Assembly (NCBI RefSeq): GCF_900115265.1 | Contig: NZ_FOVU01000012.1 | Span: 62,001 to 126,000, forward strand | DNA length: 64,000 nt | Source of the DNA: Bradyrhizobium sp. Ghvi | GTDB taxonomy: Bacteria > Pseudomonadota > Alphaproteobacteria > Rhizobiales > Xanthobacteraceae | Direction: 5' to 3' | In this document: positions 1 to 64,000 of the stretch, piece by piece | Numbering within the stretch: the stretch's first letter is position 1 | How the letters are laid out: every line of letters begins with the position of its first letter | The notes under the pieces: generated by a model | Told to the model about the DNA's origin: nothing | The model's database searches: none | Seen by the model: only the letters and a program-made list of their open reading frames with translations | Translations under genes and position numbers: made by a program

Positions 1-2
1 AC

Positions 3-368
3 AGCCCCGATATCGCTACGCGCATCTCCGAGGTCGAGATCGACATCGACGCGCTGGAGATGACCGAGCTGCGGGTGCTCTCGGCGCTGCAGACCGGGCA
101 AAACCCCGGCGCGGTGTCATCCATCCTGAAGCTGCGTAACAGCGAGATCCGCCAGGCCGTGACACGGTTAGGAGTCGATGTGATCGGCCACGACGCGCTC
201 GCCGTCGAGCCGATGCGCCCGCTTTACAAGCTCAACCATGAGCCGGCGCTGCCTGAGGACATGCTGACGGTCGTGCCGGAATATCTCAACGGGCGGGCCT
301 ACACGATCTTCGGCGGCACGTCGGAGATTCAGCGGGATATTATTGCGAAGATAATGCTGGGGATTTGA
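3..368 (+). CDS. acyl-CoA dehydrogenase, C-terminal part (5' end outside window)
   Basis: The reading frame is open from the first bases of the window and ends at a TGA at 366-368, so only about the last 121 residues are seen. The C-terminus reads GRAYTIFGGTSEIQRDIIAK, the hallmark end of acyl-CoA dehydrogenases, where the TxE..R segment contacts FAD across the dimer. The family oxidises acyl-CoA to trans-2-enoyl-CoA and passes electrons to ETF. The acyl-chain specificity cannot be judged from this part. A palindromic repeat follows and separates it from the convergent CoxL-type gene. Confidence 0.9.
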   Translation, partial: SPDIATRISEVEIDIDALEMTELRVLSALQTGQNPGAVSSILKLRNSEIRQAVTRLGVDVIGHDALAVEPMRPLYKLNHEPALPEDMLTVVPEYLNGRAYTIFGGTSEIQRDIIAKIMLGI

Positions 369-403
369 AGGCGTGTAGTCCCACTGGCGCGACACCCTCC
401 GCT

Positions 404-535
404 GTCGTCCCCGCGAAGGCGGGGACCGATAACCACAGGGAGTGGTGGTTGCGGGGACTCGGAGTTAGCAGCTTCGCACCAAACCACTCCCTGTTGTTAT
501 GGATCCCGGGTTCGCGCGTTGCGCGCCGGGACGAC
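404..535. repeat. palindromic intergenic repeat
   Basis: The element begins GTCGTCCC (404-411) and ends GGGACGAC (528-535), an 8-bp terminal inverted repeat. Inside it, 431-446 (AACCACAGGGAGTGGT) pairs with 483-498 with one mismatch. It fills the gap between two convergent genes and may act as a transcript end. It resembles the mobile-looking palindromic repeats scattered in Bradyrhizobium spacers. Confidence 0.7.
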
Positions 536-567
536 AGTTGGTCTTTTTGTGAGAGCGGAGACTGTAC

Positions 568-2889
568 TTAGACAGCCTTCGCGTCCCTGATCGCCTGCCA
601 GACCTTCTGCGGCGTCAGCGGCGTGTTCAGCTGGGTGATGCCGAGTTCGGCGAGCGCGTCCATCACGCCGTTGGTGACGCAAGGAGGGCCGCCGATGGCG
701 CCGGATTCGCCGCAGCCCTTGGCGCCGAGCGGATTGGTGCGGCAGGGCGCGGAGTCGTCCAGCGTCACCACGATCGGAGGCACATCGTCGGCGCGCGGGA
801 TGCAGTAATCCTGATAGCTCGCGGTGAGGAGCTGACCGTCGGCGTCGTAGGAGACGCCTTCGTACAGCGCCTGGCCGATGCCCTGCGCAACGCCACCATG
901 AATCTGGCCCGTGACCAGCATCGGGTTCACGGCAACGCCGACGTCGTCGACGGTGGTGTAGCGCACGACCTTGGACACGCCGGTCTCCGGATCGATTTCG
1001 ACCTCGCAGATATGCGTGCCGTTCGGCCAGCTCGGGCCATCCACCTCGCCTTCGGAATCGACGCTGAGCTTGGCGCCGCTCTCCTTCTCGGCCAGATCGA
1101 ACAGGCTGATGCGGCGGTCGGTGCCGACCACGGTGAGCATACCGCCCTGATACTCGATGTCCTCGACCGCGGTCTCCAGCACATCAGCCGCCTTCTCGCG
1201 CGCCTTCTGGATCAGGTCATTGGAGGAGACTGCGACCGCCGTGCCGCCGACAAACAGCGAGCGCGAGCCGACGCTGCCGAAACCCATGGCGAGATCCGTG
1301 TCGCCCTGCACGACGTCGATCTTGTCCATGGGAATGCCGAGGGTGTCAGAGATCATCTGCGTGTAGGTGGTCTGCAGCCCCTGCCCCATCGCCATGGTGC
1401 CGGAATGCAGCACGACGCGGCCCTGTGCCGTCGCTTGCAGAGTGACCTTCTCGGTATGGGCACGGCCGCCGGTCCATTCGATGTAGGAGGTGAGGCCGCG
1501 GCCGTAGAGCAGGCCCTTCTTCTTCGCCGCCTTCTTGCGCGCGGCAAAACCGTCCCAATCGGCGAGCTTCACAGCGCGATCGAGCATATGGGCGAAGGCG
1601 CCGGAATCGTACACCTGCCCGGCCGCGTTGGTGTAGGGCAGCTGCGCCGGCTTGATGTAGTTCGCTTTGCGGATCGCTCGCGGATCCATGCCGATCTTTC
1701 GCGCGGCCGCGTCGAACAGGCGCTCGACGATGAAGACGGCTTCGGGCCGGCCCGCGCCGCGATAGGCGCCGACCGGGGCGGTGTGGGTCATCACCGACTT
1801 CACCTCGAAATGCACCAGCGGCAGGTCATAGACGCCGGTCTGCACGAACGGTCCAAGCACCAGCGGAATGATGTTGCCCGCGCCCGAGGAGTACGCACCG
1901 GTGCAGCCGATCGAGCTGACACGATAAGCGAGCACCTTGCCCTTCTCGTCCAGCGCGAAGGACGCGGTCGAGGTCAGGTCGCGGCCGTGGGTGCCGCCGA
2001 CGAATTCGTCGGTGCGGTCGCCGCGCCAACGGATCTTCTTGTTCAGCTTGGTCGCGGCGTAGGCGACGATGCCGTCCTCGGGATAAAGATTGGTCTTCTG
2101 GCCGAAGCCACCGCCGATATCGCCGACCAGGACGCGCACGCTGTCCTTGGGACGCTTCAGCACGGCCTCCGCGAGCACATCGCGGGTCGAGGCTGGCGTC
2201 TGCGACTGCACATGCAGCAAGAGACGGCCCGTCTTGTTGTCGATCTCGGCAATGGTCGAGCGCGGCTCCATCGCGGAAGGAACGAGGCGCTGGCTGACGA
2301 GATCAAGCTCGACCGTGTGTGCGGCCTTGGCGAAGGCCTCATCCACCCTGGCGGCATCGCCATAGCTCATCGCTCCGACAATGTTGTCGGGCGCCTCCGG
2401 CCACACCAATGGCGCGCCGGGTTTGACGGCCTCGACCGGATCGACCACAGCGGGCTGCACGTCATACTCGACGACGATCGCCTCGGCGGCGCTCTGCGCG
2501 TCGGCACGCGACGAGGCGACCACAGCCGCAACGGCTTCGCCGGCATAGCGCACCACCTCATGCGCGAGCAACCGGCGCGGCGGCACCGTCATCGGCTTGC
2601 CGTCCGGACGCTTGAAGATGCTCAACGTCGGAATCGCGCCGATGTCGTCCTTGACGAGATCAGCGCCAGTGTAGATCGCGGTGACAGCAGGCATCGACGC
2701 GGCCACGCTGGTGTCGATCGATACGATCTTCGCATGCGCATGCGGCGAGCGCAGCACGTGCAACCACAGCGCGCCGTCTTGCGGCTTGTCGTCGATGAAT
2801 TGCCCCTTCCCGGTGAGCAGCCGCTGGTCTTCCAAACGCTTGACGGGCTGGCCCGCTCCGAAACGCAAATTGCCGGGAAGAATGTTCAT
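568..2889 (-). CDS. xanthine dehydrogenase/CO dehydrogenase family molybdopterin-binding large subunit (CoxL-like, form II)
   Basis: This 773-residue protein has the two-domain layout of molybdenum hydroxylase large subunits: an Ald_Xan_dh domain (about 20-145) and a molybdopterin-binding domain (about 155-760). Visible motifs are GGGFGQK (259-265), the active-site loop AYRGAGR (375-381) and a C-terminal GCGESGA whose Glu (about residue 730) is the base in this family. AYRGAGR is the form II signature; true CO dehydrogenase form I carries AYRCSFR with the catalytic Cys. It may therefore oxidise an aldehyde or N-heterocycle rather than CO. The FAD and 2Fe-2S subunits that normally accompany it are not adjacent in this window. 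Confidence 0.9.
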
Positions 2890-3004
2890 TCCGCTGGGTC
2901 CTCGAGGTCTTAAATGCGGGCAGCCTTTTAGCGGACCAATTGGGGTCAGACCAGCCGCGGTTTCGGGCGGGATACCTACGATTTCGTCATGCCGATTTCA
3001 GGAT

Positions 3005-3083
3005 CGTCATTCCGGGGCGCTCCAAAGGACCGGACCCGGAATCTCGAGATTCCGGGTTCGTCCCTCGGACGCCCCGGAATGAC
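3005..3083. repeat. palindromic intergenic repeat, possible transcript end
   Basis: GTCATTCCGGGGCG (3006-3019) pairs perfectly with CGCCCCGGAATGAC (3070-3083). The centre (3035-3056) is a perfect 22-nt palindrome around CTCGAG. It lies 3 bp beyond the stop of the DapA-like gene, so it could end that transcript. It belongs to the common rhizobial 'attccggggcg' repeat type. Confidence 0.75.
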
Positions 3084-3086
3084 AGC

Positions 3087-3962
3087 TCAGGCCAGCTCTT
3101 TGAGCGCTGCTTCCACCACCTTGCGCGCATCCGCCGTCAGCGGCGCCTGCGGCGGGACGGGATCGCCGACGTCATAGCCCTGGATGGCAAGGCCGGCCTT
3201 GATGCAGGCCGCGAGGTTGAAGCGGGCGAAGGCCTCGTTGATGCGCCACAGCTTGCGCTGAAGCGCCATGGCCTCGTCCCAGCGGCCGGCCCGGCAGAGG
3301 TCGTAGAGCTTGACGCTCTGGCGAGGGATGATGCAGGCCGGTCCCGCCATCCAGCCGAGCCCGCCGATCAGCATCACCGCAACAGGGATATGGGCGGAGG
3401 CGGAGAACACGCGCAAGGAATCGCCGCAGCGGTTCATGATCGAGAGCAGCCGGCCCGTATTGGTCGAGGCATCCTTGATATAGCCGATGCGCGGATGCTC
3501 GGCGAGGCGCGCAATGACGTCGAGGGTCAGGTCCGATCGCTGGAATTGCGGATTGGTGTAGATCACGACCGGAATGTCGACGGCGTCGGCGATGCTGCGG
3601 AAGTAGGATTCGACCTGGGCATCCGTGAGTGGGAAGTAGGCCTCGAGGATCGCCAGAATGCCGTTGGCGCCGAGCTTCTGATAGGCTCGCGCCTGCGCCA
3701 CCGCGTCGGCGGTCGAGGTGGACGCGACGCCCGCCACCACGGGCACACGGCCTTTCGCGGCCTCGATCGTGGTCTGCACGATCGCCATGCGCTGCGCGGC
3801 ATTGAGATAGGCGAACTCGCCGGTCGAGCCGAGCGGCGTCAGGCCGTGCACGCCAGCGCCGATCAGATCGTCACAGAGCTTGGCAAGCACGTTCGTCCGC
3901 ACTGTACCGTCGGTGTCGACAGGGGAGACGAGATAAGGAAAGACGCCGCGAAAATCGGTCAT
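3087..3962 (-). CDS. dihydrodipicolinate synthase/N-acetylneuraminate lyase family protein
   Basis: This is a 291-residue TIM-barrel aldolase of the DapA family, of typical length. The pyruvate-binding GSTGE (45-49), the Tyr of VIYTNP (Y135) and the Schiff-base Lys of GYIKDAS (K163) are all present. The enzyme should condense or cleave a 2-keto acid with pyruvate as partner. Housekeeping DapA usually lies elsewhere and is more conserved, so a sugar-acid, hydroxyproline-type or aromatic-aldehyde substrate is as likely as aspartate semialdehyde. It stands alone and is followed by a palindromic repeat. Confidence 0.88.
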
Positions 3963-4074
3963 GTCGGGAATAAAGTCCGGAGGAGATTAGTCTTGTCTGG
4001 CAGGCGTGCGATCCGGTGCGTGCTACCATGGGGTCTAATTGCCAGCAAGCGATCGGCCATCGAAGAGCGTATTT

Positions 4075-4896
4075 GTGGTTTTGGGACTTGTCCTGCATCG
4101 TTGGCGGGCTTTTTTGCGTTGCGTTGGCCTCCTCGCCGTTGCGATGTGCCCCGGCATGGCTGCGGCCGGTGAATGCCCCTCGCCGCAATCGGAGATCGCG
4201 ACCGATCGGCCTGACGTGACCAATTCAAGCCTGGTCGTGCCTGACGGCAGCATCCAGATCGAGAACGGCGTCAACACGTCCGGCCAGAGCGCGGCGAAGG
4301 GATTCGACGGCAGCAACAGTCGCCTCCGTTTCGGCCTCGCGCCGTGCCTCGAAGTGCTGATTGATGTGCCGAGCTATGTGGGGCGGCTGGCCGGCCCGAT
4401 CGACACCGGTTTCACCAACGTGACCCCCGGCGTGAAATGGCAGATCAGCGGACTGCCTGAACCGGCAAACCTCTCGTTGGTAGCAGGCCTTGGCCTACCG
4501 ACCGGCACGCCCGCGATATCAGGCACAGGCCTTCAGCCCTATCTGCAATTCCCCTGGTCCTATGAGCTCGGCGGCGGCTGGGGCATCAGCGGCATGTTTA
4601 CCAGCTTCTTCAAGCCGTCGGATCTCGCTAACCGCCAGACCAGCGAGGCGACCTTCGCGATCGAGCGGAAGGTCAACGACGAGCTGGAGCTGTTTGCCGA
4701 ATATGTCGGCGACTATCCATCGCGCGGGGCGATCACGGCACTGTTCAATGTAGGCGGCGGCTATCTCTTGAACCGGACCGAGCAGATCGATTTCCACGTG
4801 GCGTTCGGCCTCAACAGGAATTCGCCGGATTACATCGTCGGCGTTGGCTATTCGTACCGCTGGGACAACGTCCTGGGTACGGCGAGACGGCATTGA
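4075..4896 (+). CDS. putative outer-membrane transporter (phenol-degradation MetA-pathway type)
   Basis: The protein (about 273 residues) starts with a signal peptide (Arg/His, hydrophobic core, AAAG cleavage-like site). SEIATDRPD and GSIQIENGV follow near the mature N-terminus, then alternating amphipathic strands ending in an aromatic YRW segment. This is the pattern of the PF13557-type outer-membrane beta-barrel proteins annotated as transporters. The GTG at 4075 is preferred because it puts a normal signal peptide at the N-terminus; a TTG at 4039 would add 12 hydrophilic residues. The substrate is unknown. Confidence 0.6.
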   Translation: MVLGLVLHRWRAFLRCVGLLAVAMCPGMAAAGECPSPQSEIATDRPDVTNSSLVVPDGSIQIENGVNTSGQSAAKGFDGSNSRLRFGLAPCLEVLIDVPSYVGRLAGPIDTGFTNVTPGVKWQISGLPEPANLSLVAGLGLPTGTPAISGTGLQPYLQFPWSYELGGGWGISGMFTSFFKPSDLANRQTSEATFAIERKVNDELELFAEYVGDYPSRGAITALFNVGGGYLLNRTEQIDFHVAFGLNRNSPDYIVGVGYSYRWDNVLGTARRH

Positions 4897-4977
4897 TGAT
4901 ATCCTGAGGATAGGCGCCAATGAACCGTTCCTTCCCGGACAGGACTAATGGTGGCGTGCAACCAGGCAGGAAACCCC

Positions 4978-5301
4978 ATGTTGATCGTCACCACCGAGAA
5001 TGTCGCGAACCACCGCGTGGTCCGGACGCTGGGCCAGTGTTTTGGGATTGTCGTCCGCAGCCGCGGACTGGGCGGCAACATCGTCGCCGGCCTGCGCTCG
5101 ATCGTCGGCGGCGAGATTCCGGAATATACGAGGCTGCTGGAGGACGCGCGCCGCCACGCCATCGATCGTCTGGTCGAGAACGCCACCGCGATGGGCGCCA
5201 ATGCGATCGTGATGATGCGGTTCGATTCCGCCGAGATCGGCCAGACCATGAGCGAGATCGTCGCCTACGGAACGGCCGTCGTCATCGAACCCGCGCATTA
5301 G
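4978..5301 (+). CDS. YbjQ/UPF0145 family protein
   Basis: The 107-residue product begins MLIVTTENV and contains GLGGNIVAGLRSIVGGEIPEY, then a helix with ATAMGANAIVMMRFDS. These are the conserved blocks of the YbjQ (DUF74, PF01906) family, which forms pentamers; its role is unknown although it is sometimes described as heavy-metal binding. The ATG at 4978 is chosen over 4948 because it has GGCAGGAAA upstream and matches the normal family start. The next gene starts two bases after its stop, so the two are probably co-transcribed. Confidence 0.85.
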   Translation: MLIVTTENVANHRVVRTLGQCFGIVVRSRGLGGNIVAGLRSIVGGEIPEYTRLLEDARRHAIDRLVENATAMGANAIVMMRFDSAEIGQTMSEIVAYGTAVVIEPAH

Positions 5302-5302
5302 C

Positions 5303-5575
5303 ATGTCGCTGCCGATCGGTATCGCCGCGCTTGTGATCGCGATCCTGCTGCTCGCGGTCGGCCACTTCTTTCCGTTCGGCGTGCCGGTGACATTCGTTGG
5401 AATCGGTCTGATCGCGAGCTACATCTACGACACCCGCTACAAGCCGGCTTCGAAGCAGTCGCTCGGACCCGGTTGGGTCGATACCGGCGAGCGCTTCATC
5501 GATCCCGAGACCAACAAGCGAGTCGCGGTGTTCATGCGGCCCGAAACCGGCGAGCGAGCCTATCGCGAGCTCTGA
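5303..5575 (+). CDS. small membrane protein of unknown function
   Basis: This 90-residue protein has two hydrophobic segments (about 4-20 and 27-43) and a hydrophilic tail with repeated acidic turns (WVDTGERFIDPETNK). It would be an inner-membrane protein with a cytoplasmic C-terminus. It starts one base after the ybjQ-type stop codon, suggesting translational coupling. I do not recognise a characterised family. Confidence 0.7.
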   Translation: MSLPIGIAALVIAILLLAVGHFFPFGVPVTFVGIGLIASYIYDTRYKPASKQSLGPGWVDTGERFIDPETNKRVAVFMRPETGERAYREL

Positions 5576-5741
5576 GCTGCCGCTCACAGCTTGAGCAGCT
5601 GCACCGGCGTGCGGCTACACGTTCCCGTGAACCGCTCCCCAACACGTGTTCGTCGGCTGTGGCCCGGGAAGACTGGCCACCCGGCCAGTTTCGCAATCGG
5701 CCGTAATATCCCAGATTGTGGACAGCTTACAGGAGCTTTCC

Positions 5742-6608
5742 ATGACCGACCTCACTCCTCTTGCCTCTCTATCGTCCGCGCTTGCGGATGTCGTGGCGCG
5801 GATCGCGCCCTCCGTTGTGTCCGTGCACTCGCATCGCGCCCGCTCGACCGGCTTCGTCTGGAAGGCAGGCCTGATCGTCACCGCCGACGAGGCCCTGGCC
5901 GACGAGGGCGACGTCCAGATCGTGCTTGCCGACGGCAGCACGGTTGCCGCAACGGTCGCCGGCCGCGACCATACCACTGACATCGCGCTGCTGCGCGCGG
6001 ATACCGCCCTTGCCCCGCTTAAGATGGCCGCGGGCGTCCCTGCCCTCGGCACGCTGTCGGTCGTGGTGGCCACCAATCGCGACGCCCCGAGCGCGGCGCT
6101 CGGGATGGTGTCGGTCTCCGGCACGGGCTGGCGCTCCCTGCGCGGCGGCGAGATCGATGCGCGGATCGAGCTCGATGTTCGCCTGCGTCCGAGCCAGGAG
6201 GGCGGCCTTGCGCTCGATGCCTCGGGCGAGCCCTTCGGCATGGCGGTGCTCGGGCCGCGGCGGGTGCTGGTGATCCCGACCGCGACGATCGAGCGCGTGG
6301 CAGCCCAACTCGAGAACCGCGGCCGCATTGCCCGCGGATATCTCGGGCTCGGGCTGCAGCCGCTGCGGCTCGACGACGGCCTCGGCGCAATGGTGATGAA
6401 AGTCGACAAGGCAGGTCCGGCGGCCACGGCCGGCATCCGCCAGGGCGACGTGATCGTCGCGGTCAACGACCAGAAGCTCTCTGGTGTCCGCGCGCTGTCG
6501 CGAACGCTGGGGCCTGCAAGCGTCGGCACGGTGGTCGATGTCGCGGTCCGCCGTGGCGGCGAGCCTGTCAGCTTCAAGGTCACGATCGGCGAGAGGCCGG
6601 AGGCGTGA
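5742..6608 (+). CDS. DegP/HtrA-like protein with PDZ domain, catalytic His and Ser absent
   Basis: The 288-residue protein has a trypsin-like domain (about 20-185) and a PDZ domain (about 195-285, GYLGLGLQPL...GIRQGDVIVAVND). Compared with DegP, the TNNHV block reads TADEA, so the catalytic His is replaced by Glu50. The Asp of DIALLR (D80) is kept. The GNSGG block reads SQEGG, replacing the nucleophile Ser by Glu153. No signal peptide is visible. It is probably a cytoplasmic, non-proteolytic scaffold or peptide sensor. The ATG at 5742 follows AGGAGC; an earlier start at 5646 lacks such a site. Its stop overlaps the next gene's GTG (GTGA). Confidence 0.85.
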   Translation: MTDLTPLASLSSALADVVARIAPSVVSVHSHRARSTGFVWKAGLIVTADEALADEGDVQIVLADGSTVAATVAGRDHTTDIALLRADTALAPLKMAAGVPALGTLSVVVATNRDAPSAALGMVSVSGTGWRSLRGGEIDARIELDVRLRPSQEGGLALDASGEPFGMAVLGPRRVLVIPTATIERVAAQLENRGRIARGYLGLGLQPLRLDDGLGAMVMKVDKAGPAATAGIRQGDVIVAVNDQKLSGVRALSRTLGPASVGTVVDVAVRRGGEPVSFKVTIGERPEA

Positions 6609-6976
6609 GCGAGGACACCACGCCTGACATCGTGCTGTCGCTGGAGATCGACGATCCCGCCCTCGCCGACCGCCTCGCGACGTTGCTCGGCAATGTCGCG
6701 GGGCTCCGCCTTGCGGCGCCCGGGGAGACAGCCAATGCAACCATCGTCGCGCGCGATCCGCGCGTCATGCCGGAGGACATTCCCCTGACGCAGCGCGAGC
6801 TCGACGTGCTGGCGCTGATGGCGGAAGGCGCCTCCAACAAGATGATCGCGCGCCAGCTCAACATTTCCGTGCACACGGTGAAGTTCCACGTCGGCTCGCT
6901 GCTCGACAAGCTGGATGCGACCGGCCGCACCGATGCGGTCGCGCATGCGGCGCGCCGCGGCGTGATCGAGCTATAG
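6605..6976 (+). CDS. LuxR-family helix-turn-helix regulator with shortened N-terminus
   Basis: This 123-residue protein has a C-terminal LuxR/GerE HTH (about 58-118): LTQRELDVLALMAEGASNK, then IARQLNISVHTVKFHVGSLL. The N-terminal 55 residues are too short for a normal receiver domain and show no phospho-acceptor pocket. The GTG start overlaps the preceding stop by 4 bp, so its synthesis is probably coupled to the DegP-like protein and the two may act together. The gene ends inside the last codons of the convergent histidine kinase (6-bp overlap of 3' ends). Confidence 0.85.
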   Translation: MSEDTTPDIVLSLEIDDPALADRLATLLGNVAGLRLAAPGETANATIVARDPRVMPEDIPLTQRELDVLALMAEGASNKMIARQLNISVHTVKFHVGSLLDKLDATGRTDAVAHAARRGVIEL

Positions 6977-8041
6977 CGCATTTGGGAAGCTGAGCTGGAT
7001 CGTCAGGCCCGGCGCATTGTCACGCAGCGCGATCTCGGCGCCGTGCAGGCGCGATACCGCCGCCACCAGGCTCAGGCCGAGGCCGTTGCCGGGCGTATAG
7101 CGGCTCTGCTCGAGCCGGTAGAAGCGCTTGAACACGTGATCGTGCTGGTCGGCGGCGATGCCCGGACCATCGTCGGCGATGGCAATCGTTGCGTGATTGC
7201 CGGCATTGCGACAGCTCACGGTGACCTTTCCGCCGGGACGGCCGTGCTTGATCGCGTTGTCGACGAGGTTGGCGATGGCATCGAACAACAGGTCGCGATC
7301 GCCTGTCACCGCGACCTCGCGGTCGCCGGTGAGGCTCAGGCGCGTTGCGACCTGCTCTGCGGCAGCATCGTAGAGCTCGACGACTTCGCCGGCGATCTCG
7401 GCGAGGTTGAGCGCGCGAAAAGCGCTGCGGCGGGCACGGGTCTCGATCTCCGAAATCCGCGTGATGGAAGCAAACATGCCGAGCACGGCGTCGAGATCGG
7501 CGATGGTATCGCCGATCAGCGCGGCGTCGGACTCGCCGTCGCGCGGGACGTGATAGGCTTTTTCCAGCCGGCCCCGCATGCGAGTCAGTGGCGTGCGCAG
7601 ATCGTGGGCGACATTGTCGCTGACTTGCTTGACCTCGCCCATCAGCGTCTCGATGCGGTCGAGCATCTGGTTGAGGTTTTCGGCGACGCGGTCCCATTCG
7701 TCATGGCTGCCGCGCAGGGGAATGCGGCGGTCGAGGCCCGAGAGCATGATGGCGCGGCTGGTGGCATTGATCTCCTCGATCCGCCCGACCGTGCGCCGCG
7801 TCACCAGCACGGCGGCGACGCCCGATACCACCACCAGCAGCACGGCAACTGCGATCATCGCCAGCTCGAGCATCGCCGTGAAGCCGCTGTGGTCGCCAGC
7901 GTCGCCGACCCGGCTCCGCACATAAGCGAGTGTGCCGAAATAGACGTAGGCCAGGATCGCCGCGACGATCAGGCCGAAGATCGCGATTGCGATCAGCGCC
8001 AGTCGGAAGGTCGAGGAGCGAAGCGTGTCAGCCAGGAGCAC
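6971..8041 (-). CDS. sensor histidine kinase with minimal periplasmic segment
   Basis: The order is TM1 (about 13-35), a short periplasmic loop of about 20 residues, TM2 (58-80), HAMP (about 80-135), HisKA with H146 in DNVAHDLRTP, and HATPase_c with DGPGIA and GNGLGLS. At 356 residues it is a compact EnvZ/QseC-type kinase. So short a sensor loop suggests that it senses a membrane state or a partner protein rather than a soluble ligand. Its start lies within the 3' end of the response-regulator gene (14-bp overlap), so the two form one operon. Confidence 0.93.
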   Translation of the reverse strand: MLLADTLRSSTFRLALIAIAIFGLIVAAILAYVYFGTLAYVRSRVGDAGDHSGFTAMLELAMIAVAVLLVVVSGVAAVLVTRRTVGRIEEINATSRAIMLSGLDRRIPLRGSHDEWDRVAENLNQMLDRIETLMGEVKQVSDNVAHDLRTPLTRMRGRLEKAYHVPRDGESDAALIGDTIADLDAVLGMFASITRISEIETRARRSAFRALNLAEIAGEVVELYDAAAEQVATRLSLTGDREVAVTGDRDLLFDAIANLVDNAIKHGRPGGKVTVSCRNAGNHATIAIADDGPGIAADQHDHVFKRFYRLEQSRYTPGNGLGLSLVAAVSRLHGAEIALRDNAPGLTIQLSFPNAL

Positions 8042-8720
8042 GGAGGCAATATCCGATGCCGCGGATGGTATGAATCAGCGGATAGGCTTGGGCATCGTCG
8101 ACCTTGCGGCGGACGCGTCCGACATAGACGTCGATGATGTTGGTGGAGGGATCGAAATGCAGATCCCAGACGTGCTGGAGCAGCATCGCGCGGGAGACGA
8201 CGCGGCCCTCGTTGCGGACGAGGTATTCGAGCAGCTGGAACTCGCGCGGCAGCAGCGGAATCTTGCGGCCGCGGCGGCTGGCATTGCGCGCGATCAGGTC
8301 GATGGCGAGATCGCCGACACGCAGGATGGTTTCCTTGGCGATGGTCTCGCTGCGGCGGCCGAGCGCTTCGAGCCGTGCGAGCAGCTCGACGAAGGAAAAC
8401 GGCTTGACGAGATAATCGTCGCCGCCGGAACGCAAGCCGCGCACGCGGTCGTCGACTTCGCCGAGCGCGGAGATGATCAGGAACGGCGAAGCAATGCCGT
8501 CGTCGCGTAATTGGCGCATCACGGTGATGCCGTCGATATCAGGCAGCATGCGGTCGATGGTGATCACGGCATAGTCGCGCGCCACGCCATGGCTGAGCGC
8601 TTCGCGTCCCGTGGCGGCGAGATCGACGTCGTAGCCCGATGTGGTCAGCTCTTCGGCGAGCTGGCCTGCGGTTTCCGGATCGTCCTCGACGACGAGGATG
8701 CGGCGGTGGCCTCCGGTCAT
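8028..8720 (-). CDS. OmpR/PhoB-family response regulator
   Basis: This 230-residue protein has a receiver domain with phospho-acceptor D56 (TIDRMLPD), acidic EDD near the N-terminus, Ser in IISA and Lys in LVKPF. A winged-helix DNA-binding domain follows (about 128-228, ending IRGIGYCL). It is the partner of the overlapping downstream histidine kinase. The targets cannot be read from the sequence; the neighbouring Gly-rich secreted protein is one candidate. Confidence 0.94.
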   Translation of the reverse strand: MTGGHRRILVVEDDPETAGQLAEELTTSGYDVDLAATGREALSHGVARDYAVITIDRMLPDIDGITVMRQLRDDGIASPFLIISALGEVDDRVRGLRSGGDDYLVKPFSFVELLARLEALGRRSETIAKETILRVGDLAIDLIARNASRRGRKIPLLPREFQLLEYLVRNEGRVVSRAMLLQHVWDLHFDPSTNIIDVYVGRVRRKVDDAQAYPLIHTIRGIGYCLRAPG

Positions 8721-8817
8721 GACAAACTCCGCGCGACGATCGCCACCAGATTATCCCGTTCCGGGGCTGAGCGGAACCACCCGGTGGCGATCGCGACAAT
8801 GGTGCGGACCGGCGATG

Positions 8818-9348
8818 CTAGTACCAGGTGTCCCCGCACACATTGACCCATTGCCAGCCGTAGGGTGTCCAGCTCCTGCGCCAGCAGCCGTCGTCGTAGT
8901 AATTGGCGTAGTAGAAGGGCGCGCCAAAGAAGGCGAAGCGGTGGAAGCGATGATGTCGGAAGAAGAAGGCATGGCGACCGATGAAGGGCCTGCCGTGCCA
9001 GCCCGTACCGGCAAACCGCGGCCCGAAGGCCGCGCGGGTCGCAAGCGGTGCACCTGCAAAGCGCGGCCCGATGGCCGCATGGGCCGCCATCGGCGAACCG
9101 GCGAAGCGCGCGCCACCGAAATGAGCCCCGCCCATCCCGCCGAAGTGCATGCCACCGCCCATGCCGCCGGCATGCATCCCGCCACCACCGAAATGCCCGC
9201 CACCACCGAAGCCGCCACCGCCGAAGCCGCCACCGCCGTGACCGCCGCCACCAAAGCCGCCACCTCCGCGGGCGAACACTGGTGAAGCCAGCGCCATCGC
9301 TGCGGCGATTGCCACCGCAGTGAGGCCTTTGAGAAGCCTGTTGTCCAT
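8818..9348 (-). CDS. Gly/His-rich secreted protein of unknown function
   Basis: The 176-residue product starts MDNRLLKGLTAVAIAAAMALASPVFA, written here only as a description of a classical signal peptide of about 26 residues. A GGGGFGGGG repeat tract (about 27-85), a segment with repeated GPRFAG/AARAAF units, and an aromatic C-terminus with two Cys follow. Such Gly-rich, Trp/Tyr-ended proteins are common surface or periplasmic proteins in Bradyrhizobium. The ATG at 9348 is preferred over 9567 because GAGGATG precedes it and the signal peptide starts there. Confidence 0.72.
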   Translation of the reverse strand: MDNRLLKGLTAVAIAAAMALASPVFARGGGGFGGGGHGGGGFGGGGFGGGGHFGGGGMHAGGMGGGMHFGGMGGAHFGGARFAGSPMAAHAAIGPRFAGAPLATRAAFGPRFAGTGWHGRPFIGRHAFFFRHHRFHRFAFFGAPFYYANYYDDGCWRRSWTPYGWQWVNVCGDTWY

Positions 9349-9471
9349 CGAAGCATCCTCCGTGCTGCGCGAGACCTGCCGCGCCAGGAGGATGAGAGAG
9401 GAAGGGACAGGCCGCTTCAACTTACAAGCGCGCCAGATTCTGACGCGGAAGTTAGGATCAAGCTCTCTCCC

Positions 9472-9588
9472 CGTCATTGCGAGGAGCTCTTGCGACGAAG
9501 CAATCCGGACTGCTCCCGCGGAGAGATTCTGGATTGCTTCCACCTTCGCCAAGGCTTCGGCGGACAAGTCGCTGCGCTGGCAATGACG
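9472..9588. repeat. palindromic intergenic repeat (cgtcattgc type)
   Basis: CGTCATTGC (9472-9480) and GCAATGACG (9580-9588) form perfect terminal inverted repeats. An inner pair, GAAGCAATCC (9497-9506) and GGATTGCTTC (9531-9540), is also perfect. It lies between the Gly-rich protein gene and tex, and may influence the promoter region of the former. Confidence 0.8.
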
Positions 9589-9627
9589 GCGTGGGTAGAG
9601 CCTGCCCTACCTCGAACCGCCCCAGTT

Positions 9628-11964
9628 TCAAGCCCGCTTGCCGTTGTTCTTCTCCGCGGCGCGGCGCATCGCTTCCGCGAGCGCGCCGCCACCGCCGGAG
9701 GATTCCTGCTTGCGCGGGGCCGCCGAGGTCATGCGGGCCGGATTGCGCGCGCCGTTGTCGCGTTGCATGCCGGGCGCGTCCTTCTTAGGCCCGACCTCGT
9801 CGTCGAGACGGAGCGTCAATGAGATGCGCTTGCGGGCGACCTCGAAGTCCAGCACCTTGACCTTGACGATGTCGCCGGGCTTCACCACCTCGCGCGGATC
9901 CTTGATGAAGGTCTTGGACATCGCCGAGATGTGCACCAGACCGTCCTGGTGCACGCCGATATCGACGAAAGCGCCGAAGGCGGCGACGTTGGTGACGGTG
10001 CCCTCGAGGATCATGCCTTTCTGAAGATCCTTGATCTCCTCGACGCCCTCCTTGAACACCGCGGCCTTGAACGCCGGACGCGGATCGCGGCCGGGCTTTT
10101 CCAGTTCCTTCAAAATGTCGGTGACGGTCGGCAGACCGAAGGTCTCGTCGACGAAGTCCTTCGGCTTCAGCGTACGCACGATCTCGCTCGAGCCGATCAG
10201 CCCCTTGATGTCGCTCTTGGTCGCCGCGAGAATCCGGCGCACCACGGGATAGGCTTCCGGATGCACGCCGGAGGCATCGAGCGGATCCTCGCCGCCGATG
10301 ATGCGCAGGAAGCCGGCGCATTGCTCGAACGCCTTCGGACCCAACCTCGGCACCTCTTTCAGCGCCTTGCGCGACTTGAACGGACCGTTGGCGTCGCGGT
10401 GCGCCACGATGCTCTGCGCAAGGCCCGAGCCGACGCCCGACACGCGCGCCAGCAGGGGCGCGGACGCCGTGTTGACGTCGACGCCGACCGCGTTCACGCA
10501 GTCTTCGACCACGGCATCGAGCGATTTGGCGAGCTTGGCCTGCCCGAGATCGTGCTGATACTGGCCGACGCCGATCGCCTTGGGCTCGATCTTGACGAGC
10601 TCGGCAAGCGGATCCTGCAGGCGGCGGGCGATCGAGACTGCACCGCGCAGAGTGACGTCGAGGCCGGGCAATTCCTCCGAGGCGAAAGCCGAGGCGGAAT
10701 AGACCGAGGCGCCCGCTTCCGACACCACGATCTTGGACATCTTGAGCTCGGGAAGGCCCTTGACCAGCTCGGTCGCAAGCTTGTCGGTCTCGCGCGAGGC
10801 GGTGCCGTTGCCGATCGCGATCAGCTCGACGCGATGCTTGATCGCGAGCCGGCCCAGCGTCGCCAGCGATTCGTTCCACTGCCGTTGCGGCTCGTGCGGA
10901 TAGATCGCAGTGGTGTCGACCACCTTGCCGGTCGCATCGACGACGGCGACCTTGACGCCGGTGCGGTAACCTGGATCGAGCCCCATGGTGACGCGGGTGC
11001 CGGCAGGCGCGGCCAGCAGGAGATCGCGCAGGTTGGAGGCGAACACGCGCACCGCCTCGGTCTCGGCCGCATTCCACAGCCGCATGCGCAGGTCGATGTT
11101 GAGATGCACCTGGATCTTGGTGCGCCAGGCCCAGCGCACGGTGTCGATCAGCCAGCGGTCGCCGGGGCGCTTGAGATCGGCGATGCCGAATCGCTTCATG
11201 ATCTTCAATTCATAGGCGCCCGGCACGCCGGCGGGCGGCGCTTCCTCGGCCTGGATTTGGAGATCGAGGATCTCTTCCTTTTCGCCGCGGAACATCGCGA
11301 GGATGCGGTGCGATGGCAGCTTGGTCAGAGGCTCCGAGAAATCGAAATAGTCGGCGAATTTCTCGCCCTCGGTCTTCTTGCCGTCGCGCACCTTTGAGGC
11401 CATGCGCGCATTGGTCCACATGTCCTCGCGCAAGGCGCCGATCAGGTCGGCGTCCTCGTCGAAGCGCTCCACCAGGATGGCGCGGGCGCCGTCGAGCGCG
11501 GCCGCTGCATCCGCAATGCCCTTCTCGGCGTTGATGAAGCCTTCTGCGACGACCTTTGGATCGTTGCCGGGCTCGGCCATGAGCTTGACGGCGAGCGGCT
11601 CGAGGCCGGCCTCCTTGGCGACTTCCGCCTTGGTGCGGCGCTTCGGCTTGAACGGCAAGTAGATGTCTTCCAGGCGCGCCTTGCTGTCCGCGGCGAGAAT
11701 GGAGGCCTCCAGCGTGGCATCGAGCTTGCCCTGCTCGCGGACTGATTCGAGGATCGCCTTGCGGCGGTCTTCGAGCTCACGCAGGTACACCAGGCGTTCC
11801 TCCAGGGTCCGCAATTGCGCGTCGTCGAGTGCACCGGTCGCTTCCTTGCGGTAGCGGGCGATGAAGGGAACCGTGGCGCCGCCGTCGAGCAGCGTCACCG
11901 CCGCCTCGACCTGCTCCGCCCGTACCCCAAGCTCCTGCGCAATTTTCTGGTTGATATTTGCCAC
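9628..11964 (-). CDS. tex: Tex-family transcription accessory/RNA-binding protein
   Basis: The product (about 778 residues) has the full Tex layout: N-terminal helical domain ([16 protein letters not shown]), YqgF-like RNase H fold ([16 protein letters not shown] around 325-345), helix-hairpin-helix region ([15 protein letters not shown]), and a C-terminal S1 domain ([20 protein letters not shown]). A Lys/Arg/Gly-rich tail ends it. Tex binds nucleic acids and influences transcription. The GTG at 11964 is chosen because AGAGGAAA lies upstream and the protein then begins VANINQKIA, the usual family start; an ATG at 11988 would put the ribosome site inside the gene. Confidence 0.95.
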
Positions 11965-12137
11965 GCGAGATTTCCTCTGTATTCCCAAGCACGCGACGCA
12001 GACCGGAATCCGGCCGCGGGACGCCGCTTATGGACCAACCGAGGTTGATTCATCAAGGTGCGGTGGGACACCGTCGACAGAGGTTTTTTTGTTGAATCGA
12101 TACCATCTCGCCACAATCGTGGGGATGTCGCACTCTC

Positions 12138-12251
12138 GTGTCCCGGACGCGCTGCAGCGTGAAACGCTGCTGCGCAGAGCCGGGATCCAGACGACTGCGG
12201 TACTGACGGATCTGCAGCGCATCACTTCGTGCTGCGCTACGTCCGGGGCAC
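12138..12251. repeat. degenerate palindromic repeat in the 11,965-12,352 spacer
   Basis: GTGTCCCGGAC (12138-12148) pairs with GTCCGGGGCAC (12241-12251) at 10 of 11 positions. The interior carries CTGCAGCG units and a CATCACTTCGTGCTGCGC segment typical of Bradyrhizobium intergenic repeats. Apart from this and the promoters of the divergent genes I see nothing in the spacer. Confidence 0.6.
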
Positions 12252-12352
12252 GCGAACTGAGTATGCCGCGCAGCCCCCCCGCACTTGACTTCCAACCCAC
12301 TTCCACTGCTGTTAAGCGCGCCGGACCATCGAATTGCCCACGAGGACCATCC

Positions 12353-13462
12353 ATGCGCACCACATCGGTCGGCGTCTTCAAGATCGCCACCAAGGGCCCC
12401 GGCGACGTCTCCGGCCTGATGAACATGATAGGCTCCCGCGCGATCGATCCCGCCTCCATCCTGGCGATCCTTGGCAAGACCGAGGGCAATGGCGGCGTCA
12501 ACGATTTCACGCGGGAATATGCCGTCGCGGCGCTGTGCGCGGCGCTGGCGCCGAAGCTCGAGCTCACGCCTGAAGAGGTCGAGCATCGCATCGCCTTCGT
12601 GATGTCCGGCGGTACCGAGGGCGTGCTCAGCCCGCACATCACGGTGTTCACGCGCCAGGAGGTTCAACAGCGGCCGGCAGGCCTCTCCGGCAAGCGCCTG
12701 AGCATAGGCATGGCGCAGACCCGCGATTTCCTGCCCGAGGAGCTCGGCGGCTCCGCGCAGATCACCGAGACCGCCAAGGCGGTGAAGGCCGCGATGGCGG
12801 ATGCGGGCATCACCGACACCGCCGATGTCCATTTCGTCCAGATCAAATGTCCGCTGTTGACCAGCGAGCGTGTCGAGGCGGCCGCCTCGCGCGGCAACAA
12901 GACGGCGACGAGCAGCGCCTACAGCTCGATGGCGTATTCGCGCGGCGCTTCTGCGCTCGGGGTGGCCGTCGCGCTCGGCGAGATCGCCGCCGACGTCGGC
13001 GATGAAGACGTGCTGCGGCGCTATGATCTGTTCTCGAAGGTGGCGTCGACCTCGTCGGGAATCGAGCTGATGCACAACGTCGTCATCGTACTCGGCAATT
13101 CGGAAGGCTCCGCGAGCGATTTCGAAATCGGACATGCCGTCATGAGCGATGCGATCGATGCTCCGGCCGTGGTATCGGCATTGACGAGTGTCGGGCTTGG
13201 CGTCGCACCGCAAGTTGCCGCGAACCGTGAACTCGTCAACATCTTCGCCAAGGCCGAGGCCTCGCCCGACGGCACGGTACGCGGCTTCCGCCACACCATG
13301 CTCGAAGACACCGATATCAGCTCGACACGCCATGCCCGCGCGGCCGTCGGCGGCCTGATCGCCGGCCTTGCCGGCACCGGCGCGGTCTACGTCTCCGGCG
13401 GCGCCGAACATCAGGGGCCGGCGGGCGGCGGACCGGTTGCGGTGATCGCCCGGCTCTCCTAA
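12353..13462 (+). CDS. ring-opening amidohydrolase (cyanuric acid hydrolase/barbiturase family)
   Basis: The 369-residue length fits the AtzD/TrzD/barbiturase family, which opens the cyanuric acid or barbiturate ring. Three Ser-Lys pairs expected for the threefold barrel are in place: K42 (GKTEGNG) with S85 (VMSGGTEG), K165 (FVQIKCP) with S234 (STSSGIE), and K300 with S348 ([11 protein letters not shown]). Each Ser is in a repeated SGG/SSG-type loop. The start at 12353 follows CGAGGACC; longer in-frame extensions upstream cross a repeat and are not coding. An amidase gene follows, which fits a ring-cleavage catabolic role. Cyanuric acid and barbituric acid cannot be told apart here. Confidence 0.88.
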
Positions 13463-13492
13463 AGCGCGTCATCGCGCTCTAATCTATTGTTT

Positions 13493-13542
13493 GAGCATGA
13501 TCTTGGCCGGAAAACCGCTGCACACTTTTCCGGATCATGCTC
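13493..13542. repeat. palindromic intergenic repeat (GAGCATGATC type)
   Basis: GAGCATGATC (13493-13502) and GATCATGCTC (13533-13542) are perfect inverted arms, extended by CCGGAAAA and TTTTCCGG inside. It is a widespread Bradyrhizobium repeat. It lies 30 bp after the ring-opening amidohydrolase gene and could form a terminator-like hairpin. Confidence 0.8.
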
Positions 13543-13653
13543 TGTGCGCGGCCACCTCTCCTCTCCGTGCAACCCTGCCCCTCGCGGCGGCTCGGTTGAT
13601 TCATGCCGGCCCTTGCGAAAAAGGTGATGCGACACCTCGAGGGATCTGACTGC

Positions 13654-15123
13654 ATGACTTTGCCGATGAGCTGGAATGAATGGACGCAGCACGATGGCGT
13701 TGGCCTTGCGGCGCGCGTCCGCAAGGGCGAGCTGACGGCGAAGGAATTGGCACGTCAGGCGGCAGCGGCCGTTGCCAAGGTCAATCCGACGCTCTCGGGC
13801 GTGGTCGAGCTGTTCGAGGACGTGATCGCCGATCCCGCCAAGGATGGCGCCAATCTCTCAGGTCCCTTCGCCGGCCTGCCTTTCCTGATGAAGGATCTGG
13901 GTCCGACCATGAAGGGCCGGCTCCAGGAGATGGGCTCGCTGCTGATGCGCGGCAACCGCGCGGCGGCCGATACATTCCTGACAGGTAAATTCCGCCAGGC
14001 AGGACTCAATTTGATCGGACGCACGACGACGCCGGAGTTCGGCGTGTGCTCTTCGGCCGACAACCCCGCGGTCTATGTGACCCGCAATCCCTGGAATACC
14101 GACTACACCACCTGTGGCTCGTCGGCCGGCAGCGCCGCGATGGTGGCGGCCGGCGTGGTGCCGATCGCGCATGCGACCGACGGCGGCGGCTCGATCCGCA
14201 TTCCCGCCGGCGTCAACGGCAATATCGGCCTGAAGGTGTCGCGCGGCGTGTTCTCGCTGGCGCCGCACATGTCCGACCTGACCGGCCTCGTCTCGATCCA
14301 GGGCTGCCAGTCGCGCACGGTGCGCGACACCGCGGCGTTCGTCGATCATGCCCGCGGCCCTGCGCCCGGCGAGTTCATGCCGTTCTGGACCACGGCGCAG
14401 CCCTACAGTGAGATGATCAAGCGCGATCCGGGAAAGCTCCGCATCGCGCTGTCCCACACCTGGGGCGAGTACACCGCGACGGCGGAGATCGCCGCCGAGC
14501 TGGAGAAGACCGGACGCTTCCTCGAAGGCCTCGGCCACCACGTCGACTACGCCTTGCCGGAGCTCGACCTGCCCGCAGCCTTCGAGGCGCAGACCACCTG
14601 CTACATCTCGAATTTCGCGGTGGTGATCTCCAACATGCTGGCCGCGCGCGGGCTGGAAAAGCCGCCGGAAGATCTGATCGAGCCCATGAACATCCGGATC
14701 TGGGAGGACGGCCGCCACACCAGCTTCGCCGAGCGCGCGAAGATGCAGGGCGTGTTCAACACGACCTCGCGCGGCTTCGGCAGCTTCTTCGAGCAGTGGG
14801 ACGTGATCCTGACGCCGATCACGGCGCTGCCGACGCCGAAGGTCGGCACGAAGCAATACCTCACGATCTCCGACAATCCTGATGTGCGCGATTGGTTCGA
14901 CAATCTCTGGCGCTTCTTCGCCTTCACGCCGCTCGCCAACCTCTGCGGCATGCCGGCGATCTCGATGCCGATGGCCGCGCAAGATCACGGCCTGCCGCTC
15001 GGCATCCAGGCGATCGCGAAGCAGGCCAATGACGGCCTCTTGCTGCAACTCGCCGCCCAGATCGAGCGCGCACTCGACGGCAAGTGGAACGGCGGGAAGA
15101 AGCCGACGGTGCATGTCGGCTGA
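13654..15123 (+). CDS. amidase (amidase signature family)
   Basis: This 489-residue amidase-signature enzyme has the catalytic triad K80 (PFLMKDLG), the cis-Ser in CGSSAGSA (about 157) and nucleophile S180 (DGGGSIRIPA). Overall layout resembles 6-aminohexanoate-cyclic-dimer hydrolase-like amidases more than AtzE or AtzF, but substrate choice is not readable. The ATG at 13654 has GAGGG upstream; 13603 is an alternative that adds 17 residues. It follows a ring-opening amidohydrolase in the same direction, separated by a repeat, so a shared degradative path is possible but not shown. Confidence 0.88.
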   Translation: MTLPMSWNEWTQHDGVGLAARVRKGELTAKELARQAAAAVAKVNPTLSGVVELFEDVIADPAKDGANLSGPFAGLPFLMKDLGPTMKGRLQEMGSLLMRGNRAAADTFLTGKFRQAGLNLIGRTTTPEFGVCSSADNPAVYVTRNPWNTDYTTCGSSAGSAAMVAAGVVPIAHATDGGGSIRIPAGVNGNIGLKVSRGVFSLAPHMSDLTGLVSIQGCQSRTVRDTAAFVDHARGPAPGEFMPFWTTAQPYSEMIKRDPGKLRIALSHTWGEYTATAEIAAELEKTGRFLEGLGHHVDYALPELDLPAAFEAQTTCYISNFAVVISNMLAARGLEKPPEDLIEPMNIRIWEDGRHTSFAERAKMQGVFNTTSRGFGSFFEQWDVILTPITALPTPKVGTKQYLTISDNPDVRDWFDNLWRFFAFTPLANLCGMPAISMPMAAQDHGLPLGIQAIAKQANDGLLLQLAAQIERALDGKWNGGKKPTVHVG

Positions 15124-15165
15124 TGAGCTTCGATCGTATTAGAATGCGATCGCTCTGCAGGAGCC

Positions 15166-15486
15166 TCAGTTCTTCACGGCCGGAATGTCTTCCGGTGGCG
15201 GCTGCTGTTGGCCCAGCTTGTACATCGCCAACGCCTTGTCGAGCGCTTCACGCAGCGCCAGTGCAGCGGCCACGCTGCAACGCAAGTGTGCGGTCTGGAC
15301 CACGTCGACCCTGACGGCAGCGCCGACCGGCATCAGAAGGTTCGCGGCGAGTTCGATCTGGATCGCGCCGTTGTGATGGCCGAAACAGGATGCGCCGTCG
15401 AAATAGATGATCGGCGCCCGCTCCGAGCTCGAGCTGGAAATGGTGACGGGCCCCGGATTGGTGACGGGTGCTTCGGGGTCGGCCAT
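15166..15486 (-). CDS. hypothetical protein, 106 residues
   Basis: The ATG at 15486 has a strong GAGGAG site at 8-nt spacing, which marks a real gene inside a longer spurious frame. The product starts MADPEAPVTNPGPVTISS and has a central beta-like region with FDGASCFGHHNG, a helix rich in Ala/Leu and a Pro-rich end. No signal peptide or membrane segment is seen. I do not recognise the family. Confidence 0.7.
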   Translation of the reverse strand: MADPEAPVTNPGPVTISSSSSERAPIIYFDGASCFGHHNGAIQIELAANLLMPVGAAVRVDVVQTAHLRCSVAAALALREALDKALAMYKLGQQQPPPEDIPAVKN

Positions 15487-15618
15487 GGGGATACTCCTCG
15501 CAGGCAGTGGGAGGCTCACCATCGTTGCTTCGGCGGGCTGTGTCGAGGCAAAACCGGCATTGCAGGGCCGCCGTGCGGGGTTTTGCGCCGCCCGCGACAC
15601 TGGTCTAGAAACGTCGTC

Positions 15619-16527
15619 ATGCCCAGCACATCCACCACGCTTTCCTTTGAGGAACTCGCCGAGGCCATCAAGGGCCGCCGTTCCGATTACGGCCATATCA
15701 GCGGGCTTCAGCTCGACCGGTTCGCGCCCGGCGAGGCCTGGTCGAGCCTGCCCTACCGCCCCGTCTTCGTCGGCGACACCGAGACCGGCGTTCTCCATGG
15801 CGGCGTCGTCACAGCGATGCTGGACGAGAGCTGCGGCATGGCGGTGCAGCTCGCGCTCGACGGCACCAGCGCGATCGCAACGCTCGACCTGCGCATCGAT
15901 TACCAGAAGCCGGCCACGCCCGGCCTCGCCATCAAAGCGCATTCGGTGTGCTACCGCACCACCCGCTCGATCGCCTTCGTACGCTCCACCGCATATCAGG
16001 AGTCCGAGGACGATCCGGTGGCGACGGCGACTGCCTGCTTCATGATCGGCGCCAACCGCACCAACATGTTGGCGGACCGCAAGATGCATGCGCGCAGCAT
16101 TCCGACGCTGGAGGCGCCTGACGATCCGTACGGCCCGTTCGCCACCAGCCCGTTCGCGCGCGCCCTCGGCATTCGCATCAACGACGAGGGCACGCTGACA
16201 ATGCCGTTCTCGCCGAAGATCATCGGCAACCCGATCCTGCCCGCCATCCATGGCGGCATGACCGGCGCTTTCCTCGAGACCACGGCGATCCTCGGCGTGC
16301 GGCGCGAGCTCGGCATCGTGACGTTGCCAAAGCCCATTGGGCTCACCATAAATTATCTGCGCTCCGGCCGGGCGCTGGACACAATCGCCAATGTCTCGAT
16401 CGTGAAGCAGGGCCGGCGAATCGTGGCCTTCGAAGCGCGGGCCTGGCAGGACGATCCGGGCAAGCCGATCGCCTCCGCCTTCGGGCATTTCATGTTACGG
16501 CCAACGCCGGGAAACGACGAGGAATAG
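15619..16527 (+). CDS. double-hotdog acyl-CoA thioesterase (PaaI-like)
   Basis: The 302-residue protein contains two hotdog domains in tandem. The first (about 30-140) has VLHGGVVTAMLDESCG and LDLRIDYQKPA; the second (about 165-290) has AIHGGMTGAFLETTA and LTINYLRSG. HGG followed by Asp/Glu on the long helix is the thioesterase pattern of the PaaI/YbgC type. Hydrolysis of acyl- or aryl-CoA is expected. The start at 15619 lies just past the divergent 106-residue gene; longer frames upstream are shadows. Confidence 0.85.
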   Translation: MPSTSTTLSFEELAEAIKGRRSDYGHISGLQLDRFAPGEAWSSLPYRPVFVGDTETGVLHGGVVTAMLDESCGMAVQLALDGTSAIATLDLRIDYQKPATPGLAIKAHSVCYRTTRSIAFVRSTAYQESEDDPVATATACFMIGANRTNMLADRKMHARSIPTLEAPDDPYGPFATSPFARALGIRINDEGTLTMPFSPKIIGNPILPAIHGGMTGAFLETTAILGVRRELGIVTLPKPIGLTINYLRSGRALDTIANVSIVKQGRRIVAFEARAWQDDPGKPIASAFGHFMLRPTPGNDEE

Positions 16528-16616
16528 GCGTATTTTACTGACCCAGGGCTTGACGTCCAAAGCCTGACGTCGAAGGGTTGGCCCTGCGATAGCATGTTCC
16601 AGCAAGAGGTATTGGG

Positions 16617-16982
16617 TTGCGGCATCCGATCGACATCATCGCCATGTTTGCCGCCATCTGGCTGCTGGCCTCGATGGTGCTCGACGCGGTGACGCCGAAG
16701 GAGCTGACGGCGGTCATGATCGCCCTCGCGATCGGCCCCGCCGTGATCATCACGGCCGTGTTCTATTATCTGCGCTGCCCGCGCACCGATTTCGCGGTGA
16801 TCTTCGCAGCGCTCTGGCTGATCTCGGACATCGCCATCGCCTTCATCTCGCCGAAGGAGCTGCCGCATTTCCTGATCGCGCTGGGCTTCCTGCCGGCGGC
16901 ATTGATCGGCATCGTGCTGCACTGGCAGCGCTTCCAGCGCCGCCATGAGCGATTGCCCGTGCCGTCGGTGAAGCGCGGCTAG
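16617..16982 (+). CDS. membrane protein with internal duplication, function unknown
   Basis: The 121-residue protein has four hydrophobic segments. The first half (about 6-52) and the second half (about 57-103) are alike: each has D-I/F-A-x-I/M-F-A-A-I/L-W-L followed by T/S-PKEL, then a hydrophobic helix, and ends in an aromatic/Arg pair. This suggests an inverted or direct repeat of two helical hairpins. The TTG start has AGAGG seven bases upstream; ATG at 16644 is an alternative. No family is recognised. Confidence 0.7.
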   Translation: MRHPIDIIAMFAAIWLLASMVLDAVTPKELTAVMIALAIGPAVIITAVFYYLRCPRTDFAVIFAALWLISDIAIAFISPKELPHFLIALGFLPAALIGIVLHWQRFQRRHERLPVPSVKRG

Positions 16983-16991
16983 CGCAAGAAA

Positions 16992-17624
16992 TCAGCCGCT
17001 CTGAACGGCGAGATCGTAGGCAACGATCGTCACTTTTGCGCGCGTGGCGACATCGGTGGCCGACATGCCGGGCTTGTAGAGGCTCGAGCCGAGCCCGAAC
17101 GCCGTGACGCCGCCCTTGATGTACTCGGCAAAATTCTGGTCGGAGACGCCACCGACGGCGGCGATCGTCACGCCCGCGGGCAGCACAGCGCGGATCGCGG
17201 CGATACCTGATGCGCCGAGCACGCTCGCCGGAAAGAATTTGAGGCCTGATGCGCCGGAGCGCGCGGCGAGCAGCGCTTCGGTCGGCGAGAACACACCCGG
17301 CAGCGTCACCATGCCGTGCTGATGCGCACGCGCCAGCACATCGGTATCGACATTCGGCGAGACCATCAGCTTCCCGCCAACATCGTTGAGGCGATCGACA
17401 TCCTGCGCCGTCAGCACCGTGCCGGCGCCGATCAGCACGCCCGTGGGCGCGAGCTTCGCGGCGATGCCGATCGAGCGGAACGGATCCGGCGAGTTCAGGG
17501 GAATCTCGATCGCGGTCATGCCGGCGTCGATCAGCACGCCGACGATGGCCTCGGTCTCCTCCGGCTTGACACCGCGCAGGATCGCGACCAGAGGTCGCTT
17601 CATCGGCGGAAACGGAACGCTCAT
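16992..17624 (-). CDS. dgoA: 2-dehydro-3-deoxy-6-phosphogalactonate aldolase
   Basis: This is a 210-residue KDPG/KDPGal aldolase-family TIM barrel with VAILRGVKPEE, the Glu of TAIEIPLNSP, GAGTVL and the Schiff-base Lys in LKFFPAS. It should cleave 2-dehydro-3-deoxy-6-phosphogalactonate to pyruvate and glyceraldehyde 3-phosphate in the De Ley-Doudoroff pathway. The partner dgoK lies directly upstream; the GAAGGA ribosome site for dgoA overlaps the dgoK stop codon, showing an operon. The ATG at 17624 is preferred to 17699, which lies inside dgoK. Confidence 0.92.
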   Translation of the reverse strand: MSVPFPPMKRPLVAILRGVKPEETEAIVGVLIDAGMTAIEIPLNSPDPFRSIGIAAKLAPTGVLIGAGTVLTAQDVDRLNDVGGKLMVSPNVDTDVLARAHQHGMVTLPGVFSPTEALLAARSGASGLKFFPASVLGASGIAAIRAVLPAGVTIAAVGGVSDQNFAEYIKGGVTAFGLGSSLYKPGMSATDVATRAKVTIVAYDLAVQSG

Positions 17625-17637
17625 CTCAAGTATCCTT

Positions 17638-18552
17638 CTATTTCGTCCAGATCGCCGCAGCCGCCATCGACAGGCCGCGGCGCACCGCTTCATCGGCATC
17701 GATCGAATTCACATGGACCGACAACGCATCGAAAGCCTGACGATACAGAGCGGCCAGCCGTCCCGAGGCGATCAGCGTGATGCCAACCTTCAGCACAGTG
17801 CCGGAAAGGCCTGCCGCGAGCTCAGCGCCGATCAGCGTGCCCGACAGCGTCTCACGCGCGGCAGCCGGCGTGCTGCCGAACAGCAGCTGGCGCGACCGCG
17901 CGGTGAACAGGAGATTGGCCGCGAAAGCCGGCGCCTCGAACGCCGCCGTTACCGCCGCCTTGAAACTCGCGACATCCTCGGCCTCGCCGGCGCCGGCGAC
18001 CGCGAGCGCCAAGATCGTCTCGCGCGAGACGACGCTGAACAGCTCACCGGTCATGAACGTCGCGAAATGCTCGACAACGCCGTTCTTCACGCGCACCCAT
18101 TTCGAATGCGTTCCGGGCATGCAGACCAGCGCCTCGCCTGCAGCGTCCAGGCCGAGTGCGCCGAGCAATTGCGTCTCCTCGCCGCGCATCACGTCCGGCG
18201 CTTTCAGGTCGCGCTGCGCGATGCCCGGCAGGATGCGGATGTCGCGCGCCTCGTCGGGCACGCGGGCGGCCCGCCTTAGAACCGCGGACAAAGGCGCCGG
18301 CGTATCAACATAGCCGGCCTCGACCCAGCCGGTCTTGGCGCCGGCCATGCCGCAGACCAGAACCGGCAGATGAGCGGGCGCATCGACGGCGGCAAGATGC
18401 GACTGCAGCACGCCGGGGAAGCCGGCCTTGGCCGCGACCAGCATGCCTTCATCGCTACGGCGCTCGGCCAGCACACGACCGGCGCGATCGACCAGCCAGA
18501 GCCGAAAGCTGCTGGTGCCCCAGTCCACCGCGACATAAGCGGGTTCGGTCAT
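17638..18552 (-). CDS. dgoK: 2-dehydro-3-deoxygalactonokinase
   Basis: This 304-residue protein begins with the ATP-binding AVDWGTSSFRLWLVD and contains CGMAGAKTGWVEAGY and the conserved CMPGTHSKWV. These are the signatures of the DgoK family, which phosphorylates 2-dehydro-3-deoxygalactonate. It forms an operon with dgoA. No galactonate dehydratase or transporter is in this window. Confidence 0.93.
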   Translation of the reverse strand: MTEPAYVAVDWGTSSFRLWLVDRAGRVLAERRSDEGMLVAAKAGFPGVLQSHLAAVDAPAHLPVLVCGMAGAKTGWVEAGYVDTPAPLSAVLRRAARVPDEARDIRILPGIAQRDLKAPDVMRGEETQLLGALGLDAAGEALVCMPGTHSKWVRVKNGVVEHFATFMTGELFSVVSRETILALAVAGAGEAEDVASFKAAVTAAFEAPAFAANLLFTARSRQLLFGSTPAAARETLSGTLIGAELAAGLSGTVLKVGITLIASGRLAALYRQAFDALSVHVNSIDADEAVRRGLSMAAAAIWTK

Positions 18553-18570
18553 TTCGAATCGTATCCTCAG

Positions 18571-18609
18571 GTCTCACGGCTGAGACACCGTCTCGCGACA
18601 ATGAGACGG
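18571..18609. promoter_or_regulatory. predicted enhancer (UAS) for a sigma-54 activator
   Basis: Four GAGAC/GTCTC half-sites are clustered: the palindrome GTCTCACGGCTGAGAC (18571-18586), GAGACACCGTCTC (18582-18594) and CCGTCTC...GAGACGG (18588-18609). They lie about 85-120 bp upstream of the sigma-54 promoter at 18692, the usual position for an activator hexamer. The AcoR-type regulator encoded at 20490-22352 is the natural candidate to bind here. Confidence 0.7.
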
Positions 18610-18691
18610 GTCCTCGCAAATCCGTCCCGGGATATCGGCAATTGCGCCACCGAACCAGACTTTTTTCGCGGCTCTGAGGTGCCCCTCACGC

Positions 18692-18707
18692 TGGCACACC
18701 CCTTGCT
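18692..18707 (+). promoter_or_regulatory. sigma-54 (RpoN) promoter
   Basis: TGGCACACCCCTTGCT matches the -24/-12 consensus (TGGCAC-N5-TTGCT). The GG and GC are exactly 10 bp apart. It is 67 bp upstream of the monooxygenase start codon on the same strand. Confidence 0.82.
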
Positions 18708-18773
18708 GAAGCTGTTCCTGTTCACACCAGAGAACGCGCAGCAAGACGCGTCAACATGAGATGAGGACCCCCA

Positions 18774-19871
18774 ATGGAGATCGGCTATTTCACGATGCCT
18801 TCGCATCCGCCGGAGTGCGGCCTGAAGGAAGGACACGATTGGGACCTGCAGGTCCTGCGCTGGCTCGACGAGCTCGGCTATCAGGAAGCCTGGATCGGCG
18901 AGCACCACACCGCGCCCTGGGAACCCAATCCCACGCCGGATCTGTTGATCGCGCAGGCCCTGATGCAGACCAAGCGCCTACGCATCGGGCCGGGCGGCTT
19001 CCTGCTGCCCTATCATCACCCCGCCGAGCTCGCCAATCGCGTTGCGATGCTGGACCATCTCTCCGAGGGCCGGCTCAATTTCGGCGTTGCAGCTTCGGGC
19101 CTGCCGAGCGACTGGGCGATGTTCAACGTCGACGGCATGAGCGGCCAGAACCGCGACATGACCCGCGAGGCGCTGGAGATCATCCTGAAACTGTGGACCG
19201 AGCCGGCGCCGTTCACCCACAAGGGCAAGTTCTGGACGGTGACCAAGCCGGACACCATGTTCGACTTCCTCAAGCCCCACATCAAGCCGTTGCAGGCGCC
19301 GCATCCGCCGATTGGCGTTGCCGGGCTATCGAAGAACTCCGACACGCTGAAGCTTGCGGGCGAGCGCGGCTTCATTCCGATGAGCCTCAACCTCAACCCG
19401 GCCTATGTCTCCAGCCATTGGGACTCGGTCGAGATCGGCGCGGCGAAAACCGGCCGCAAGCCGAACCGGCAGGACTGGCGGCTGGTGCGCGAGGTGTTCG
19501 TCGCCGACACCGATGAAGACGCCTGGAAGCTCTCGACCGGCGACATGATGGGCCGGATGATGAGCGAGTACTTCCTGCCCCTGCTCGGCCATTTCGGCTT
19601 CAAGGACTATCTGAAGCACGCCCCCGACGTGCCCGATAGCGACGTCACCGTTGAATATTGCGCCAAGCGGAACTGGATCGTCGGCTCGCCCGCGACCGTC
19701 GCCGAGAAGATCGAGACGATCTACGACGAGGTCGGCGGCTTCGGCGTGCTCTGCGTGTTCGGCTTCGACTACAAGCACAAGCCTGAAGCCTGGCACCACT
19801 CACTCGCGCTGCTCAAGAACGAGGTGATGCCGCGCCTGAAGCATCTCGGCTCCCCGAAGAAGGCAGCTTGA
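18774..19871 (+). CDS. LLM-class flavin-dependent oxidoreductase (luciferase-like monooxygenase)
   Basis: The 365-residue protein is a bacterial-luciferase-fold monooxygenase: MEIGYFTMPSHPP at the N-terminus, then EAWIGEHHTAPWEPNPTPD, GGFLLPYHHP and LDHLSEGRLNFGVAASG. Family members oxidise a small organic substrate with FMNH2 and O2. A flavin reductase gene follows 58 bp downstream and would supply reduced flavin. The sigma-54 promoter and upstream palindromes suggest that it is induced by its substrate through the AcoR-type activator. Confidence 0.9.
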   Translation: MEIGYFTMPSHPPECGLKEGHDWDLQVLRWLDELGYQEAWIGEHHTAPWEPNPTPDLLIAQALMQTKRLRIGPGGFLLPYHHPAELANRVAMLDHLSEGRLNFGVAASGLPSDWAMFNVDGMSGQNRDMTREALEIILKLWTEPAPFTHKGKFWTVTKPDTMFDFLKPHIKPLQAPHPPIGVAGLSKNSDTLKLAGERGFIPMSLNLNPAYVSSHWDSVEIGAAKTGRKPNRQDWRLVREVFVADTDEDAWKLSTGDMMGRMMSEYFLPLLGHFGFKDYLKHAPDVPDSDVTVEYCAKRNWIVGSPATVAEKIETIYDEVGGFGVLCVFGFDYKHKPEAWHHSLALLKNEVMPRLKHLGSPKKAA

Positions 19872-19929
19872 CGCTTACCGGGTGCGGCGCGACCGTGTCG
19901 CACCCGCTTCAATTTTCGGAGATGTCCGC

Positions 19930-20484
19930 GTGAGCGTCGATGCAAAGGATTTCAAGCAGGCGATGCGCCAGTGTGCCGGCGCGGTCGCGCTGGTTACAGT
20001 CGGCGCCGAGCATGGCAGGCGCACCGGGCTCACGGTAACGTCGGCCTGCTCGCTGTCGGATTCACCTCCTTCGCTGATCGTCTGCGTCAACCGCAACGCC
20101 AGCGCGCATGCACGCATCCGCGAGGAAGGTGCATTCGCGATCAACTTCCTGCACGAGGATCACGCGCTGCTGGCCCTGACCTTCAGCGGCCAGAAGGGCG
20201 TCAACGGCGACGACCGGTTTGCCTTCGGCCAATGGACACGCGGGGTCACCGGCGCGCCTGTTCTGACGGACGCGGTCGCCGCATTCGATTGCATGCTGGC
20301 GGAGGAGTTCGAGACCAAGACGCATTCGATCTTCGTCGGCGAAGTGCGTAGTGCGACGCATTCGGCCGCGGCGGCGCCGCTGGTGTACTTGCGCGGCAGT
20401 TTCCACACGCCACAGGAAATCCGCGAGACTGTTTCAGTCGGCGATCTCGATTCCCGTCATCTGAGTTGGACGGATTTTTCGTAA
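19930..20484 (+). CDS. flavin reductase (HpaC/flavin_reduct domain)
   Basis: The 184-residue product has the flavin reductase-like split barrel: FKQAMRQCAGAVALVT, GLTVTSACSLS, PSLIVCVNRNASAH and INFLHEDH, ending with VYLRGSFHT. It would reduce FMN or FAD with NAD(P)H for the monooxygenase encoded upstream. The GTG at 19930 is chosen because CGGAGATG precedes it; 19882 lies between the genes with no ribosome site. Confidence 0.87.
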   Translation: MSVDAKDFKQAMRQCAGAVALVTVGAEHGRRTGLTVTSACSLSDSPPSLIVCVNRNASAHARIREEGAFAINFLHEDHALLALTFSGQKGVNGDDRFAFGQWTRGVTGAPVLTDAVAAFDCMLAEEFETKTHSIFVGEVRSATHSAAAAPLVYLRGSFHTPQEIRETVSVGDLDSRHLSWTDFS

Positions 20485-20489
20485 GGGTG

Positions 20490-22352
20490 CTACCGCGCGG
20501 TCTCGATCTTCATCGCCTTGATCTTCCGATACAGTGTGGCACGGCTGAGTTTCAGCGCGCGGGCGGCTTCGGTGACGCGGCCGCCATGCTTGCGCAGCGC
20601 CTCAATGATCGTGGCGCGTTCGGCCGCTTCGAGGTCGGCCTCCATCCTGGCGCCGAACGGCGGCAGATCGAGATCGGCGTCCGTGATTACGCCATCCTCG
20701 GCCGTGCAGCCGGCCAGCCGCAACACGTGGCGGAGCTGGCGCATGTTGCCGGGGTAGGGATAGGCCGAAAGCAGCGCCCAGGCTTCGTCCGACAGGCGGC
20801 AGTTCGGCGCCTCCTCGCGCGCGACGTGGGCGATGATGTCATCCCGGTCCGCGCGGTCGCGCAACGCCGGCAGCCGCACCTCCATGCCGCGCAGGCGGAA
20901 ATAGAGGTCGGCGCGGAAAGCCCCCTCCTCCGCCATGCGGCCAAGGTCGCGATGGGTGGCGCTGATCAGTCGGATATCCACCGGCACCGGCTTGAGCGCA
21001 CCGAGCGGCCAGACCTCGCGATTCTCCAGCACGCGCAACAGCCGTGTCTGCAAGCCAATCGGCATGTCGCCGATCTCGTCGAGGAACAACGTGCCGCCGT
21101 CCGCCTGCACGATCAGGCCCTTCGAGCCGTCGCGCCGCGCGCCGGTGAAGGCGCCGGCCTCGTAGCCGAACAGCTCGGCGTCGATCAGGCTCTCCGGCAT
21201 CGCCGCACAGTTCAGCGCGACGTAATTATTGCGCGCGCGGTTGCTGGCGGCATGAATGGCGCGCGCGAATACGTCCTTGCCGACGCCGGTCTCGCCATGC
21301 AGCAGCACCGGAAGATTGTGATCGCCGATGCTCCTGAGGCGCTTCACGCTCCTGACCAGGGCGGGATCGCGGCCGGCAAGCCGGTGCAGCGCATCGAAAC
21401 GATCGGTGGGCGCGTCCCGGCGTAACGTCGCTGACTTTGCGCGCAGCGGCGGAGCGACATGGCTCTGGCCCAACGGGCGGCCATCGGCGCGGCGCATCTC
21501 CAGGACGTCGTCGGCATGGTGCGCATGGTCGGGCTTGATGTAGCGCGACAGATCGATGCCTGATGCGATCAGGCCGTCAGTGAGGCCGAGCAGCGCGCGC
21601 GCCGAGCGGCAGGCGCCAACGATGCGGCGGTCGTCATCATAGGCGAGCAGGCCGCTGCCGCCATTATCAGGCACGCTCGCAATCCAGGCGTTGCGGAAAT
21701 GGTCGCGGAAGATCGCTGCCTCCATCCGCCGCGTCGCCTCCATCGTCACCGCCAGCGCAAGCTGATGCGCGGCGCGCTCAAGGTCCTCGCGGCACGAGGT
21801 GATGTTGATCGCGCCGGCGAGACGGCCGGCATGGTCGAACAGCGGTGCCACGGCGCAGGAGAACATGTGCCACTGCGCTCGAAAATGCTCGTCGCGATGC
21901 ACCAGAATCGGCTTCTGCTCGGCGAGCGCGGTACCGAGCCCGTTGGTGCCCTCGAACGTCTCGGCGAAGTTCGAGCCGGTATAGATCTTCCAGTCCAGAA
22001 ACATCCGCGCGTCGGCTTCGCCCGGCAGGCGGCTGAACAACATGGTCGCGTTCGCGTCAGCCAGATTGACGCAATAGCCCGCATCGCGCAGCACGCGTGC
22101 GAGATCGTCGAGCTCGGGCGTGAGCAGCCGGATGGTCTCTTCCAAGGGCTCGGCGACGTGGCGGATCTCGGCCTCGGTGAGCGTCTGCGGCGGGCCTTGT
22201 CGAGCGGGGTCGAGCTTGTGGCTGATCAGGCAGCGCCGCCAGGAGTTTTCGATGCGCGAGGAGGCATCGACGTCGGCCACATGATTGGCCACGGACAAGA
22301 CACGGGCGACATGGTTCGAGGCCGAAAGGCTGGCCATCGCGGACGTCTCCAC
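20490..22352 (-). CDS. AcoR-type sigma-54-dependent transcriptional activator
   Basis: This 620-residue protein has a GAF-like sensory domain (about 70-200, with TGSNFAETFEGTNGLGTAL), a second small-ligand region (about 235-290), and an AAA+ domain with Walker A GETGVGKD (353-360), the sigma-54-contacting GAFTGA (400-405) and GGTLFLDEIGD. A Fis-type HTH closes it (VTEAARALKLSRATLYRKI). Such regulators activate catabolic operons in response to their substrates. It is convergent with the monooxygenase/reductase pair (6 bp between stops), which has a sigma-54 promoter and palindromic sites. It is also codirectional with the carboxylase/ligase genes, so either set may be the target. Confidence 0.92.
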   Translation of the reverse strand: METSAMASLSASNHVARVLSVANHVADVDASSRIENSWRRCLISHKLDPARQGPPQTLTEAEIRHVAEPLEETIRLLTPELDDLARVLRDAGYCVNLADANATMLFSRLPGEADARMFLDWKIYTGSNFAETFEGTNGLGTALAEQKPILVHRDEHFRAQWHMFSCAVAPLFDHAGRLAGAINITSCREDLERAAHQLALAVTMEATRRMEAAIFRDHFRNAWIASVPDNGGSGLLAYDDDRRIVGACRSARALLGLTDGLIASGIDLSRYIKPDHAHHADDVLEMRRADGRPLGQSHVAPPLRAKSATLRRDAPTDRFDALHRLAGRDPALVRSVKRLRSIGDHNLPVLLHGETGVGKDVFARAIHAASNRARNNYVALNCAAMPESLIDAELFGYEAGAFTGARRDGSKGLIVQADGGTLFLDEIGDMPIGLQTRLLRVLENREVWPLGALKPVPVDIRLISATHRDLGRMAEEGAFRADLYFRLRGMEVRLPALRDRADRDDIIAHVAREEAPNCRLSDEAWALLSAYPYPGNMRQLRHVLRLAGCTAEDGVITDADLDLPPFGARMEADLEAAERATIIEALRKHGGRVTEAARALKLSRATLYRKIKAMKIETAR

Positions 22353-22439
22353 CCTGTATTATTGTGCAAAGTCTGGCACCACGGACGCGGATGTCAATCG
22401 GGAACCGGGAACCTGCGTATGGCATACCGTCTCAACGCT

Positions 22440-22525
22440 CGTCATGGCCGGGCTTGTCCCGGCCATCCACGCCCTGCCAGCAAGGCACAAGAACGGGGAT
22501 GCCCGGGACAAGCCCGGGCATGACG
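22440..22525. repeat. palindromic intergenic repeat (cgtcatggccggg type)
   Basis: The arms 22440-22468 and 22497-22525 are 29-nt inverted copies with only a few mismatches (both include GGGCTTGTCCCGG or its complement). It lies between the carboxylase gene and the downstream regulator gene and could end or attenuate the transcript. Confidence 0.85.
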
Positions 22526-22572
22526 ATGTGGATGCAGATTGCCTCAATCGGCTCTGATTTGCTGCACCGCCC

Positions 22573-25500
22573 TCACCACGTGTCGATGCACGGCCGCTTC
22601 TTCTCCGTCCGCGGCGGCGGCTTCGGCACCGAGCGGAGCCCTGCCATGATCCAGCGCCGCGTTTCGGCCGGGTCGATGACGTTGTCGATCTCGAACACCG
22701 AGGCGATCGAGACCGCCTTGCCGTTGGCGTAGAGCTCCGCGACCTTGTTGCGATAGTAGGTCTCGCGCTCCTCGGGATCAGTGATCGCCTCCATCTCTCT
22801 CCGGAAACCGAGCCGGACATAGCCTTCCAGGCCCATGCCGCCGAACTCGCCGGTCGGCCAGGCCGCAGTGAAGAACGATGCGTGGAAGCCGCCGCCGATC
22901 ATCGACTGCGCCCCCAAGCCATAGCCCTTGCGCAGCACGATGCCGAACAGCGGCACGGTGAGGCTCGCGCCCGTCACGAACATGCGCGAGACATGGCGCA
23001 CGATTGCGGTCTTCTCGGCCTCCGGACCGACCATGAAGCCGGGCGTGTCGCAGAGCGAAACAACAGGCAGATCGAAGGCATCACAGAGCTGGAGGAACCG
23101 CGCCGCCTTGTCACCGGCATCGGCATCAATCGCACCGCCGAGATGGCGCGGATTGTTGGCGATCAGGCCGAACGGCTTGCCTTCGATGCGGATCAGCGCG
23201 GTGATCATGCCGACGCCGTAGTCGCGGCGCAGTTCCAGCACGCTGTCCTTGTCGGCGACGAGATCAATCACGGCGCGGATGTCATAGACGCGCAGGCGGT
23301 TCTCGGGGATGGCGCGGCGGAGCAGGCGCTGGTCGGCGGCCTCCCAGTCCTTCACCGCACCCTGGAAATAGGACAGGTATTTTTGCGCGACTGATGTCGC
23401 CTCCTCCTCGTCCTCGACCAGGATGTCGATGACGCCGTTCGGCGACTGGAACGAGACGGGGCCGACCTCGGCCGGATGATAAACGCCGAGCCCGCCGCCC
23501 TCGATCATCGCGGGACCGCCCATGCCGATCGAGGCATTCTTGGTGGCGATGATGACGTCGCAGCAGCCAAGCATCGCGGCGTTGCCGGCGAAGCAATAGC
23601 CGGAGACGACGCCGATGACAGGCACGAGGCCGGAGAGCCTTGCGAATTGCACGAAGGACGGCCCGTCGAGGCCGGTCATGCCGAGCCGGTCGGTGTCGCC
23701 GGGCCGGCCGCCGCCGCCTTCGGCATAGAACACCAACGGCACGCGCCAGTCTTCCGCCAGCGTGAGCATGCGGTCGATCTTCTTGTGGTTCATATGGCCC
23801 TGCGTGCCGGCGAGCACAGTGTAGTCATAGGCCACGACGATGCAGCGCGCGGCGTCTGCGCCGAACTTTTCGGCGTTGACGGTGGCAACGCCCATGACGA
23901 GGCCGTCGGCCGGCGTGTTCTTGATGAGATCGTCGAGCTTGCGACGGCGCCGCTGCGCCGCGATGGCGAGACTGCCATATTCCATGAACGAGCCGTCATC
24001 GACGAGCTGCGCGACGTTCTCGCGCGCGGTGCGCTGGTTGGTGTTGCGGCGGCGCTCGACCGCGGCCGGACGGTTTGCGTCGAGCGTGTTGGCCTGACGT
24101 GCGATCAGCTCGGCAAGATCGGGGCGGATGTGATCGAGATCGACGTCAGCTTCCGCCGCCGTGTGATCGGCCGCCACATCGAGCGGCTCCAGATAGAGGA
24201 TCGGCTCGCCATGCATTAACGTGACGCCGTCGCCGGCGACGAGTTTCGTCACCCGGCCGCCCTGCTCCGCCATGACGAGGTGCTCCATCTTCATGGATTC
24301 GATCACGGCGAGCTGCTGGCCGGGGCGTACGATCTCGCCTTCCTTGACCTGGACGGTGACGATGGTTCCTTGCAAGGGCGCCGCGACCATCACCGCGCCC
24401 TCGGGCACGACTGGCGTGATATCCGCTTCAGCAACGTGCGCACCGCCGCGCTCGGTCGCGGCAAAGTAGAGCGGCTTGGCTGCACCGTCCGCCGACTCGA
24501 CCAGCTTGGCGATGTTGCGATCGATGAAGTCGGTTGCGATGCGGTTGGTCCTGAAATCGGGATGCGCCAGCACGGCCTGGAGGAAGGCGATGTTGGTGAC
24601 GACACCGTCGATGCGGAATTCGCGTAACGCACGCGAGGCCTTCGCCACGACGTCATGCCAGGCTTCGCCCGGCGTATGCACGACGACCTTGGCCAGCAGC
24701 GAGTCGAAGGCGGCGCTGGTCTTGTAGCCGGCATAGCCAAAGCTATCGACGCGGACGCCGGGGCCGGACGGCGGCTCGAACACAGCGAGCACGCCGCCAG
24801 TCGGATGCGTCGCGCCCGTCTCGTCCAGCGTCTCCATGTTGACGCGCAGCTGCATAGCATAGCCCCGCGGCTTCGGAATGGATGCCTGCACCAGACCGAG
24901 CGAAGCAAGCGTCGCGCCTGATGCGACCGCAAGCTGGGCGCGGACGAGATCGAGTCCGAGCACTTCCTCCGTCACGGTATGCTCGACCTGAAGCCGCGGA
25001 TTGGCTTCGATGAAGGCAAAGCTGTCGTCGGCGGAGCCGTCGACCAGGAATTCGAAGGTACCCAGATTGTCGTAAGCCACCGCCGTGGCGAGCTGCTTCG
25101 CCGCCTCGATGATGCGACTACGCAAGCCATCGCTCAGCGAGGGGCTCGGCGCCACCTCGATCAGCTTCTGGTGCCGGCGCTGGATGGTGCATTCGCGCTC
25201 CCAGAGATGCGAGATCGCACCGTGACGGTCGCCGATGATCTGCACCTCGATATGGCGCGCCTGGCGGATCAGCCGCTCGGCATAGACGCCGTCGAAGCCG
25301 AAGGCCGCTTTGGCCTCGGATTGGCAACGCGCATAGGCTTCCGCGAGGTCGACCGCGTTTTCAACCACACGCATGCCGCGGCCGCCGCCGCCTGCCATCG
25401 CCTTGATCACGATCGCAGCATTGCTGCCAAGCGAGGTGTAGAAGGCCGTGATCTCATCGAGCGACGAAGGCCCGCTGGTGCCGGCGATCACAGGCACGCC

Positions 25501-25878
25501 GCAACGCCTTGCCAGTTGCCGGGCCGCGACCTTGTCGCCGAACAGCTCGAGCGCGGCCGGCTTCGGTCCGACGAAGACAAGGCCCGCATCCGCACAGGCC
25601 TTGGCAAACGCCGCGTTCTCGCTGAGAAAGCCGTAACCGGGATGCACCGCATCGCAGCCGGCACTCGTCGCCGCCCTCACCACGGCGTCGATGTCGAGAT
25701 AGGCCCGCGCGCCGCGGCCGGGGATTTCGATCGTCTCGTCGGCCACACGCACATGCAGCGAGCGCGCGTCGTCAGCGGGATGGACCGCAATGGTCGTGAT
25801 GCCGGCGTCGGCTGCGGCGCGTGCGATGCGGATGGCGATCTCGCCGCGATTTGCGATCAGGAGCTTCCTAGACGACAT
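22573..25878 (-). CDS. single-chain biotin-dependent acyl-CoA carboxylase (BC-BCCP-CT fusion)
   Basis: The protein (1101 residues) fuses all three carboxylase parts: biotin carboxylase (about 1-450; NRGEIAIRIARAA, ATP-grasp KAMAGGGGRGMR at 159-170, EANPRLQVEHTVTEE), biotin carrier (about 495-565, K530 in ESMKMEH), and carboxyltransferase (about 600-1100, with GGRPGDTDR and CDTPGFMVG). This is the layout of the homohexameric long-chain acyl-CoA carboxylase type known from mycobacteria and Rhodopseudomonas. The ATG at 25878 follows GAGAGA; a GTG at 25890 abuts the upstream stop codon. The acyl-CoA ligase upstream probably makes its substrate. Confidence 0.92.
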   Translation of the reverse strand: MSSRKLLIANRGEIAIRIARAAADAGITTIAVHPADDARSLHVRVADETIEIPGRGARAYLDIDAVVRAATSAGCDAVHPGYGFLSENAAFAKACADAGLVFVGPKPAALELFGDKVAARQLARRCGVPVIAGTSGPSSLDEITAFYTSLGSNAAIVIKAMAGGGGRGMRVVENAVDLAEAYARCQSEAKAAFGFDGVYAERLIRQARHIEVQIIGDRHGAISHLWERECTIQRRHQKLIEVAPSPSLSDGLRSRIIEAAKQLATAVAYDNLGTFEFLVDGSADDSFAFIEANPRLQVEHTVTEEVLGLDLVRAQLAVASGATLASLGLVQASIPKPRGYAMQLRVNMETLDETGATHPTGGVLAVFEPPSGPGVRVDSFGYAGYKTSAAFDSLLAKVVVHTPGEAWHDVVAKASRALREFRIDGVVTNIAFLQAVLAHPDFRTNRIATDFIDRNIAKLVESADGAAKPLYFAATERGGAHVAEADITPVVPEGAVMVAAPLQGTIVTVQVKEGEIVRPGQQLAVIESMKMEHLVMAEQGGRVTKLVAGDGVTLMHGEPILYLEPLDVAADHTAAEADVDLDHIRPDLAELIARQANTLDANRPAAVERRRNTNQRTARENVAQLVDDGSFMEYGSLAIAAQRRRRKLDDLIKNTPADGLVMGVATVNAEKFGADAARCIVVAYDYTVLAGTQGHMNHKKIDRMLTLAEDWRVPLVFYAEGGGGRPGDTDRLGMTGLDGPSFVQFARLSGLVPVIGVVSGYCFAGNAAMLGCCDVIIATKNASIGMGGPAMIEGGGLGVYHPAEVGPVSFQSPNGVIDILVEDEEEATSVAQKYLSYFQGAVKDWEAADQRLLRRAIPENRLRVYDIRAVIDLVADKDSVLELRRDYGVGMITALIRIEGKPFGLIANNPRHLGGAIDADAGDKAARFLQLCDAFDLPVVSLCDTPGFMVGPEAEKTAIVRHVSRMFVTGASLTVPLFGIVLRKGYGLGAQSMIGGGFHASFFTAAWPTGEFGGMGLEGYVRLGFRREMEAITDPEERETYYRNKVAELYANGKAVSIASVFEIDNVIDPAETRRWIMAGLRSVPKPPPRTEKKRPCIDTW

Positions 25879-25890
25879 CACATCTCTCAC

Positions 25891-27612
25891 TCAGACCGGG
25901 GCAGTCTGGTTCGGGTCGAGATCCTGCTTCTTCACTTTGCCCGTGGCCGTCAAGGGCAGCGCCTCGATAATGCGCACCTCGGGGACCTTGTAGACGGCCA
26001 TGCGCTCGGCGCACCAGGCGCGAATGTCCTCGGCGGAGATGCTGCCGACCGCCTCCGGCTTGAGCTGGATATAGGCCACCGGCACCTGCCCCTTGTCAGG
26101 ATCGTCGCGGCCGACCACGCCCGAGCCCAGCACTTTCGGATGCTGCCCCAGCAGCGCCTCGATCTCCGGCGGGAACACGCTCATGCCCTTGACCTTCAGC
26201 ATCTCCTTGCGGCGGCCAAGGAAGTGCAGGAAACCATCCTTGTCGATCACGCCGATATCGCCGGTACGCAGCCAACCGTCGACGAGCGACTCCGCGGTCG
26301 CCTCCGGCTTGTTCCAGTAGCTCTTGAGCAGCGACGGTGTGCGCACGCGGATCTCGCCTTCGGCGCCAAGCGGCAGCAGCTCGCCGGTCTCGAAATCAGT
26401 GATCTTGAACTCAGCGCCGGGGACGGGCAGGCCAACAAAAACCGGCTGGTTGTTCAGATCGAAGTCGTCGTCCTGGAAGCCGGCAGTGAAGGTGTTGGAG
26501 GTGTGGGTCTCCGTCATGCCCCAGGCCGCCTCCATCAGGATGGTGCCGGTGAGGTCCTTCCAGCGCTTGCGATAATCGGCGTTGAGCTTCTTGACGAAGG
26601 AGACGACACGGACATGTTGCAGCGAGGACAGGTCGAACTCGCTCCAGCGCGGATGGTCCATCAGCTCGACAGCGCAATCGACCGGCATCACCGTGTTCGT
26701 GACTTTGTACTTGTCGATCGCTGCCATCGTGCCAACGGCGTCCCAGCGGGCCAGCAGCACCAACGTCCCTCCTGAAAACAGCGGGAAGATCAGGCCGGCG
26801 TTCTCGCCGGCGATCCAGAATTCCGGAAAGAACGACAGGGAAACGCTGCTCTCATCTGATTGCATCGAGACGCCATAATTGGCCGCAGCCGTATAGACCA
26901 TGTCGCGATGGGTGTGGACGCAGCCCTTGGGCATGCCCGTGGTGCCACCGGTGTAGTTCAGCGCGGCGACCTCATCGAGGCCCGTCGGTGGCAGCGGCGT
27001 GGGTGCCGACATCGCAGCAAGCGCGGGCAGCAGATCGGTTGCGCCCGAGACCGCGATGCGCGGGGTGCGGATCGAGTCAGGCACCGGAAACGCCGGCATT
27101 GCCGGTATGACCTCGGCGAAGCTGGTGACGATGATTTCGCGCAGGCGCACCTCGCCGCGGACCTGCTCGACGACGGGAATGAGTTGGTCGAGCGCGACGA
27201 TCACCTCCGCCTGGGTGTCGTTGAGCTCGTACGACAGTTCGAACGCGGGCGAGAGCGGGCTCACGGGGACGTGGACCGCACCGAGCTTCAGGATGCCGAA
27301 GAACACGATGTGGAATTGCGGGCAATTCGGCAGAAAGACCGCGACGCGATCGCCCTTGCGCACGCCCTTGGCTTGCAACAGCGCGGCAAAGCGGTCGCTC
27401 TGCTGGTCGAGATCGGCGTAGGTGGTGACGTGCCCGTAGAAGATCACCGCCGGGCGCTCGGGACTTCGCTTCGTCCAGGCGCGAAGATACTCCGTCAAGG
27501 GAACTTCGCCGTGCAGGTAGGTGGGCGAACGCGGTATGCCCTTCGGCCAGGCCTTGCCCCACAAGCCGCGCAAGGTGGCGAGGTAGTCGTTCTCGTCGAG
27601 GCCCGCGTTCAT
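25891..27612 (-). CDS. acyl-CoA synthetase/AMP-dependent ligase
   Basis: The 573-residue ANL-superfamily enzyme has the P-loop YTGGTTGMPKG, the motif GWLRTGDIGVID, the hinge GRRKEMLKVKG, and the C-terminal catalytic Lys in TATGKVKK. It should adenylate a carboxylic acid and form its CoA thioester. It lies directly upstream of the carboxylase gene with no gap, so the two form an operon: activation then carboxylation of the acyl-CoA. The ATG at 27612 has GGGAAG upstream and is preferred to 27654. Substrate unknown. Confidence 0.92.
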   Translation of the reverse strand: MNAGLDENDYLATLRGLWGKAWPKGIPRSPTYLHGEVPLTEYLRAWTKRSPERPAVIFYGHVTTYADLDQQSDRFAALLQAKGVRKGDRVAVFLPNCPQFHIVFFGILKLGAVHVPVSPLSPAFELSYELNDTQAEVIVALDQLIPVVEQVRGEVRLREIIVTSFAEVIPAMPAFPVPDSIRTPRIAVSGATDLLPALAAMSAPTPLPPTGLDEVAALNYTGGTTGMPKGCVHTHRDMVYTAAANYGVSMQSDESSVSLSFFPEFWIAGENAGLIFPLFSGGTLVLLARWDAVGTMAAIDKYKVTNTVMPVDCAVELMDHPRWSEFDLSSLQHVRVVSFVKKLNADYRKRWKDLTGTILMEAAWGMTETHTSNTFTAGFQDDDFDLNNQPVFVGLPVPGAEFKITDFETGELLPLGAEGEIRVRTPSLLKSYWNKPEATAESLVDGWLRTGDIGVIDKDGFLHFLGRRKEMLKVKGMSVFPPEIEALLGQHPKVLGSGVVGRDDPDKGQVPVAYIQLKPEAVGSISAEDIRAWCAERMAVYKVPEVRIIEALPLTATGKVKKQDLDPNQTAPV

Positions 27613-27775
27613 GACGTTCTTCCCGTGTTGCTTTTCTTTTCGTAAGGCACGCACGTGCCTTCATTCGACATCGTTACACGTCGAGCACGGCCGAGGTCAT
27701 GTCAAGAAAAACAGCATCGGCATCGCGGTTGATGCCGCGAGGCGGAAATAACAGGCGTGTTGCAGCGCTTCTTCG

Positions 27776-29494
27776 TTATGCGGCCCGCACACCCGCAACG
27801 AAGGCGCTGACCTCGTTCTCCAGCGATTGCAGCTTCTCGGTCAGGCGACCGCTCGACTGCAGCACGAGGCCGGCTACCTCGCCGGTCTCCGCGGTCGCGT
27901 CGGTCACGCCGGAGATGTTTTGCGAAACCTGGTCGGTGCCGGAGGCCGCCTCCTGCACGCTGTGGGCGATGGCCTGCGTCGCGGCGCCCTGCTCTTCGAC
28001 CGCGGCTGCGATCGACGAGGAGATCTCGTTGACCTCCATGATGGTGGCGCGGATGCTCTCGATATTGCCGACGACCTGATTGGTCTCGGCCTGGATCGCG
28101 GTGATCTGGGCGCCGATCTCGTCGGTCGCCTTGGCGGTCTGGCTCGCCAGCGACTTCACCTCGCTCGCGACCACGGCAAACCCCTTGCCGGCCTCGCCGG
28201 CGCGTGCTGCTTCGATGGTGGCGTTGAGCGCGAGCAGATTGGTCTGCGAGGCGATCTGGTTGATGAGATCGATGACCTCCCCGATCTTGTGGGCGGCCGC
28301 GGCCAACCCCTGCACGGTGTCGTTGGTGCGCTGGCCGTCGGCGGCGGCTTTGTCGGCCACGGTTGCCGCCTGCGCAACGCGCTGGCTGATCTCGGTGATC
28401 GAGGCCGACAACTGGCCGGCGGCGGCAGCCACCGTCTGTACGTTGTTTGACGCCTGCTGGCAGGCGGTGGCGACGAAGCTGGCGCGGTCGGTCGCCTTGT
28501 TCGCGGTCTCCGACATGCCTTGAGCTGCCTGCTGCATCGCGCGCGCCTCGCTGAAGACGTCGCGGACCACGGCCTGGACGCTCGCCTCGAACCTGCCGGC
28601 GAGCTCGGCCATGGTCTTGCGCTTCTCGTCATCGGCCCGTTGCTTAGTCTCCTGTTGCTCGGCGTGCATCCGACCCACGGCCGCGGCGTTGTCCTTGAAC
28701 ACCGCCAGCGCCTTGGCAAGCCCGCCGACCTCGTCGCGACGGTTGGTGTAGGGCACCTCGAACGCGCTGTCGCCGGCCGCGAGGCGCTCGGTCAGTCCGG
28801 TGATCGTCGCAAGCGGCCGGGTCACGCTGCGGCCGATCACGAAGGATGCGCCAAGCACGAGCACGAACACCGCGAGGCACACGAGCCCAAACGTCATCGC
28901 ATCCTGGCGGAAAACTGCGTCGACGTCGTCGAGATAGATGCCGGTGCCGATGATCCAGCCCCAGGGTGCAAAGCCCTTCACATAGGAGATTTTCCCGACC
29001 GGTTGCTCGAAGCCGGGCTTGGGCCAGAGATAGCCGTAGAAGCCCGCGCCCTGTTTCTTGACCACGTCGACGAAGCCGAGGAACAGCGCATTGCCTGAGG
29101 GATCCTTCATCCCGGCGAGATCCTTGCCATCGAGCTCGGGCTTGATCGGGTGCATGACCATCTTCGGAGTCATGTCGTTGATCCAGAAATATTCGACCTT
29201 GTCGTAGCGCAGGCTCTTGATCTCGGCCATTGCGGCCGCCTGCGCCTGCTCGCGCGGGAGTTTTCCCTCGCTCTCGAGCTTCTGATAATGCGCTAGGATC
29301 CCGTAGCCGACATCGACCATGTGCTGCGTTTTGGCCTGGCGATCTGCGACCATCTGGCTGCGCAGGGTCGACAGCGCGATCGGCACGAGCGCGATCATGC
29401 CGAGGAGGCTGATGCCGACAATGAGGATCAGCTTGAAACTGATGCGGGAGAAAATCATCGCGGCTCGCAAAATTGGGCGGGGCTGATATGCCAT
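27776..29494 (-). CDS. methyl-accepting chemotaxis protein with Cache sensor
   Basis: The 572-residue receptor has TM1 (about 24-42), a periplasmic single-Cache domain (about 45-200; [31 protein letters not shown] and [12 protein letters not shown] are typical), TM2 (about 207-227), HAMP, and a long MCP signalling domain ending in a hydrophilic tail. The signalling hairpin contains [16 protein letters not shown]. It senses a small periplasmic ligand, probably an organic acid, and signals to CheA. The start at 29494 is backed by a near-perfect AAGGAGGT; an ATG at 29458 has no such site. Confidence 0.93.
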
Positions 29495-29598
29495 TTTATC
29501 CCGACCTCCTTAGCAAAGCTTTAAGCATTCGGGTTCCCGCGCGACGGGCAAATCACCGGGACATCGCGGGCGCCCAATTCCGGGCGGCCTACTGATCC

Positions 29599-30198
29599 TC
29601 AACGGCCCCGCTTGCCGAGCACGAGGTCGATCGTGTGGGCTGCGATCTTGCGCAATTGGGGCTCGTCATCGAAGGCGCGTTCGAGCACGGCGAGGCCGCG
29701 CGTCACCGTGATGACGTGCAACGCCGCGGCCGCCGGGTCACCGCTGAATTCGCCGCGCGCGGCGCCCGCCGATAATGCATCCTGAACCAGCCCCGTGATG
29801 CGCGATACGAGATTCGCAAAAGCTTTCCGCGCGTCCTCATCAAGCCCTTCGCCTTCGGCGGCGCCGATCTCCATCAGCCCCCGTGTCGTCGGGCATCCGC
29901 GCGGCGGCGAACCGGAACGAAAGTTCGTGATGGTCAGGTCGAAGAATGCCGAGAGCCGTTTCCGCATTGAGCCTGTGGCGAGTGTCTTTTCCAGCCCAAC
30001 GAGGTAGTCGCCGGCATAACGCTCATAGGCCTGGAGAAATAACGCCTCCTTGCTGCCGAAGGCATTGTAGAGGCTGCCGCGCTGGACACCGGCATCGCGC
30101 GCAATGTCGGAGAGCGAGGTGCCGCGCACGCCCTTGCGCCAGAACTGGTCGAACGCGATGCGCAAGACCTCATCGTGATCGAATTCGCGCGGTCTCAC
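29599..30198 (-). CDS. TetR/AcrR-family transcriptional repressor
   Basis: This 199-residue protein has an N-terminal TetR HTH (FDHDEVLRIAFDQFWRKG, then GTSLSDIARDAGVQRGSLY.AFGSKEALF) and a helical ligand-binding part with a Cys in RGCPTTRG, a pattern of the YxaF/TetR_C type. It is divergent from the tautomerase gene. The spacer holds a double palindromic operator, so it very likely represses itself and that gene until an electrophile or other ligand is bound. Confidence 0.93.
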   Translation of the reverse strand: MRPREFDHDEVLRIAFDQFWRKGVRGTSLSDIARDAGVQRGSLYNAFGSKEALFLQAYERYAGDYLVGLEKTLATGSMRKRLSAFFDLTITNFRSGSPPRGCPTTRGLMEIGAAEGEGLDEDARKAFANLVSRITGLVQDALSAGAARGEFSGDPAAAALHVITVTRGLAVLERAFDDEPQLRKIAAHTIDLVLGKRGR

Positions 30199-30221
30199 AG
30201 CATGCTTCCTATATCAAGGTA

Positions 30222-30269
30222 TATTTGACACGATGTCAAAAACATGGTTTCTGGACATCGTGTCAAATA
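30222..30269. promoter_or_regulatory. double TetR-type operator
   Basis: TATTTGACACGATGTC (30222-30237) and its exact inverse GACATCGTGTCAAATA (30254-30269) are separated by 16 bp. Each arm is itself part of a palindrome: TTGACA-CGA-TGTCAA on the left (perfect), and TGGACA-TCG-TGTCAA on the right (one mismatch). Two repressor dimers could bind between the tetR-type gene (start 30198) and the tautomerase gene (start 30364). Confidence 0.88.
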
Positions 30270-30363
30270 CCAGCTGGAATTGATAGCCCGTTTCGTCAAC
30301 GGGCCAAGCGGCAGGCGCTTGCATGCGCCTGGCCGGACGAACCCGCATGCAAAGGACTAGCCC

Positions 30364-30741
30364 ATGCCGCTCCTTCATATCTCGATGCGCGCCGGAAAGC
30401 CGGATGCCTATCGGCAGGCGATCCTCGACGGTCTCTATCGCGCCATGCGCGAGGCACTGAACGTGCCCGAGGGCGACGAGTTCATGAGCATCAGCGAGCT
30501 GTCGCCCACGAATTTCCGCTGCGGCAATGCCTACGGCATCAAGCGCAGCGACGACGCCGTACTGATCCAGATCACCGTGTTCGCTTCGCGCACCGCCGAG
30601 CAGAAGAAGGCGCTGTATCGGCGGATTGCCGAGTTGCTCGGCGACAACCCGGGCATCCGCACCGAGGACGTGTTCGTCAACGTGCTCGATGCGCCCGCGG
30701 AAAATTGGTCTGTCGGCCACGGCGTCGCGCAATTCGCGTGA
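30364..30741 (+). CDS. tautomerase-family protein
   Basis: The 125-residue protein starts MPLLHISMRAGK, keeping the catalytic Pro next to the initiator Met that defines the 4-oxalocrotonate tautomerase/MIF superfamily. The length corresponds to a fused double beta-alpha-beta unit. LLGDNPGIRTEDVFVNV is the conserved C-terminal block. It may tautomerise or detoxify an unsaturated keto acid. Its promoter lies in the spacer shared with the TetR gene, which probably controls it. Confidence 0.88.
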   Translation: MPLLHISMRAGKPDAYRQAILDGLYRAMREALNVPEGDEFMSISELSPTNFRCGNAYGIKRSDDAVLIQITVFASRTAEQKKALYRRIAELLGDNPGIRTEDVFVNVLDAPAENWSVGHGVAQFA

Positions 30742-30842
30742 GCGTACCGGATCTGCCAACACCCTCTTGAGAATTGCCGGCCGGAAGGGTCTGATAGGCC
30801 GAGGAGCGAGCCTCCGCCGCCTAAAGACGGGACCTGAACCGC

Positions 30843-31214
30843 ATGACCATGTCGGTCGAGCAATTGTGGAGCCTGCCGGAGATCGCGCTGGTCGGTGCCT
30901 ATGCCGAGGCGCGGCGTCGCTATGCCGAGAAGAAGTTCGAGCGCGACACCCAGCGGGCGCGGCTCGAATGGATGCGCGCAAAACTGTTCGTCAATACCCA
31001 GGGCAACGTGACCGAGCGCAAGATGGCGGTGGACGTTTCCGAGGAACTGGCGCGCAAGGGCCAGGAGGTGCGCGAGACGACGCGCGATCTCGACATGCTG
31101 AAGATCGAAGTCGACGTGATCGACACGATGATCCGGTTGCGCGGTGCGCACGGCACGGTCCCGGTCCATGCGGAAGAAGCGGCTGAGAAGCCGGCCGAGC
31201 CGGAGGGGGAGTGA
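30843..31214 (+). CDS. hypothetical protein, mostly helical
   Basis: The 123-residue product is rich in charged residues and looks helical (AYAEARRRYAEKKFERDTQR, then RKGQEVRETTRDLDMLKIE), with an acidic Glu/Ala/Pro tail. No signal peptide, membrane segment or known motif is seen. Its stop is one base before the start of the next gene, so the two are probably co-transcribed. A second ATG at 30849 is possible. Confidence 0.65.
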   Translation: MTMSVEQLWSLPEIALVGAYAEARRRYAEKKFERDTQRARLEWMRAKLFVNTQGNVTERKMAVDVSEELARKGQEVRETTRDLDMLKIEVDVIDTMIRLRGAHGTVPVHAEEAAEKPAEPEGE

Positions 31215-31215
31215 G

Positions 31216-31611
31216 ATGACGGCGCTCCGGGGAAGCTGCCTGTGCGGTGAGGTCGCGTTCGAGGTCGAGAGTCCGTTCGATCGCTTCCTCAACTGCCATT
31301 GCTCTCGCTGCCGCAAGGCGACCGGCGCCGCTCATTCATGCGAGGTCATCGTCAAGGCCGGCGCGCTGCGCTGGCTACGCGGCGAAGCATCCGTCAGGCG
31401 CTTCGACCTGCCCAATGCAAAGAGCTTTGCGACCGCGTTCTGCAAGACCTGCGGCAGCCCGATGCCGCATCTGACGCGCAGCGGGCGCGAAGCGATCATC
31501 CATGCCGGCGCGTTCGACGAGCCGCTGGACGCGACACCCGACCGGCATGTGCAGTGGACCTCACGCGCGGAGTGGTATGTACACGGCGATGGACTACCGG
31601 TGGAAGACTAA
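31216..31611 (+). CDS. GFA/CENP-V family zinc protein
   Basis: The 131-residue protein carries the zinc-binding Cys pattern of the GFA/CENP-V fold: SCLCGEV near the N-terminus, NCHCSRC around 30-36, and FCKTCGS around 78-84. This family includes glutathione-dependent formaldehyde-activating enzymes, but most members have no proven activity. The start ATG lies directly after the previous stop with GGAGGGGGAG upstream. Confidence 0.9.
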   Translation: MTALRGSCLCGEVAFEVESPFDRFLNCHCSRCRKATGAAHSCEVIVKAGALRWLRGEASVRRFDLPNAKSFATAFCKTCGSPMPHLTRSGREAIIHAGAFDEPLDATPDRHVQWTSRAEWYVHGDGLPVED

Positions 31612-31614
31612 AGC

Positions 31615-32484
31615 TCAGTTTCCCGCCTGCACGCCGTGAGAGCGGTGATACGCGCTCGGCGCCGGCCAGGCCCAATCCTTCAGAATCGCCCGATCGGGCT
31701 CGAAGATTTCGATCTTGAGCGGATGGCATGCCGCGACGTCGCTCGAATGCGTCGCGCTACAGTCACCGCCAGGACAGGCCGACAAAGCGCCGAGCAGGTC
31801 GATCTCCGCGAAAAACTCGATGAAGTCGCCGGGGCGGACCGGACTTGCCTTCATGAAATATTGGTGCGTATCCTGTGTGAAACCGGTGCACATGAACACG
31901 TTGAGCACGTCGTGAACATGGTGCTCAGCCGTGGCGGGATCGACCTTCAATTCGCCCGCGAGCGCGCGGGACAAGTTGGAATGGCAACAAAAGTCGTAAG
32001 TCGTGCCGTTCAGCAGAAGATTGGTGTAGGGATCGCAGCGCGTGCCGATGACATCGTGAATGCCGGCACCATCCGCATCGAAGCCGTACCAGCCGAGCGT
32101 ATCGTGACTGATGGTCGCCATCGGGCGCAAATAAGGCATAGCGCTCCAAAGTCGGTCGCCGTGACCAACATGCGTACCATGAAGTGCCCGCGTCTTGCCG
32201 CTGAAGAAGCGCTCGGAAAGATCGCCAGCATTCCAAAGATTGAGGTCGCCGACCTGAGGTCCTTCGATGCTGACGATGCGGAAAAACTGGCCGCGCGCCA
32301 CGCGAAATGCTCGAGCATCGCGCGGCGGCACTACGATCTCGTCCGTCTTGACCATCGTCTGTCGCGCGGATTCGAGCGTGGCCATATCTGGCCCGGGCAT
32401 CGTCCCGGCCGGATAGACGATGGCAGGCTTGGCAGCGCGACGTAAGGCCGCGTCGGCGGGAGCGGATGAGGTTTTCAGGGGCAT
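31615..32484 (-). CDS. DUF1989/urea carboxylase-associated family protein
   Basis: The 289-residue protein has the conserved DUF1989 blocks: VVPPRDARAFRVARGQFFRI, GDLNLWN, DTLGWYGFDADG, DFCCHSNLSRAL, and the C-terminal CPGGDCSATH followed by CHPLKIEIF. The family is often found near urea or amino-acid catabolic genes and may bind a metal. Here it follows CobW and a D-aminoacylase-like gene in the same direction with a 72-bp gap, suggesting one operon that ends at this gene. Confidence 0.85.
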   Translation of the reverse strand: MPLKTSSAPADAALRRAAKPAIVYPAGTMPGPDMATLESARQTMVKTDEIVVPPRDARAFRVARGQFFRIVSIEGPQVGDLNLWNAGDLSERFFSGKTRALHGTHVGHGDRLWSAMPYLRPMATISHDTLGWYGFDADGAGIHDVIGTRCDPYTNLLLNGTTYDFCCHSNLSRALAGELKVDPATAEHHVHDVLNVFMCTGFTQDTHQYFMKASPVRPGDFIEFFAEIDLLGALSACPGGDCSATHSSDVAACHPLKIEIFEPDRAILKDWAWPAPSAYHRSHGVQAGN

Positions 32485-32556
32485 AGCTGGCCTCGGATCA
32501 ACGCAGCACGACAGATGGCGGATGGTAATGGGAGCGATTGACTCTATCGCTTCAAT

Positions 32557-33483
32557 TCAACCTGAAGCAACACACCGGGCCATGAGCTCATCGATCTCCG
32601 CCTTCGAGAGCACGCCGAGCTCAGCGATAAAGACGATCCGCGCACGTGGCACACCCGGTGCCGGCGCCTCGCCAGGGGCAAGCGTCGCGCGGCCGCCGGC
32701 GAACTGGAACTCGATCAAACGTCCGGGCTGCTCGACCGCTTCGAACAAACCTTTCGCGCGGGCCAATTTCGGCGCCAGCTTGCCGATCGCCTGCTGCAAC
32801 CGCGGCAGCGAGAGTGGCAAATCGGAGGTCCAGCTCAATGTCTCGAAGCGCTCTTCTGCCGGGCGTTTCGGCCCCGGCTGGCGCTGCGCGGGCGCGCGAT
32901 CGCTCGCGGGAAACAGCAGGGCGGACGGGATCTCGCCGTGCTTCGCGTCGACCACCACGGCTGGGACGCGCTGCGAGCGGATGGCCTCGCGCGTCCGCAC
33001 ACCTGCGCCTTCGCCGGCCAGATCCAGCTTGGTCAACGCAACGATATCGGCGACGCGCAGCTGCGAACGCTGGAGCGCATCGTCCAGCGCCGCCGGCGGC
33101 GTCGCGGCGTCCAGCACGCAGAGCACGGTTTCCAGCGGCGCCTCGCGCAGGATGATGGGGTCCATCAGGTTGCGGACGATGTCGGCGGGATCGGCGATAC
33201 CGCTGGTCTCGATGACGATATAGTCGGGCTTCGGATCACGCCGCAGCAGCGCCGAAAGCGTGCGCAAGAGATCACCTTCAAGCGAGCAGCAGATGCAGCC
33301 GTTGCTGAGGCTCACCACGCCGTCGCTCGCGCCCGCGATCAACTCGGCATCGATGTTGATCGCGCCAAAATCGTTGACGATGGCGGCGATCCGCCGTCCC
33401 TCCGCGTTCGCCAGCAGATGGTTCACGACCGTGGTCTTGCCCGCCCCCAGAAAGCCAGTCACCAGCAGAATGGGGACCGGCAT
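32557..33483 (-). CDS. CobW/COG0523-family GTP-dependent metallochaperone
   Basis: This 308-residue GTPase has Walker A GFLGAGKTT at the N-terminus, the metal-binding CICC motif (GCICCSLEGD), VIETSGIADP and the guanine-specificity TKLD. The C-terminal CobW_C domain is present. COG0523 proteins deliver Zn or Co to client enzymes. It starts 3 bp after the upstream amidohydrolase gene, a metal-dependent enzyme that is a plausible client. Confidence 0.92.
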   Translation of the reverse strand: MPVPILLVTGFLGAGKTTVVNHLLANAEGRRIAAIVNDFGAINIDAELIAGASDGVVSLSNGCICCSLEGDLLRTLSALLRRDPKPDYIVIETSGIADPADIVRNLMDPIILREAPLETVLCVLDAATPPAALDDALQRSQLRVADIVALTKLDLAGEGAGVRTREAIRSQRVPAVVVDAKHGEIPSALLFPASDRAPAQRQPGPKRPAEERFETLSWTSDLPLSLPRLQQAIGKLAPKLARAKGLFEAVEQPGRLIEFQFAGGRATLAPGEAPAPGVPRARIVFIAELGVLSKAEIDELMARCVASG

Positions 33484-33486
33484 GGA

Positions 33487-34977
33487 TCAGCTCCCGACGA
33501 CGGGACGGCGCACGGGCTTTCCTGGCCGCGCAGCGACGTCGAGCACGCCGTCGCTGATCAGCACCTGACCGCTGACGACGAGATGCCGCACGCCCTCCGA
33601 CGGGCGATTCATCGCCGTGAAGGTCGCGCGGTCCGAAAGCTTCTCATAGTCGAACACGACGATGTCGGCATCCGCATCCTTGGCGAGCCGGCCCTTGGCG
33701 CGCATCGCGGGCGTGCTCTGCGACAGGATCTCTGCGGGGATCAGCGCGCATTTGCGGACGCCTTCGAGCAGCGACACTGCTTTGCGCTCGCGCACCCATT
33801 CGCGGATGAACTTCGTGAAGCAGCCGGCCGAGCGCGGATGCGAGGTGGCGTCATCAGGCAGCGGCCAGGCGTCGCCCTTGTAGGTGGTGCCATCCGACAG
33901 CGTCCATGGCATCGCGTCGGAGGCGATCGCGCCGCCGGGATAGAGCACAGACATGTCGAGCAGGTCGCGGTGATGCGAATTGTTCTCGGTGTCGAGGATG
34001 TGCCAGAGCACCAGCGAGGACGGTTCCTCGGCCTGCGCCTTCAAGAGCTCCTCACGATCGTGGAAGCGATAGCCGTCTGTCACGCGCTGCACGGAATCAT
34101 AACCGGTGCCGTTGCGTTCGACAAACCGGGGATCGCTGAAGAACGCCGCCGCCAGCACGGTCGAGCCGGTGCCGTAAGGGTAAGCCTCGACCGTGATGGG
34201 GAGTCCTTGCGCCTGCGCTTTCTCGATCAGCACGCGGCAGCGCTCGACGTCGGTCTTGCTCGATGAATTGAAATGGCAGATGTGCATGTGCGCGCCGGTG
34301 GCGCCGGCATAGCCGATCAGACGGATATAGGCCTCCGCCGCGCTTTCGGGGTCGATGCGGGACATGTAGGCGACGTGCGTGAAGGTCGGCACGTTCTGCT
34401 TGGCCGCGAGCTGGCACACCGCGGTCAGCTCCTGCACGCCGGCGCCAGGCGCGTAGGCGTTCAAGATGCCGATGCCGATACCGCCTTCATTCAACCCGCG
34501 CGCCAGGCGGTCGAGGATCCCGGCGACCTCCGCATCGGTCGCGACATTGTCCATCCAGCGCCGGTCGCGCATGGCGTTACCGAATGCCTCCAGCGAGCTC
34601 TCGGCATTGGAGCCCGTCATCGCGCCGATGCGCGCGAAGGCCCAGTTGGTGGCGGCGCCGTAATTCAGCACGCGGCCTCGCCTCGCCTGCCGCTCGTACC
34701 AGGACCCGACCGGCAGCACGCCGGCCTCGAGATCGAGCGTCGTCGTCACGCCGTCGAAGGCCTGCATGCGATCAGCCGGGATCGACTGGCCGTGGGCGTG
34801 CAGATCGATGAAGCCGGGCGCGACCACGAGCCCGGTCGCATCGATCACCCGCTCGGCGCCGCCGAGCGAGGCCCCGACGGCGACGATCTTGCCGTCGGCC
34901 ACGGCCACGTCGCCAAGCGCATCCATGCCGCTAGCCGGATCCACAACCCGGCCGCCCGAGATCACCAAACCGCCCAT
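33487..34977 (-). CDS. D-aminoacylase/N-acyl-D-amino-acid deacylase-type amidohydrolase
   Basis: This 496-residue protein belongs to the metal-dependent amidohydrolase superfamily. The N-terminal small beta domain leads to APGFIDLHAHG (metal ligands), followed by FTHVAYMS, HMHICHFNSSS, the conserved YPYGTG and SDAMPW, and a C-terminal beta domain. It lacks a signal peptide. It resembles D-glutamate or D-aspartate deacylases; true substrate not readable. CobW and DUF1989 follow in the same operon. Confidence 0.88.
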   Translation of the reverse strand: MGGLVISGGRVVDPASGMDALGDVAVADGKIVAVGASLGGAERVIDATGLVVAPGFIDLHAHGQSIPADRMQAFDGVTTTLDLEAGVLPVGSWYERQARRGRVLNYGAATNWAFARIGAMTGSNAESSLEAFGNAMRDRRWMDNVATDAEVAGILDRLARGLNEGGIGIGILNAYAPGAGVQELTAVCQLAAKQNVPTFTHVAYMSRIDPESAAEAYIRLIGYAGATGAHMHICHFNSSSKTDVERCRVLIEKAQAQGLPITVEAYPYGTGSTVLAAAFFSDPRFVERNGTGYDSVQRVTDGYRFHDREELLKAQAEEPSSLVLWHILDTENNSHHRDLLDMSVLYPGGAIASDAMPWTLSDGTTYKGDAWPLPDDATSHPRSAGCFTKFIREWVRERKAVSLLEGVRKCALIPAEILSQSTPAMRAKGRLAKDADADIVVFDYEKLSDRATFTAMNRPSEGVRHLVVSGQVLISDGVLDVAARPGKPVRRPVVGS

Positions 34978-35303
34978 ATCGTCAACTCCGCCAAGCTATT
35001 TCCAAAGCCTCCAAAGGCCCGGCAGCAGCTTCGGAGACGGAGACTGGCCGCATCGCGCGCGTCCCGGCGCGCATCAAGGCAGAATTTTGAGGGAGTGACC
35101 ACCGCCGCCGGTGCCGATGCTGCATGCTTGTACATGAGGCCTATCAACGCAAGGAGCTACATCGGGGTTTGCAGCGCAACGGCGGGCGTCCATTTGCCGG
35201 CAAAGGCCGTTACGCCCTTAGCAAGGACGACGTCCAGCCTAAATTCCGGGCCCAGCTCGCCAGACGAAGCACGATCGATCGCGGGCACAGTCGTACCAGA
35301 AAA
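34978..35303. other. spacer with no supported gene
   Basis: The 326 bp between the amidohydrolase start and the 2H phosphoesterase stop carry only weak open frames without ribosome sites or family motifs. The promoter of the amidohydrolase operon should lie here. I see no repeat or RNA gene. Confidence 0.5.
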
Positions 35304-35837
35304 TTACGACGGCAACCGCCGCTCCGCGATTATCCGCACTGGCGGAAAGACAACGCAGTCCACCACGTCGAACGTCACCTCGATGCTGCGATCGAACGCC
35401 CGCGCAAAGGCAATGGCATCATTGCGCCGTTCGTCGGCGACGGCAGTGCCGAGGGTACAATGCGGAATCCATGCGCGCGGCTGGTAGTGAGGACGACAAT
35501 GTGCCGGATCGATCGCCGCGCTGACGGCGCGGTGGATGCGGGCCAGGGCGCTGTCGACCACCGGCTCCGCCCAGAGCACAAGCGGAGAGCCTTCGAACCA
35601 GCGTATTCGCTTGAATTCGATGCGCAGCTGCGTTTCACCAACGACGGCTGCCAGAATGGCGTCCCATGCGACCTGTTGCTCGATCGCGGACCCATCGTAG
35701 ATCGCAAATGTGAAATGCGGGCGGTAACCGAGCGCGCGCATCGATGGTGCGGCCTCGAATGCGCCGACCTGATCCCACAACTGCTCGATCTCGTCTGCCG
35801 AATTATTGTCGGCACGAATGTTGATCGCCAATGCCAC
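35304..35837 (-). CDS. 2'-5' RNA ligase-like 2H phosphoesterase
   Basis: The 177-residue protein carries the two HxT motifs of the 2H phosphoesterase superfamily: HFTFA (about residue 40) and HCTLG (about 130). It may act on 2'-5' or cyclic phosphodiester RNA ends. The GTG at 35837 gives the N-terminus VALAINIRAD, which looks natural for the family; a TTG at 35864 is the longer choice. Its start is 58 bp from the left end of the integrated element, so insertion placed foreign DNA directly upstream of its promoter. Confidence 0.75.
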   Translation of the reverse strand: MALAINIRADNNSADEIEQLWDQVGAFEAAPSMRALGYRPHFTFAIYDGSAIEQQVAWDAILAAVVGETQLRIEFKRIRWFEGSPLVLWAEPVVDSALARIHRAVSAAIDPAHCRPHYQPRAWIPHCTLGTAVADERRNDAIAFARAFDRSIEVTFDVVDCVVFPPVRIIAERRLPS

Positions 35838-35894
35838 GGGCTCACCCAGGGGTGGAACAACCAATCAAGATCGATAGGAGAAGATTTGCAGAAA

Positions 35895-35911
35895 TGGCGC
35901 TCCCTAGGGGA
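35895..35911. repeat. attL, left attachment-site copy
   Basis: TGGCGCTCCCTAGGGGA matches 48406-48422 exactly over 17 bp; the flanking bases differ (A/C before, G/A after). Reverse-complemented it reads as the last 17 nt of tRNA-Glu including CCA. It marks the end of the element distal to the integrase. Confidence 0.92.
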
Positions 35912-36227
35912 GCCGTCGTTTCCTGCAAAATCAATAAGTTAAGAGCATTGTTGGGGAGGATTTCTTCTACTCTTTTGTAATGCTTTTTCTTGGGCTTTCC
36001 CAACCGGCGGCTGGGGTTTGCGCCGGGGCCAGCGGTCCCCCTCTGTCCTACGGAACGATCCGTGAACCGCAGCACTTTTCCGCATACGCCTTCGATTTGT
36101 CGAACCTTTTTCTGCTTGCCGCGTTGGGATGCACCGAATATGGTCAACCCACTGGCTTAGAAACCGGTTTCAAGGGGTTTTACGATGTAACCGCATCCGA
36201 GCTACCGAAATGACAAACGAGGAGTAG

Positions 36228-36258
36228 AGCGGGCAGTTTTATTGCGCCCGCTTTTTTC
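36228..36258 (+). terminator. rho-independent terminator, plus strand
   Basis: AGCGGGC (36228-36234) pairs with GCCCGCT (36246-36252), followed by a run of T. It reads on the plus strand, opposite to the adjacent NTPase gene. No convincing protein gene lies upstream in 35912-36227 (an open frame at 35980-36213 has no ribosome site), so it may end a small RNA or a transcript entering from the left. Confidence 0.7.
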
Positions 36259-38571
36259 TTAGCTCAAAACGATGTGGAAGGCTTCATTGATCACGTAGGT
36301 ACCGCTGCCTTGTATGGCGACCTCAGCGGCCATTCGCTTCTCGTTGTAGTCGAAATCGTAAATGTATTTCTCGCGGCCATTCACGGACACGCCAAGAACC
36401 CCATACCAGATCATCAGATCAAACGCCTTATCGAGATCGTCTGAGGGTATCCCAGCCACAGCGAAACGCTGCAAGACATCCTTCCGGGTTAGGGACTTCG
36501 TTGCTCCGATGAGGGAGTACAAAATGTCCGCCGAAATCCCAGAAACATCACGTATTTCGTATCCGAAATCATCCACCAAAATATTCGCGTGCTGACGCAC
36601 GGCATCCCGACAGTCTTCCTCGGTGATCAGTGTGTGTCCGCGATTGATGGCATGCGCTACTGCATTCTCTACGATGTTGATCAGAAAGCGCGGCCTCATC
36701 AGTGAATGATCGACCAAGTATTCGAAGGAGTCCTGAGCGCCAACGTGGAGAATGGCGATCCGCTTCCAAAGTTCCTCGAATGGAGCCCGCCGGTCGTCTA
36801 AGGCCGCCTGCAACCGCCGATAAATCACTTGGCGCAGCTTGATGCGATCTGTCCAGTCAAGTCTCACATACGCTGTCTTGCCGCGATCTGGCGTACTCTC
36901 CACTAAAAGCTCGTAAATATCGTTGCGAAGAAATACAACGTGCATAAAGCGACGGTCGCTGCTCGCAAAATCCCGGCGCAATTTGTCCAACGCTTCAAGC
37001 AGCAGCCTCAACAGTCGAATATCAAATTTGTCAACGCCTGCGGCAGGCCAGCCCTTATCAAGATTATCGAAAAGCAGAACAATCTCGGAGTCCTTATTTG
37101 TATTCCGAATAATTAGTTCTTTGATCGCTCCCACCGCGTCGCGGAACACGATGTTGGTCAACCGCTCCGGAGTTAGTTTTTCTCCGCGCGATGCAGCCCG
37201 CTCAATCTCTTGAAGAACAAACGATCCGAGACGATTGATCCGCGCGGTGAAATCTCCCGCCTCAACTACGCCTTGCTTCTCCAAGACGTCCGAAATCTCG
37301 CGGGACGCTGCGACAGCTCGCCCATCGTATTTTGATCTGACATCAAGATTTTCCTTTATGGTGAGTAGCACTTCCGACAGAACTACAAAGTACCAAAAGG
37401 AAGCCAGCGTATGATCGAAAACCCCCTCGCCCACCGTCATCTTGAGCAGGCTTTCGCGAAACAGACTGAGCTGGTGGGACTCCGGCTTCAGATCAGTGAC
37501 ATGTGTATTCTTTTGAATTCGAATATCGTTACGGACGATGAAAAAGATTGCTGTTTTGCCAGACCCCTTTCTTCCTGCAACCACCTTAGCTTCACCGCGC
37601 CGGGCCTTTAGATATTCGGAGGTTTCTACAAAATAGTCCTCAAGCGTTCGGAACTCGTTTTCCGCAGCAGATGCTCCGAGGACAAGATTTTGTAGTATTG
37701 TCCGACCTCCACGTTGCTGCGGCTTGGAAATTGACTGTCCAGCGATCAGAGAACCCTGGACGAAAGCCGTCACCTTCTCAGCGATCTGATCTTCGTTTCT
37801 CACGTTCTCGATCAGATCGCGAAAATCGGCGGCGGCGGGGTCCTGCGTGAAGAGACGCATCAACAACGCTTGGCGTTCTAGTCCATGGCTAAGTCCGGCT
37901 AGAAACGCAGCTCTGAGATTGTGACGCGACGCGTCTTCGATCTGCGAGGACAAAAATGGAATGATTACGCCGGAAGAAGCTGAGACGTCCGCAATGACTG
38001 AAACCGTAGAAAAGCGTGGGGCTTCCACCGGATCAAAACTTCTGAAGTGAGTTTTGGTATCCTTTACGGCCGAAACAATTGAATTGATGAAATCCGTTTT
38101 TTTAAACGCATTGAGAAAATATAGAGGTTGCTGAAAATTTACCGGCTTAGAAAAGAGCGAAATCAGGTCCCCAGAGGGCAGATCAAGCAGCGACGCTTTT
38201 AGACCTTCCGAATTCTCATAAGACTTGTAGCGAATGTTGTCGAAGAAGCCGTCACGCTGTATGGCCGCCGACGCATCAGCAAACGATGAATTCAGGACAG
38301 GGGCAATTGGCTTACCCTTCCCAATTGCAAACCCGGCCTCGTAGTATACGTTGAGGTTTGCCTGCGTGATGTCGCAGGCAAAGACATCCGCATCAACGAT
38401 AGCGCTTCTGACATCGTCAGGGATGCTCAAGCCGAAATTGTCAAGTTGGGGCCATATACGAACCTCGATTGAGGAACTGGCCGAATTGACTAACTTGCTT
38501 GCAGCCTCAATTGGTCCGACGAGTTCCCTCCCGCCTGCCGGATAGGCGAAGAACACCTTTTTGAATGCCAT
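36259..38571 (-). CDS. TIR-like/deoxyribosyltransferase-like domain fused to P-loop NTPase (Sll1717-type), predicted defence protein
   Basis: The 770-residue protein begins with a Rossmann-like domain (about 1-95) whose motif DITQANLNVYYEAG (67-80) parallels the N-x-N-V-Y-E-L-G motif of TIR-like and nucleoside deoxyribosyltransferase folds, with E78 as the candidate catalytic Glu. A middle region (100-300) is unassigned. A P-loop domain follows with Walker A GRKGSGKT (333-340) and Walker B VLLFDNLD (498-505), of the Sll1717/KAP-like type, then a helical C-terminus with a likely winged-helix region. Base composition is visibly more A/T-rich than its neighbours, a sign of separate transfer. The ATG at 38571 has GGGGGA upstream. 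An NAD-consuming abortive-infection role is inferred, not shown. Confidence 0.8.
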   Translation of the reverse strand: MAFKKVFFAYPAGGRELVGPIEAASKLVNSASSSIEVRIWPQLDNFGLSIPDDVRSAIVDADVFACDITQANLNVYYEAGFAIGKGKPIAPVLNSSFADASAAIQRDGFFDNIRYKSYENSEGLKASLLDLPSGDLISLFSKPVNFQQPLYFLNAFKKTDFINSIVSAVKDTKTHFRSFDPVEAPRFSTVSVIADVSASSGVIIPFLSSQIEDASRHNLRAAFLAGLSHGLERQALLMRLFTQDPAAADFRDLIENVRNEDQIAEKVTAFVQGSLIAGQSISKPQQRGGRTILQNLVLGASAAENEFRTLEDYFVETSEYLKARRGEAKVVAGRKGSGKTAIFFIVRNDIRIQKNTHVTDLKPESHQLSLFRESLLKMTVGEGVFDHTLASFWYFVVLSEVLLTIKENLDVRSKYDGRAVAASREISDVLEKQGVVEAGDFTARINRLGSFVLQEIERAASRGEKLTPERLTNIVFRDAVGAIKELIIRNTNKDSEIVLLFDNLDKGWPAAGVDKFDIRLLRLLLEALDKLRRDFASSDRRFMHVVFLRNDIYELLVESTPDRGKTAYVRLDWTDRIKLRQVIYRRLQAALDDRRAPFEELWKRIAILHVGAQDSFEYLVDHSLMRPRFLINIVENAVAHAINRGHTLITEEDCRDAVRQHANILVDDFGYEIRDVSGISADILYSLIGATKSLTRKDVLQRFAVAGIPSDDLDKAFDLMIWYGVLGVSVNGREKYIYDFDYNEKRMAAEVAIQGSGTYVINEAFHIVLS

Positions 38572-38610
38572 TCCCAGTCCCCCGGCCCTCAGTTTAGGCA
38601 GCGAGGGCAA

Positions 38611-39025
38611 CTGATCTTTTTACTCGCCACGCGTGTGGCCGCAAGTGAGGATTCAATCATCCACGGTATTTCATGGGGACTAAATTCTCAGTCCTCCCGA
38701 GCCAGAGCAGGCTTGGGCATTATCCCCGCAACTCACAGGCCCCTTTTTCCCGTCGCTTGTCACGTCTGCAATCAGTCTGCTTAGCTGGCACCGGCAACTT
38801 TTCGACGCTGTGCCTTTAGGGGCGTATCACGAAGCGTTGCGCTTCAACGACTGAGCCACCCCGGCCCGGTCCCCGGCGTTTTAGCCGACAACAATCCTCG
38901 ATTGGCTGAGCAGCACGCAGCATTTGCTGCGGCATGCACAGTTTTGACCCGCAACGCTTCTGTTTCCCCACGGGAATTCAGAAGAAGCGCCATCGTGCGC
39001 GCAACGAACCTGTGAGGAAGATGCA
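38611..39025. other. spacer inside the element, no supported gene
   Basis: These 415 bp separate the NTPase gene from the next gene, which is transcribed away from it, so both promoters should lie here. A 15-nt palindrome GAAGCGTTGCGCTTC sits at 38831-38845. On the minus strand the bases around it resemble a tRNA D-arm, but no full tRNA can be folded. Nothing else is recognised. Confidence 0.45.
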
Positions 39026-39472
39026 ATGCCGCGCCTAACTAAAGCTAAAGTGCTCGCCGCATTCGCCCAAACGCGAGGGCTTACACTCGAACACCGGATC
39101 AAGCGCCTCAAACGGGACTTACCTCACGTTGAGGATGATCAGGTCACATGGGTAGTTGAGCGTGAGCGCCTTCAGCGATTATTCGAAAGTGCATGGGGCG
39201 TGTCACCTAGCCCTGAAGAGCTGGAAACGTATGCCGGCCCAACGGAGCACGCGGTTTATTGCGGCGAGTTTCTTCCCCCCAACAAATTACCCCCAGAACA
39301 CTATTTGGTTCACAACCACGTGAAGCCAACTAGGCAGCTAGGTCGGGCGGGCTTTCGAGCGTGGGTCACCGATGATCGCGATGAACTCGTAGAATGCCAC
39401 TGCAATTTCGGCGGTTGCCGGAACGCTAAGGTGAACCCCCACTATCGTTGGCAGCGCAAAAGCGAGAGCTAA
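39026..39472 (+). CDS. hypothetical protein with C-terminal Cys/His cluster
   Basis: The 148-residue protein has a basic helical N-terminus (LTKAKVLAAFAQTRGLTLEH), a central acidic part and a C-terminal ECHCNFGGC...NPHYRW cluster of three Cys and nearby His that could bind a metal. The start has TGAGGAAG upstream. It reads opposite to the small minus-strand genes of the element. No family recognised. Confidence 0.65.
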   Translation: MPRLTKAKVLAAFAQTRGLTLEHRIKRLKRDLPHVEDDQVTWVVERERLQRLFESAWGVSPSPEELETYAGPTEHAVYCGEFLPPNKLPPEHYLVHNHVKPTRQLGRAGFRAWVTDDRDELVECHCNFGGCRNAKVNPHYRWQRKSES

Positions 39473-39741
39473 CGCGGCCTGCCAAGTTCGGCCGGAGCAC
39501 GCTCGGCGGGCGCGCCGTTCGCCGAGCTTGTCATATCAACCCTCTTGAAAATTTCTGACCCTAGCCACCCCGGGGGCTGGGGCGGCAACCGCATTGGTCC
39601 GGAGGGCACAGGACCCGGTGGCCGGTTGTTGTGGTCCCCGCGAGTGAGGTCCGCTCTGACCGTGATAAGCGGCGAGGGCAAGAGCTCACCAGGTCCGAGT
39701 TGGGGCCGACGGCGGAAGTCAAGGGAAGCTGAAATGAAAGG

Positions 39742-39763
39742 AGGCCGCCAACTGAGGCGGCCT
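39742..39763. terminator. hairpin at the end of the minus-strand gene run
   Basis: GGCCGCC (39743-39749) and GGCGGCC (39756-39762) form a perfect 7-bp stem with a 6-nt loop. It touches the stop codon of the 59-residue minus-strand gene and is followed on that strand by a T/C-rich stretch. It could also act for the plus-strand gene ending at 39472. Confidence 0.55.
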
Positions 39764-39942
39764 TACTGTTGCGTGTGATGCTTCAATCGCGCCACGTGCC
39801 GCTCCCGCCGCCAGACATCAAGGTCGTGCCCATCGAGCAATTGGGCAGCCTTCTCTTTTGCCTCATCGTCATTGGCGCAATCCAGCTCATGCACGCCGGT
39901 AATACGCCCTTCATCGTTCAAGATGTAAGCGCGGTAGTCCAT
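39763..39942 (-). CDS. small protein of a Bradyrhizobium-type family (MDYRAYI...)
   Basis: The 59-residue product begins MDYRAYILNDEGRITGVHEL and has DEAKEKAAQLLDGHDLDVW.R then RHVARL. This pattern (a modified-residue-like strand, an Asp/Glu helix, 'LLDGHDLDVWRR') is a small protein type that I associate with many Bradyrhizobium genomes; function unknown. The ATG at 39942 is preferred to the longer frame starting at 40035. Confidence 0.75.
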   Translation of the reverse strand: MDYRAYILNDEGRITGVHELDCANDDEAKEKAAQLLDGHDLDVWRRERHVARLKHHTQQ

Positions 39943-40019
39943 GGCAGTCGTTCCCGAAGGGAACATTGTACCATCGACAGGTGGGAGCAACAAGATCGTG
40001 CTGCCGCCCTTGGGCGATC

Positions 40020-40190
40020 CTACTGGCGGGGCCAAACCTTCGGCGCAGGTTGGCTAAGCAGCTCTTTGGCCTTAGCGATCAATTCGGCCGACCGCAATAT
40101 CATTTCCTGCTCGCGCAGGTTCTTGGCGCGCATCCGCTCCAATCGTATCTCGATTTGCTCGGCAAGCCATTCCAAGTCGCCAGTTACCAT
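40020..40190 (-). CDS. hypothetical small helical protein
   Basis: The 56-residue product (MVTGDLEWLAEQIEIRLE at the start) is almost wholly helical with heptad-like Leu/Ile spacing. The ATG at 40190 has a GGAGG site at 7 nt. It belongs to the minus-strand run of small genes downstream of the helicase. No family recognised. Confidence 0.6.
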   Translation of the reverse strand: MVTGDLEWLAEQIEIRLERMRAKNLREQEMILRSAELIAKAKELLSQPAPKVWPRQ

Positions 40191-40227
40191 GGCAGCGCCT
40201 CCGGCCAAACCGGAGGCTTAACTCATG

Positions 40228-40425
40228 TTAAGTTCTTTTGTTCCGAGATTGCCCGTCCTGACGTCGCGCCTCAATTTCGATCCGCAAAGAAGCATTCTCT
40301 AAAAGATTGCGGTGCAACTCATTTGCGGCGTGGTCGTGCTCAGCCTGAAGTGTCAGCCGCTGTTTGCGCACCTTGCGGCTTTCCTCTAGCGCCAGTTGAG
40401 CGCGGGCAAGTAATAGGTCGGTCAT
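40228..40425 (-). CDS. hypothetical small coiled-coil-like protein
   Basis: The 65-residue product is charged and helical (LALEESRKVRKQRLTLQAEH). It ends 37 bp before the next small gene starts. The ribosome site is weak (GGGGT close to the ATG), so the call rests on its position in a codirectional run and the helical pattern. Confidence 0.5.
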   Translation of the reverse strand: MTDLLLARAQLALEESRKVRKQRLTLQAEHDHAANELHRNLLENASLRIEIEARRQDGQSRNKRT

Positions 40426-40486
40426 ACCCCAGAGAATGCAGCATTCCGGGAAGGGTTGCCTTCACGCAGGTTAACTACCGCCCCGG

Positions 40487-40828
40487 CTAATGCATGCTGC
40501 GGCGACCTTTGCGCTCCACCTCGCCCATCGCCAGCTCCACCAGCTCCGGCCACTCCAGATCACGGTCCAGAGCACGCGCGAAGCCGGTCGCATCGCCATA
40601 GTGGGCGCAGCCATCGGCGATCTCCTCCGCCAGCGTCGCTAGGGTCCAGTTGACCGCGCGCGGATTGAGCCGCGCCATCTTGGCCGTCAGGCTCGCCAGA
40701 ACCGGCACAGGAATGGCCTTCGCGGTTTGGGCCAGCTCGGCGAGGTGCGGCGCGCCGGGCGCATCGGCGAGCTTGCCTGCGAAGTGCAGGAAGTATTGTT
40801 CGAAAAGGTTCGTGGGCATCACATACAT
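40487..40828 (-). CDS. hypothetical protein, 113 residues
   Basis: The start at 40828 has a GAGGAG site at 8 nt, within a leader (GAGGAGCCAA) that recurs before the gene starting at 42851. The product begins MYVMPTNLFEQYFLHFAG and has Ala/Leu-rich helices and a basic end. It lies between the helicase gene and other small genes on the same strand. Function unknown. Confidence 0.7.
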   Translation of the reverse strand: MYVMPTNLFEQYFLHFAGKLADAPGAPHLAELAQTAKAIPVPVLASLTAKMARLNPRAVNWTLATLAEEIADGCAHYGDATGFARALDRDLEWPELVELAMGEVERKGRRSMH

Positions 40829-40941
40829 TCGATTGGCTCCTCTGCTACGACGTGACGACGCACGCGCCGCCCCAGATTGATTTTCATTCCGACACCCCCG
40901 CTCTGCTCCAGTCATTCCGACCGCCCCTCTGCTCTCCACTT

Positions 40942-41034
40942 CCAGTTAATCCCTAAAGGGATTTAACTGGAGCGGAGCAGATCAGTTGTTCCAGTTGCTC
41001 TAGTTCTGCTCCGGCCAACTGGAGCAACTGGAGC
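40942..41034. repeat. iteron-like repeats beside the helicase gene
   Basis: The spacer after the helicase gene holds an imperfect inverted repeat (CCAGTTAATCCCT...AGGGATTTAACTGG, 40942-40970) and three copies of AACTGGAGC (40965-40973, 41017-41025, 41026-41034; the last two tandem). Related CCAGTTGCTC/TAGTTCTGCTCC segments lie between. Clustered short repeats next to a RepA-like helicase suggest a replication origin, by inference. Confidence 0.55.
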
Positions 41035-41046
41035 GGTCAGCATCCC

Positions 41047-42429
41047 TTAATCGTCGGCCACCTCAACGAACTTCTTCATCTGCCTGTTCTCGGCCTGCTT
41101 CTCGACCTCGATCAAAGCGCCCGTTTCACGCCAGGTCTTGATCAACGCAAGGACCTTGGCGCGGTCTTGCTTGTCGGCAAGGCTGAGGCCCAATGTTTTG
41201 GCAATGGCGATGCCGACCCAGCTATTCGCCCGCTGGTCGGCGCGCCATTGGCCCGCCTTGATCGCTTGAGCACACCGCTCGAAGTCCGATCCGGTGACCC
41301 CGGCCAGCAAGTCGGGCCACTCCCAGCGGGTCGCAACGCCGATCTCGTCGCCCTTCAGATCACCGAAGGGGTTGCCGCTGAGACGGGTCAGCAGGTTATT
41401 GTCGAGATCGACCGAAACCAGCTTGAACCAGTCCCGCTTGTCGGCTGGCTTCGTCAGGTTGGCCTTATCGGCATAGGCTGAGAAATAGGACCGATGCTGA
41501 TCGACGCCTGCTTTCTTGGCTTCAGCTTCGGTCATGCGATTGAGCACACGAACGGAGCGACAGCCATCGGTCATCGCGACGCCGCCGCGCGCGCTTTGCA
41601 CCGTGACCTCCTGTTCGCCCTTACGAACGTGGTGGACGAGCTCGACCGCGCAATTACCCTGATCGGCGACTTTGCCCCACTCCTTCACCACCATATCGAT
41701 GGCGTTGTTGTCGTTCTCAGGAACCTTATGCGACGAAATAAACGGATCGACGATCACAACGTCGATGCCGCGCGCCTTAATCTCCGCGATCAGGGCGTCA
41801 ACGACAGGCGCGCAGATCACAGTGTCGCGGCCTTCTGTCTTGGCGATGACAAGGGGACGTTCACGGCCATGGTCGATAAACAGCCGGTCGCCGATGTCGT
41901 TTTCCGTGAGCTTGAAGTATTTGGCGGTGGCTTGAATGCGACGTGTCGTCTCCACGGCTGGGTCTTCAAGATTGAAATACCAGACGCGCAACTGTTCGGA
42001 AGTGATGCCGAGCAACGCCTGCCCTGAGACCGTCGAGAGCATTTCGGCAATGATGAGCGACGATTTACCGAGACCGCCCGGCGCAATCGTGGCGCTGACA
42101 TATTCACGGATGAGATGCTTGCCGTAAAGAAACTCTCGCATCGGAATTTGCTCTGGCGGCGTCCAGCGATACGGAGTTGCGCGCATCTGGCCGCGCAACA
42201 TATGCTCCGAAATCTGAAGCGTCGTGCGGGCATTGGAAATCATTTTGCGGATATCGGCCGGGGTGTGACGGCGAAACGATGCGCAAAATGCCTGGATGTC
42301 ATGGTCGGTTTCGTTATCCTTGATCAGCTCCTCGATGACCTGAGCCATGTTGTTGGATTGCACGATTAACGATGTTCGGCGCTTGAGCTGCGCCAAGAAC
42401 GTCTTTTCGGCGTCTGCGATCTCGTTCAT
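41047..42429 (-). CDS. RepA-like AAA-type DNA helicase
   Basis: The 460-residue protein has an N-terminal helical part (1-90), then a RecA-like ATPase core with Walker A APGGLGKSS (116-124), Walker B VVIVDPF (224-230), and a HH-R segment (VHHVRKG) followed by GGVAMTDGCRSV, as in RepA/AAA_25 hexameric helicases of plasmids and phages. The C-terminal 100 residues look like a winged-helix part. It would unwind the element's origin during replication. The start overlaps the upstream gene's stop by 4 bp (ATGA). Confidence 0.85.
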   Translation of the reverse strand: MNEIADAEKTFLAQLKRRTSLIVQSNNMAQVIEELIKDNETDHDIQAFCASFRRHTPADIRKMISNARTTLQISEHMLRGQMRATPYRWTPPEQIPMREFLYGKHLIREYVSATIAPGGLGKSSLIIAEMLSTVSGQALLGITSEQLRVWYFNLEDPAVETTRRIQATAKYFKLTENDIGDRLFIDHGRERPLVIAKTEGRDTVICAPVVDALIAEIKARGIDVVIVDPFISSHKVPENDNNAIDMVVKEWGKVADQGNCAVELVHHVRKGEQEVTVQSARGGVAMTDGCRSVRVLNRMTEAEAKKAGVDQHRSYFSAYADKANLTKPADKRDWFKLVSVDLDNNLLTRLSGNPFGDLKGDEIGVATRWEWPDLLAGVTGSDFERCAQAIKAGQWRADQRANSWVGIAIAKTLGLSLADKQDRAKVLALIKTWRETGALIEVEKQAENRQMKKFVEVADD

Positions 42430-42851
42430 GCGCGCACCTCGCGCAGCAGGCGATCAACATCGCGACGGTTCACGCCGATGTAAGCGCTGACCGGCGCGAA
42501 GCCTTCGTTAGCCGGACCGTCCTCGCCGAACACGGGAATGATGTTGATGCCCATCTCCGACGCCGCGACCAGCACCGCGCCGCGCGAGATGTAGCCACGG
42601 CGGCTCAAGCGCTCGACATCATGCTTGAGCCAACCGATAGTCAGATACTCATCGGGCTGCACAGCGCGCGTCGGGCGACACCGAGCAAACACGGATTTGA
42701 CGAGCTCGACTTGGCTGCGTTGGACGTCGTCCGGGATCGGATCGCCGAAATCCTCAGTCGAAAACCCGGCCGAACAGGCCCAATAGTCACCGATCTTCAC
42801 CGGTCCGGTGGTGGACAGATCCGGAGCATAGCTGTAAGTTGTTGTTTCCAT
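42426..42851 (-). CDS. hypothetical protein co-expressed with the helicase
   Basis: The 141-residue product starts METTTYSYAPDLSTTGP and has a WLKHDVERLSRRGYISRGAVLVAA segment that looks helix-turn-helix-like, and an end IGVNRRDVDRLLREV. It could be a DNA-binding or adaptor protein. The ATG at 42851 is preceded by AGAGGAG. Its stop overlaps the helicase ATG. It is the first gene of the minus-strand operon, divergent from the capsid module across a long palindrome. Confidence 0.68.
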   Translation of the reverse strand: METTTYSYAPDLSTTGPVKIGDYWACSAGFSTEDFGDPIPDDVQRSQVELVKSVFARCRPTRAVQPDEYLTIGWLKHDVERLSRRGYISRGAVLVAASEMGINIIPVFGEDGPANEGFAPVSAYIGVNRRDVDRLLREVRA

Positions 42852-42921
42852 AAGTGATTTGGCTCCTCTAGGCCGCTTTCGGTCCGACAACCGGCGGCGA
42901 GCTTTTCTGCGTAAAAGCGTT

Positions 42922-42964
42922 CTTAATGTACTTGCATTATATCAGTTAATGCAAGTACATTAAG
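42922..42964. promoter_or_regulatory. 18-bp perfect inverted repeat between the two divergent operons
   Basis: CTTAATGTACTTGCATTA (42922-42939) and TAATGCAAGTACATTAAG (42947-42964) are perfect inverse copies with a 7-nt centre. Each arm contains an AATG-N6-CATT unit, so two dimers might bind. It lies between the helicase operon start (42851) and the capsid operon start (42969), 4 bp before the latter ATG. It is a strong candidate for the element's master operator. Confidence 0.85.
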
Positions 42965-42968
42965 TCGC

Positions 42969-43433
42969 ATGCACCTCGAAGCCCCGCAGTTCCCCATTCC
43001 TGAGGTCGCCGACGCAGTCGGTTGCCCGCGCCCGACGCTCGACGCGTGGCGCAATCGCCTCAACCTGTTCGCGGACACCGTGACGCGCACCAAGGTGGAG
43101 AAGCGCCTCTCCTTGACCGACGCTTGCGTGGCGCGCGCGGTCAAGCTGCTCACCGATGCTGGTATCAGCGCCAAAGGCGCAATCATGGCCGCCGATGACG
43201 ATTTCGTGCGCTTGCAAATCTTCGCGCTCCTGAGCGGGGAAACCGTCAGCAGCGTGCTTGGTTTTCGTTGGGATGCGAAGGACGGCAATGAGAAGCCGGA
43301 CCTCTACTTCCTCGATCAAAATGGCTTCCTCGACGTGTTGAGCAAAGCGGGCGGCGTCATGATCGTGATCGATCTGGCGGCCGTCGTTGCTCACGTGTGC
43401 AACGCCCTCAACATCCCCATTGATCGCAAATGA
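42969..43433 (+). CDS. HTH-domain protein at the head of the capsid operon (regulator or small-terminase-like)
   Basis: The 154-residue protein has an N-terminal helix-turn-helix (PIPEVADAVGCPRPTLDAWR, then a recognition-like segment) that recalls MerR-type and lambda Nu1-type winged HTH domains. The C-terminal part (about 75-150) is acidic and hydrophobic. Its stop overlaps the portal ATG (ATGA). The position right before a portal gene fits a small terminase; the palindrome at its start fits an autoregulating repressor. No Shine-Dalgarno is visible, so the message may be leaderless. Confidence 0.65.
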   Translation: MHLEAPQFPIPEVADAVGCPRPTLDAWRNRLNLFADTVTRTKVEKRLSLTDACVARAVKLLTDAGISAKGAIMAADDDFVRLQIFALLSGETVSSVLGFRWDAKDGNEKPDLYFLDQNGFLDVLSKAGGVMIVIDLAAVVAHVCNALNIPIDRK

Positions 43434-44848
43434 CCAGCATCATCACCCGCACCCGCAACGCCTTCCGCGCCTTCACCCGCGCATTCTCCGGCTATGACAT
43501 CGCAGGCGGCTCTGCTCGCTGGCCCGCAGCCTATGCGCTGCATTCGCCCGTCACCCAGCAGCTCGCCGCCGGTCGTCTCGCGTCGCGCAAGATCGCGCAT
43601 CAGGCCGAGAACAATGCGCTCGTCAGCAGCATCATCTTGCACGGCGTGAACGCGATTGTCGGCGACGGCCCGACCGTTCGCGCGATGCATCCCAATCCCG
43701 AGACCGCCGCGCAACTGCTGCACGCCTGGAACAGCTTTTTCCAAGATTGCAGCGTCGAAGGCGGCATGTCGCTCGGCGGCTATCTGTCTCGCGCCGCTCG
43801 CGGCTTCTATGTCGATGGCGAGAGCTTCACTCAGCTTGTCACCGATCCAGCCACCATGCGCTTGAAGTTGCGCCTGTTGACGGCCGATCAGGTGGATCAT
43901 TCCAAGACTGTTCCGTCGCTCGGACTGACCGGCGATATGCCCATGATCGTGGCCGGTGTTGAATTCGACGGCACCGGCCGCCGCGTTGCCTTCTGGGTTC
44001 TCCCGACGCCGCCGGACGCGCCGTGGGCCAGCGTCGAGCCTCCGGCCCGCATCTCTGCTCTCGACATCTGCCATGTGTTCGAACCGCGCTTTCCGGGCGC
44101 GCCGCGCGGTATGTCGCCGCTGACCGCCATTGCGCCGCTTGCCCTTGAACTCGATAACTGCATCGACGCGGCTGTCGTGAAGCTGCGCACCACTTGCCTT
44201 GTCGGCATGGTCGTTCGCGACCCTGAGGGCAATTTTCCTTTCGACCCGACGACCGATCCGGCATCGCTGTACCTCGAACCCGGCGCAACCCTGCGCTTGC
44301 CTCCCGGCGCTGATGTCAGCTTCCCGCCGACCTCTGAGATGAATACGGTCGCGGAAGTCTTGTCGCATATCGAGCGCTTGGTCTGCGCGGGCGCTGGCGT
44401 GCCCGCCTTCATGGCAACGGGCGACTTCGGCGCGATTAACTTTTCCGCTGGCAAGCTCGGCTTGGCGACCTTTCAGCGTCGCATCAAGGCGCTTCAGCAG
44501 AACCACATCGTCGCGCAGCTCTTGAACCCGATCTGGGATCGGCTGGTGCTGCTCGAAGTGCTGAGCGGACGCATGCGCGCGCCCGACTATGAGAGCAATC
44601 CTGAGCGCTACGGCGCGTCCTTCCTGTTCCCGGGCTGGCCCGCCATCGACGAATTGAAGAAAGCGAAAGCCGACACGCTCGCGGTCGCCGCCAAGCTGCG
44701 CTCGCGTCAAGAAATCATCAGCGAAGGCGGGCGCGATCCCGCCGACGTTGATGCCGAAATCGAGAACGACCCCTTTGCCGCCGATGATTTGTCGGCAAGC
44801 GCTGGCTCGATTGCCAGCCAGAACGAAACGGAGAATGAGAATGCGTAA
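43430..44848 (+). CDS. phage portal protein (lambda gpB type)
   Basis: The 472-residue protein has the PF05136-like order: N-terminal SGYDIAGGSARWPAA, VNAIVGDGPTV, GESFTQLVTD, HVFEPRFPGAPRGMSPL, a helix with ELDNCIDAAVVKL, and SAGKLGLATFQRRIKALQ near the crown/clip region. A Glu/Asp-rich tail ends it. Portals form a dodecameric ring at one capsid vertex for DNA passage. It is translationally coupled to the genes on both sides. Confidence 0.92.
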   Translation: MTSIITRTRNAFRAFTRAFSGYDIAGGSARWPAAYALHSPVTQQLAAGRLASRKIAHQAENNALVSSIILHGVNAIVGDGPTVRAMHPNPETAAQLLHAWNSFFQDCSVEGGMSLGGYLSRAARGFYVDGESFTQLVTDPATMRLKLRLLTADQVDHSKTVPSLGLTGDMPMIVAGVEFDGTGRRVAFWVLPTPPDAPWASVEPPARISALDICHVFEPRFPGAPRGMSPLTAIAPLALELDNCIDAAVVKLRTTCLVGMVVRDPEGNFPFDPTTDPASLYLEPGATLRLPPGADVSFPPTSEMNTVAEVLSHIERLVCAGAGVPAFMATGDFGAINFSAGKLGLATFQRRIKALQQNHIVAQLLNPIWDRLVLLEVLSGRMRAPDYESNPERYGASFLFPGWPAIDELKKAKADTLAVAAKLRSRQEIISEGGRDPADVDAEIENDPFAADDLSASAGSIASQNETENENA

Positions 44849-46607
44849 TTCAACTGCCCTCTTGCTGCGCGAAAGCGCAGTTGACCTGACCCGCCGCGAC
44901 GCGATCCCGCGTCCGCGCACGTTCGACGGCGAGGCGATGACCGTCGAAGCCGTCATCGCATCGACCACGCCGGTTCGGCGTCGTGATGCGCGTGGCGACT
45001 TTCTCGAAATCCTCGATCCTTCGGGGCTCGACCTCGCCGTCACTCGTGGCGCGTCCGTTCTCGACAGCCACCAGCAGGGCGGCATCGACAATGTGATTGG
45101 CGTGATTGATGACGTGCGCGTTGAAGGCAACGAAGTCATTGCTCGTATCCGCTTCTCGTCGCGTCCCGAGATCGCGCCGGTCGTGACTGACATCCGCAAC
45201 GGCATCATCCGCAATGTGTCAGTCGGCTATGAAGTCGGCGAGTGGAAGGCGGGTAAAGATGCCAGCGGCGCGCGTACCATGACTGCTGTTCGCTGGTCGG
45301 TGCGTGAGGCCAGCTTTGTCGCCGTGCCCGCCGATCCCACGGCGCGCACCCGCGCCGCCAACGATGACCGTGCCATCCGTGAACTCGGCCGTCGTGCCGG
45401 TGTCGCGACGGATCGCGTCAACACCCTGGTCGAATGTGGCGCGAGCATCGATGATGCGCGCCGCGCTTTTCTCAATGACATGCTCGACCGTTCCGTGACG
45501 GTTCGTAGCGCAGGAACCACGAACATGCACAACGCTGCCACTCTCGACAATCCCGACGTTTTCCAGCGCGCCGCTGCTGAAGCCATGTATATGCGTATCG
45601 TGCCGAGCTTCACGCCGTCGCCGCAGGCTCGTCAGTATATCGGCATGAGCTGTGCCGACATCGCCCGCGAATGTTTGCATCGTTCTGGCATCTCGACGCT
45701 CGGCATGACTGCGCCGAGCCTGATCACCCGCGCTTTGCAGACCACCAGCGACTATCCGGCGCTGCTCGCGAACTTGATGAACAAGTCGCTGCGCGAAGCC
45801 TACCAGATCGCGCCGAGCGGTGTCCGCCGCATCGCCCGCCAGACTGAGGCCAACGACTTCCGCGCCAAGAGCCGCATTCAGATCGATCATTCCGGCTTCA
45901 CGCTCGACCTGATCAACGAGAGCGCCGAGTATCCCTATGGTGCCTTCATTGACAGCGCTGAGAGCTATAGCGTCGCGACCTACGGCAAGATTTTCGCCAT
46001 CACGCGCAAAGCGCTGGTCAACGACGACCTTGGCGGTCTTGGCGACGTGACGCAGCGGCTTGGCCTCGCTGCGGCTGAATTCGAACGCCAGAAGCTCGTT
46101 GACCTGATCGTGCAGAATGCGGGTCTCGGCCCGACCATGTCCGACAGCCTGACGCTCTTCCACGCGAGCCACGGCAATGTCGGCACGGGCGGCGTTCCGA
46201 GCGAGACGAGCTTGTCAGAAGCGCGCCTGTTGATGCGCAACCAGACCGGCCCCGGCGGCGGCGGCATCAGCGTCGTGCCGCGCTACCTGATTGTGCCGAG
46301 CGCGTTGGAGACCAACGCCGAGAAGCTGATCACGTCGGTTCAGGCGACGCAGACCGCCAACGTCAATCCGTTCGCGTTCCTCGATCTGATCGTCGAGCCG
46401 CGCTTGACCGATACCCATCGCTGGTACTTGTCGGCCGATCCGGCACTGCTGCCCTGCATTGAGTTCGCCTATCTGGCGGGCGCGCCGGGTCCGCAGACCG
46501 AGAGCCGCGCGGGCTTCGAGGTCGATGGCGTTCAGACCAAGGTGCGTCTGGACTACGGCTGTGGTGCCGTGGAGTGGCGCGGCCTCGTGACGAACGCGGG
46601 TCAGTAA
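44841..46607 (+). CDS. prohead protease/major capsid protein fusion
   Basis: The 588-residue protein fuses an HK97-type prohead protease (about 25-175) to a Mu-gpT-like major capsid domain (about 270-585). The protease triad fits: H77 (VLDSHQQ), S127 (IIRNVSVGYE) and E156 (REASFVAVPADP); the H-to-S spacing of 50 equals that of the HK97 protease. The capsid part has YGKIFAITRKALVNDDLGG and a C-terminal WRGL. An Asn/Met-rich segment near 245-255 may hold the maturation cleavage site. The ATG at 44841 has GGAG upstream and overlaps the portal stop. Confidence 0.92.
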   Translation: MRNSTALLLRESAVDLTRRDAIPRPRTFDGEAMTVEAVIASTTPVRRRDARGDFLEILDPSGLDLAVTRGASVLDSHQQGGIDNVIGVIDDVRVEGNEVIARIRFSSRPEIAPVVTDIRNGIIRNVSVGYEVGEWKAGKDASGARTMTAVRWSVREASFVAVPADPTARTRAANDDRAIRELGRRAGVATDRVNTLVECGASIDDARRAFLNDMLDRSVTVRSAGTTNMHNAATLDNPDVFQRAAAEAMYMRIVPSFTPSPQARQYIGMSCADIARECLHRSGISTLGMTAPSLITRALQTTSDYPALLANLMNKSLREAYQIAPSGVRRIARQTEANDFRAKSRIQIDHSGFTLDLINESAEYPYGAFIDSAESYSVATYGKIFAITRKALVNDDLGGLGDVTQRLGLAAAEFERQKLVDLIVQNAGLGPTMSDSLTLFHASHGNVGTGGVPSETSLSEARLLMRNQTGPGGGGISVVPRYLIVPSALETNAEKLITSVQATQTANVNPFAFLDLIVEPRLTDTHRWYLSADPALLPCIEFAYLAGAPGPQTESRAGFEVDGVQTKVRLDYGCGAVEWRGLVTNAGQ

Positions 46608-46610
46608 GCG

Positions 46611-46826
46611 ATGGCTGATCTCGCGACGTTGCAGGCGCAGCTCGACGCATTGAAGCGGGCGTACCGCTCTGGTGTCCGGACTGTCGAATATGACGGTCGC
46701 TCGACTTCTTACGTCAGCGGCGAGGAGATGCGCGCGGCTATCGCGTCACTTCAGAGCGAGATCGCGCAGATCATGGGCACCACGACGCCGACAGTCGCCG
46801 TCGTGCGCTCGACGAAAGGTTATTGA
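46611..46826 (+). CDS. gpW-like head-tail connector
   Basis: The 71-residue product lines up well with lambda gpW (68 residues): helix DLATLQAQLDALKRAYRSG, strand VRTVEYDGRS, then helix MRAAIASLQSEIAQI and a short basic end. gpW binds the portal and closes the filled head. It starts 3 bp after the capsid stop. It is the last structural gene seen. Confidence 0.85.
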   Translation: MADLATLQAQLDALKRAYRSGVRTVEYDGRSTSYVSGEEMRAAIASLQSEIAQIMGTTTPTVAVVRSTKGY

Positions 46827-46962
46827 GCTTCGGCACAGGACGAAATGCGGGCGACGCGGCCAGCCCAACAACGGAAAGCCAACCTCCCCGCTGTGCCGGG
46901 TGTCCTTTGGGGGGTCAAGGTCGGCAAGGCCGCAGATATCGAAGGCTATTAACTGGACGCAC

Positions 46963-47283
46963 ATGAAAGGATCGTCCTTGCCCATCGGCTACATCCTCGG
47001 CGTGCTCAGCCGCGAGCAAGCCGCCGAGTATGTCTGCGTCAGTCCAAGCCTGTTCGATGAAATGGTAGCCATGGGGCGCATGCCCAAGGCTGTCATCTTG
47101 TCGGAGCGGCGCTTCGGCTGGATACAGCGCGAGCTTGACATAGCCATTGCGGCACTTCCGCGAAAGGATCACATTGAAGCTGTCGCGCCTATCGCATTGA
47201 GCGACAAGGACCGGCAGGCATTGGAGCGATTTGATGCAGCCCGTAAATCCGCCAAGGCGCAAAAACCTGTTGCCCAACATTGA
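46963..47283 (+). CDS. AlpA/excisionase-like HTH protein
   Basis: The 106-residue product has LSREQAAEYVCVSPSLFDEM followed by RMPKAVILSERRFGW, the pattern of AlpA/Xis-type winged HTH proteins found next to rhizobial integrases. A basic tail follows. It overlaps the integrase gene by 50 bp in another frame. An ATG at 46963 lacks a good ribosome site; a TTG at 46978 has AAAGGA upstream and may be the true start. Confidence 0.75.
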   Translation: MKGSSLPIGYILGVLSREQAAEYVCVSPSLFDEMVAMGRMPKAVILSERRFGWIQRELDIAIAALPRKDHIEAVAPIALSDKDRQALERFDAARKSAKAQKPVAQH

Positions 47284-48397
47284 CGCCGTTGTTGACCGGC
47301 GCAATGGGCAGGAAACCGTCCGGTACTACTACCGGATCGGCAAAGGCCCCCGCACGCCACTGAGCGGCGTGCCGTACACTGACGAATTCATGTTATCGTA
47401 TAAGGCGGCGGCGGAAGGTCGCACGGGCATCGCCATGCCCTCGCTGGCGCGTCGCTCCACGGAAGTGCGCACCATCTCGACGCTGATCGCGCAGTACAAG
47501 GCGAACAACGCGCAGTTTAAAGCCAATCGAGATGGGACAACCAAGAAGGGCTACACTTCGCGGCTCAACGCTATTGATCGCGACTACGGCGATTGTCCGC
47601 TGATCGGCTTTACGCGTGAGCGCATCATCGATTTTCTTGACGACTTCGATGACCGCCCTGGTTCAGGTCTCGACACCCACAAGAAGTTCAAAATTCTCAT
47701 CAAGCACGCCATCGACATCAAGTGGATGACGGGCGACCCGATGGTCGGGCTGAAACGGCCCAAAGGCGGCTCGATCCGGTCATGGACCGAGGACGAAGTT
47801 GAGCAGTTCAAAGAGCGGTGGCCGCTCGGCACGCGCCAGCGTCTTGCGTTTTGCCTGACCGAGTATCTGGGGCAGCGGCGCAGCGACACCCATCGCATGG
47901 CTTGGAGCGACATCAACCCCCGTACCGGACGCATCAAGGTGGTGCAGCAGAAGACTGAGGCTAAGCTGGAAATTCCGATCCACGAGGACCTGCTGTATGT
48001 GCTCGACGACGCGCACGCGCGGCGAGGCACGGTGGTGGGGCTGAATGATCCAATCATCAAAACCGAAGCCGGGATCGGCTTCACAGTGGCAGGGTTCTCG
48101 GATTGGCTTCGTGACGCGATCACCGCAGCGGGCCTGCCGCTTGACTGCAAGCCGCACGGACTTCGTCACTTGGCAGGCGTGCGCATGGCGGAAGCCGGAT
48201 GCACCGACGAGGAAATGATGGCGGTGCTCGGGCATCGCTCGGCCACGAGCTTGCGCATCTACACGCAAGGAGCCAAGCAGCGGCAACTTGCCGAGAACGC
48301 GATCACCAAGCTCGAACAGAACCGGCACAAGCCTTCCCCAACACGCGGCTTCAAATTTGGGGAGCTGCCGAAAAGGGACGTGAAAACAGGGGGCTAG
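47234..48397 (+). CDS. tyrosine recombinase/integrase
   Basis: The 387-residue protein has an SAM-like core-binding part (about 75-165) and a catalytic domain with R215 (LGQRRSD), K240, H308-x-x-R311 (HGLRH), H334 (LGHRS) and nucleophile Y343 (RIYTQG). The set is complete. It ends 8 bp before the tRNA-derived repeat, the classical position for a tRNA-targeting integrase. ATG at 47234 follows GGAG; the TTG three bases earlier is less likely. Confidence 0.95.
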   Translation: MQPVNPPRRKNLLPNIDAVVDRRNGQETVRYYYRIGKGPRTPLSGVPYTDEFMLSYKAAAEGRTGIAMPSLARRSTEVRTISTLIAQYKANNAQFKANRDGTTKKGYTSRLNAIDRDYGDCPLIGFTRERIIDFLDDFDDRPGSGLDTHKKFKILIKHAIDIKWMTGDPMVGLKRPKGGSIRSWTEDEVEQFKERWPLGTRQRLAFCLTEYLGQRRSDTHRMAWSDINPRTGRIKVVQQKTEAKLEIPIHEDLLYVLDDAHARRGTVVGLNDPIIKTEAGIGFTVAGFSDWLRDAITAAGLPLDCKPHGLRHLAGVRMAEAGCTDEEMMAVLGHRSATSLRIYTQGAKQRQLAENAITKLEQNRHKPSPTRGFKFGELPKRDVKTGG

Positions 48398-48405
48398 AAA
48401 AAGGC

Positions 48406-48422
48406 TGGCGCTCCCTAGGGGA
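48406..48422. repeat. attR, right attachment-site copy within tRNA-Glu
   Basis: The 17-bp sequence is identical to 35895-35911 and forms the 3' end of tRNA-Glu, from the T-arm to CCA. Insertion here leaves the tRNA intact, because the element brings its own copy of the 3' end. Confidence 0.92.
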
Positions 48423-48480
48423 ATCGAACCCCTGTTTCAGCCTTGAGAGGGCCGCGTCCTAACCGCTAGACGAAGGGAGC
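48406..48480 (-). tRNA. tRNA-Glu (anticodon CTC), CCA encoded
   Basis: The 75-nt minus-strand sequence folds fully: acceptor GCTCCCT/AGGGAGC, D-arm GTC...GAC with GCGGTTAG, anticodon stem CGGCC/GGCTG with loop CTCTCAA, T-arm GGGG-TTCGATT-CCCC, discriminator G and encoded CCA. Anticodon CTC reads GAG. It serves as the integration site of the element to its left. Confidence 0.97.
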
Positions 48481-48537
48481 GTGAGGGGTACCGAATAGCC
48501 TCGAAATTTGTCCGCCGCAAGGACCCAAGGAGCCGTT

Positions 48538-48882
48538 TTACGGCTCATTGGCAAATTTCAGCTTTCCCGCCGGCTTGAGCGTCTGGGCATCGAAGGTGCG
48601 GATCTCGGTGACCCCACCGATATCGAGCGTGACGACGAGACGGTCGCCGGCGAGGCCGGTGGAGACGATTTTGGCGCCTTTCGGCAGGGTAGCGATGACG
48701 TCGCCCACGGACCCGGCCGCCCTTCCCTCCGACTTGAAAAGGCGGTAGCCCACCGCGATCAGGACGGCGCAGACGGCCAGCGCCGTGGTCAACCCCGCGA
48801 TCAGCATCATCCGCCGCACCCGCGCGAACAGCGCGGCCTGCTCGGGGGTCGGTTCGGGAACAGCGGTATCAGACGTCGTCAT
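48538..48882 (-). CDS. membrane-anchored hypothetical protein
   Basis: The 114-residue protein has a Pro/Glu-rich N-terminus, one hydrophobic segment (about 24-46) and a C-terminal beta domain with LPKGAKIVSTGLAGDRLVV. It recalls small alphaproteobacterial single-span proteins (DUF6476-like), with low certainty. Its ATG overlaps that of the divergent RluA-type gene (CATG at 48880-48883), an unusual head-to-head arrangement. Confidence 0.7.
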   Translation of the reverse strand: MTTSDTAVPEPTPEQAALFARVRRMMLIAGLTTALAVCAVLIAVGYRLFKSEGRAAGSVGDVIATLPKGAKIVSTGLAGDRLVVTLDIGGVTEIRTFDAQTLKPAGKLKFANEP

Positions 48883-49888
48883 GCAAAGCTCAGGTTCAGC
48901 GCAGCGGTTGGAAGTCGTGGTCGAAGGCGACGAGGGCTCGGCCAGGCTCGACCGCGTGCTGGCGGCGCGCCTTCCCGAGCTGTCGCGATCAAGGCTGAAA
49001 GCCCTGATTCTGGCGGGCGCCGTGACCCTGAAGGCCGCCGAGGTCCGCGACCCCGCTTATCACGTCGCTTCAGGCGATACGATCATAATCGCTGTGCCGG
49101 AAGCGGCTCCGCCGGAGCCCAAGGGCGAGGACATCGCGCTCGATATCGTGTTCGAGGACGACGACATCATCGTCATCAACAAGCCCAAAGGACTGGTCGT
49201 GCACCCCGCAGCCGGCCACGAGACCGGCACCCTGGTGAATGCGCTGATCGCCCATTGCGGCACCTCGCTGTCGGGCATCGGCGGGGTCCGCCGGCCCGGC
49301 ATCGTGCACCGACTGGACAAGGACACGACCGGCCTGATGGTGGTGGCCAAGAACGACCTCGCCCATGCCTCGCTCACTGCCCAATTCGCCGATCACGGCC
49401 GCACCGGGCCGATGCGGCGTGGCTATATGGCATTCGCCTGGGGAGTGCCGGGGCGGCACCGCGGCACCGTCGATGCGCCGATCGACCGCCACCCGCATGC
49501 GCGGGAAAAAATGGCGGTGCGCCAGGGTGGTCGCGAGGCGGTGACCCATTGGGAGCTGCTCGAGAGTTTTGCCGGCCGCGACGGCAAACCGGTCGCGGCT
49601 TTGCTGGCCTGCGAACTCGAGACCGGCCGCACCCACCAGATCCGCGTCCACCTCGCCCATATCGGCCATCCCTTGATGGGCGACGCCGTCTATGGTCCCC
49701 ATTTCAAGACCAAGGCCAACCAGCTCGGCCCCGAGTCGCAGGCTGCCCTAACGGCGCTCGGCCGGCAGGCCCTGCATGCCTATTTGCTGGTATTAGAGCA
49801 CCCCAGAACCGGAGAACTTCTGCACTGGGAGACGGGTCTGCCGGCGGATTTGCTTCTCCTCGAAAGCCCCCTGAAAGCGGCGCTATGA
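48881..49888 (+). CDS. RluA-family 23S rRNA pseudouridine synthase (RluD-like)
   Basis: This 335-residue protein has an N-terminal S4 domain (SARLDRVLAARLPELSRSRL), a catalytic domain with the Asp of GIVHRLDKDTTGL, VINKPKGLVVHP, and the C-terminal TGRTHQIRVHLAHIGHP. These are the RluA/RluC/RluD signatures; the order suits RluD, which modifies helix 69 of 23S rRNA. The ATG at 48881 is chosen because upstream frames run into the divergent gene. Confidence 0.92.
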   Translation: MQSSGSAQRLEVVVEGDEGSARLDRVLAARLPELSRSRLKALILAGAVTLKAAEVRDPAYHVASGDTIIIAVPEAAPPEPKGEDIALDIVFEDDDIIVINKPKGLVVHPAAGHETGTLVNALIAHCGTSLSGIGGVRRPGIVHRLDKDTTGLMVVAKNDLAHASLTAQFADHGRTGPMRRGYMAFAWGVPGRHRGTVDAPIDRHPHAREKMAVRQGGREAVTHWELLESFAGRDGKPVAALLACELETGRTHQIRVHLAHIGHPLMGDAVYGPHFKTKANQLGPESQAALTALGRQALHAYLLVLEHPRTGELLHWETGLPADLLLLESPLKAAL

Positions 49889-50106
49889 CGCAGGGGCTTT
49901 GAGAAAACCGTTACCTTACAAAAAGTTATGGCTGCCACACGGGGACGTGACGTCAGCAATCCTTCCCTTTTTGCCCCCCGATGGAGTATATTGCGCCTGC
50001 GTTGGAAATGACCAACGTGGAACATCGCAGCTACGATCGGCTTTAACCAAGCGGTCGTCTGCCTGGCCCGCCGCTATCGGGGGCCTGAACCTTGGAGGGC
50101 TTACAT

Positions 50107-51006
50107 ATGGCCCGTACCGCTGCTTTGCCGGTCCTCAATGGAGAATCCGGCCTCTCTCGCTACCTCGCCGAGATCCGCAAATTCCCGATGCTGGAGCCCC
50201 AGCAGGAATACATGCTCGCCAAGCGTTGGCGCGAGCATGACGATCGCGACGCGGCACATCAACTCGTCACCAGCCATCTCCGGCTCGTGGCCAAGATCGC
50301 CATGGGCTATCGCGGCTACGGCTTGCCGATCTCCGAGGTCGTCTCGGAAGGCAACGTCGGCCTGATGCAGGCGGTGAAGCGCTTCGAGCCTGAAAAGGGC
50401 TTCCGTCTTGCCACCTATGCGATGTGGTGGATCAAGGCGTCGATTCAAGAGTACATCCTGCGTTCCTGGTCGCTCGTGAAGATGGGTACCACCGCGAACC
50501 AGAAGAAGCTGTTCTTCAACCTGCGCAAGGCGAAGAGCAAGATCAACGCGCTGGAAGAGGGCGATCTCCGCCCCGACCAGGTCAAGATCATTGCCAAGCG
50601 CCTCGGCGTCACGGATCAGGACGTGATCGACATGAACCGCCGCCTCGGTGGCGATGCGTCGCTCAACGCGCCGATCCGCGACGACGGCGAAGCCGGCGAA
50701 TGGCAGGACTGGCTGGTCGACAACACGCCCAACCAGGAAGCCATGATGGCGGAGCACGAGGAGTATGACCACCGCCGTGACGCGCTGAACGGCGCCATGG
50801 GCGTGCTCAACCCGCGTGAACGCCGCATCTTCGAGGCCCGTCGCCTTGCCGATGAGCCGATGACGCTGGAAGACCTTGCCGCCGAGTTCGGTGTGTCGCG
50901 CGAGCGCGTCCGCCAGATCGAGGTCCGCGCCTTCGAGAAGGTGCAGTCCGCGGTCAAGGGCACGATCGCAAGGCAGGAACAGGCTGCGCTGGAAGCCGCG
51001 CACTGA
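50107..51006 (+). CDS. rpoH: RNA polymerase heat-shock sigma factor (sigma-32)
   Basis: The 299-residue protein has sigma region 1.2 (LSRYLAEIRKFPMLEPQQEY), region 2 (QLVTSHLRLVAKIAMGYRGYG, NVGLMQAVKRFEP, RLATYAMWWIKASIQEYILRSWS), the RpoH-box region (TTANQKKLFFNLRK) and region 4 (LAAEFGVSRERVRQIE). The RpoH box QKKLFFNLR identifies sigma-32 rather than RpoD. Alphaproteobacteria of this type carry more than one rpoH; which paralogue this is cannot be told. ATG at 50107 follows GGAGGG. Confidence 0.96.
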   Translation: MARTAALPVLNGESGLSRYLAEIRKFPMLEPQQEYMLAKRWREHDDRDAAHQLVTSHLRLVAKIAMGYRGYGLPISEVVSEGNVGLMQAVKRFEPEKGFRLATYAMWWIKASIQEYILRSWSLVKMGTTANQKKLFFNLRKAKSKINALEEGDLRPDQVKIIAKRLGVTDQDVIDMNRRLGGDASLNAPIRDDGEAGEWQDWLVDNTPNQEAMMAEHEEYDHRRDALNGAMGVLNPRERRIFEARRLADEPMTLEDLAAEFGVSRERVRQIEVRAFEKVQSAVKGTIARQEQAALEAAH

Positions 51007-51051
51007 GCGAAGGCTTTCCGCGCCACATTGGCGGATCGAGACGAGACCAAA

Positions 51052-51077
51052 AGCCGGCGGCAACGCCGGCTTTTTTT
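51052..51077 (+). terminator. rho-independent terminator of rpoH
   Basis: AGCCGGC and GCCGGCT form a perfect 7-bp stem with loop GGCAAC, followed by a run of seven T. It starts 45 bp after the rpoH stop. Confidence 0.93.
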
Positions 51078-51166
51078 GTTGCATGAACTTGAGCATGTCC
51101 GCGAGCAACGCCGGCTGGACTAGAGCGACGAGGTCTCGGCCTCCGCCGGCTCGTCTGCACGCGCCC

Positions 51167-51787
51167 TCACTTCCCCCACGTGCGCGCCAGCGTCGCGAGC
51201 CAGCAGCCTTCGCAATAGCGGGCGTCCTTGAAGTCGATCCAATTATGGGCATAGACGTGGTCGAGCGGAATGCCGTAACGCGCGCGCAGCACCTGGACCA
51301 GGATCTTCCAGGCCGCGACCTGCGCCGCGGTCGGACCGATCGTGACATCGGGATAGTTGCCGGCGAACTCGACGCCGATCGAATTGTCGCGCACGACCTG
51401 ATGATAGGTCGCGCTGTTGTCGATGTATTTGTTGTCGTTGCGATTGGCGCCGTCGGTGTGGGTCGGCACCAGATCGTCTGGGACCGACCAGTAGACCGTG
51501 CCATCGGTCTCGACCCAGACCATCACGCCGCGCCGGGTGGGATTCTTCGATTGCGCCTCGGCGCCGCCGCGCGCCGAGCCCGCCGGCCCTTCGGTCTGGT
51601 GCACGATGATGTTGCGCCAGGGATGGGCGTTGGCGAGATCGCCCCACGGCGCGAGCCAGACCACCTTCAGCCCGGGAATGTCGGGCGTGCCGCGGCTGCG
51701 TGCGAGCCTTGCAAGCCCGTCATCGTTGGCGGCGGCGGGAGCGATCAGAACAGCGGCCAGAACAGCCACGACAAGGCGAAATATCAT
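51167..51787 (-). CDS. N-acetylmuramoyl-L-alanine amidase-type (Amidase_2) secreted protein
   Basis: The 206-residue product has a signal peptide (about 1-21, ending APAAA) and an Amidase_2/PGRP-like fold: IIVHQTEGP, VYWSVPDDLVPTHTDG, DNSIGVEFAG and VYAHNWID. The Zn ligands may be H of VHQT, H of AHNW, and a further residue near the C-terminus that I cannot place. It would cut the peptide from MurNAc in the periplasm. ATG at 51787 is chosen for the signal peptide; 51940 lies inside the diguanylate cyclase gene. Confidence 0.82.
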   Translation of the reverse strand: MIFRLVVAVLAAVLIAPAAANDDGLARLARSRGTPDIPGLKVVWLAPWGDLANAHPWRNIIVHQTEGPAGSARGGAEAQSKNPTRRGVMVWVETDGTVYWSVPDDLVPTHTDGANRNDNKYIDNSATYHQVVRDNSIGVEFAGNYPDVTIGPTAAQVAAWKILVQVLRARYGIPLDHVYAHNWIDFKDARYCEGCWLATLARTWGK

Positions 51788-51824
51788 CACGGGGGATCCA
51801 AGGGCGGATCCGAACCTAGCAGAT

Positions 51825-53027
51825 CTATGCGAATTTGCGCGCGGCTTCGACCGGCTCGGGCAACAGCGGAGGGGCCGGATCGTAGACGGCAAAATCGTTC
51901 TTGCCGTTCTTCTTGGCGGCATAAAGGGCGTGGTCGGCATGGGCGATCAGCCTGTCGGGGAATTGACCAATGCCGCGATCCCATTCCGCAACACCGATCG
52001 AGATCGCGATCGGGATGTCGTTGCCGGAGCAGGTGGCGGCGTCCTGGCGGCAGACCTCGAGAATGCGGCGGGCGATCAGCGCGCCCTCGCGCATGGATGA
52101 GGATGGCAGCACGACGCAGAACTCGTCGCCGCCGGTACGCGCGAGCATGTCGCCCGGCCGCAAGCGCGTCTGTGCCATCAAGGTGAAGTGCTGAAGGCAG
52201 GCATCGCCCGCGGCGTGGCCATGGGTGTCGTTGATGGTCTTGAAGCCGTCGAGGTCGATCACCAGCAGCGAGAACGGCTCATTGCTGCGCTCCGAACGGG
52301 CGCATTCCTCCGACAGCCGCTGCAACAGATGGCGGCGATTGGCGACGCCGGTGAGATCGTCGAGCAGCGCGAGATCTGCAACCTCGTTGCGCAGCCGATC
52401 CATCGCCATCAGCAGGAAGCCGAAATTGAGGGTCATCGACAAGAACAGCAGACCGAGCACCAGGAAGCCATGGACCTGACCGCCGCCTCGCGCCGAGAAG
52501 TCGTAGCCGAACAGATTGCCCGCCGTGCGCGTCACGAACATGGCGATAATGGCGATGATGACCGTGCCTGACAGCCGCGCGCCCGGACTGGCACGGCCTT
52601 CGGGCGGCGACAGCAACAGGGGCAGCGCCACCACCAGCGGCACGGCCTGCCCGAGCGTGTAGCTCGCCATGCGCAGCAGCATGTGATCGAAGACGAACAG
52701 AAACACCAGAATGCCGGCGAAGCTCAACGCGGTCGTTGCGGTCATGAGACGCCACGTCACCGGCTGGTCGTAGAAGCGCTGGATACCCATGGCTGCAAGG
52801 CAGCACCCCGTGATGATGCCGACAGCGCCGGCCGCGGTCGGCACGGGGGAATCGATGAGCAGGCGGACCAGCGCGGTCATCGCGCCGCCGGCGCCGACGA
52901 ACGCCGATGCCATCCAGAACCGCGCCGCCGCGAATTTGGGATAGGAGCGCGCCACGTAGGCCCAGATCAGGCCTAGCGCGAGGAAATTGATGATGAACAC
53001 GGTCCAGAGTGTCGGCACGCTCAGCAT
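51825..53027 (-). CDS. membrane-bound diguanylate cyclase (GGDEF)
   Basis: The 400-residue protein has an N-terminal membrane domain of about six or seven helices (1-215) and a C-terminal GGDEF domain (about 225-390) with DDLTGVANRR, DLDGFKTINDTHGH and the signature RTGGDEF. The signature is intact, so c-di-GMP synthesis is expected. No clear RxxD inhibitory site is seen upstream. The ATG at 53027 lies within the hydrophobic start; the ribosome site is weak. Confidence 0.92.
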   Translation of the reverse strand: MLSVPTLWTVFIINFLALGLIWAYVARSYPKFAAARFWMASAFVGAGGAMTALVRLLIDSPVPTAAGAVGIITGCCLAAMGIQRFYDQPVTWRLMTATTALSFAGILVFLFVFDHMLLRMASYTLGQAVPLVVALPLLLSPPEGRASPGARLSGTVIIAIIAMFVTRTAGNLFGYDFSARGGGQVHGFLVLGLLFLSMTLNFGFLLMAMDRLRNEVADLALLDDLTGVANRRHLLQRLSEECARSERSNEPFSLLVIDLDGFKTINDTHGHAAGDACLQHFTLMAQTRLRPGDMLARTGGDEFCVVLPSSSMREGALIARRILEVCRQDAATCSGNDIPIAISIGVAEWDRGIGQFPDRLIAHADHALYAAKKNGKNDFAVYDPAPPLLPEPVEAARKFA

Positions 53028-53431
53028 GACGACATCGGGACATGCCACGTCCCGCCCCCTTCGATCGGCCACCGTCCGTCCATCACCGCCCCCGTGTTCT
53101 TGCGGTGATCATGCGCGAGTTGCACTTAACGGAACCTCACTGCGACCGTCGAAAACGCGCCCTTGGTTTTGGATTCATGAATGCGGGGATCTCGATTATC
53201 AGATCGTTAGGCACGTCGCGGGCGTCGATGCATGCGCATGGCGAAGCGGATTCGCAGGCCAAAATCACCTGAAAATGCATCTGAGCTGTGGATAACGGGA
53301 TGACACAGATGTGACGACGCAGGGCAGCGAGGCGCGAATCTGCTGAGTTTGTCATCGAGGATGTTGCGAGGCTGGCCCTCCGCCGAGCGTTCCTCGTGTC
53401 GCGTTTCACCATTAACCCTTAAGAGGATCCT
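53028..53431. other. spacer upstream of the Lys/Ala-rich peptide gene
   Basis: The 404 bp hold no supported gene. They must contain the promoters of the diguanylate cyclase and of the 22-residue peptide gene. The second half is locally A/T-richer (AGCTGTGGATAACGGGATGAC and nearby), which suits a promoter, but I cannot fix its boxes. Confidence 0.4.
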
Positions 53432-53500
53432 ATGGCTAAGAAAGCGAAGAAGGCGACGAAGAAGAAGGCGAAAAAGGCCAAGAAGGCGAAGAAGAAGTAA
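53432..53500 (+). CDS. 22-residue Lys/Ala-rich peptide (histone H1-like)
   Basis: ATG at 53432 with AAGAGGA five bases upstream opens a frame of 22 codons made almost only of Lys and Ala, starting MAKKAKKATKKKAKK, ending with TAA at 53498-53500. It resembles the repeated AAKKA tails of bacterial histone H1-like proteins and would bind nucleic acid. A stem-loop 19 bp downstream (GCCCGGG/CCCGGGC) closes it. Too short for ordinary gene callers. Confidence 0.75.
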   Translation: MAKKAKKATKKKAKKAKKAKKK

Positions 53501-53518
53501 CGCGGCTTCTTTTTCTTT

Positions 53519-53546
53519 GCCCGGGTGGAGCACGCTCCGCCCGGGC
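53519..53546 (+). terminator. hairpin after the Lys/Ala-rich peptide gene
   Basis: GCCCGGG (53519-53525) and CCCGGGC (53540-53546) form a strong stem, with a GGAG/CTCC inner pair. No T-run follows directly. Confidence 0.6.
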
Positions 53547-53571
53547 GTCGGGTCGAACGGGGTTGAAGGTG

Positions 53572-53595
53572 GCGGGCGAAAGGCCCGCTTTTTTG
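53572..53595 (+). terminator. rho-independent terminator
   Basis: GCGGGC (53572-53577) and GCCCGC (53583-53588) with a GAAAG loop are followed by six T. It lies between the peptide gene and the convergent LysE gene. Confidence 0.85.
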
Positions 53596-53614
53596 TTGGC
53601 TATCTTTTCATTGG

Positions 53615-54226
53615 CTATCGCTCGGCAAAGGCGAGCTTGGCCCCTAACAGGGCAAAGCCGGCAGCGAAGGAGCGGCGCAGCCAGGCCATCACACCGGGGC
53701 GGGAGATCACGCGCTCGCGCACGGACGCCGCGCAGAGGCCGTAGACGACGAACACCGCAAAGGTCATCGCCATGAAGGCGCCGCTCAATTCAAGCATCCG
53801 CGCCAGCACATGCGTCTCGTCCGCCGCGATGAATTGCGGCAGGAAAGCGAGAAAGAAGATCGAGAGCTTCGGGTTGAGGATGTTGATCAGGAAGCCAGTG
53901 ACGATGACCCGGGCGCTGGAGCGCTCCCTGATATCAGCCTCGACCGCGAGCGCCCCGCTCTCGCGTAGCGCCTGCCAGGACATGTAGAGCAGATAGGCCA
54001 CGCCGCACCATTTCAGCGCGGCGAAAGCGAGCGCGCTGGTATGGAGCACGGCGGCGAGGCCGAGCATCGCAGCACACATGTGCGGCACGATCCCCAGCGT
54101 ACAGCCGAAGGCCGCCGCGACACTGGCGCGCGAGCCCCGCGTCAGTGCGGCAGCCAGCGTGTAGAGAACACCGGTACCCGGTGAAGCCACGACGATGAGC
54201 GAGGTGAGCAGGAAGGACCAGGACAT
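53615..54226 (-). CDS. LysE/RhtB-family exporter
   Basis: The 203-residue inner-membrane protein has six hydrophobic segments and the LysE pattern SPGTGVLYTLAAALTRGSRA with FGCTLGIVPH, then GFLINILNPKLSIFFLAFLPQF. Family members export amino acids or small solutes. The SPGP motif reads SPGTG here. Specificity unknown. Confidence 0.92.
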   Translation of the reverse strand: MSWSFLLTSLIVVASPGTGVLYTLAAALTRGSRASVAAAFGCTLGIVPHMCAAMLGLAAVLHTSALAFAALKWCGVAYLLYMSWQALRESGALAVEADIRERSSARVIVTGFLINILNPKLSIFFLAFLPQFIAADETHVLARMLELSGAFMAMTFAVFVVYGLCAASVRERVISRPGVMAWLRRSFAAGFALLGAKLAFAER

Positions 54227-54294
54227 GTCCTGTTCGTACCACCCCTGACGCGGTCGGAGAAGTCACGACACGGTCAGCGCAGCGCGTGCGCGCC

Positions 54295-54669
54295 TCAGTT
54301 CAGCTGGGCGATTTCGGCTTCACGCAATACGTCGAGCGGCGCCCATGGCTTGGCCCAGAACTTCGCACCGGCGGGCAAGGGCTGCATCAAGGGGCGGCCG
54401 GAGGTCACGACCACGTCGAGCTTCGGATTGCGGTCCTTGGCGACGTGCGCGAGCTCGACACCGTTCATGCGGCCGGCGAGTTGGACGTCGGTCAGCATCA
54501 GGCAGAGTGCGCCGGCACTTTTCTCCAGCACAAGCTCGGCCGCCTCGGCGCTCTCACACTGGATAACTTGATAGCCACTTTCCTCCAGGAGAAGGCACAG
54601 CATCTCCCGCTGCATGAGGTCGTCCTCAACGATGAGTGCCGTTGCCGTGAATGGCTCTGATTGTCTCAT
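54295..54669 (-). CDS. single-domain response regulator receiver
   Basis: The 124-residue protein is a lone receiver domain: ALIVEDDLMQREML, phospho-acceptor Asp in LMLTDVQLAG, Ser in VVTSGRP, Lys in FWAKPW. There is no output domain; it would pass phosphate or bind a partner. ATG at 54669 has GGGAG upstream; 54708 is the longer option. A histidine kinase is not adjacent. Confidence 0.9.
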   Translation of the reverse strand: MRQSEPFTATALIVEDDLMQREMLCLLLEESGYQVIQCESAEAAELVLEKSAGALCLMLTDVQLAGRMNGVELAHVAKDRNPKLDVVVTSGRPLMQPLPAGAKFWAKPWAPLDVLREAEIAQLN

Positions 54670-54795
54670 TGGTGGCTCCCAATGCTTGGCCTTGCCCAAG
54701 TAATCCATGTTAAAACGGGAACCGGAGGACGGTTCTGTTCCAATCTGAAAAAATGTAAATTGTTGTTCCCCGTTCGGAGCTTGACGGAAGATCTC

Positions 54796-54980
54796 ATGAC
54801 GGCGATTCGCGGCGCGGCCGCTATCACGGGAGCGGCGAGCGGCATCGGTCGCGCGCTCACAATCGAGCTTGCGCAACGCGGCTGCGACCTCGCGCTCGCC
54901 GATCGTGACGAGGCCGGCTTGAAAACGCTTCCCGCCGAAATCGGAGCGCAACGCAAGATCAGCGTGCATCGCGTTCTTCC
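54796..54980 (+). pseudogene. N-terminal remnant of a short-chain dehydrogenase/reductase
   Basis: ATG at 54796, with GGAAG upstream, opens a frame with AAITGAASGIGRALTIELAQ, the Rossmann TGxxxGIG of SDR enzymes, followed by GCDLALADRDEAGLKTL. After about 60 residues the similarity stops; the frame goes on only as antisense of the next gene. A full SDR has about 250 residues, so this is a truncated relic. Confidence 0.8.
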
Positions 54981-55086
54981 GCCCGGGGACGTATTGGGCG
55001 CCGTTGCAGCGGCGGATCGAGAAGATGGCGAAGGGGACGTGAGGCGAAAACGTCGCCTCACGCTCCGCTCTCGTAGGTGGATGTGG

Positions 55087-55893
55087 TTACTGCCCCACCA
55101 GCCGGTCCGCAAAATACCCGATCGTCTTGCGGTAGATCACGGCCCTGTTCCACTCGCGCATCGCTTCGAAATTGGCCGAGCCTTCGCCATAGGGCTGGCC
55201 CATCTTGAAGCCGTTCGAGTGCAAGAGGTTCGCGGTCGAGGCGAGCACGTCGGGGACGCTGTGGCGGAGGTCGACATGGCCGTCGCCGTCGAAATCCACG
55301 CCGTACTTGATGTAGGACGACGGCAGGAACTGGGTCTGGCCGATCTCGCCGGCATAGGCGCCGATCAGGTCGCGCAGCGGCAGGTCGCCGCGCTGCACGA
55401 TCTTGAGCGCGGCGAGCAGTTCACCCTGGAACAGCTCGGTGCGGCGGCAATCATGCGCGAGTGTCGCAAGCGTGCGGATCACCGGCAGCTTGCCCATGTC
55501 GCCCTTGCCGAAATCGCTCTCCAGGCCCCAGATCGCGACCAGGATCTGCCGGGGCACGCCGAACTGCTGCTCGATGCGCGAGAGCAGCGCGGCATGACGC
55601 TGCAGCAGCGCGCGCCCGCCATTGATGCGCCCGGCGCCGACGCGGGTCGAGACATACTGCTCGAAGGTCTTGTTGAAGGTGTAGCGCTGGCGGCGGTCGA
55701 AGGCGAGCACGGCGCCATCGGGGGTGATGCCGCTGAACGCCGCGCTGGTCACGCCCGCCGACACGCCTGCGGCTTGCGCCTCCGCGCTCATGCCGGCGAT
55801 GAAACTGTTGAAGTCGCCACCGCAACGCGCGGCCTCGGCCGAGCCGCCGGCCAGGGAGACGATGACGGCGGCGGCGAAAAGCGATCTCAACAT
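55087..55893 (-). CDS. lytic murein transglycosylase (MltB/SLT_2 type)
   Basis: The 268-residue protein has a signal peptide (1-22, ending SAEAA) and an SLT_2 domain with catalytic Glu in IWGLESDFGKGDM, IRTLATLAHDCRR, QFLPSSYIKYGVDFDGDGHVDL and DVLASTANLLH. It cuts peptidoglycan to 1,6-anhydroMurNAc products. The ATG at 55893 has GAGGA upstream and starts the signal peptide; 55971 is an upstream extension without it. Confidence 0.92.
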   Translation of the reverse strand: MLRSLFAAAVIVSLAGGSAEAARCGGDFNSFIAGMSAEAQAAGVSAGVTSAAFSGITPDGAVLAFDRRQRYTFNKTFEQYVSTRVGAGRINGGRALLQRHAALLSRIEQQFGVPRQILVAIWGLESDFGKGDMGKLPVIRTLATLAHDCRRTELFQGELLAALKIVQRGDLPLRDLIGAYAGEIGQTQFLPSSYIKYGVDFDGDGHVDLRHSVPDVLASTANLLHSNGFKMGQPYGEGSANFEAMREWNRAVIYRKTIGYFADRLVGQ

Positions 55894-56281
55894 CGGACAA
55901 GCATCCTCATGAACTGGGCGCGAAACTTTGGCGCGAAGCAGAATGCGATCATGCCCGGGAACGGGATTCACGTCAAAGCGACACGGAACCGATCAGTCTG
56001 ATACCCGCGATCAACGGCACTGAGACAAAAACCGCAAAACAACCCCATGCACAGTAGGAGCAGCGCGTCCGCCGATTTTGATTTTCCGAATTCGAGTTGA
56101 CCCGTCGGGCAAAACAGGCGTATGGTGCCAGCATCGCAAAGTCCGGGCGTTGGCCCCCGCCCGCGACGCGCCCGTTGAAAGTGGCCAGCGTCAAGGCGGC
56201 AGGTTTGATCCGCATCAACGTGGCTCACGGCCTCGTTCATAGACTGGGATCAACAGGAGCGCCCGCGCAGGAGACCAGCCC

Positions 56282-56806
56282 ATGACCGGAATTACCCTCA
56301 CCACTGAGCAGATCCGCAACGCGCCCGCGCCCGTGCGGCAATGGATCGAGCAGGAGGTGATCAGTTCGCTCGGCCTTGCGCCGCGCCCGCCTGTCGCCGC
56401 ACCTAGCCAAACCGCCCATCTCGTCGCCTGCAGCGTGGATGATGTGGCCGGCGTGCTCGAGCACATCCGCGGCACGTTCCCGGCGGTGAACGTTCTCTTA
56501 GAGTTCGGCCGGCCCGGCATCACCTACGGCGAGCCCGCGGTGATGACGTTCCGCCTGATGGATATCCTGCATCACACGCGGCTGCAGGAGATCGGGCAAG
56601 TCATGACCTGTCTGGAGATGATCAACCAGGCGCTGACCGTGGTCAGGAAAGATCCAACCGCGCGGTTCTGCGGCTACGACAATGAGGGCCACTGCCTGAT
56701 CGCGCCGCAGACGCAGGCCAGCATCGCGACGCTCTGGCAGGGCATGATGGAACGCCAGCAGGCGCAGCAGCCCGGGGCGGACGACCGGATCGCGCCGGCG
56801 GCGTAA
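56282..56806 (+). CDS. hypothetical protein, 174 residues
   Basis: The soluble product has an N-terminal helical part (LTTEQIRNAPAPVRQWIEQE), a Pro/Ala linker, and a second helical part with HTRLQEIGQVMTCLEMINQA, then an end rich in Gln. Members of this type occur in Bradyrhizobium without known role. No motif recognised. An ATG with GGAGACCAGCC upstream supports the start. Confidence 0.65.
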   Translation: MTGITLTTEQIRNAPAPVRQWIEQEVISSLGLAPRPPVAAPSQTAHLVACSVDDVAGVLEHIRGTFPAVNVLLEFGRPGITYGEPAVMTFRLMDILHHTRLQEIGQVMTCLEMINQALTVVRKDPTARFCGYDNEGHCLIAPQTQASIATLWQGMMERQQAQQPGADDRIAPAA

Positions 56807-56860
56807 GGCGGGCGACCCGCAAACCCGACAGACGAGAGCTACGTTGGCGGAGAAAGTGTT

Positions 56861-57211
56861 GTGCCGAACACCAGACGACGGGCCAGGCCGCGCTCCTTCC
56901 GCCTGCTGCGCATCCCGCTTTTCCGCCTGCTCGTCATCAACCTCGCGACCGGCGCCTGTGCTGCCACGCTCCTTGTCGGCGGACTGCTCTGGCTCAACCC
57001 AGGCCACCTGCGCGAACTGATCTTCGCCGATCGCGCCCCTAGCATCGGCCTTGCGTTGCTGCTGGCATCCTTCGTCATCACCTTCGGCTCCGCCGCGATG
57101 GGCAGCGCGATCATGGCTCAGGGTCGCAAGCAGGAGGATGGCAACAGCGGTGGCGGCCGTCGATTGAGGTTGGCCGCCGAGAAAGTCTCGCGCCGCACGC
57201 AGCCAATGTGA
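56861..57211 (+). CDS. small inner-membrane protein, unknown function
   Basis: The 116-residue protein has a very basic N-terminus (NTRRRARPRSFRLL), two hydrophobic segments (about 22-46 and 62-84) and a basic tail. GTG start with GGAG upstream. It is 54 bp downstream of the previous gene in the same direction. No family recognised. Confidence 0.65.
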   Translation: MPNTRRRARPRSFRLLRIPLFRLLVINLATGACAATLLVGGLLWLNPGHLRELIFADRAPSIGLALLLASFVITFGSAAMGSAIMAQGRKQEDGNSGGGRRLRLAAEKVSRRTQPM

Positions 57212-57702
57212 TGTGTGCAACGCACGATGGCGGTTTCCTGGCGCGCGTTGTCAGACTTCGTGCATGCAACGCCTACAAAATGCCGGATCGATCAGCATTC
57301 CCCTGCATGCGCCCGCGCACGATGAACAAAGTATTTCGGAAGTCCAAGCATTTGTTTTTCGAACGTGCGGGAACCCCCGCGCAGGTCAGTTGCATATCTG
57401 AGGCGACGGCTGCGACATCGAGACCATGCCGATTCATCTTGCCTTGGCGAGACGCTAGCGATAGCCTTCTATCTCAGGTTGTTGCCCCGCCAGCCCCGGG
57501 CAACGCTGAAGACCAAGATAAGCGGCGGGCTCCCCCAGCCCGCCGCTTATTGGTCTGGCCACCGGCGGCTTCGCGCTGCGCCCAAGCCGTTCCCACGAAA
57601 CAAGCGCCATCAGACAGTTCCGCGCCCGGCTCGGCCGAAACGCCGATGTCTGGGAGCCGCGAAGTCATTTGACTGCGGCGCCCTGATCGACGACAAGCCG
57701 CC
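57212..57702. other. spacer with a long hairpin, no supported gene
   Basis: The 491 bp carry short overlapping frames without ribosome sites or recognisable motifs. The only feature is the stem-loop at 57509-57555, listed separately. The promoter of the 78-residue gene should lie near the right end. Confidence 0.45.
57509..57555. repeat. long hairpin (14-bp perfect stem, extended to 20 bp)
   Basis: ATAAGCGGCGGGCT (57517-57530) and AGCCCGCCGCTTAT (57536-57549) pair perfectly around a CCCCC loop. AGACCA/TGGTCT extends the stem by 6 bp across a 2-nt bulge. No T-run follows on either strand, so it is not a simple terminator. Confidence 0.75.
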
Positions 57703-57939
57703 ATGGCCAAAAAACCCGGTACCAATCCGAAGGGCGAATTCGCCTTTTTCAACGTCGTCTACGAAGACGGCTCCCAACGCTCCAACCGCCGCGTCCCCAC
57801 CGAGCTGCTCGGCGGCCTCGACGGCGACGAACCCGCGCGCAACTTCATCAGGGAGCAGGACCGCGAAATCGCGGAAAAGAGCGGGAAGCCGGCGCTGGAG
57901 ATCGAGCGGATCGAGCGGGTGGGGGCGAAGAAGAAGTAG
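57703..57939 (+). CDS. hypothetical small protein (MAKKPGTNPKG type)
   Basis: The 78-residue soluble protein begins MAKKPGTNPKGEFAFFNVVY and ends in Lys-rich GAKKK. The middle has SNRRVPTELLGGLDGDEPA and a helix REQDREIAEKSGKP. A small protein type familiar in Bradyrhizobium; function unknown. Confidence 0.75.
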   Translation: MAKKPGTNPKGEFAFFNVVYEDGSQRSNRRVPTELLGGLDGDEPARNFIREQDREIAEKSGKPALEIERIERVGAKKK

Positions 57940-57990
57940 GCGCGACTAAGAGCTCGACGAGATGCGCTGAACTGGTGCGGCATCGGGAAT

Positions 57991-58160
57991 CACCTCTCCC
58001 TTGGAAGAGGTCGGCGCGTCCCGGGCGATGCGAAGCATCGTCCCGCGCGCCGGGTGAGGGTTTACGGTCTCACCGCGTGCTGCCCCCCTCACCCGATTTG
58101 CTCTGGACGATGCTCCGCATCGCCAGGAGCAAATCGACCTCTCCCCGCTGGGGAGAGGTG
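57991..58160. repeat. composite palindromic intergenic repeat
   Basis: CACCTCTCCC (57991-58000) and GGGAGAGGTG (58151-58160) are perfect terminal inverted repeats. Inside, CGGGTGAGGG and CCCCTCACCC form a second pair, and GATGCGAAGCATC/GATGCTCCGCATC small hairpins. It separates the 78-residue gene from the convergent DCC gene. Confidence 0.82.
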
Positions 58161-58220
58161 TCAGAGTCCGCGGCTGGCCCACCGACTCAATCTAAAGCCA
58201 CAGTGGCTCCAGGCGCGCGC

Positions 58221-58601
58221 TCACCAGCGCCCGCACCATCTGTTCCAGGCAAACAGCAGATCGGCAAAACGGTCGTAGACGAACCGCGTGACCGGCAGCG
58301 CCACGCGATTGCCTGATAGCGCCGCAAGCCACCCCTCGCCCGGCGTGAGCCTCCACAGCGCGATCGCGACATCCGCACCGACGATGAGCCGGCCGGCCTC
58401 ATCGGTCGCATGCAGGCGCCGCCTGATGTCGTCGAGCGAAGCACCAAACTGCGCCAGCGCATCAGGCTGCTCGTTGATGTCCTTGAACTCGATGGTGCCC
58501 GCCCGCACCAACGCCAACAGCTTGTTGCGCTGCCAGTCGATGCCGGCGTCGCAGACGGGGCAGCGGGTGTTGTAGTAGACGGTGAGGCTAGGACTCGACA
58601 T
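58221..58601 (-). CDS. DCC-family thiol-disulfide oxidoreductase-like protein (DUF393)
   Basis: The 126-residue protein has YYNTRCPVCDAGI, the CxxC form of the DxLCxxC (DCC) motif, at the N-terminus and the C-terminal block YDRFADLLFAWNRWCG. DUF393 proteins have a thioredoxin-like fold; redox activity is inferred. A single gene, convergent with its left neighbour. Confidence 0.88.
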   Translation of the reverse strand: MSSPSLTVYYNTRCPVCDAGIDWQRNKLLALVRAGTIEFKDINEQPDALAQFGASLDDIRRRLHATDEAGRLIVGADVAIALWRLTPGEGWLAALSGNRVALPVTRFVYDRFADLLFAWNRWCGRW

Positions 58602-58745
58602 GACTGGGTAAGGCGAAGCAGAACTCTGGAATCTTGGAGCGAGCGAATTCGGGTTGCGCGGGGGCTAGGTTAACTCAAGGTAGTGCTGATTTCTTATACG
58701 TCTTTATAGGTTTGACTATGTTCTCCGTTTGTTCTAAGGTGGGAT

Positions 58746-59498
58746 ATGGCTGTCTCGACACAGATTGAGTGGACCGATGCCACGTGGAATCCGGTCACCG
58801 GATGCACAAAGATTACACGTGGCTGCGACCTCTGCTACGCGGAACGCTTTTCGGAGCGATTTAGGGACGTGCACGGTCACCCATTCGAATCCGGGTTTGA
58901 TCTCAAACTGCGTCCGGAACGACTAGAGCAACCGCTCACTTGGCGCCAGCCGCGACGCATCTTCGTCAACTCCATGAGCGACCTCTTTCACAAGGAGATA
59001 CCGAAGTCGTTCATCGACTCTATCTTCAAGACGATGGAGACAGCCAATTGGCATACATTTCAAGTGCTGACCAAGCGCAGTTCGCTCATGACGCGATATC
59101 TTCTGAGCCGATACCGCGTGGAGAAGGCTCCTCCTCACATTTGGTTAGGCGTATCTATCGAGGACGCGCAGAACGCTATTCGGCTAAAGCACCTTCATGC
59201 CGCGCGCGCATCGACGAAGTTCGTTTCGTTCGAGCCCCTGCTTGGTCCTGTCGGCAAGCTTGATCTCGAAGGGATCGATTGGGCGATTGTGGGTGGTGAA
59301 AGCGGCCCGCGCGCACGGCCGATGGCAGAGGAGTGGGCAATCGAAATTCGCGATCAATGTCGAACCGCGAAGGTTGCCTTCTTCTTTAAGCAATGGGGCG
59401 GCACCCGACCGAAGTCTGGCGGGCGGCTCCTGCAGGGCCGCGAATGGAATCAATATCCCCGAATTTCCCGAACAAGACTATTAGACGCAGCCGAATAG
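58746..59498 (+). CDS. DUF5131 (phage Gp37/Gp68-like) three-Cys-motif protein
   Basis: The 250-residue protein has TDATWNPVTGCTKITRGCDLCYAERF, quoted here only by its Cys at 20, 27 and 30 (CX6CX2C), then IFVNSMSDLFHKEIP, LTKRS and GGESGPRARPM. This Cys cluster recalls a radical-SAM-like Fe-S site, but no SAM motif can be proved. The family is typically next to TcmP, as here. The gene is more A/T-rich than its surroundings. Start has AAGGTGGG upstream and a TTGACT box at 58712. Confidence 0.9.
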   Translation: MAVSTQIEWTDATWNPVTGCTKITRGCDLCYAERFSERFRDVHGHPFESGFDLKLRPERLEQPLTWRQPRRIFVNSMSDLFHKEIPKSFIDSIFKTMETANWHTFQVLTKRSSLMTRYLLSRYRVEKAPPHIWLGVSIEDAQNAIRLKHLHAARASTKFVSFEPLLGPVGKLDLEGIDWAIVGGESGPRARPMAEEWAIEIRDQCRTAKVAFFFKQWGGTRPKSGGRLLQGREWNQYPRISRTRLLDAAE

Positions 59499-59509
59499 AG
59501 AGGTTAGTT

Positions 59510-60661
59510 GTGAGCGACCCTTACTTCGGTCGCGAGCAGACCAAGGCCAAGCATTTCATCTTGAAGAGCTACCTTCAGGCGCTCGCGTTTAAGGTATTGA
59601 ATTTTTCTGACGTGACGTATGTCGACGGCTTTTCAGGTCCATGGGAATCCAAGACTACGGACTTTAGCGACTCCTCCTTCATGATCGCAATCCACGTCTT
59701 GAAGGACGCTCAAAGCCAAGTGCTAACGCGAACCGGAAAAAGACGACGGATCAAATGTTTCTTTTCCGAGAAAAATGCAAGGGCCTATTCCCAGCTGGCG
59801 AGCGCAGTTGCCGAATTTCATAAACCTGAGGACGACTTCGAAATTAAAACTTACGAAGGAAACTTCGAGGACGCGGTCGAAATAATTCGACCTTTCGTTG
59901 GCACATCCTTCCCTCTAATATTCATCGATCCAACCGGGTGGACTGGTTATCCATTCGATAAGATCAGACCGTTATTTGCTCAAGCTAAATGCGAGGTGCT
60001 GATCAACTTCATGTACGACTTTATCAATCGATTTGCACATAGCGCGGACCAAGAAATCATAGACTCGCTAGCTCCCATTCTGGGCGGAGCCGACTGGCCC
60101 AAGCGTCTCGACGGAAACATCTCCCGCGGTCTCGCTGTTGAGAAGCTATTCCGCGATACACTCCAAAAAGCAGGTAACTTCGAATTCGTGATATCCACGA
60201 AGATCGACAAGGCGACAGCCGAACGACCGCATTTCTTTATCGCATACGGAACCAAGAGCACTGAAGGATTGAAGACGTTTCGTCAGATTGAATACGACGC
60301 ACTGCGAAGGCACGCTAAAAGTAGGGCAAACGCAATAGAAGCAAAAAGAGAGGAGCGATCAAACGTTGTCGATATGTTTGCAGATCATCGCGCCGAACTG
60401 AGCGAGGCAACAGTTGAGGAAATCGTTGCCGAACAGAAACGATTAGCCGCCGGTCACATGTTGGAGTTGCTTATCCAGCACGGGGCGCTCAAGTTTTCTG
60501 AAGTCGTTCCTGCCCTACTGCAACCATTCATGTTGCGGGAAACAAACGTGAAGGACATTTGTGTCGACCTTGCCAAGGCCGGCCAGATCGAAAATGTATG
60601 GGGTACCGGCAATCGAAAGCCGCGCGACGAAGACGTTATCCGCCTACGCCCCCGGCAATGA
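59510..60661 (+). CDS. tcmP: three-Cys-motif partner protein TcmP
   Basis: The 383-residue protein carries YVDGFSGPW (37-45) and FIDPTGWTG (138-147), a methyltransferase-like arrangement of a motif I-like loop and a DPxG motif. A helical C-terminus (about 270-383) ends with basic residues. TcmP is defined as the partner of the three-Cys protein, whose gene is 12 bp upstream. GTG at 59510 follows GAGAGG; longer frames overlap the first gene. Function of the pair is unknown; a nucleic-acid or tRNA modification role has been suggested only by fold. Confidence 0.88.
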   Translation: MSDPYFGREQTKAKHFILKSYLQALAFKVLNFSDVTYVDGFSGPWESKTTDFSDSSFMIAIHVLKDAQSQVLTRTGKRRRIKCFFSEKNARAYSQLASAVAEFHKPEDDFEIKTYEGNFEDAVEIIRPFVGTSFPLIFIDPTGWTGYPFDKIRPLFAQAKCEVLINFMYDFINRFAHSADQEIIDSLAPILGGADWPKRLDGNISRGLAVEKLFRDTLQKAGNFEFVISTKIDKATAERPHFFIAYGTKSTEGLKTFRQIEYDALRRHAKSRANAIEAKREERSNVVDMFADHRAELSEATVEEIVAEQKRLAAGHMLELLIQHGALKFSEVVPALLQPFMLRETNVKDICVDLAKAGQIENVWGTGNRKPRDEDVIRLRPRQ

Positions 60662-60672
60662 TCCAAACAAGA

Positions 60673-60696
60673 AACGGCGGACTCACGCCCGCCGTT
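60673..60696. terminator. hairpin between tcmP and rpoD
   Basis: AACGGCGG (60673-60680) and CCGCCGTT (60689-60696) form a perfect 8-bp stem. It lies between two convergent genes and could serve both. No long T-run follows. Confidence 0.65.
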
Positions 60697-60721
60697 CCAT
60701 ATGCCAATGATGGCCTCCAGA

Positions 60722-62869
60722 TCAATTATCCAGGAAGCTCCGCAACTTCCGTGACCTGCTCGGATGCTTCAGCTTGCGCAGCGCCTTCGCTTCGATCTGG
60801 CGGATACGCTCTCTCGTCACGCTGAACTGCTGGCCCACTTCTTCCAGCGTGTGGTCGGTGTTCATGCCGATGCCGAAGCGCATGCGGAGGACGCGCTCTT
60901 CGCGCGGGGTGAGCGAAGCCAGCACGCGCGTGGTGGTCTCGCGAAGGTTGGACTGGATCGCGGCGTCGATGGGCAGGATCGCGTTCTTGTCCTCGATGAA
61001 ATCGCCGAGGTGTGAATCCTCTTCGTCGCCGACGGGGGTTTCGAGCGACAAGGGCTCCTTGGCGATCTTGAGGACCTTGCGGACCTTCTCCAGGGGCATG
61101 CCGAGCTTTTCGGCGAGCTCTTCCGGGGTCGGCTCGCGGCCGATCTCGTTGAGCATCTGCCTGGACGTGCGCACGATCTTGTTGATCGTCTCGATCATGT
61201 GCACGGGGATGCGGATGGTGCGGGCCTGGTCCGCAATGCTGCGCGTGATCGCCTGCCGGATCCACCACGTGGCGTAGGTCGAGAACTTGTAGCCGCGGCG
61301 GTATTCGAACTTATCGACCGCCTTCATCAGGCCGATATTGCCTTCCTGGATCAGGTCGAGGAATTGCAAGCCGCGGTTGGTGTATTTCTTGGCGATCGAG
61401 ATCACCAGACGAAGGTTGGCTTCCACCATCTCCTTCTTGGCCTGGCGTGCCTCGCGCTCGCCCTTCTGCACGGAGTGCACGATCTTGCGGAACTCGACGA
61501 TCTCGAGGCCGGTCAGCGCCGCGAGCTGATGCACCTCGTGACGGAGGTCCTTGATCCGGTCCTTCTCGTGATGGACGAAATTCTTCCAGCCCTTGGCCGA
61601 GAGCTTCGACACACGATTGAGCCAGCGCGGATCGAGCTCCGAGCCGGTGTAGTTGCGCAGGAAGTCCTCGCGCGCGACGCCGTGGCTGTCGGCGAGGCGC
61701 ATCAGGCGGCCCTCATGCGAGACGAGACGCTTGTTGATGTCGTAGAGCTGCTCGACGAGGCTGTCGATACGCGCCTGGTTCAGGCGCAGCGACTTCACCT
61801 CGACGATGATCTCGTCCTTGAGCTTGCGGTACTTGCGCTCCTGGTGCGGCGACAGCGAGGGACCATGCGAGGTGCTCTCGAGCTGGTTCTGGATGTCCTG
61901 TTCCTGAAGCTTGCGCAGCTTCTTGTAGCTCTCGGCGATCTTGTCGAAGATCTCGACGACCTTCGGCTTGAGCTCGGCCTCGATCGCCGCGAGCGACATC
62001 TGGTTCTCGAACTCGTCGTCCTCGTCCATGTCGGCTTCGGCGGCGGCTTCGCCCGGATCCTTGTCCTCGCCACCGGCGGCGGCCGGCTGCGCGGCGCGGA
62101 ACGGGGTCGGCGACGGCGGAGCTGCGGGCGGGGCGACATGCGCGGGCGCTACCGCCGCTGCCGGCTGGCCGCCTTCAGCCGCGGCCTCGCCGTTCTCGCC
62201 GGCGGGACCTGCGATCATCGCCGTGTTCATGCCGCCCTTGGCGTCGGGGCCGGCATAGGTCGCTTCGAGATCGATGATGTCGCGGAGGAAGATCTTGCCT
62301 TCGTTGAGCTCGTCGCGCCAGATGATGATGGCCTGGAAGGTCAGCGGGCTTTCGCAGAGGCCCGCGATCATCGCCTCGCGGCCGGCCTCGATGCGCTTGG
62401 CGATGGCGATTTCGCCTTCGCGCGACAGCAGTTCGACCGTGCCCATCTCGCGCAGATACATGCGCACGGGGTCGTCGGTGCGCTCGCCCGGCTCGCTCTT
62501 CTTGACCTCGGTGACGGCCTTCTGGGTGACCTCGACGAGCTCGTTATCGGTCTCGTCGTCGGCCTCGTCCTTCTCCTCCTCGCCTTCGCTGTCGTCGGCT
62601 TCGGTGACGTTGATGCCCATGTCCGAGAGCATGGACATGATGTCCTCGATCTGCTCCGGGGAGGTCTGGTCGGACGGCAAAACTTCATTGAGCTGATCGA
62701 AGGTCACGAAGCCGCGCTTCTTGGCCTGCTTGATCATCTTCTTCACTGCCGCATCGGACAGATCGAGCAAGGGAGACGGCGCGTCCTGGGAGTCCTTCTC
62801 CGGCGCGTCCGCTGCCTTGTCGTCTTTTTCCTTGTCCTTCGCCTGCAGCGTCTTTGCCTTGGTGGCCAT
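60722..62869 (-). CDS. rpoD: RNA polymerase primary sigma factor RpoD (sigma-70)
   Basis: The 715-residue protein has region 1.1 (about 25-110; [20 protein letters not shown]), region 1.2 with [11 protein letters not shown], a long acidic non-conserved region with an Ala/Pro-rich linker, region 2 ([54 protein letters not shown]), region 3 and region 4 ([21 protein letters not shown]). It directs housekeeping transcription. It follows dnaG in the same direction, the conserved macromolecular-synthesis order. Confidence 0.98.
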
Positions 62870-63244
62870 CCATTGCTCCTAAACGCGCTTCATGCGGAAG
62901 ACTCATCGCCTCCCAGCGTGAATTCACTTGAACCTGTTGTTCGACGCTCTCGCTTCGTCAGATCTCGACACGGAAAGGGCGGCGCGCACAGATCTCGCCA
63001 CCCCGACCTTTCTCTCGCCGGATTTGCCTAACGCTTCGTGAGCCTCTTTGTCGCGGCGGATGCAGGTGAAGTGCCAACAGCTATTGCGCGGATTCATTCC
63101 TGACGCGTCTGTTCTGCCTGCGGCCGCGGGGGCCAAAGTGCTACAAGACCGTTAAGCCTCGATTAACCCTGTTTTTGCCGCCAAACCTTGGATTTGGCGA
63201 GTCTTTTAGCGGTTCCGACCACGGCCGTCCGCATGATTCTTTCA
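62870..63244. other. dnaG-rpoD intergenic region
   Basis: The 375 bp hold no supported gene. They should carry the rpoD promoter(s) on the minus strand, probably near 62,930-63,120. A 7-bp perfect stem CGCCAAA/TTTGGCG (63179-63199) lies just beyond the dnaG stop codon; on the minus strand it is not followed by a T-run. Confidence 0.5.
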
Positions 63245-64000
63245 TCACACGCTCTTCTGGAGCCGGCCCGACAGTTCGCCAAAACCCTCGATCAGGGCCT
63301 CAGTACCGTCGACCTCTCCTATCCGAGCCTTGACGTCACGCAGCCACGCCAAATTGGCCTCGCTGGGGTCCTCCCCCAAGGCCAGCTCGGCGTCTTTCAG
63401 CTCTCTAAGTAGTGAATGCCATTGCCGATGCAAGGCAACGAGCTGATGCCAGGTGGCAAGAACGTCGTCCCGCGCCGCGCCCTCGCGGGCGCCCCACACC
63501 GCCGCGGTGGTGATGGCGCCTTCAACCCGTTGAAGAACCTGAGAAAATCCGCTCCTGTCGAGATCGCCGCGCATCTTCTCGGCCTGCTCTTCCGGGTCCG
63601 GCGAGTGATAATGATCGTTGACGAAGGCGCTGATGATGGCGGCCCGAAGCTTGTGGGCCTCGGGGTGGGCGATCTCCAGGGCGGCGACCTCTTCGAGATG
63701 ATCATGCAGCAGCCAGGGGTGGTTGATCAGGCATTGCAGGATCAGGGCTTCGCGGCGGGAAATGGCGCTCCTCTGCCCGCGCATGATCGGGCTCGCCGCC
63801 AGCTGCGGGCTCGCCGCCTGATAGGGGCCGGAAGGTAGTGGGGTGGGGCCAGGCGGGCCGCCGCGGCGGCCGCCGAATCCCTGACCGCCGAATCGATTCG
63901 CCTGCCCGCCGCGGGGCTGGAACGAGCGGCCGCCGCCGCCCTGGCGGAAACCGCCCCGGCCGGCAAAGCCGCCGCGCCCGCCGTCGGGCGAGAAGGTGCG
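63245..64000 (-). CDS. dnaG: DNA primase, C-terminal part (5' end outside window)
   Basis: The frame is open to the window edge (252 residues seen). It begins with a Gly/Arg/Phe-rich linker with RGG, GRGGF and FGGQGFGGRRGG units, followed by SRREALILQCLINHPWLL and VAALEIAHPEAHKLRAAII, the typical DnaB-binding C-terminal domain of DnaG. The catalytic zinc and TOPRIM domains lie outside. rpoD lies downstream. The length and RGG character of the linker are unusual. Confidence 0.9.
   Translation of the reverse strand, partial: RTFSPDGGRGGFAGRGGFRQGGGGRSFQPRGGQANRFGGQGFGGRRGGPPGPTPLPSGPYQAASPQLAASPIMRGQRSAISRREALILQCLINHPWLLHDHLEEVAALEIAHPEAHKLRAAIISAFVNDHYHSPDPEEQAEKMRGDLDRSGFSQVLQRVEGAITTAAVWGAREGAARDDVLATWHQLVALHRQWHSLLRELKDAELALGEDPSEANLAWLRDVKARIGEVDGTEALIEGFGELSGRLQKSV

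Follow-up and report, generated by a model that had tools for sequence, protein, structure and literature searches.

A 12,528-bp mobile element, lying between 17-bp att repeats at a tRNA-Glu gene of a Bradyrhizobium genome, is probably a capsid-forming satellite, which would build its own head and head–tail connector, take packaging motor and tail from a helper phage, and keep its head operon repressed through a CvkR-like protein; no particles have been shown, nor a helper or a packaging site. The satellite reading, put forward in the first-pass annotation, is supported by a recurrent gene set without the large terminase (TerL), by sizes of about 12 kb and by selection on the head genes; the heads, the helper's role and its identity remain inference. 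Coordinates are positions within the whole 64,000-nt stretch of Bradyrhizobium sp. Ghvi that was analysed (the window).

The element and its insertion site

The 17-bp repeat TGGCGCTCCCTAGGGGA occurs only twice on the plus strand of the window, as attL (35895–35911) and, in a second exact copy, as attR (48406–48422), which lies within the tRNA-Glu(ctc) gene (48406–48480, minus strand). Of 29 other genomes inspected, 9 have an empty site, with the left flank adjoining tRNA-Glu(ctc). Close to attR, the plus strand carries an AlpA/excisionase-like HTH protein (46963–47283; phrog_25900, E 6e-5; phrog_66, E 4e-4; no Pfam match) and a tyrosine integrase (47231–48397, TTG start assumed; PF00589, E 1e-19; phrog_1, E 4e-37). 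By megablast, the element's DNA matched neither any of 50,697 phage records nor the plasmid DNA collections.

The head operon

The four genes described earlier at 42969–46826 are all present on the plus strand and intact, without internal stops, and their tight packing is confirmed by overlaps of 4 and 8 nt followed by a 3-nt gap; from this spacing translational coupling is plausible, in the absence of coupling data. Specifically, a regulator (42969–43433, see below) is followed by a portal protein of the lambda family (43430–44848; Phage_portal_2 PF05136, E 1e-46; phrog_21, E 3e-51), a prohead protease fused to the major capsid protein, MCP (44841–46607; Phage_capsid_4 PF25209, E 1e-55; Peptidase_S78 PF04586, E 1e-5; phrog_4523 'major head and protease', E 6e-178) and a gpW-like head–tail connector (46611–46826; phrog_2545 head-tail adaptor Ad1, E 8e-16; no Pfam match). 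The fusion protein has 588 aa, an alternative 619-aa reading beginning farther upstream, within the portal gene; one His and one Ser are invariant in all nine rows of its alignment (His95 and Ser145 in the numbering of alignment A1), which we take to be the putative catalytic residues. A stretch of about 110 bp behind gpW is shared by each of the eight elements aligned here, among them L042, and is conserved throughout.

Motor, tail and lysis genes not found

The reported absence of terminase, tail, holin and lysis families was borne out when the ten element proteins were compared with Pfam and PHROGs. The short ORFs, searched against PHROGs only, gave no such family either, the best matches being at chance level (a head-closure family at E 0.27 among them). 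In addition, a six-frame search of the window with TerL and small terminase (TerS) profiles from the same satellite group returned nothing (best E 2.2 and 0.78), and the same TerL search recovered the TerL of locus L116, overlooked by gene calling, at E 6e-233. A hidden TerL or tail gene, set beforehand as an outcome that would refute the satellite reading, was thus not found by family and profile searches.

No helper and no cos or pac site were identified. In the search for a packaging site, the 16-mers common to the element and the TerL region of its own genome were two isolated matches, taken as chance. Counting against the satellite reading, four of the seven host genomes of TerL-less elements show no GpA-type TerL. 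The window's own genome harbours a reduced prophage, L054, with TerS, TerL, portal, gpW and a tape-measure-like protein, in which no MCP was found; as part of the tentative stepwise-loss reading given below, the motor could even come from such a second resident element, a TerS–TerL–portal remnant without a detected capsid gene.

A MerR-type regulator and a palindrome upstream of the head operon

The HTH assigned to the first gene product stands; the protein is further identified as a MerR-type (CvkR-like) regulator and not as a TerS candidate. Its predicted model (pLDDT 79.5) matches the CvkR structure 7xn2 (Foldseek E 8e-5; VIA-align Z 13.7 over 141 aligned residues at 15% identity), and so has the N-terminal winged HTH and the overall fold that define the assignment, here by comparison of a model with solved structures. 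The Pfam matches to MerR_1 (E 0.0014) and HTH_23 (E 3e-5) lie just below the curated cut-offs. A role as TerS was rejected, because relatives retrieved with a profile after four rounds of iteration precede the portal gene even where the element itself encodes TerS and TerL (L102, L043, L107, L116, L121), and precede MCP in capsid-only elements (L044, L045, L048, L119), and because the fold matches CvkR. TerS structures are not among the fold comparisons shown for the regulator, which excludes nothing. In other satellites (L103, L105, L108 and L112, for example) the protein encoded upstream did not match the profile.

The divergent promoter region contains a palindrome of two perfect 18-bp arms and a 7-nt loop (42922–42964), which stops 4 bp short of the regulator's start codon (ATG) and was equalled in none of 200 mononucleotide shuffles. 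It is a predicted operator, and control of the head operon by the CvkR-like repressor is inferred; there are no binding data for either. A strong palindrome was present in only 7 of 17 loci checked. CvkR, the MerR-type repressor of a type V-K CAST, shares its fold with the regulator over nearly the whole length and is described, in the part of PMC9938897 available, as repressing a mobile element and binding an inverted repeat; it differs by the low identity given above and by the target, which for the element's regulator is inferred to be the capsid operon.

Close relatives in Bradyrhizobium

Among 265 Bradyrhizobium genomes we found nine close elements, the window included, with MCP identities of 51–100%; TerL is absent from seven of them, which keep portal, MCP and gpW. 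The element is therefore not a lone wreck, since seven TerL-less elements (again counting the window) carry the same three structural genes. The six of these for which both ends could be located measure 11.9–12.5 kb. To the question raised earlier, whether the gene set recurs at tRNA-Glu, the answer is that it recurs, and not at that tRNA alone: insertion sites differ, with relatives at tRNAs for Gly, Arg and Asn. The window and L003 are identical, L061 is the same contig as L004, the ends of L036 were set provisionally by hand with no att sites found, and no tRNA was found for L041. Within the genus, L053 looks fragmentary.

Judged by tblastn, the genes common to the seven TerL-less elements are portal, MCP and gpW; a profile adds a 141-aa protein (42426–42851, minus strand), coupled to the helicase gene and 154 aa long if a TTG at 42890 is taken as start. 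Helicase, regulator, integrase type and cargo vary. Over 28 pairs each, dN/dS was 0.08–0.26 for portal, 0.10–0.37 for MCP and 0.10–0.44 for gpW, with dS up to about 1.5; by this sequence-based measure the three genes are under purifying selection across the relatives. The regulator's dN/dS was not used, as the ORF directly before the portal was taken, which in L038 is a different gene.

A wider satellite family

Beyond the genus-wide search, 60 MCP loci were collected from the order, and 40 of them fall into satellite classes, so the group is not rare; the bacteria concerned include nitrogen-fixing symbionts. Loci were classified automatically as TerL-less (10), TerL-positive (35), capsid-only (13) or phage-type (27). 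Some rows were read otherwise: L050 as a phage (TerL and gpW before the portal, MCP far downstream) and L196 as phage-like; L117 is cut by a contig end, and L051 and L053 are unclear. Of the 58 loci in satellite classes, 37 have a repeat of at least 15 bp overlapping a tRNA gene and measure 9.2–15.4 kb, the class medians of these anchored loci being 12.06, 11.99 and 11.54 kb despite differing cargo; in the other 21 no such repeat lies in the fetched piece. Within the fetched 20 kb, none of 21 phage-type genome loci had one. Gene order also separates the groups: gpW stands behind MCP in 9/10 TerL-less and 32/35 TerL-positive loci, and before the portal in 27/27 phage-type loci (a position that helped to define this class) and in all six phage records.

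In the MCP trees the TerL-less Bradyrhizobium elements fall inside TerL-positive ones, among satellites of the same order most of which have a TerS and a TerL of their own, and the terminase is absent at several separate places. The larger tree holds 82 of 85 rows (L117, L053 and L051 omitted, L050 and L196 relabelled); the earlier one omits L003 and L005. In the larger tree the branch that separates the majority of satellites from the phages has an SH-aLRT of 90 and is not starred, and L169, L175, L179 and L164 lie on the phage side. The main capsid-only group stands beside TerL-positive L108, L114, L115 and L118 in the earlier tree and beside all other satellites in the larger one. The capsid-only lineage keeps MCP; portal, TerL and gpW were not found in its 13 automatically classed loci, 10 of which are on the satellite side.

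Comparison with known systems

The element resembles cf-PICIs in several of the features that define them, namely an integrase with att sites, head genes of its own (MCP, protease, portal and head–tail connector) and the absence of any tail family in our searches (portal and MCP sequences were not compared). It fails, on the same Pfam, PHROGs and six-frame evidence, their requirement for own large and small terminases. No HNH endonuclease was matched either, the short ORFs being compared with PHROGs only; the description of cf-PICIs in the available part of PMC10690885 adds TerL, TerS and HNH to their gene set. With 12,528 bp between its att sites, it does not have the terminase, head and tail modules of a complete tailed prophage. 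TerL-positive satellites of the same order (e.g. L103, L112, L188, L190) share its capsid family, integrase, gpW behind MCP, tRNA-anchored repeats and size of about 12 kb, but also encode TerS, TerL and, in most cases, a decoration protein. The Streptomyces satellites MulchRoom and MiniFlayer likewise code for their own heads, but differ in coding both terminase subunits, in lacking recognisable primases and in having direct terminal repeats, according to the portion of PMC10690885 available. Rhodobacter phages such as RcMamaDuck have protease–MCP fusion, portal and gpW of the element's families, whereas RcMamaDuck is a 41.8-kb phage with gpW before the portal and with terminase and tail genes. 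A literature search returned no terminase-less capsid-forming satellite in the accessible parts of PMC10690885, PMC12324425, PMC11389934 and PMC9938897; the original cf-PICI description was not covered.

Alternative explanations

The head genes might be passive leftovers of a tailed prophage in decay that lost its terminase, tail and lysis genes. Damaged copies do exist, such as the L004 portal gene with one internal stop and the L005 MCP gene interrupted by an insertion that we read as IS21-like, as do the fragmentary-looking L053 and the reduced prophage L054 of the same genome. Against this stand the three head genes, retained throughout the seven TerL-less elements at a dN/dS well below 1, sizes near 12 kb at different tRNAs, a gene order unlike that of phages, and phage-type loci that all have at most 37% MCP identity (19 of the 26 matching Bradyrhizobium genomes examined). 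Decay is also disfavoured because portal, MCP and gpW are under purifying selection with dS up to about 1.5, and we regard it as unlikely; nor are the homologues full prophages that lost these genes at different places, which would have contradicted the satellite reading.

It is also quite unlikely that the head proteins serve mainly to poison or resize helper heads by co-assembly, with satellite DNA travelling in mixed or helper heads. Such redirection is a known satellite strategy (PMC10690885, as far as available), and the capsid-only lineage suggests that a capsid protein alone may serve satellites; however, in the window lineage portal and gpW are also kept under selection, and the putative protease His and Ser are retained, so that a complete head fits better than a poison. 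Finally, the motor might be encoded inside the element by an unrelated ATPase, e.g. the RepA-like replicative helicase (41047–42429, minus strand; AAA_25, E 3e-35; RepA structure 1g8y, E 1.5e-11). Its family is present in five of the seven TerL-less elements, among which no other common ATPase gene was seen. This is highly improbable, given that the protein matches RepA, that profile-related helicases occur together with TerL in TerL-positive L043, L105 and L106, and that L040 and L041 have a replication protein of other clusters.

Proposed mechanism and implications

For the capsid-forming satellite we propose that, in the resident state, the CvkR-like protein would occupy the palindrome that separates the divergent operons for replication and capsid, and would repress the capsid operon, perhaps also replication. 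A helper phage would relieve repression, and the element would excise and use its own helicase to replicate. A small prohead with room for about 12 kb would then form from portal, protease/MCP and gpW; the helper terminase would dock on the satellite portal and load satellite DNA, gpW would close the neck, and a helper tail would be joined. The ancestors probably had their own TerS and TerL like cf-PICIs; the present lineage, without both, would depend on the helper for motor and tail.

According to the part of PMC10690885 available, capsid-forming satellites supply the head and the packaging motor themselves. If our reading is true, a head-without-motor lineage would show that one element's prohead can be loaded by another's terminase, and the portal–terminase interface and the limits of helper dependence would become testable. 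The TerL-positive, TerL-less and capsid-only series within one capsid family would represent natural intermediates of satellite reduction. Only tentatively, as a possibility we would not call probable, we suggest that such satellites lose packaging genes stepwise, terminase first, then portal and connector, with the capsid gene and a length near 12 kb remaining. Since several separate parts of the tree lack the terminase, a foreign motor would have to fill the satellite-derived proheads, and satellites without a portal would build their capsid protein onto that of a helper.

Cargo and other genes

The remaining genes include a 150-aa satellite protein (40487–40939, minus strand; 113 aa in the gene calls) with tblastn matches in L036, L038/L002, L041 and L004 and no family match in Pfam or PHROGs, and a 148-aa protein (39026–39472, plus strand), matched by tblastn at 77% and 66% in L037 and L004 and without a family in PHROGs or PADLOC. 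A large cargo protein (36259–38610, minus strand) has an uncertain start (783 aa, or 770 aa in the gene calls) and weak matches to AAA_16 (E 0.0025, below the curated cut-off) and PADLOC PDC-M28C (E 4e-5); we read it as a TIR-like N-terminus, recognised by eye, joined to a P-loop ATPase, and consider it a candidate for anti-phage defence. Among ten cargo proteins of the relatives compared with PADLOC, five had no match, two a weak one and three a strong one (AriAB, a type IIG enzyme and PDC-S33).

Boundaries and gene content of the element

The sequence TGGCGCTCCCTAGGGGA occurs at 35895 and again, inside tRNA-Glu(ctc), at 48406; these copies bound the 12,528-bp element. A search for the element's left flank matched 66 of 265 Bradyrhizobium genomes. 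Thirty loci were retrieved, including that of the window, and in 9 of the 29 others the flank adjoins tRNA-Glu(ctc). These nine loci are empty sites. In locus L135 the two flank matches abut, the left one ending at base 2095 and the right one starting at 2096. In the other 20 loci, a complete tRNA-Glu was not seen within the fetched piece. Specifically, L133, L137 and L160 show no full tRNA-Glu after the left flank, the right side of the latter two covering only 44-48 bp; in these related genomes other insertions may occupy the site.

From a divergent region at 42.9 kb, genes for a regulator, the portal, the protease/major capsid protein (MCP) fusion, the gpW connector, an AlpA-like protein and the integrase follow to the right. 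To the left lie the genes for a 141-aa protein and a RepA-like helicase (E 1.5e-11 against the RepA structure 1g8y), then small genes of unknown function and the gene for a cargo ATPase of 783 aa. The nearest named match of the MCP is from B. cytisi (89%).

The first-pass annotation had reported no large terminase, tail, lysis or holin gene, and this is borne out: none of the element's proteins matched terminase, tail, holin or lysis families, and six-frame searches of 17 elements and loci, all TerL-less or capsid-only, with large (TerL) and small (TerS) terminase profiles, built from the group's own sequences (29 and 27 matching proteins, respectively), found neither (best E 2.2 and 0.21). 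The same search recovered the TerL of locus L116 (E 6e-233), overlooked by gene calling, and likewise its TerS (E 3e-42).

Relatives and conservation of the head genes

The MCP search gave matches in 26 of 265 Bradyrhizobium genomes, 7 of which, with weak matches, were left out of the examination. Nine close MCP relatives were obtained, including the window (51-100%). Seven have no terminase in the element: the window, L036 (G195), L037 (G197), L038 (G024), L039 (G212), L040 (G176) and L041 (G020). The other two do: L042 carries TerL (phrog_15, E 7e-189) and TerS (phrog_57, E 6e-19), both on the opposite strand, and L043 encodes TerL, TerS, HNH, decoration and tape-measure-like proteins. L043 is a 12.85-kb tRNA-Gly element with head genes, in which, besides the 613-aa tape-measure-like protein, no further tail gene was recognised.

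Six of the seven TerL-less elements measure 11.9-12.5 kb by their att repeats. The gene set recurs in relatives, but not only at tRNA-Glu: the sites of the sized elements are tRNA-Glu, Gly, Gly, Arg and Asn, L041 having a 16-bp repeat with no tRNA detected.

Pairwise NG86 dN/dS values in eight elements (the seven TerL-less ones and L042; 28 pairs per gene) were 0.08-0.26 (portal), 0.10-0.37 (MCP) and 0.10-0.44 (gpW), and dS reached about 1.5. By tblastn, all three genes were found in 7/7 TerL-less elements, the helicase in 5/7 and the regulator in 6/7; the 141-aa protein adjoining the helicase was found by profile in 7/7. The dN/dS values and the presence in all seven therefore mark the head genes as the best-conserved part of the TerL-less lineage. 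Counting against this, the L004 portal has an internal stop and the L005 MCP is interrupted by an insertion, whose two genes (L005:6302-8370) resemble, in our reading, IS21 IstA/IstB.

Satellites and phages in the wider order

Across the wider order, Hyphomicrobiales, 72 of 397 genomes contained a relative of the MCP with an E value no higher than 1e-30; 60 of the listed MCP places, not all, were fetched. An automatic scheme sorted 79 loci (the window, 18 genus loci and 60 loci of the order) together with six phage records into 10 TerL-less, 35 TerL-positive, 13 MCP-only and 27 phage-type rows, some of which were read otherwise by hand. Among the genus loci, L050 and L052 are phage-type, and L051 and L053 fit no clear class.

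tRNA-overlapping repeats of at least 15 bp were found in 7/10, 23/35, 7/13 and 0/27 rows, respectively. The fair phage-type count is 0/21, as six of the 27 are short phage-record pieces, and it is limited by the fact that the ends of a 40-kb prophage are not detectable in the fetched 20 kb. Repeat-bounded elements of the satellite classes span 9.2-15.4 kb, with medians of 12.06 (TerL-less), 11.99 (TerL-positive) and 11.54 kb (MCP-only); such a narrow size despite varying cargo would be expected if DNA had to fit a fixed capsid volume, a link that is inferred. At 15.4 kb, the TerL-positive element L169, bounded by two copies of tRNA-Pro, is larger than the others.

An integrase was found by profile in 8/10 TerL-less, 25/35 TerL-positive and 0/27 phage-type pieces. 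In the six phage regions used (of seven fetched, one lacking annotation), a profile search placed gpW upstream of the portal; the satellite order is portal, MCP, gpW and, usually, decoration.

An MCP tree was built from 82 rows. A branch with SH-aLRT 90 has 49 of the satellite rows on one side, while L169, L175, L179 and L164 fall on the phage side. Despite this position, gpW follows the MCP in L169 and L175, and L179 carries a tRNA-Val repeat of 51 bp. L179 (11.97 kb; portal and MCP present, TerL not found) is possibly an independent TerL-less case. The seven TerL-less rows including the window group with L042, L043 and L102 (branch 100), nested within TerL-positive elements.

Terminase is absent at four separate places on the satellite side: the window's lineage, L110, the main capsid-only group (eight rows) and L119 with L191. 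Because phages have terminase, loss would be the natural reading of these sequence comparisons, with the reservations that the main capsid-only group is placed differently in the two MCP trees and that L042 may either have retained its terminase or reacquired it.

The six genus loci L044-L049 have the MCP, with portal, gpW and TerL not found. Together with L119, L191 and L195 they are satellite-like loci in which the protease/MCP is the sole head gene found; most have an integrase, and several are 9-12 kb with tRNA-anchored repeats. Such capsid-only satellites merit separate study. L046 encodes a 366-aa protein (L046:7877-8977) matching many tail-fibre families (phrog_2631, E 5e-28), and therefore it is not free of tail-like genes.

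Possible source of the packaging motor

A GpA-type TerL was detected in 6 of 15 genomes searched; among the TerL-less hosts, three of seven have one elsewhere in the genome and the search found none in four. Other TerL families were searched only in the genome carrying the window, where Pfam TerL_ATPase (PF03354) had no match. Its single GpA_ATPase match, on a contig other than the window's, sits in L054 (contig C23, about 97-113 kb). This reduced prophage encodes both terminase subunits (TerS and TerL), portal, gpW, a tape-measure-like protein, a primase and an integrase; no MCP was found in it. The helper may be an incoming phage.

By its anatomy, the element should work like a capsid-forming satellite. 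Known cf-PICIs, however, are described as having their own TerL and TerS; by this criterion the element falls outside the cf-PICIs. It is most economically read as belonging to a cf-PICI-like lineage that has given up its own motor.

Regulator and upstream palindrome

A structure model of the regulator from four sequences (pLDDT 79.5, pTM 0.80) resembles CvkR (Foldseek E 8e-5; Z 13.7, 3.3 Å across 141 residues, 15% identity), a MerR-type protein that represses a transposon system and binds an inverted repeat (PMC9938897). Directly upstream of the regulator ATG lies a palindrome with perfect 18-bp arms (42922-42964). With 200 mononucleotide shuffles per locus as control, palindromes scoring at least 14 and lying no more than 100 bp upstream of the regulator gene were found in 7/17 loci (window, L037, L061, L038, L043, L102 and L107); that of L038 differs in sequence, its regulator being 53% identical. 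In the remaining ten the palindrome is weak, elsewhere or absent. The specific prediction, for which there are no binding or repression data, is that the regulator would autorepress the capsid operon.

Cargo and a low-GC gene pair

Defence cargo is typical of satellites. PADLOC, run on ten cargo proteins, gave three strong matches, to AriAB-type (L038, E 2e-202), type IIG restriction enzyme (L048) and PDC-S33 (L040, E 4e-61) systems, two weak ones (the window's 783-aa protein and the L037 protein) and none for the other five. Pfam matched the L049 cargo to an MmeI-type enzyme, that of L044 to a sulfatase and that of L119 to a subtilase; it had no match for the cargo of L039, L041 (two proteins), L040, L036 and L045.

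Elsewhere in the window, a low-GC gene pair at 58746-60661 encodes proteins of 250 and 422 aa that look like a DUF5131 and TcmP pair; it might be either a small mobile locus or one for defence.
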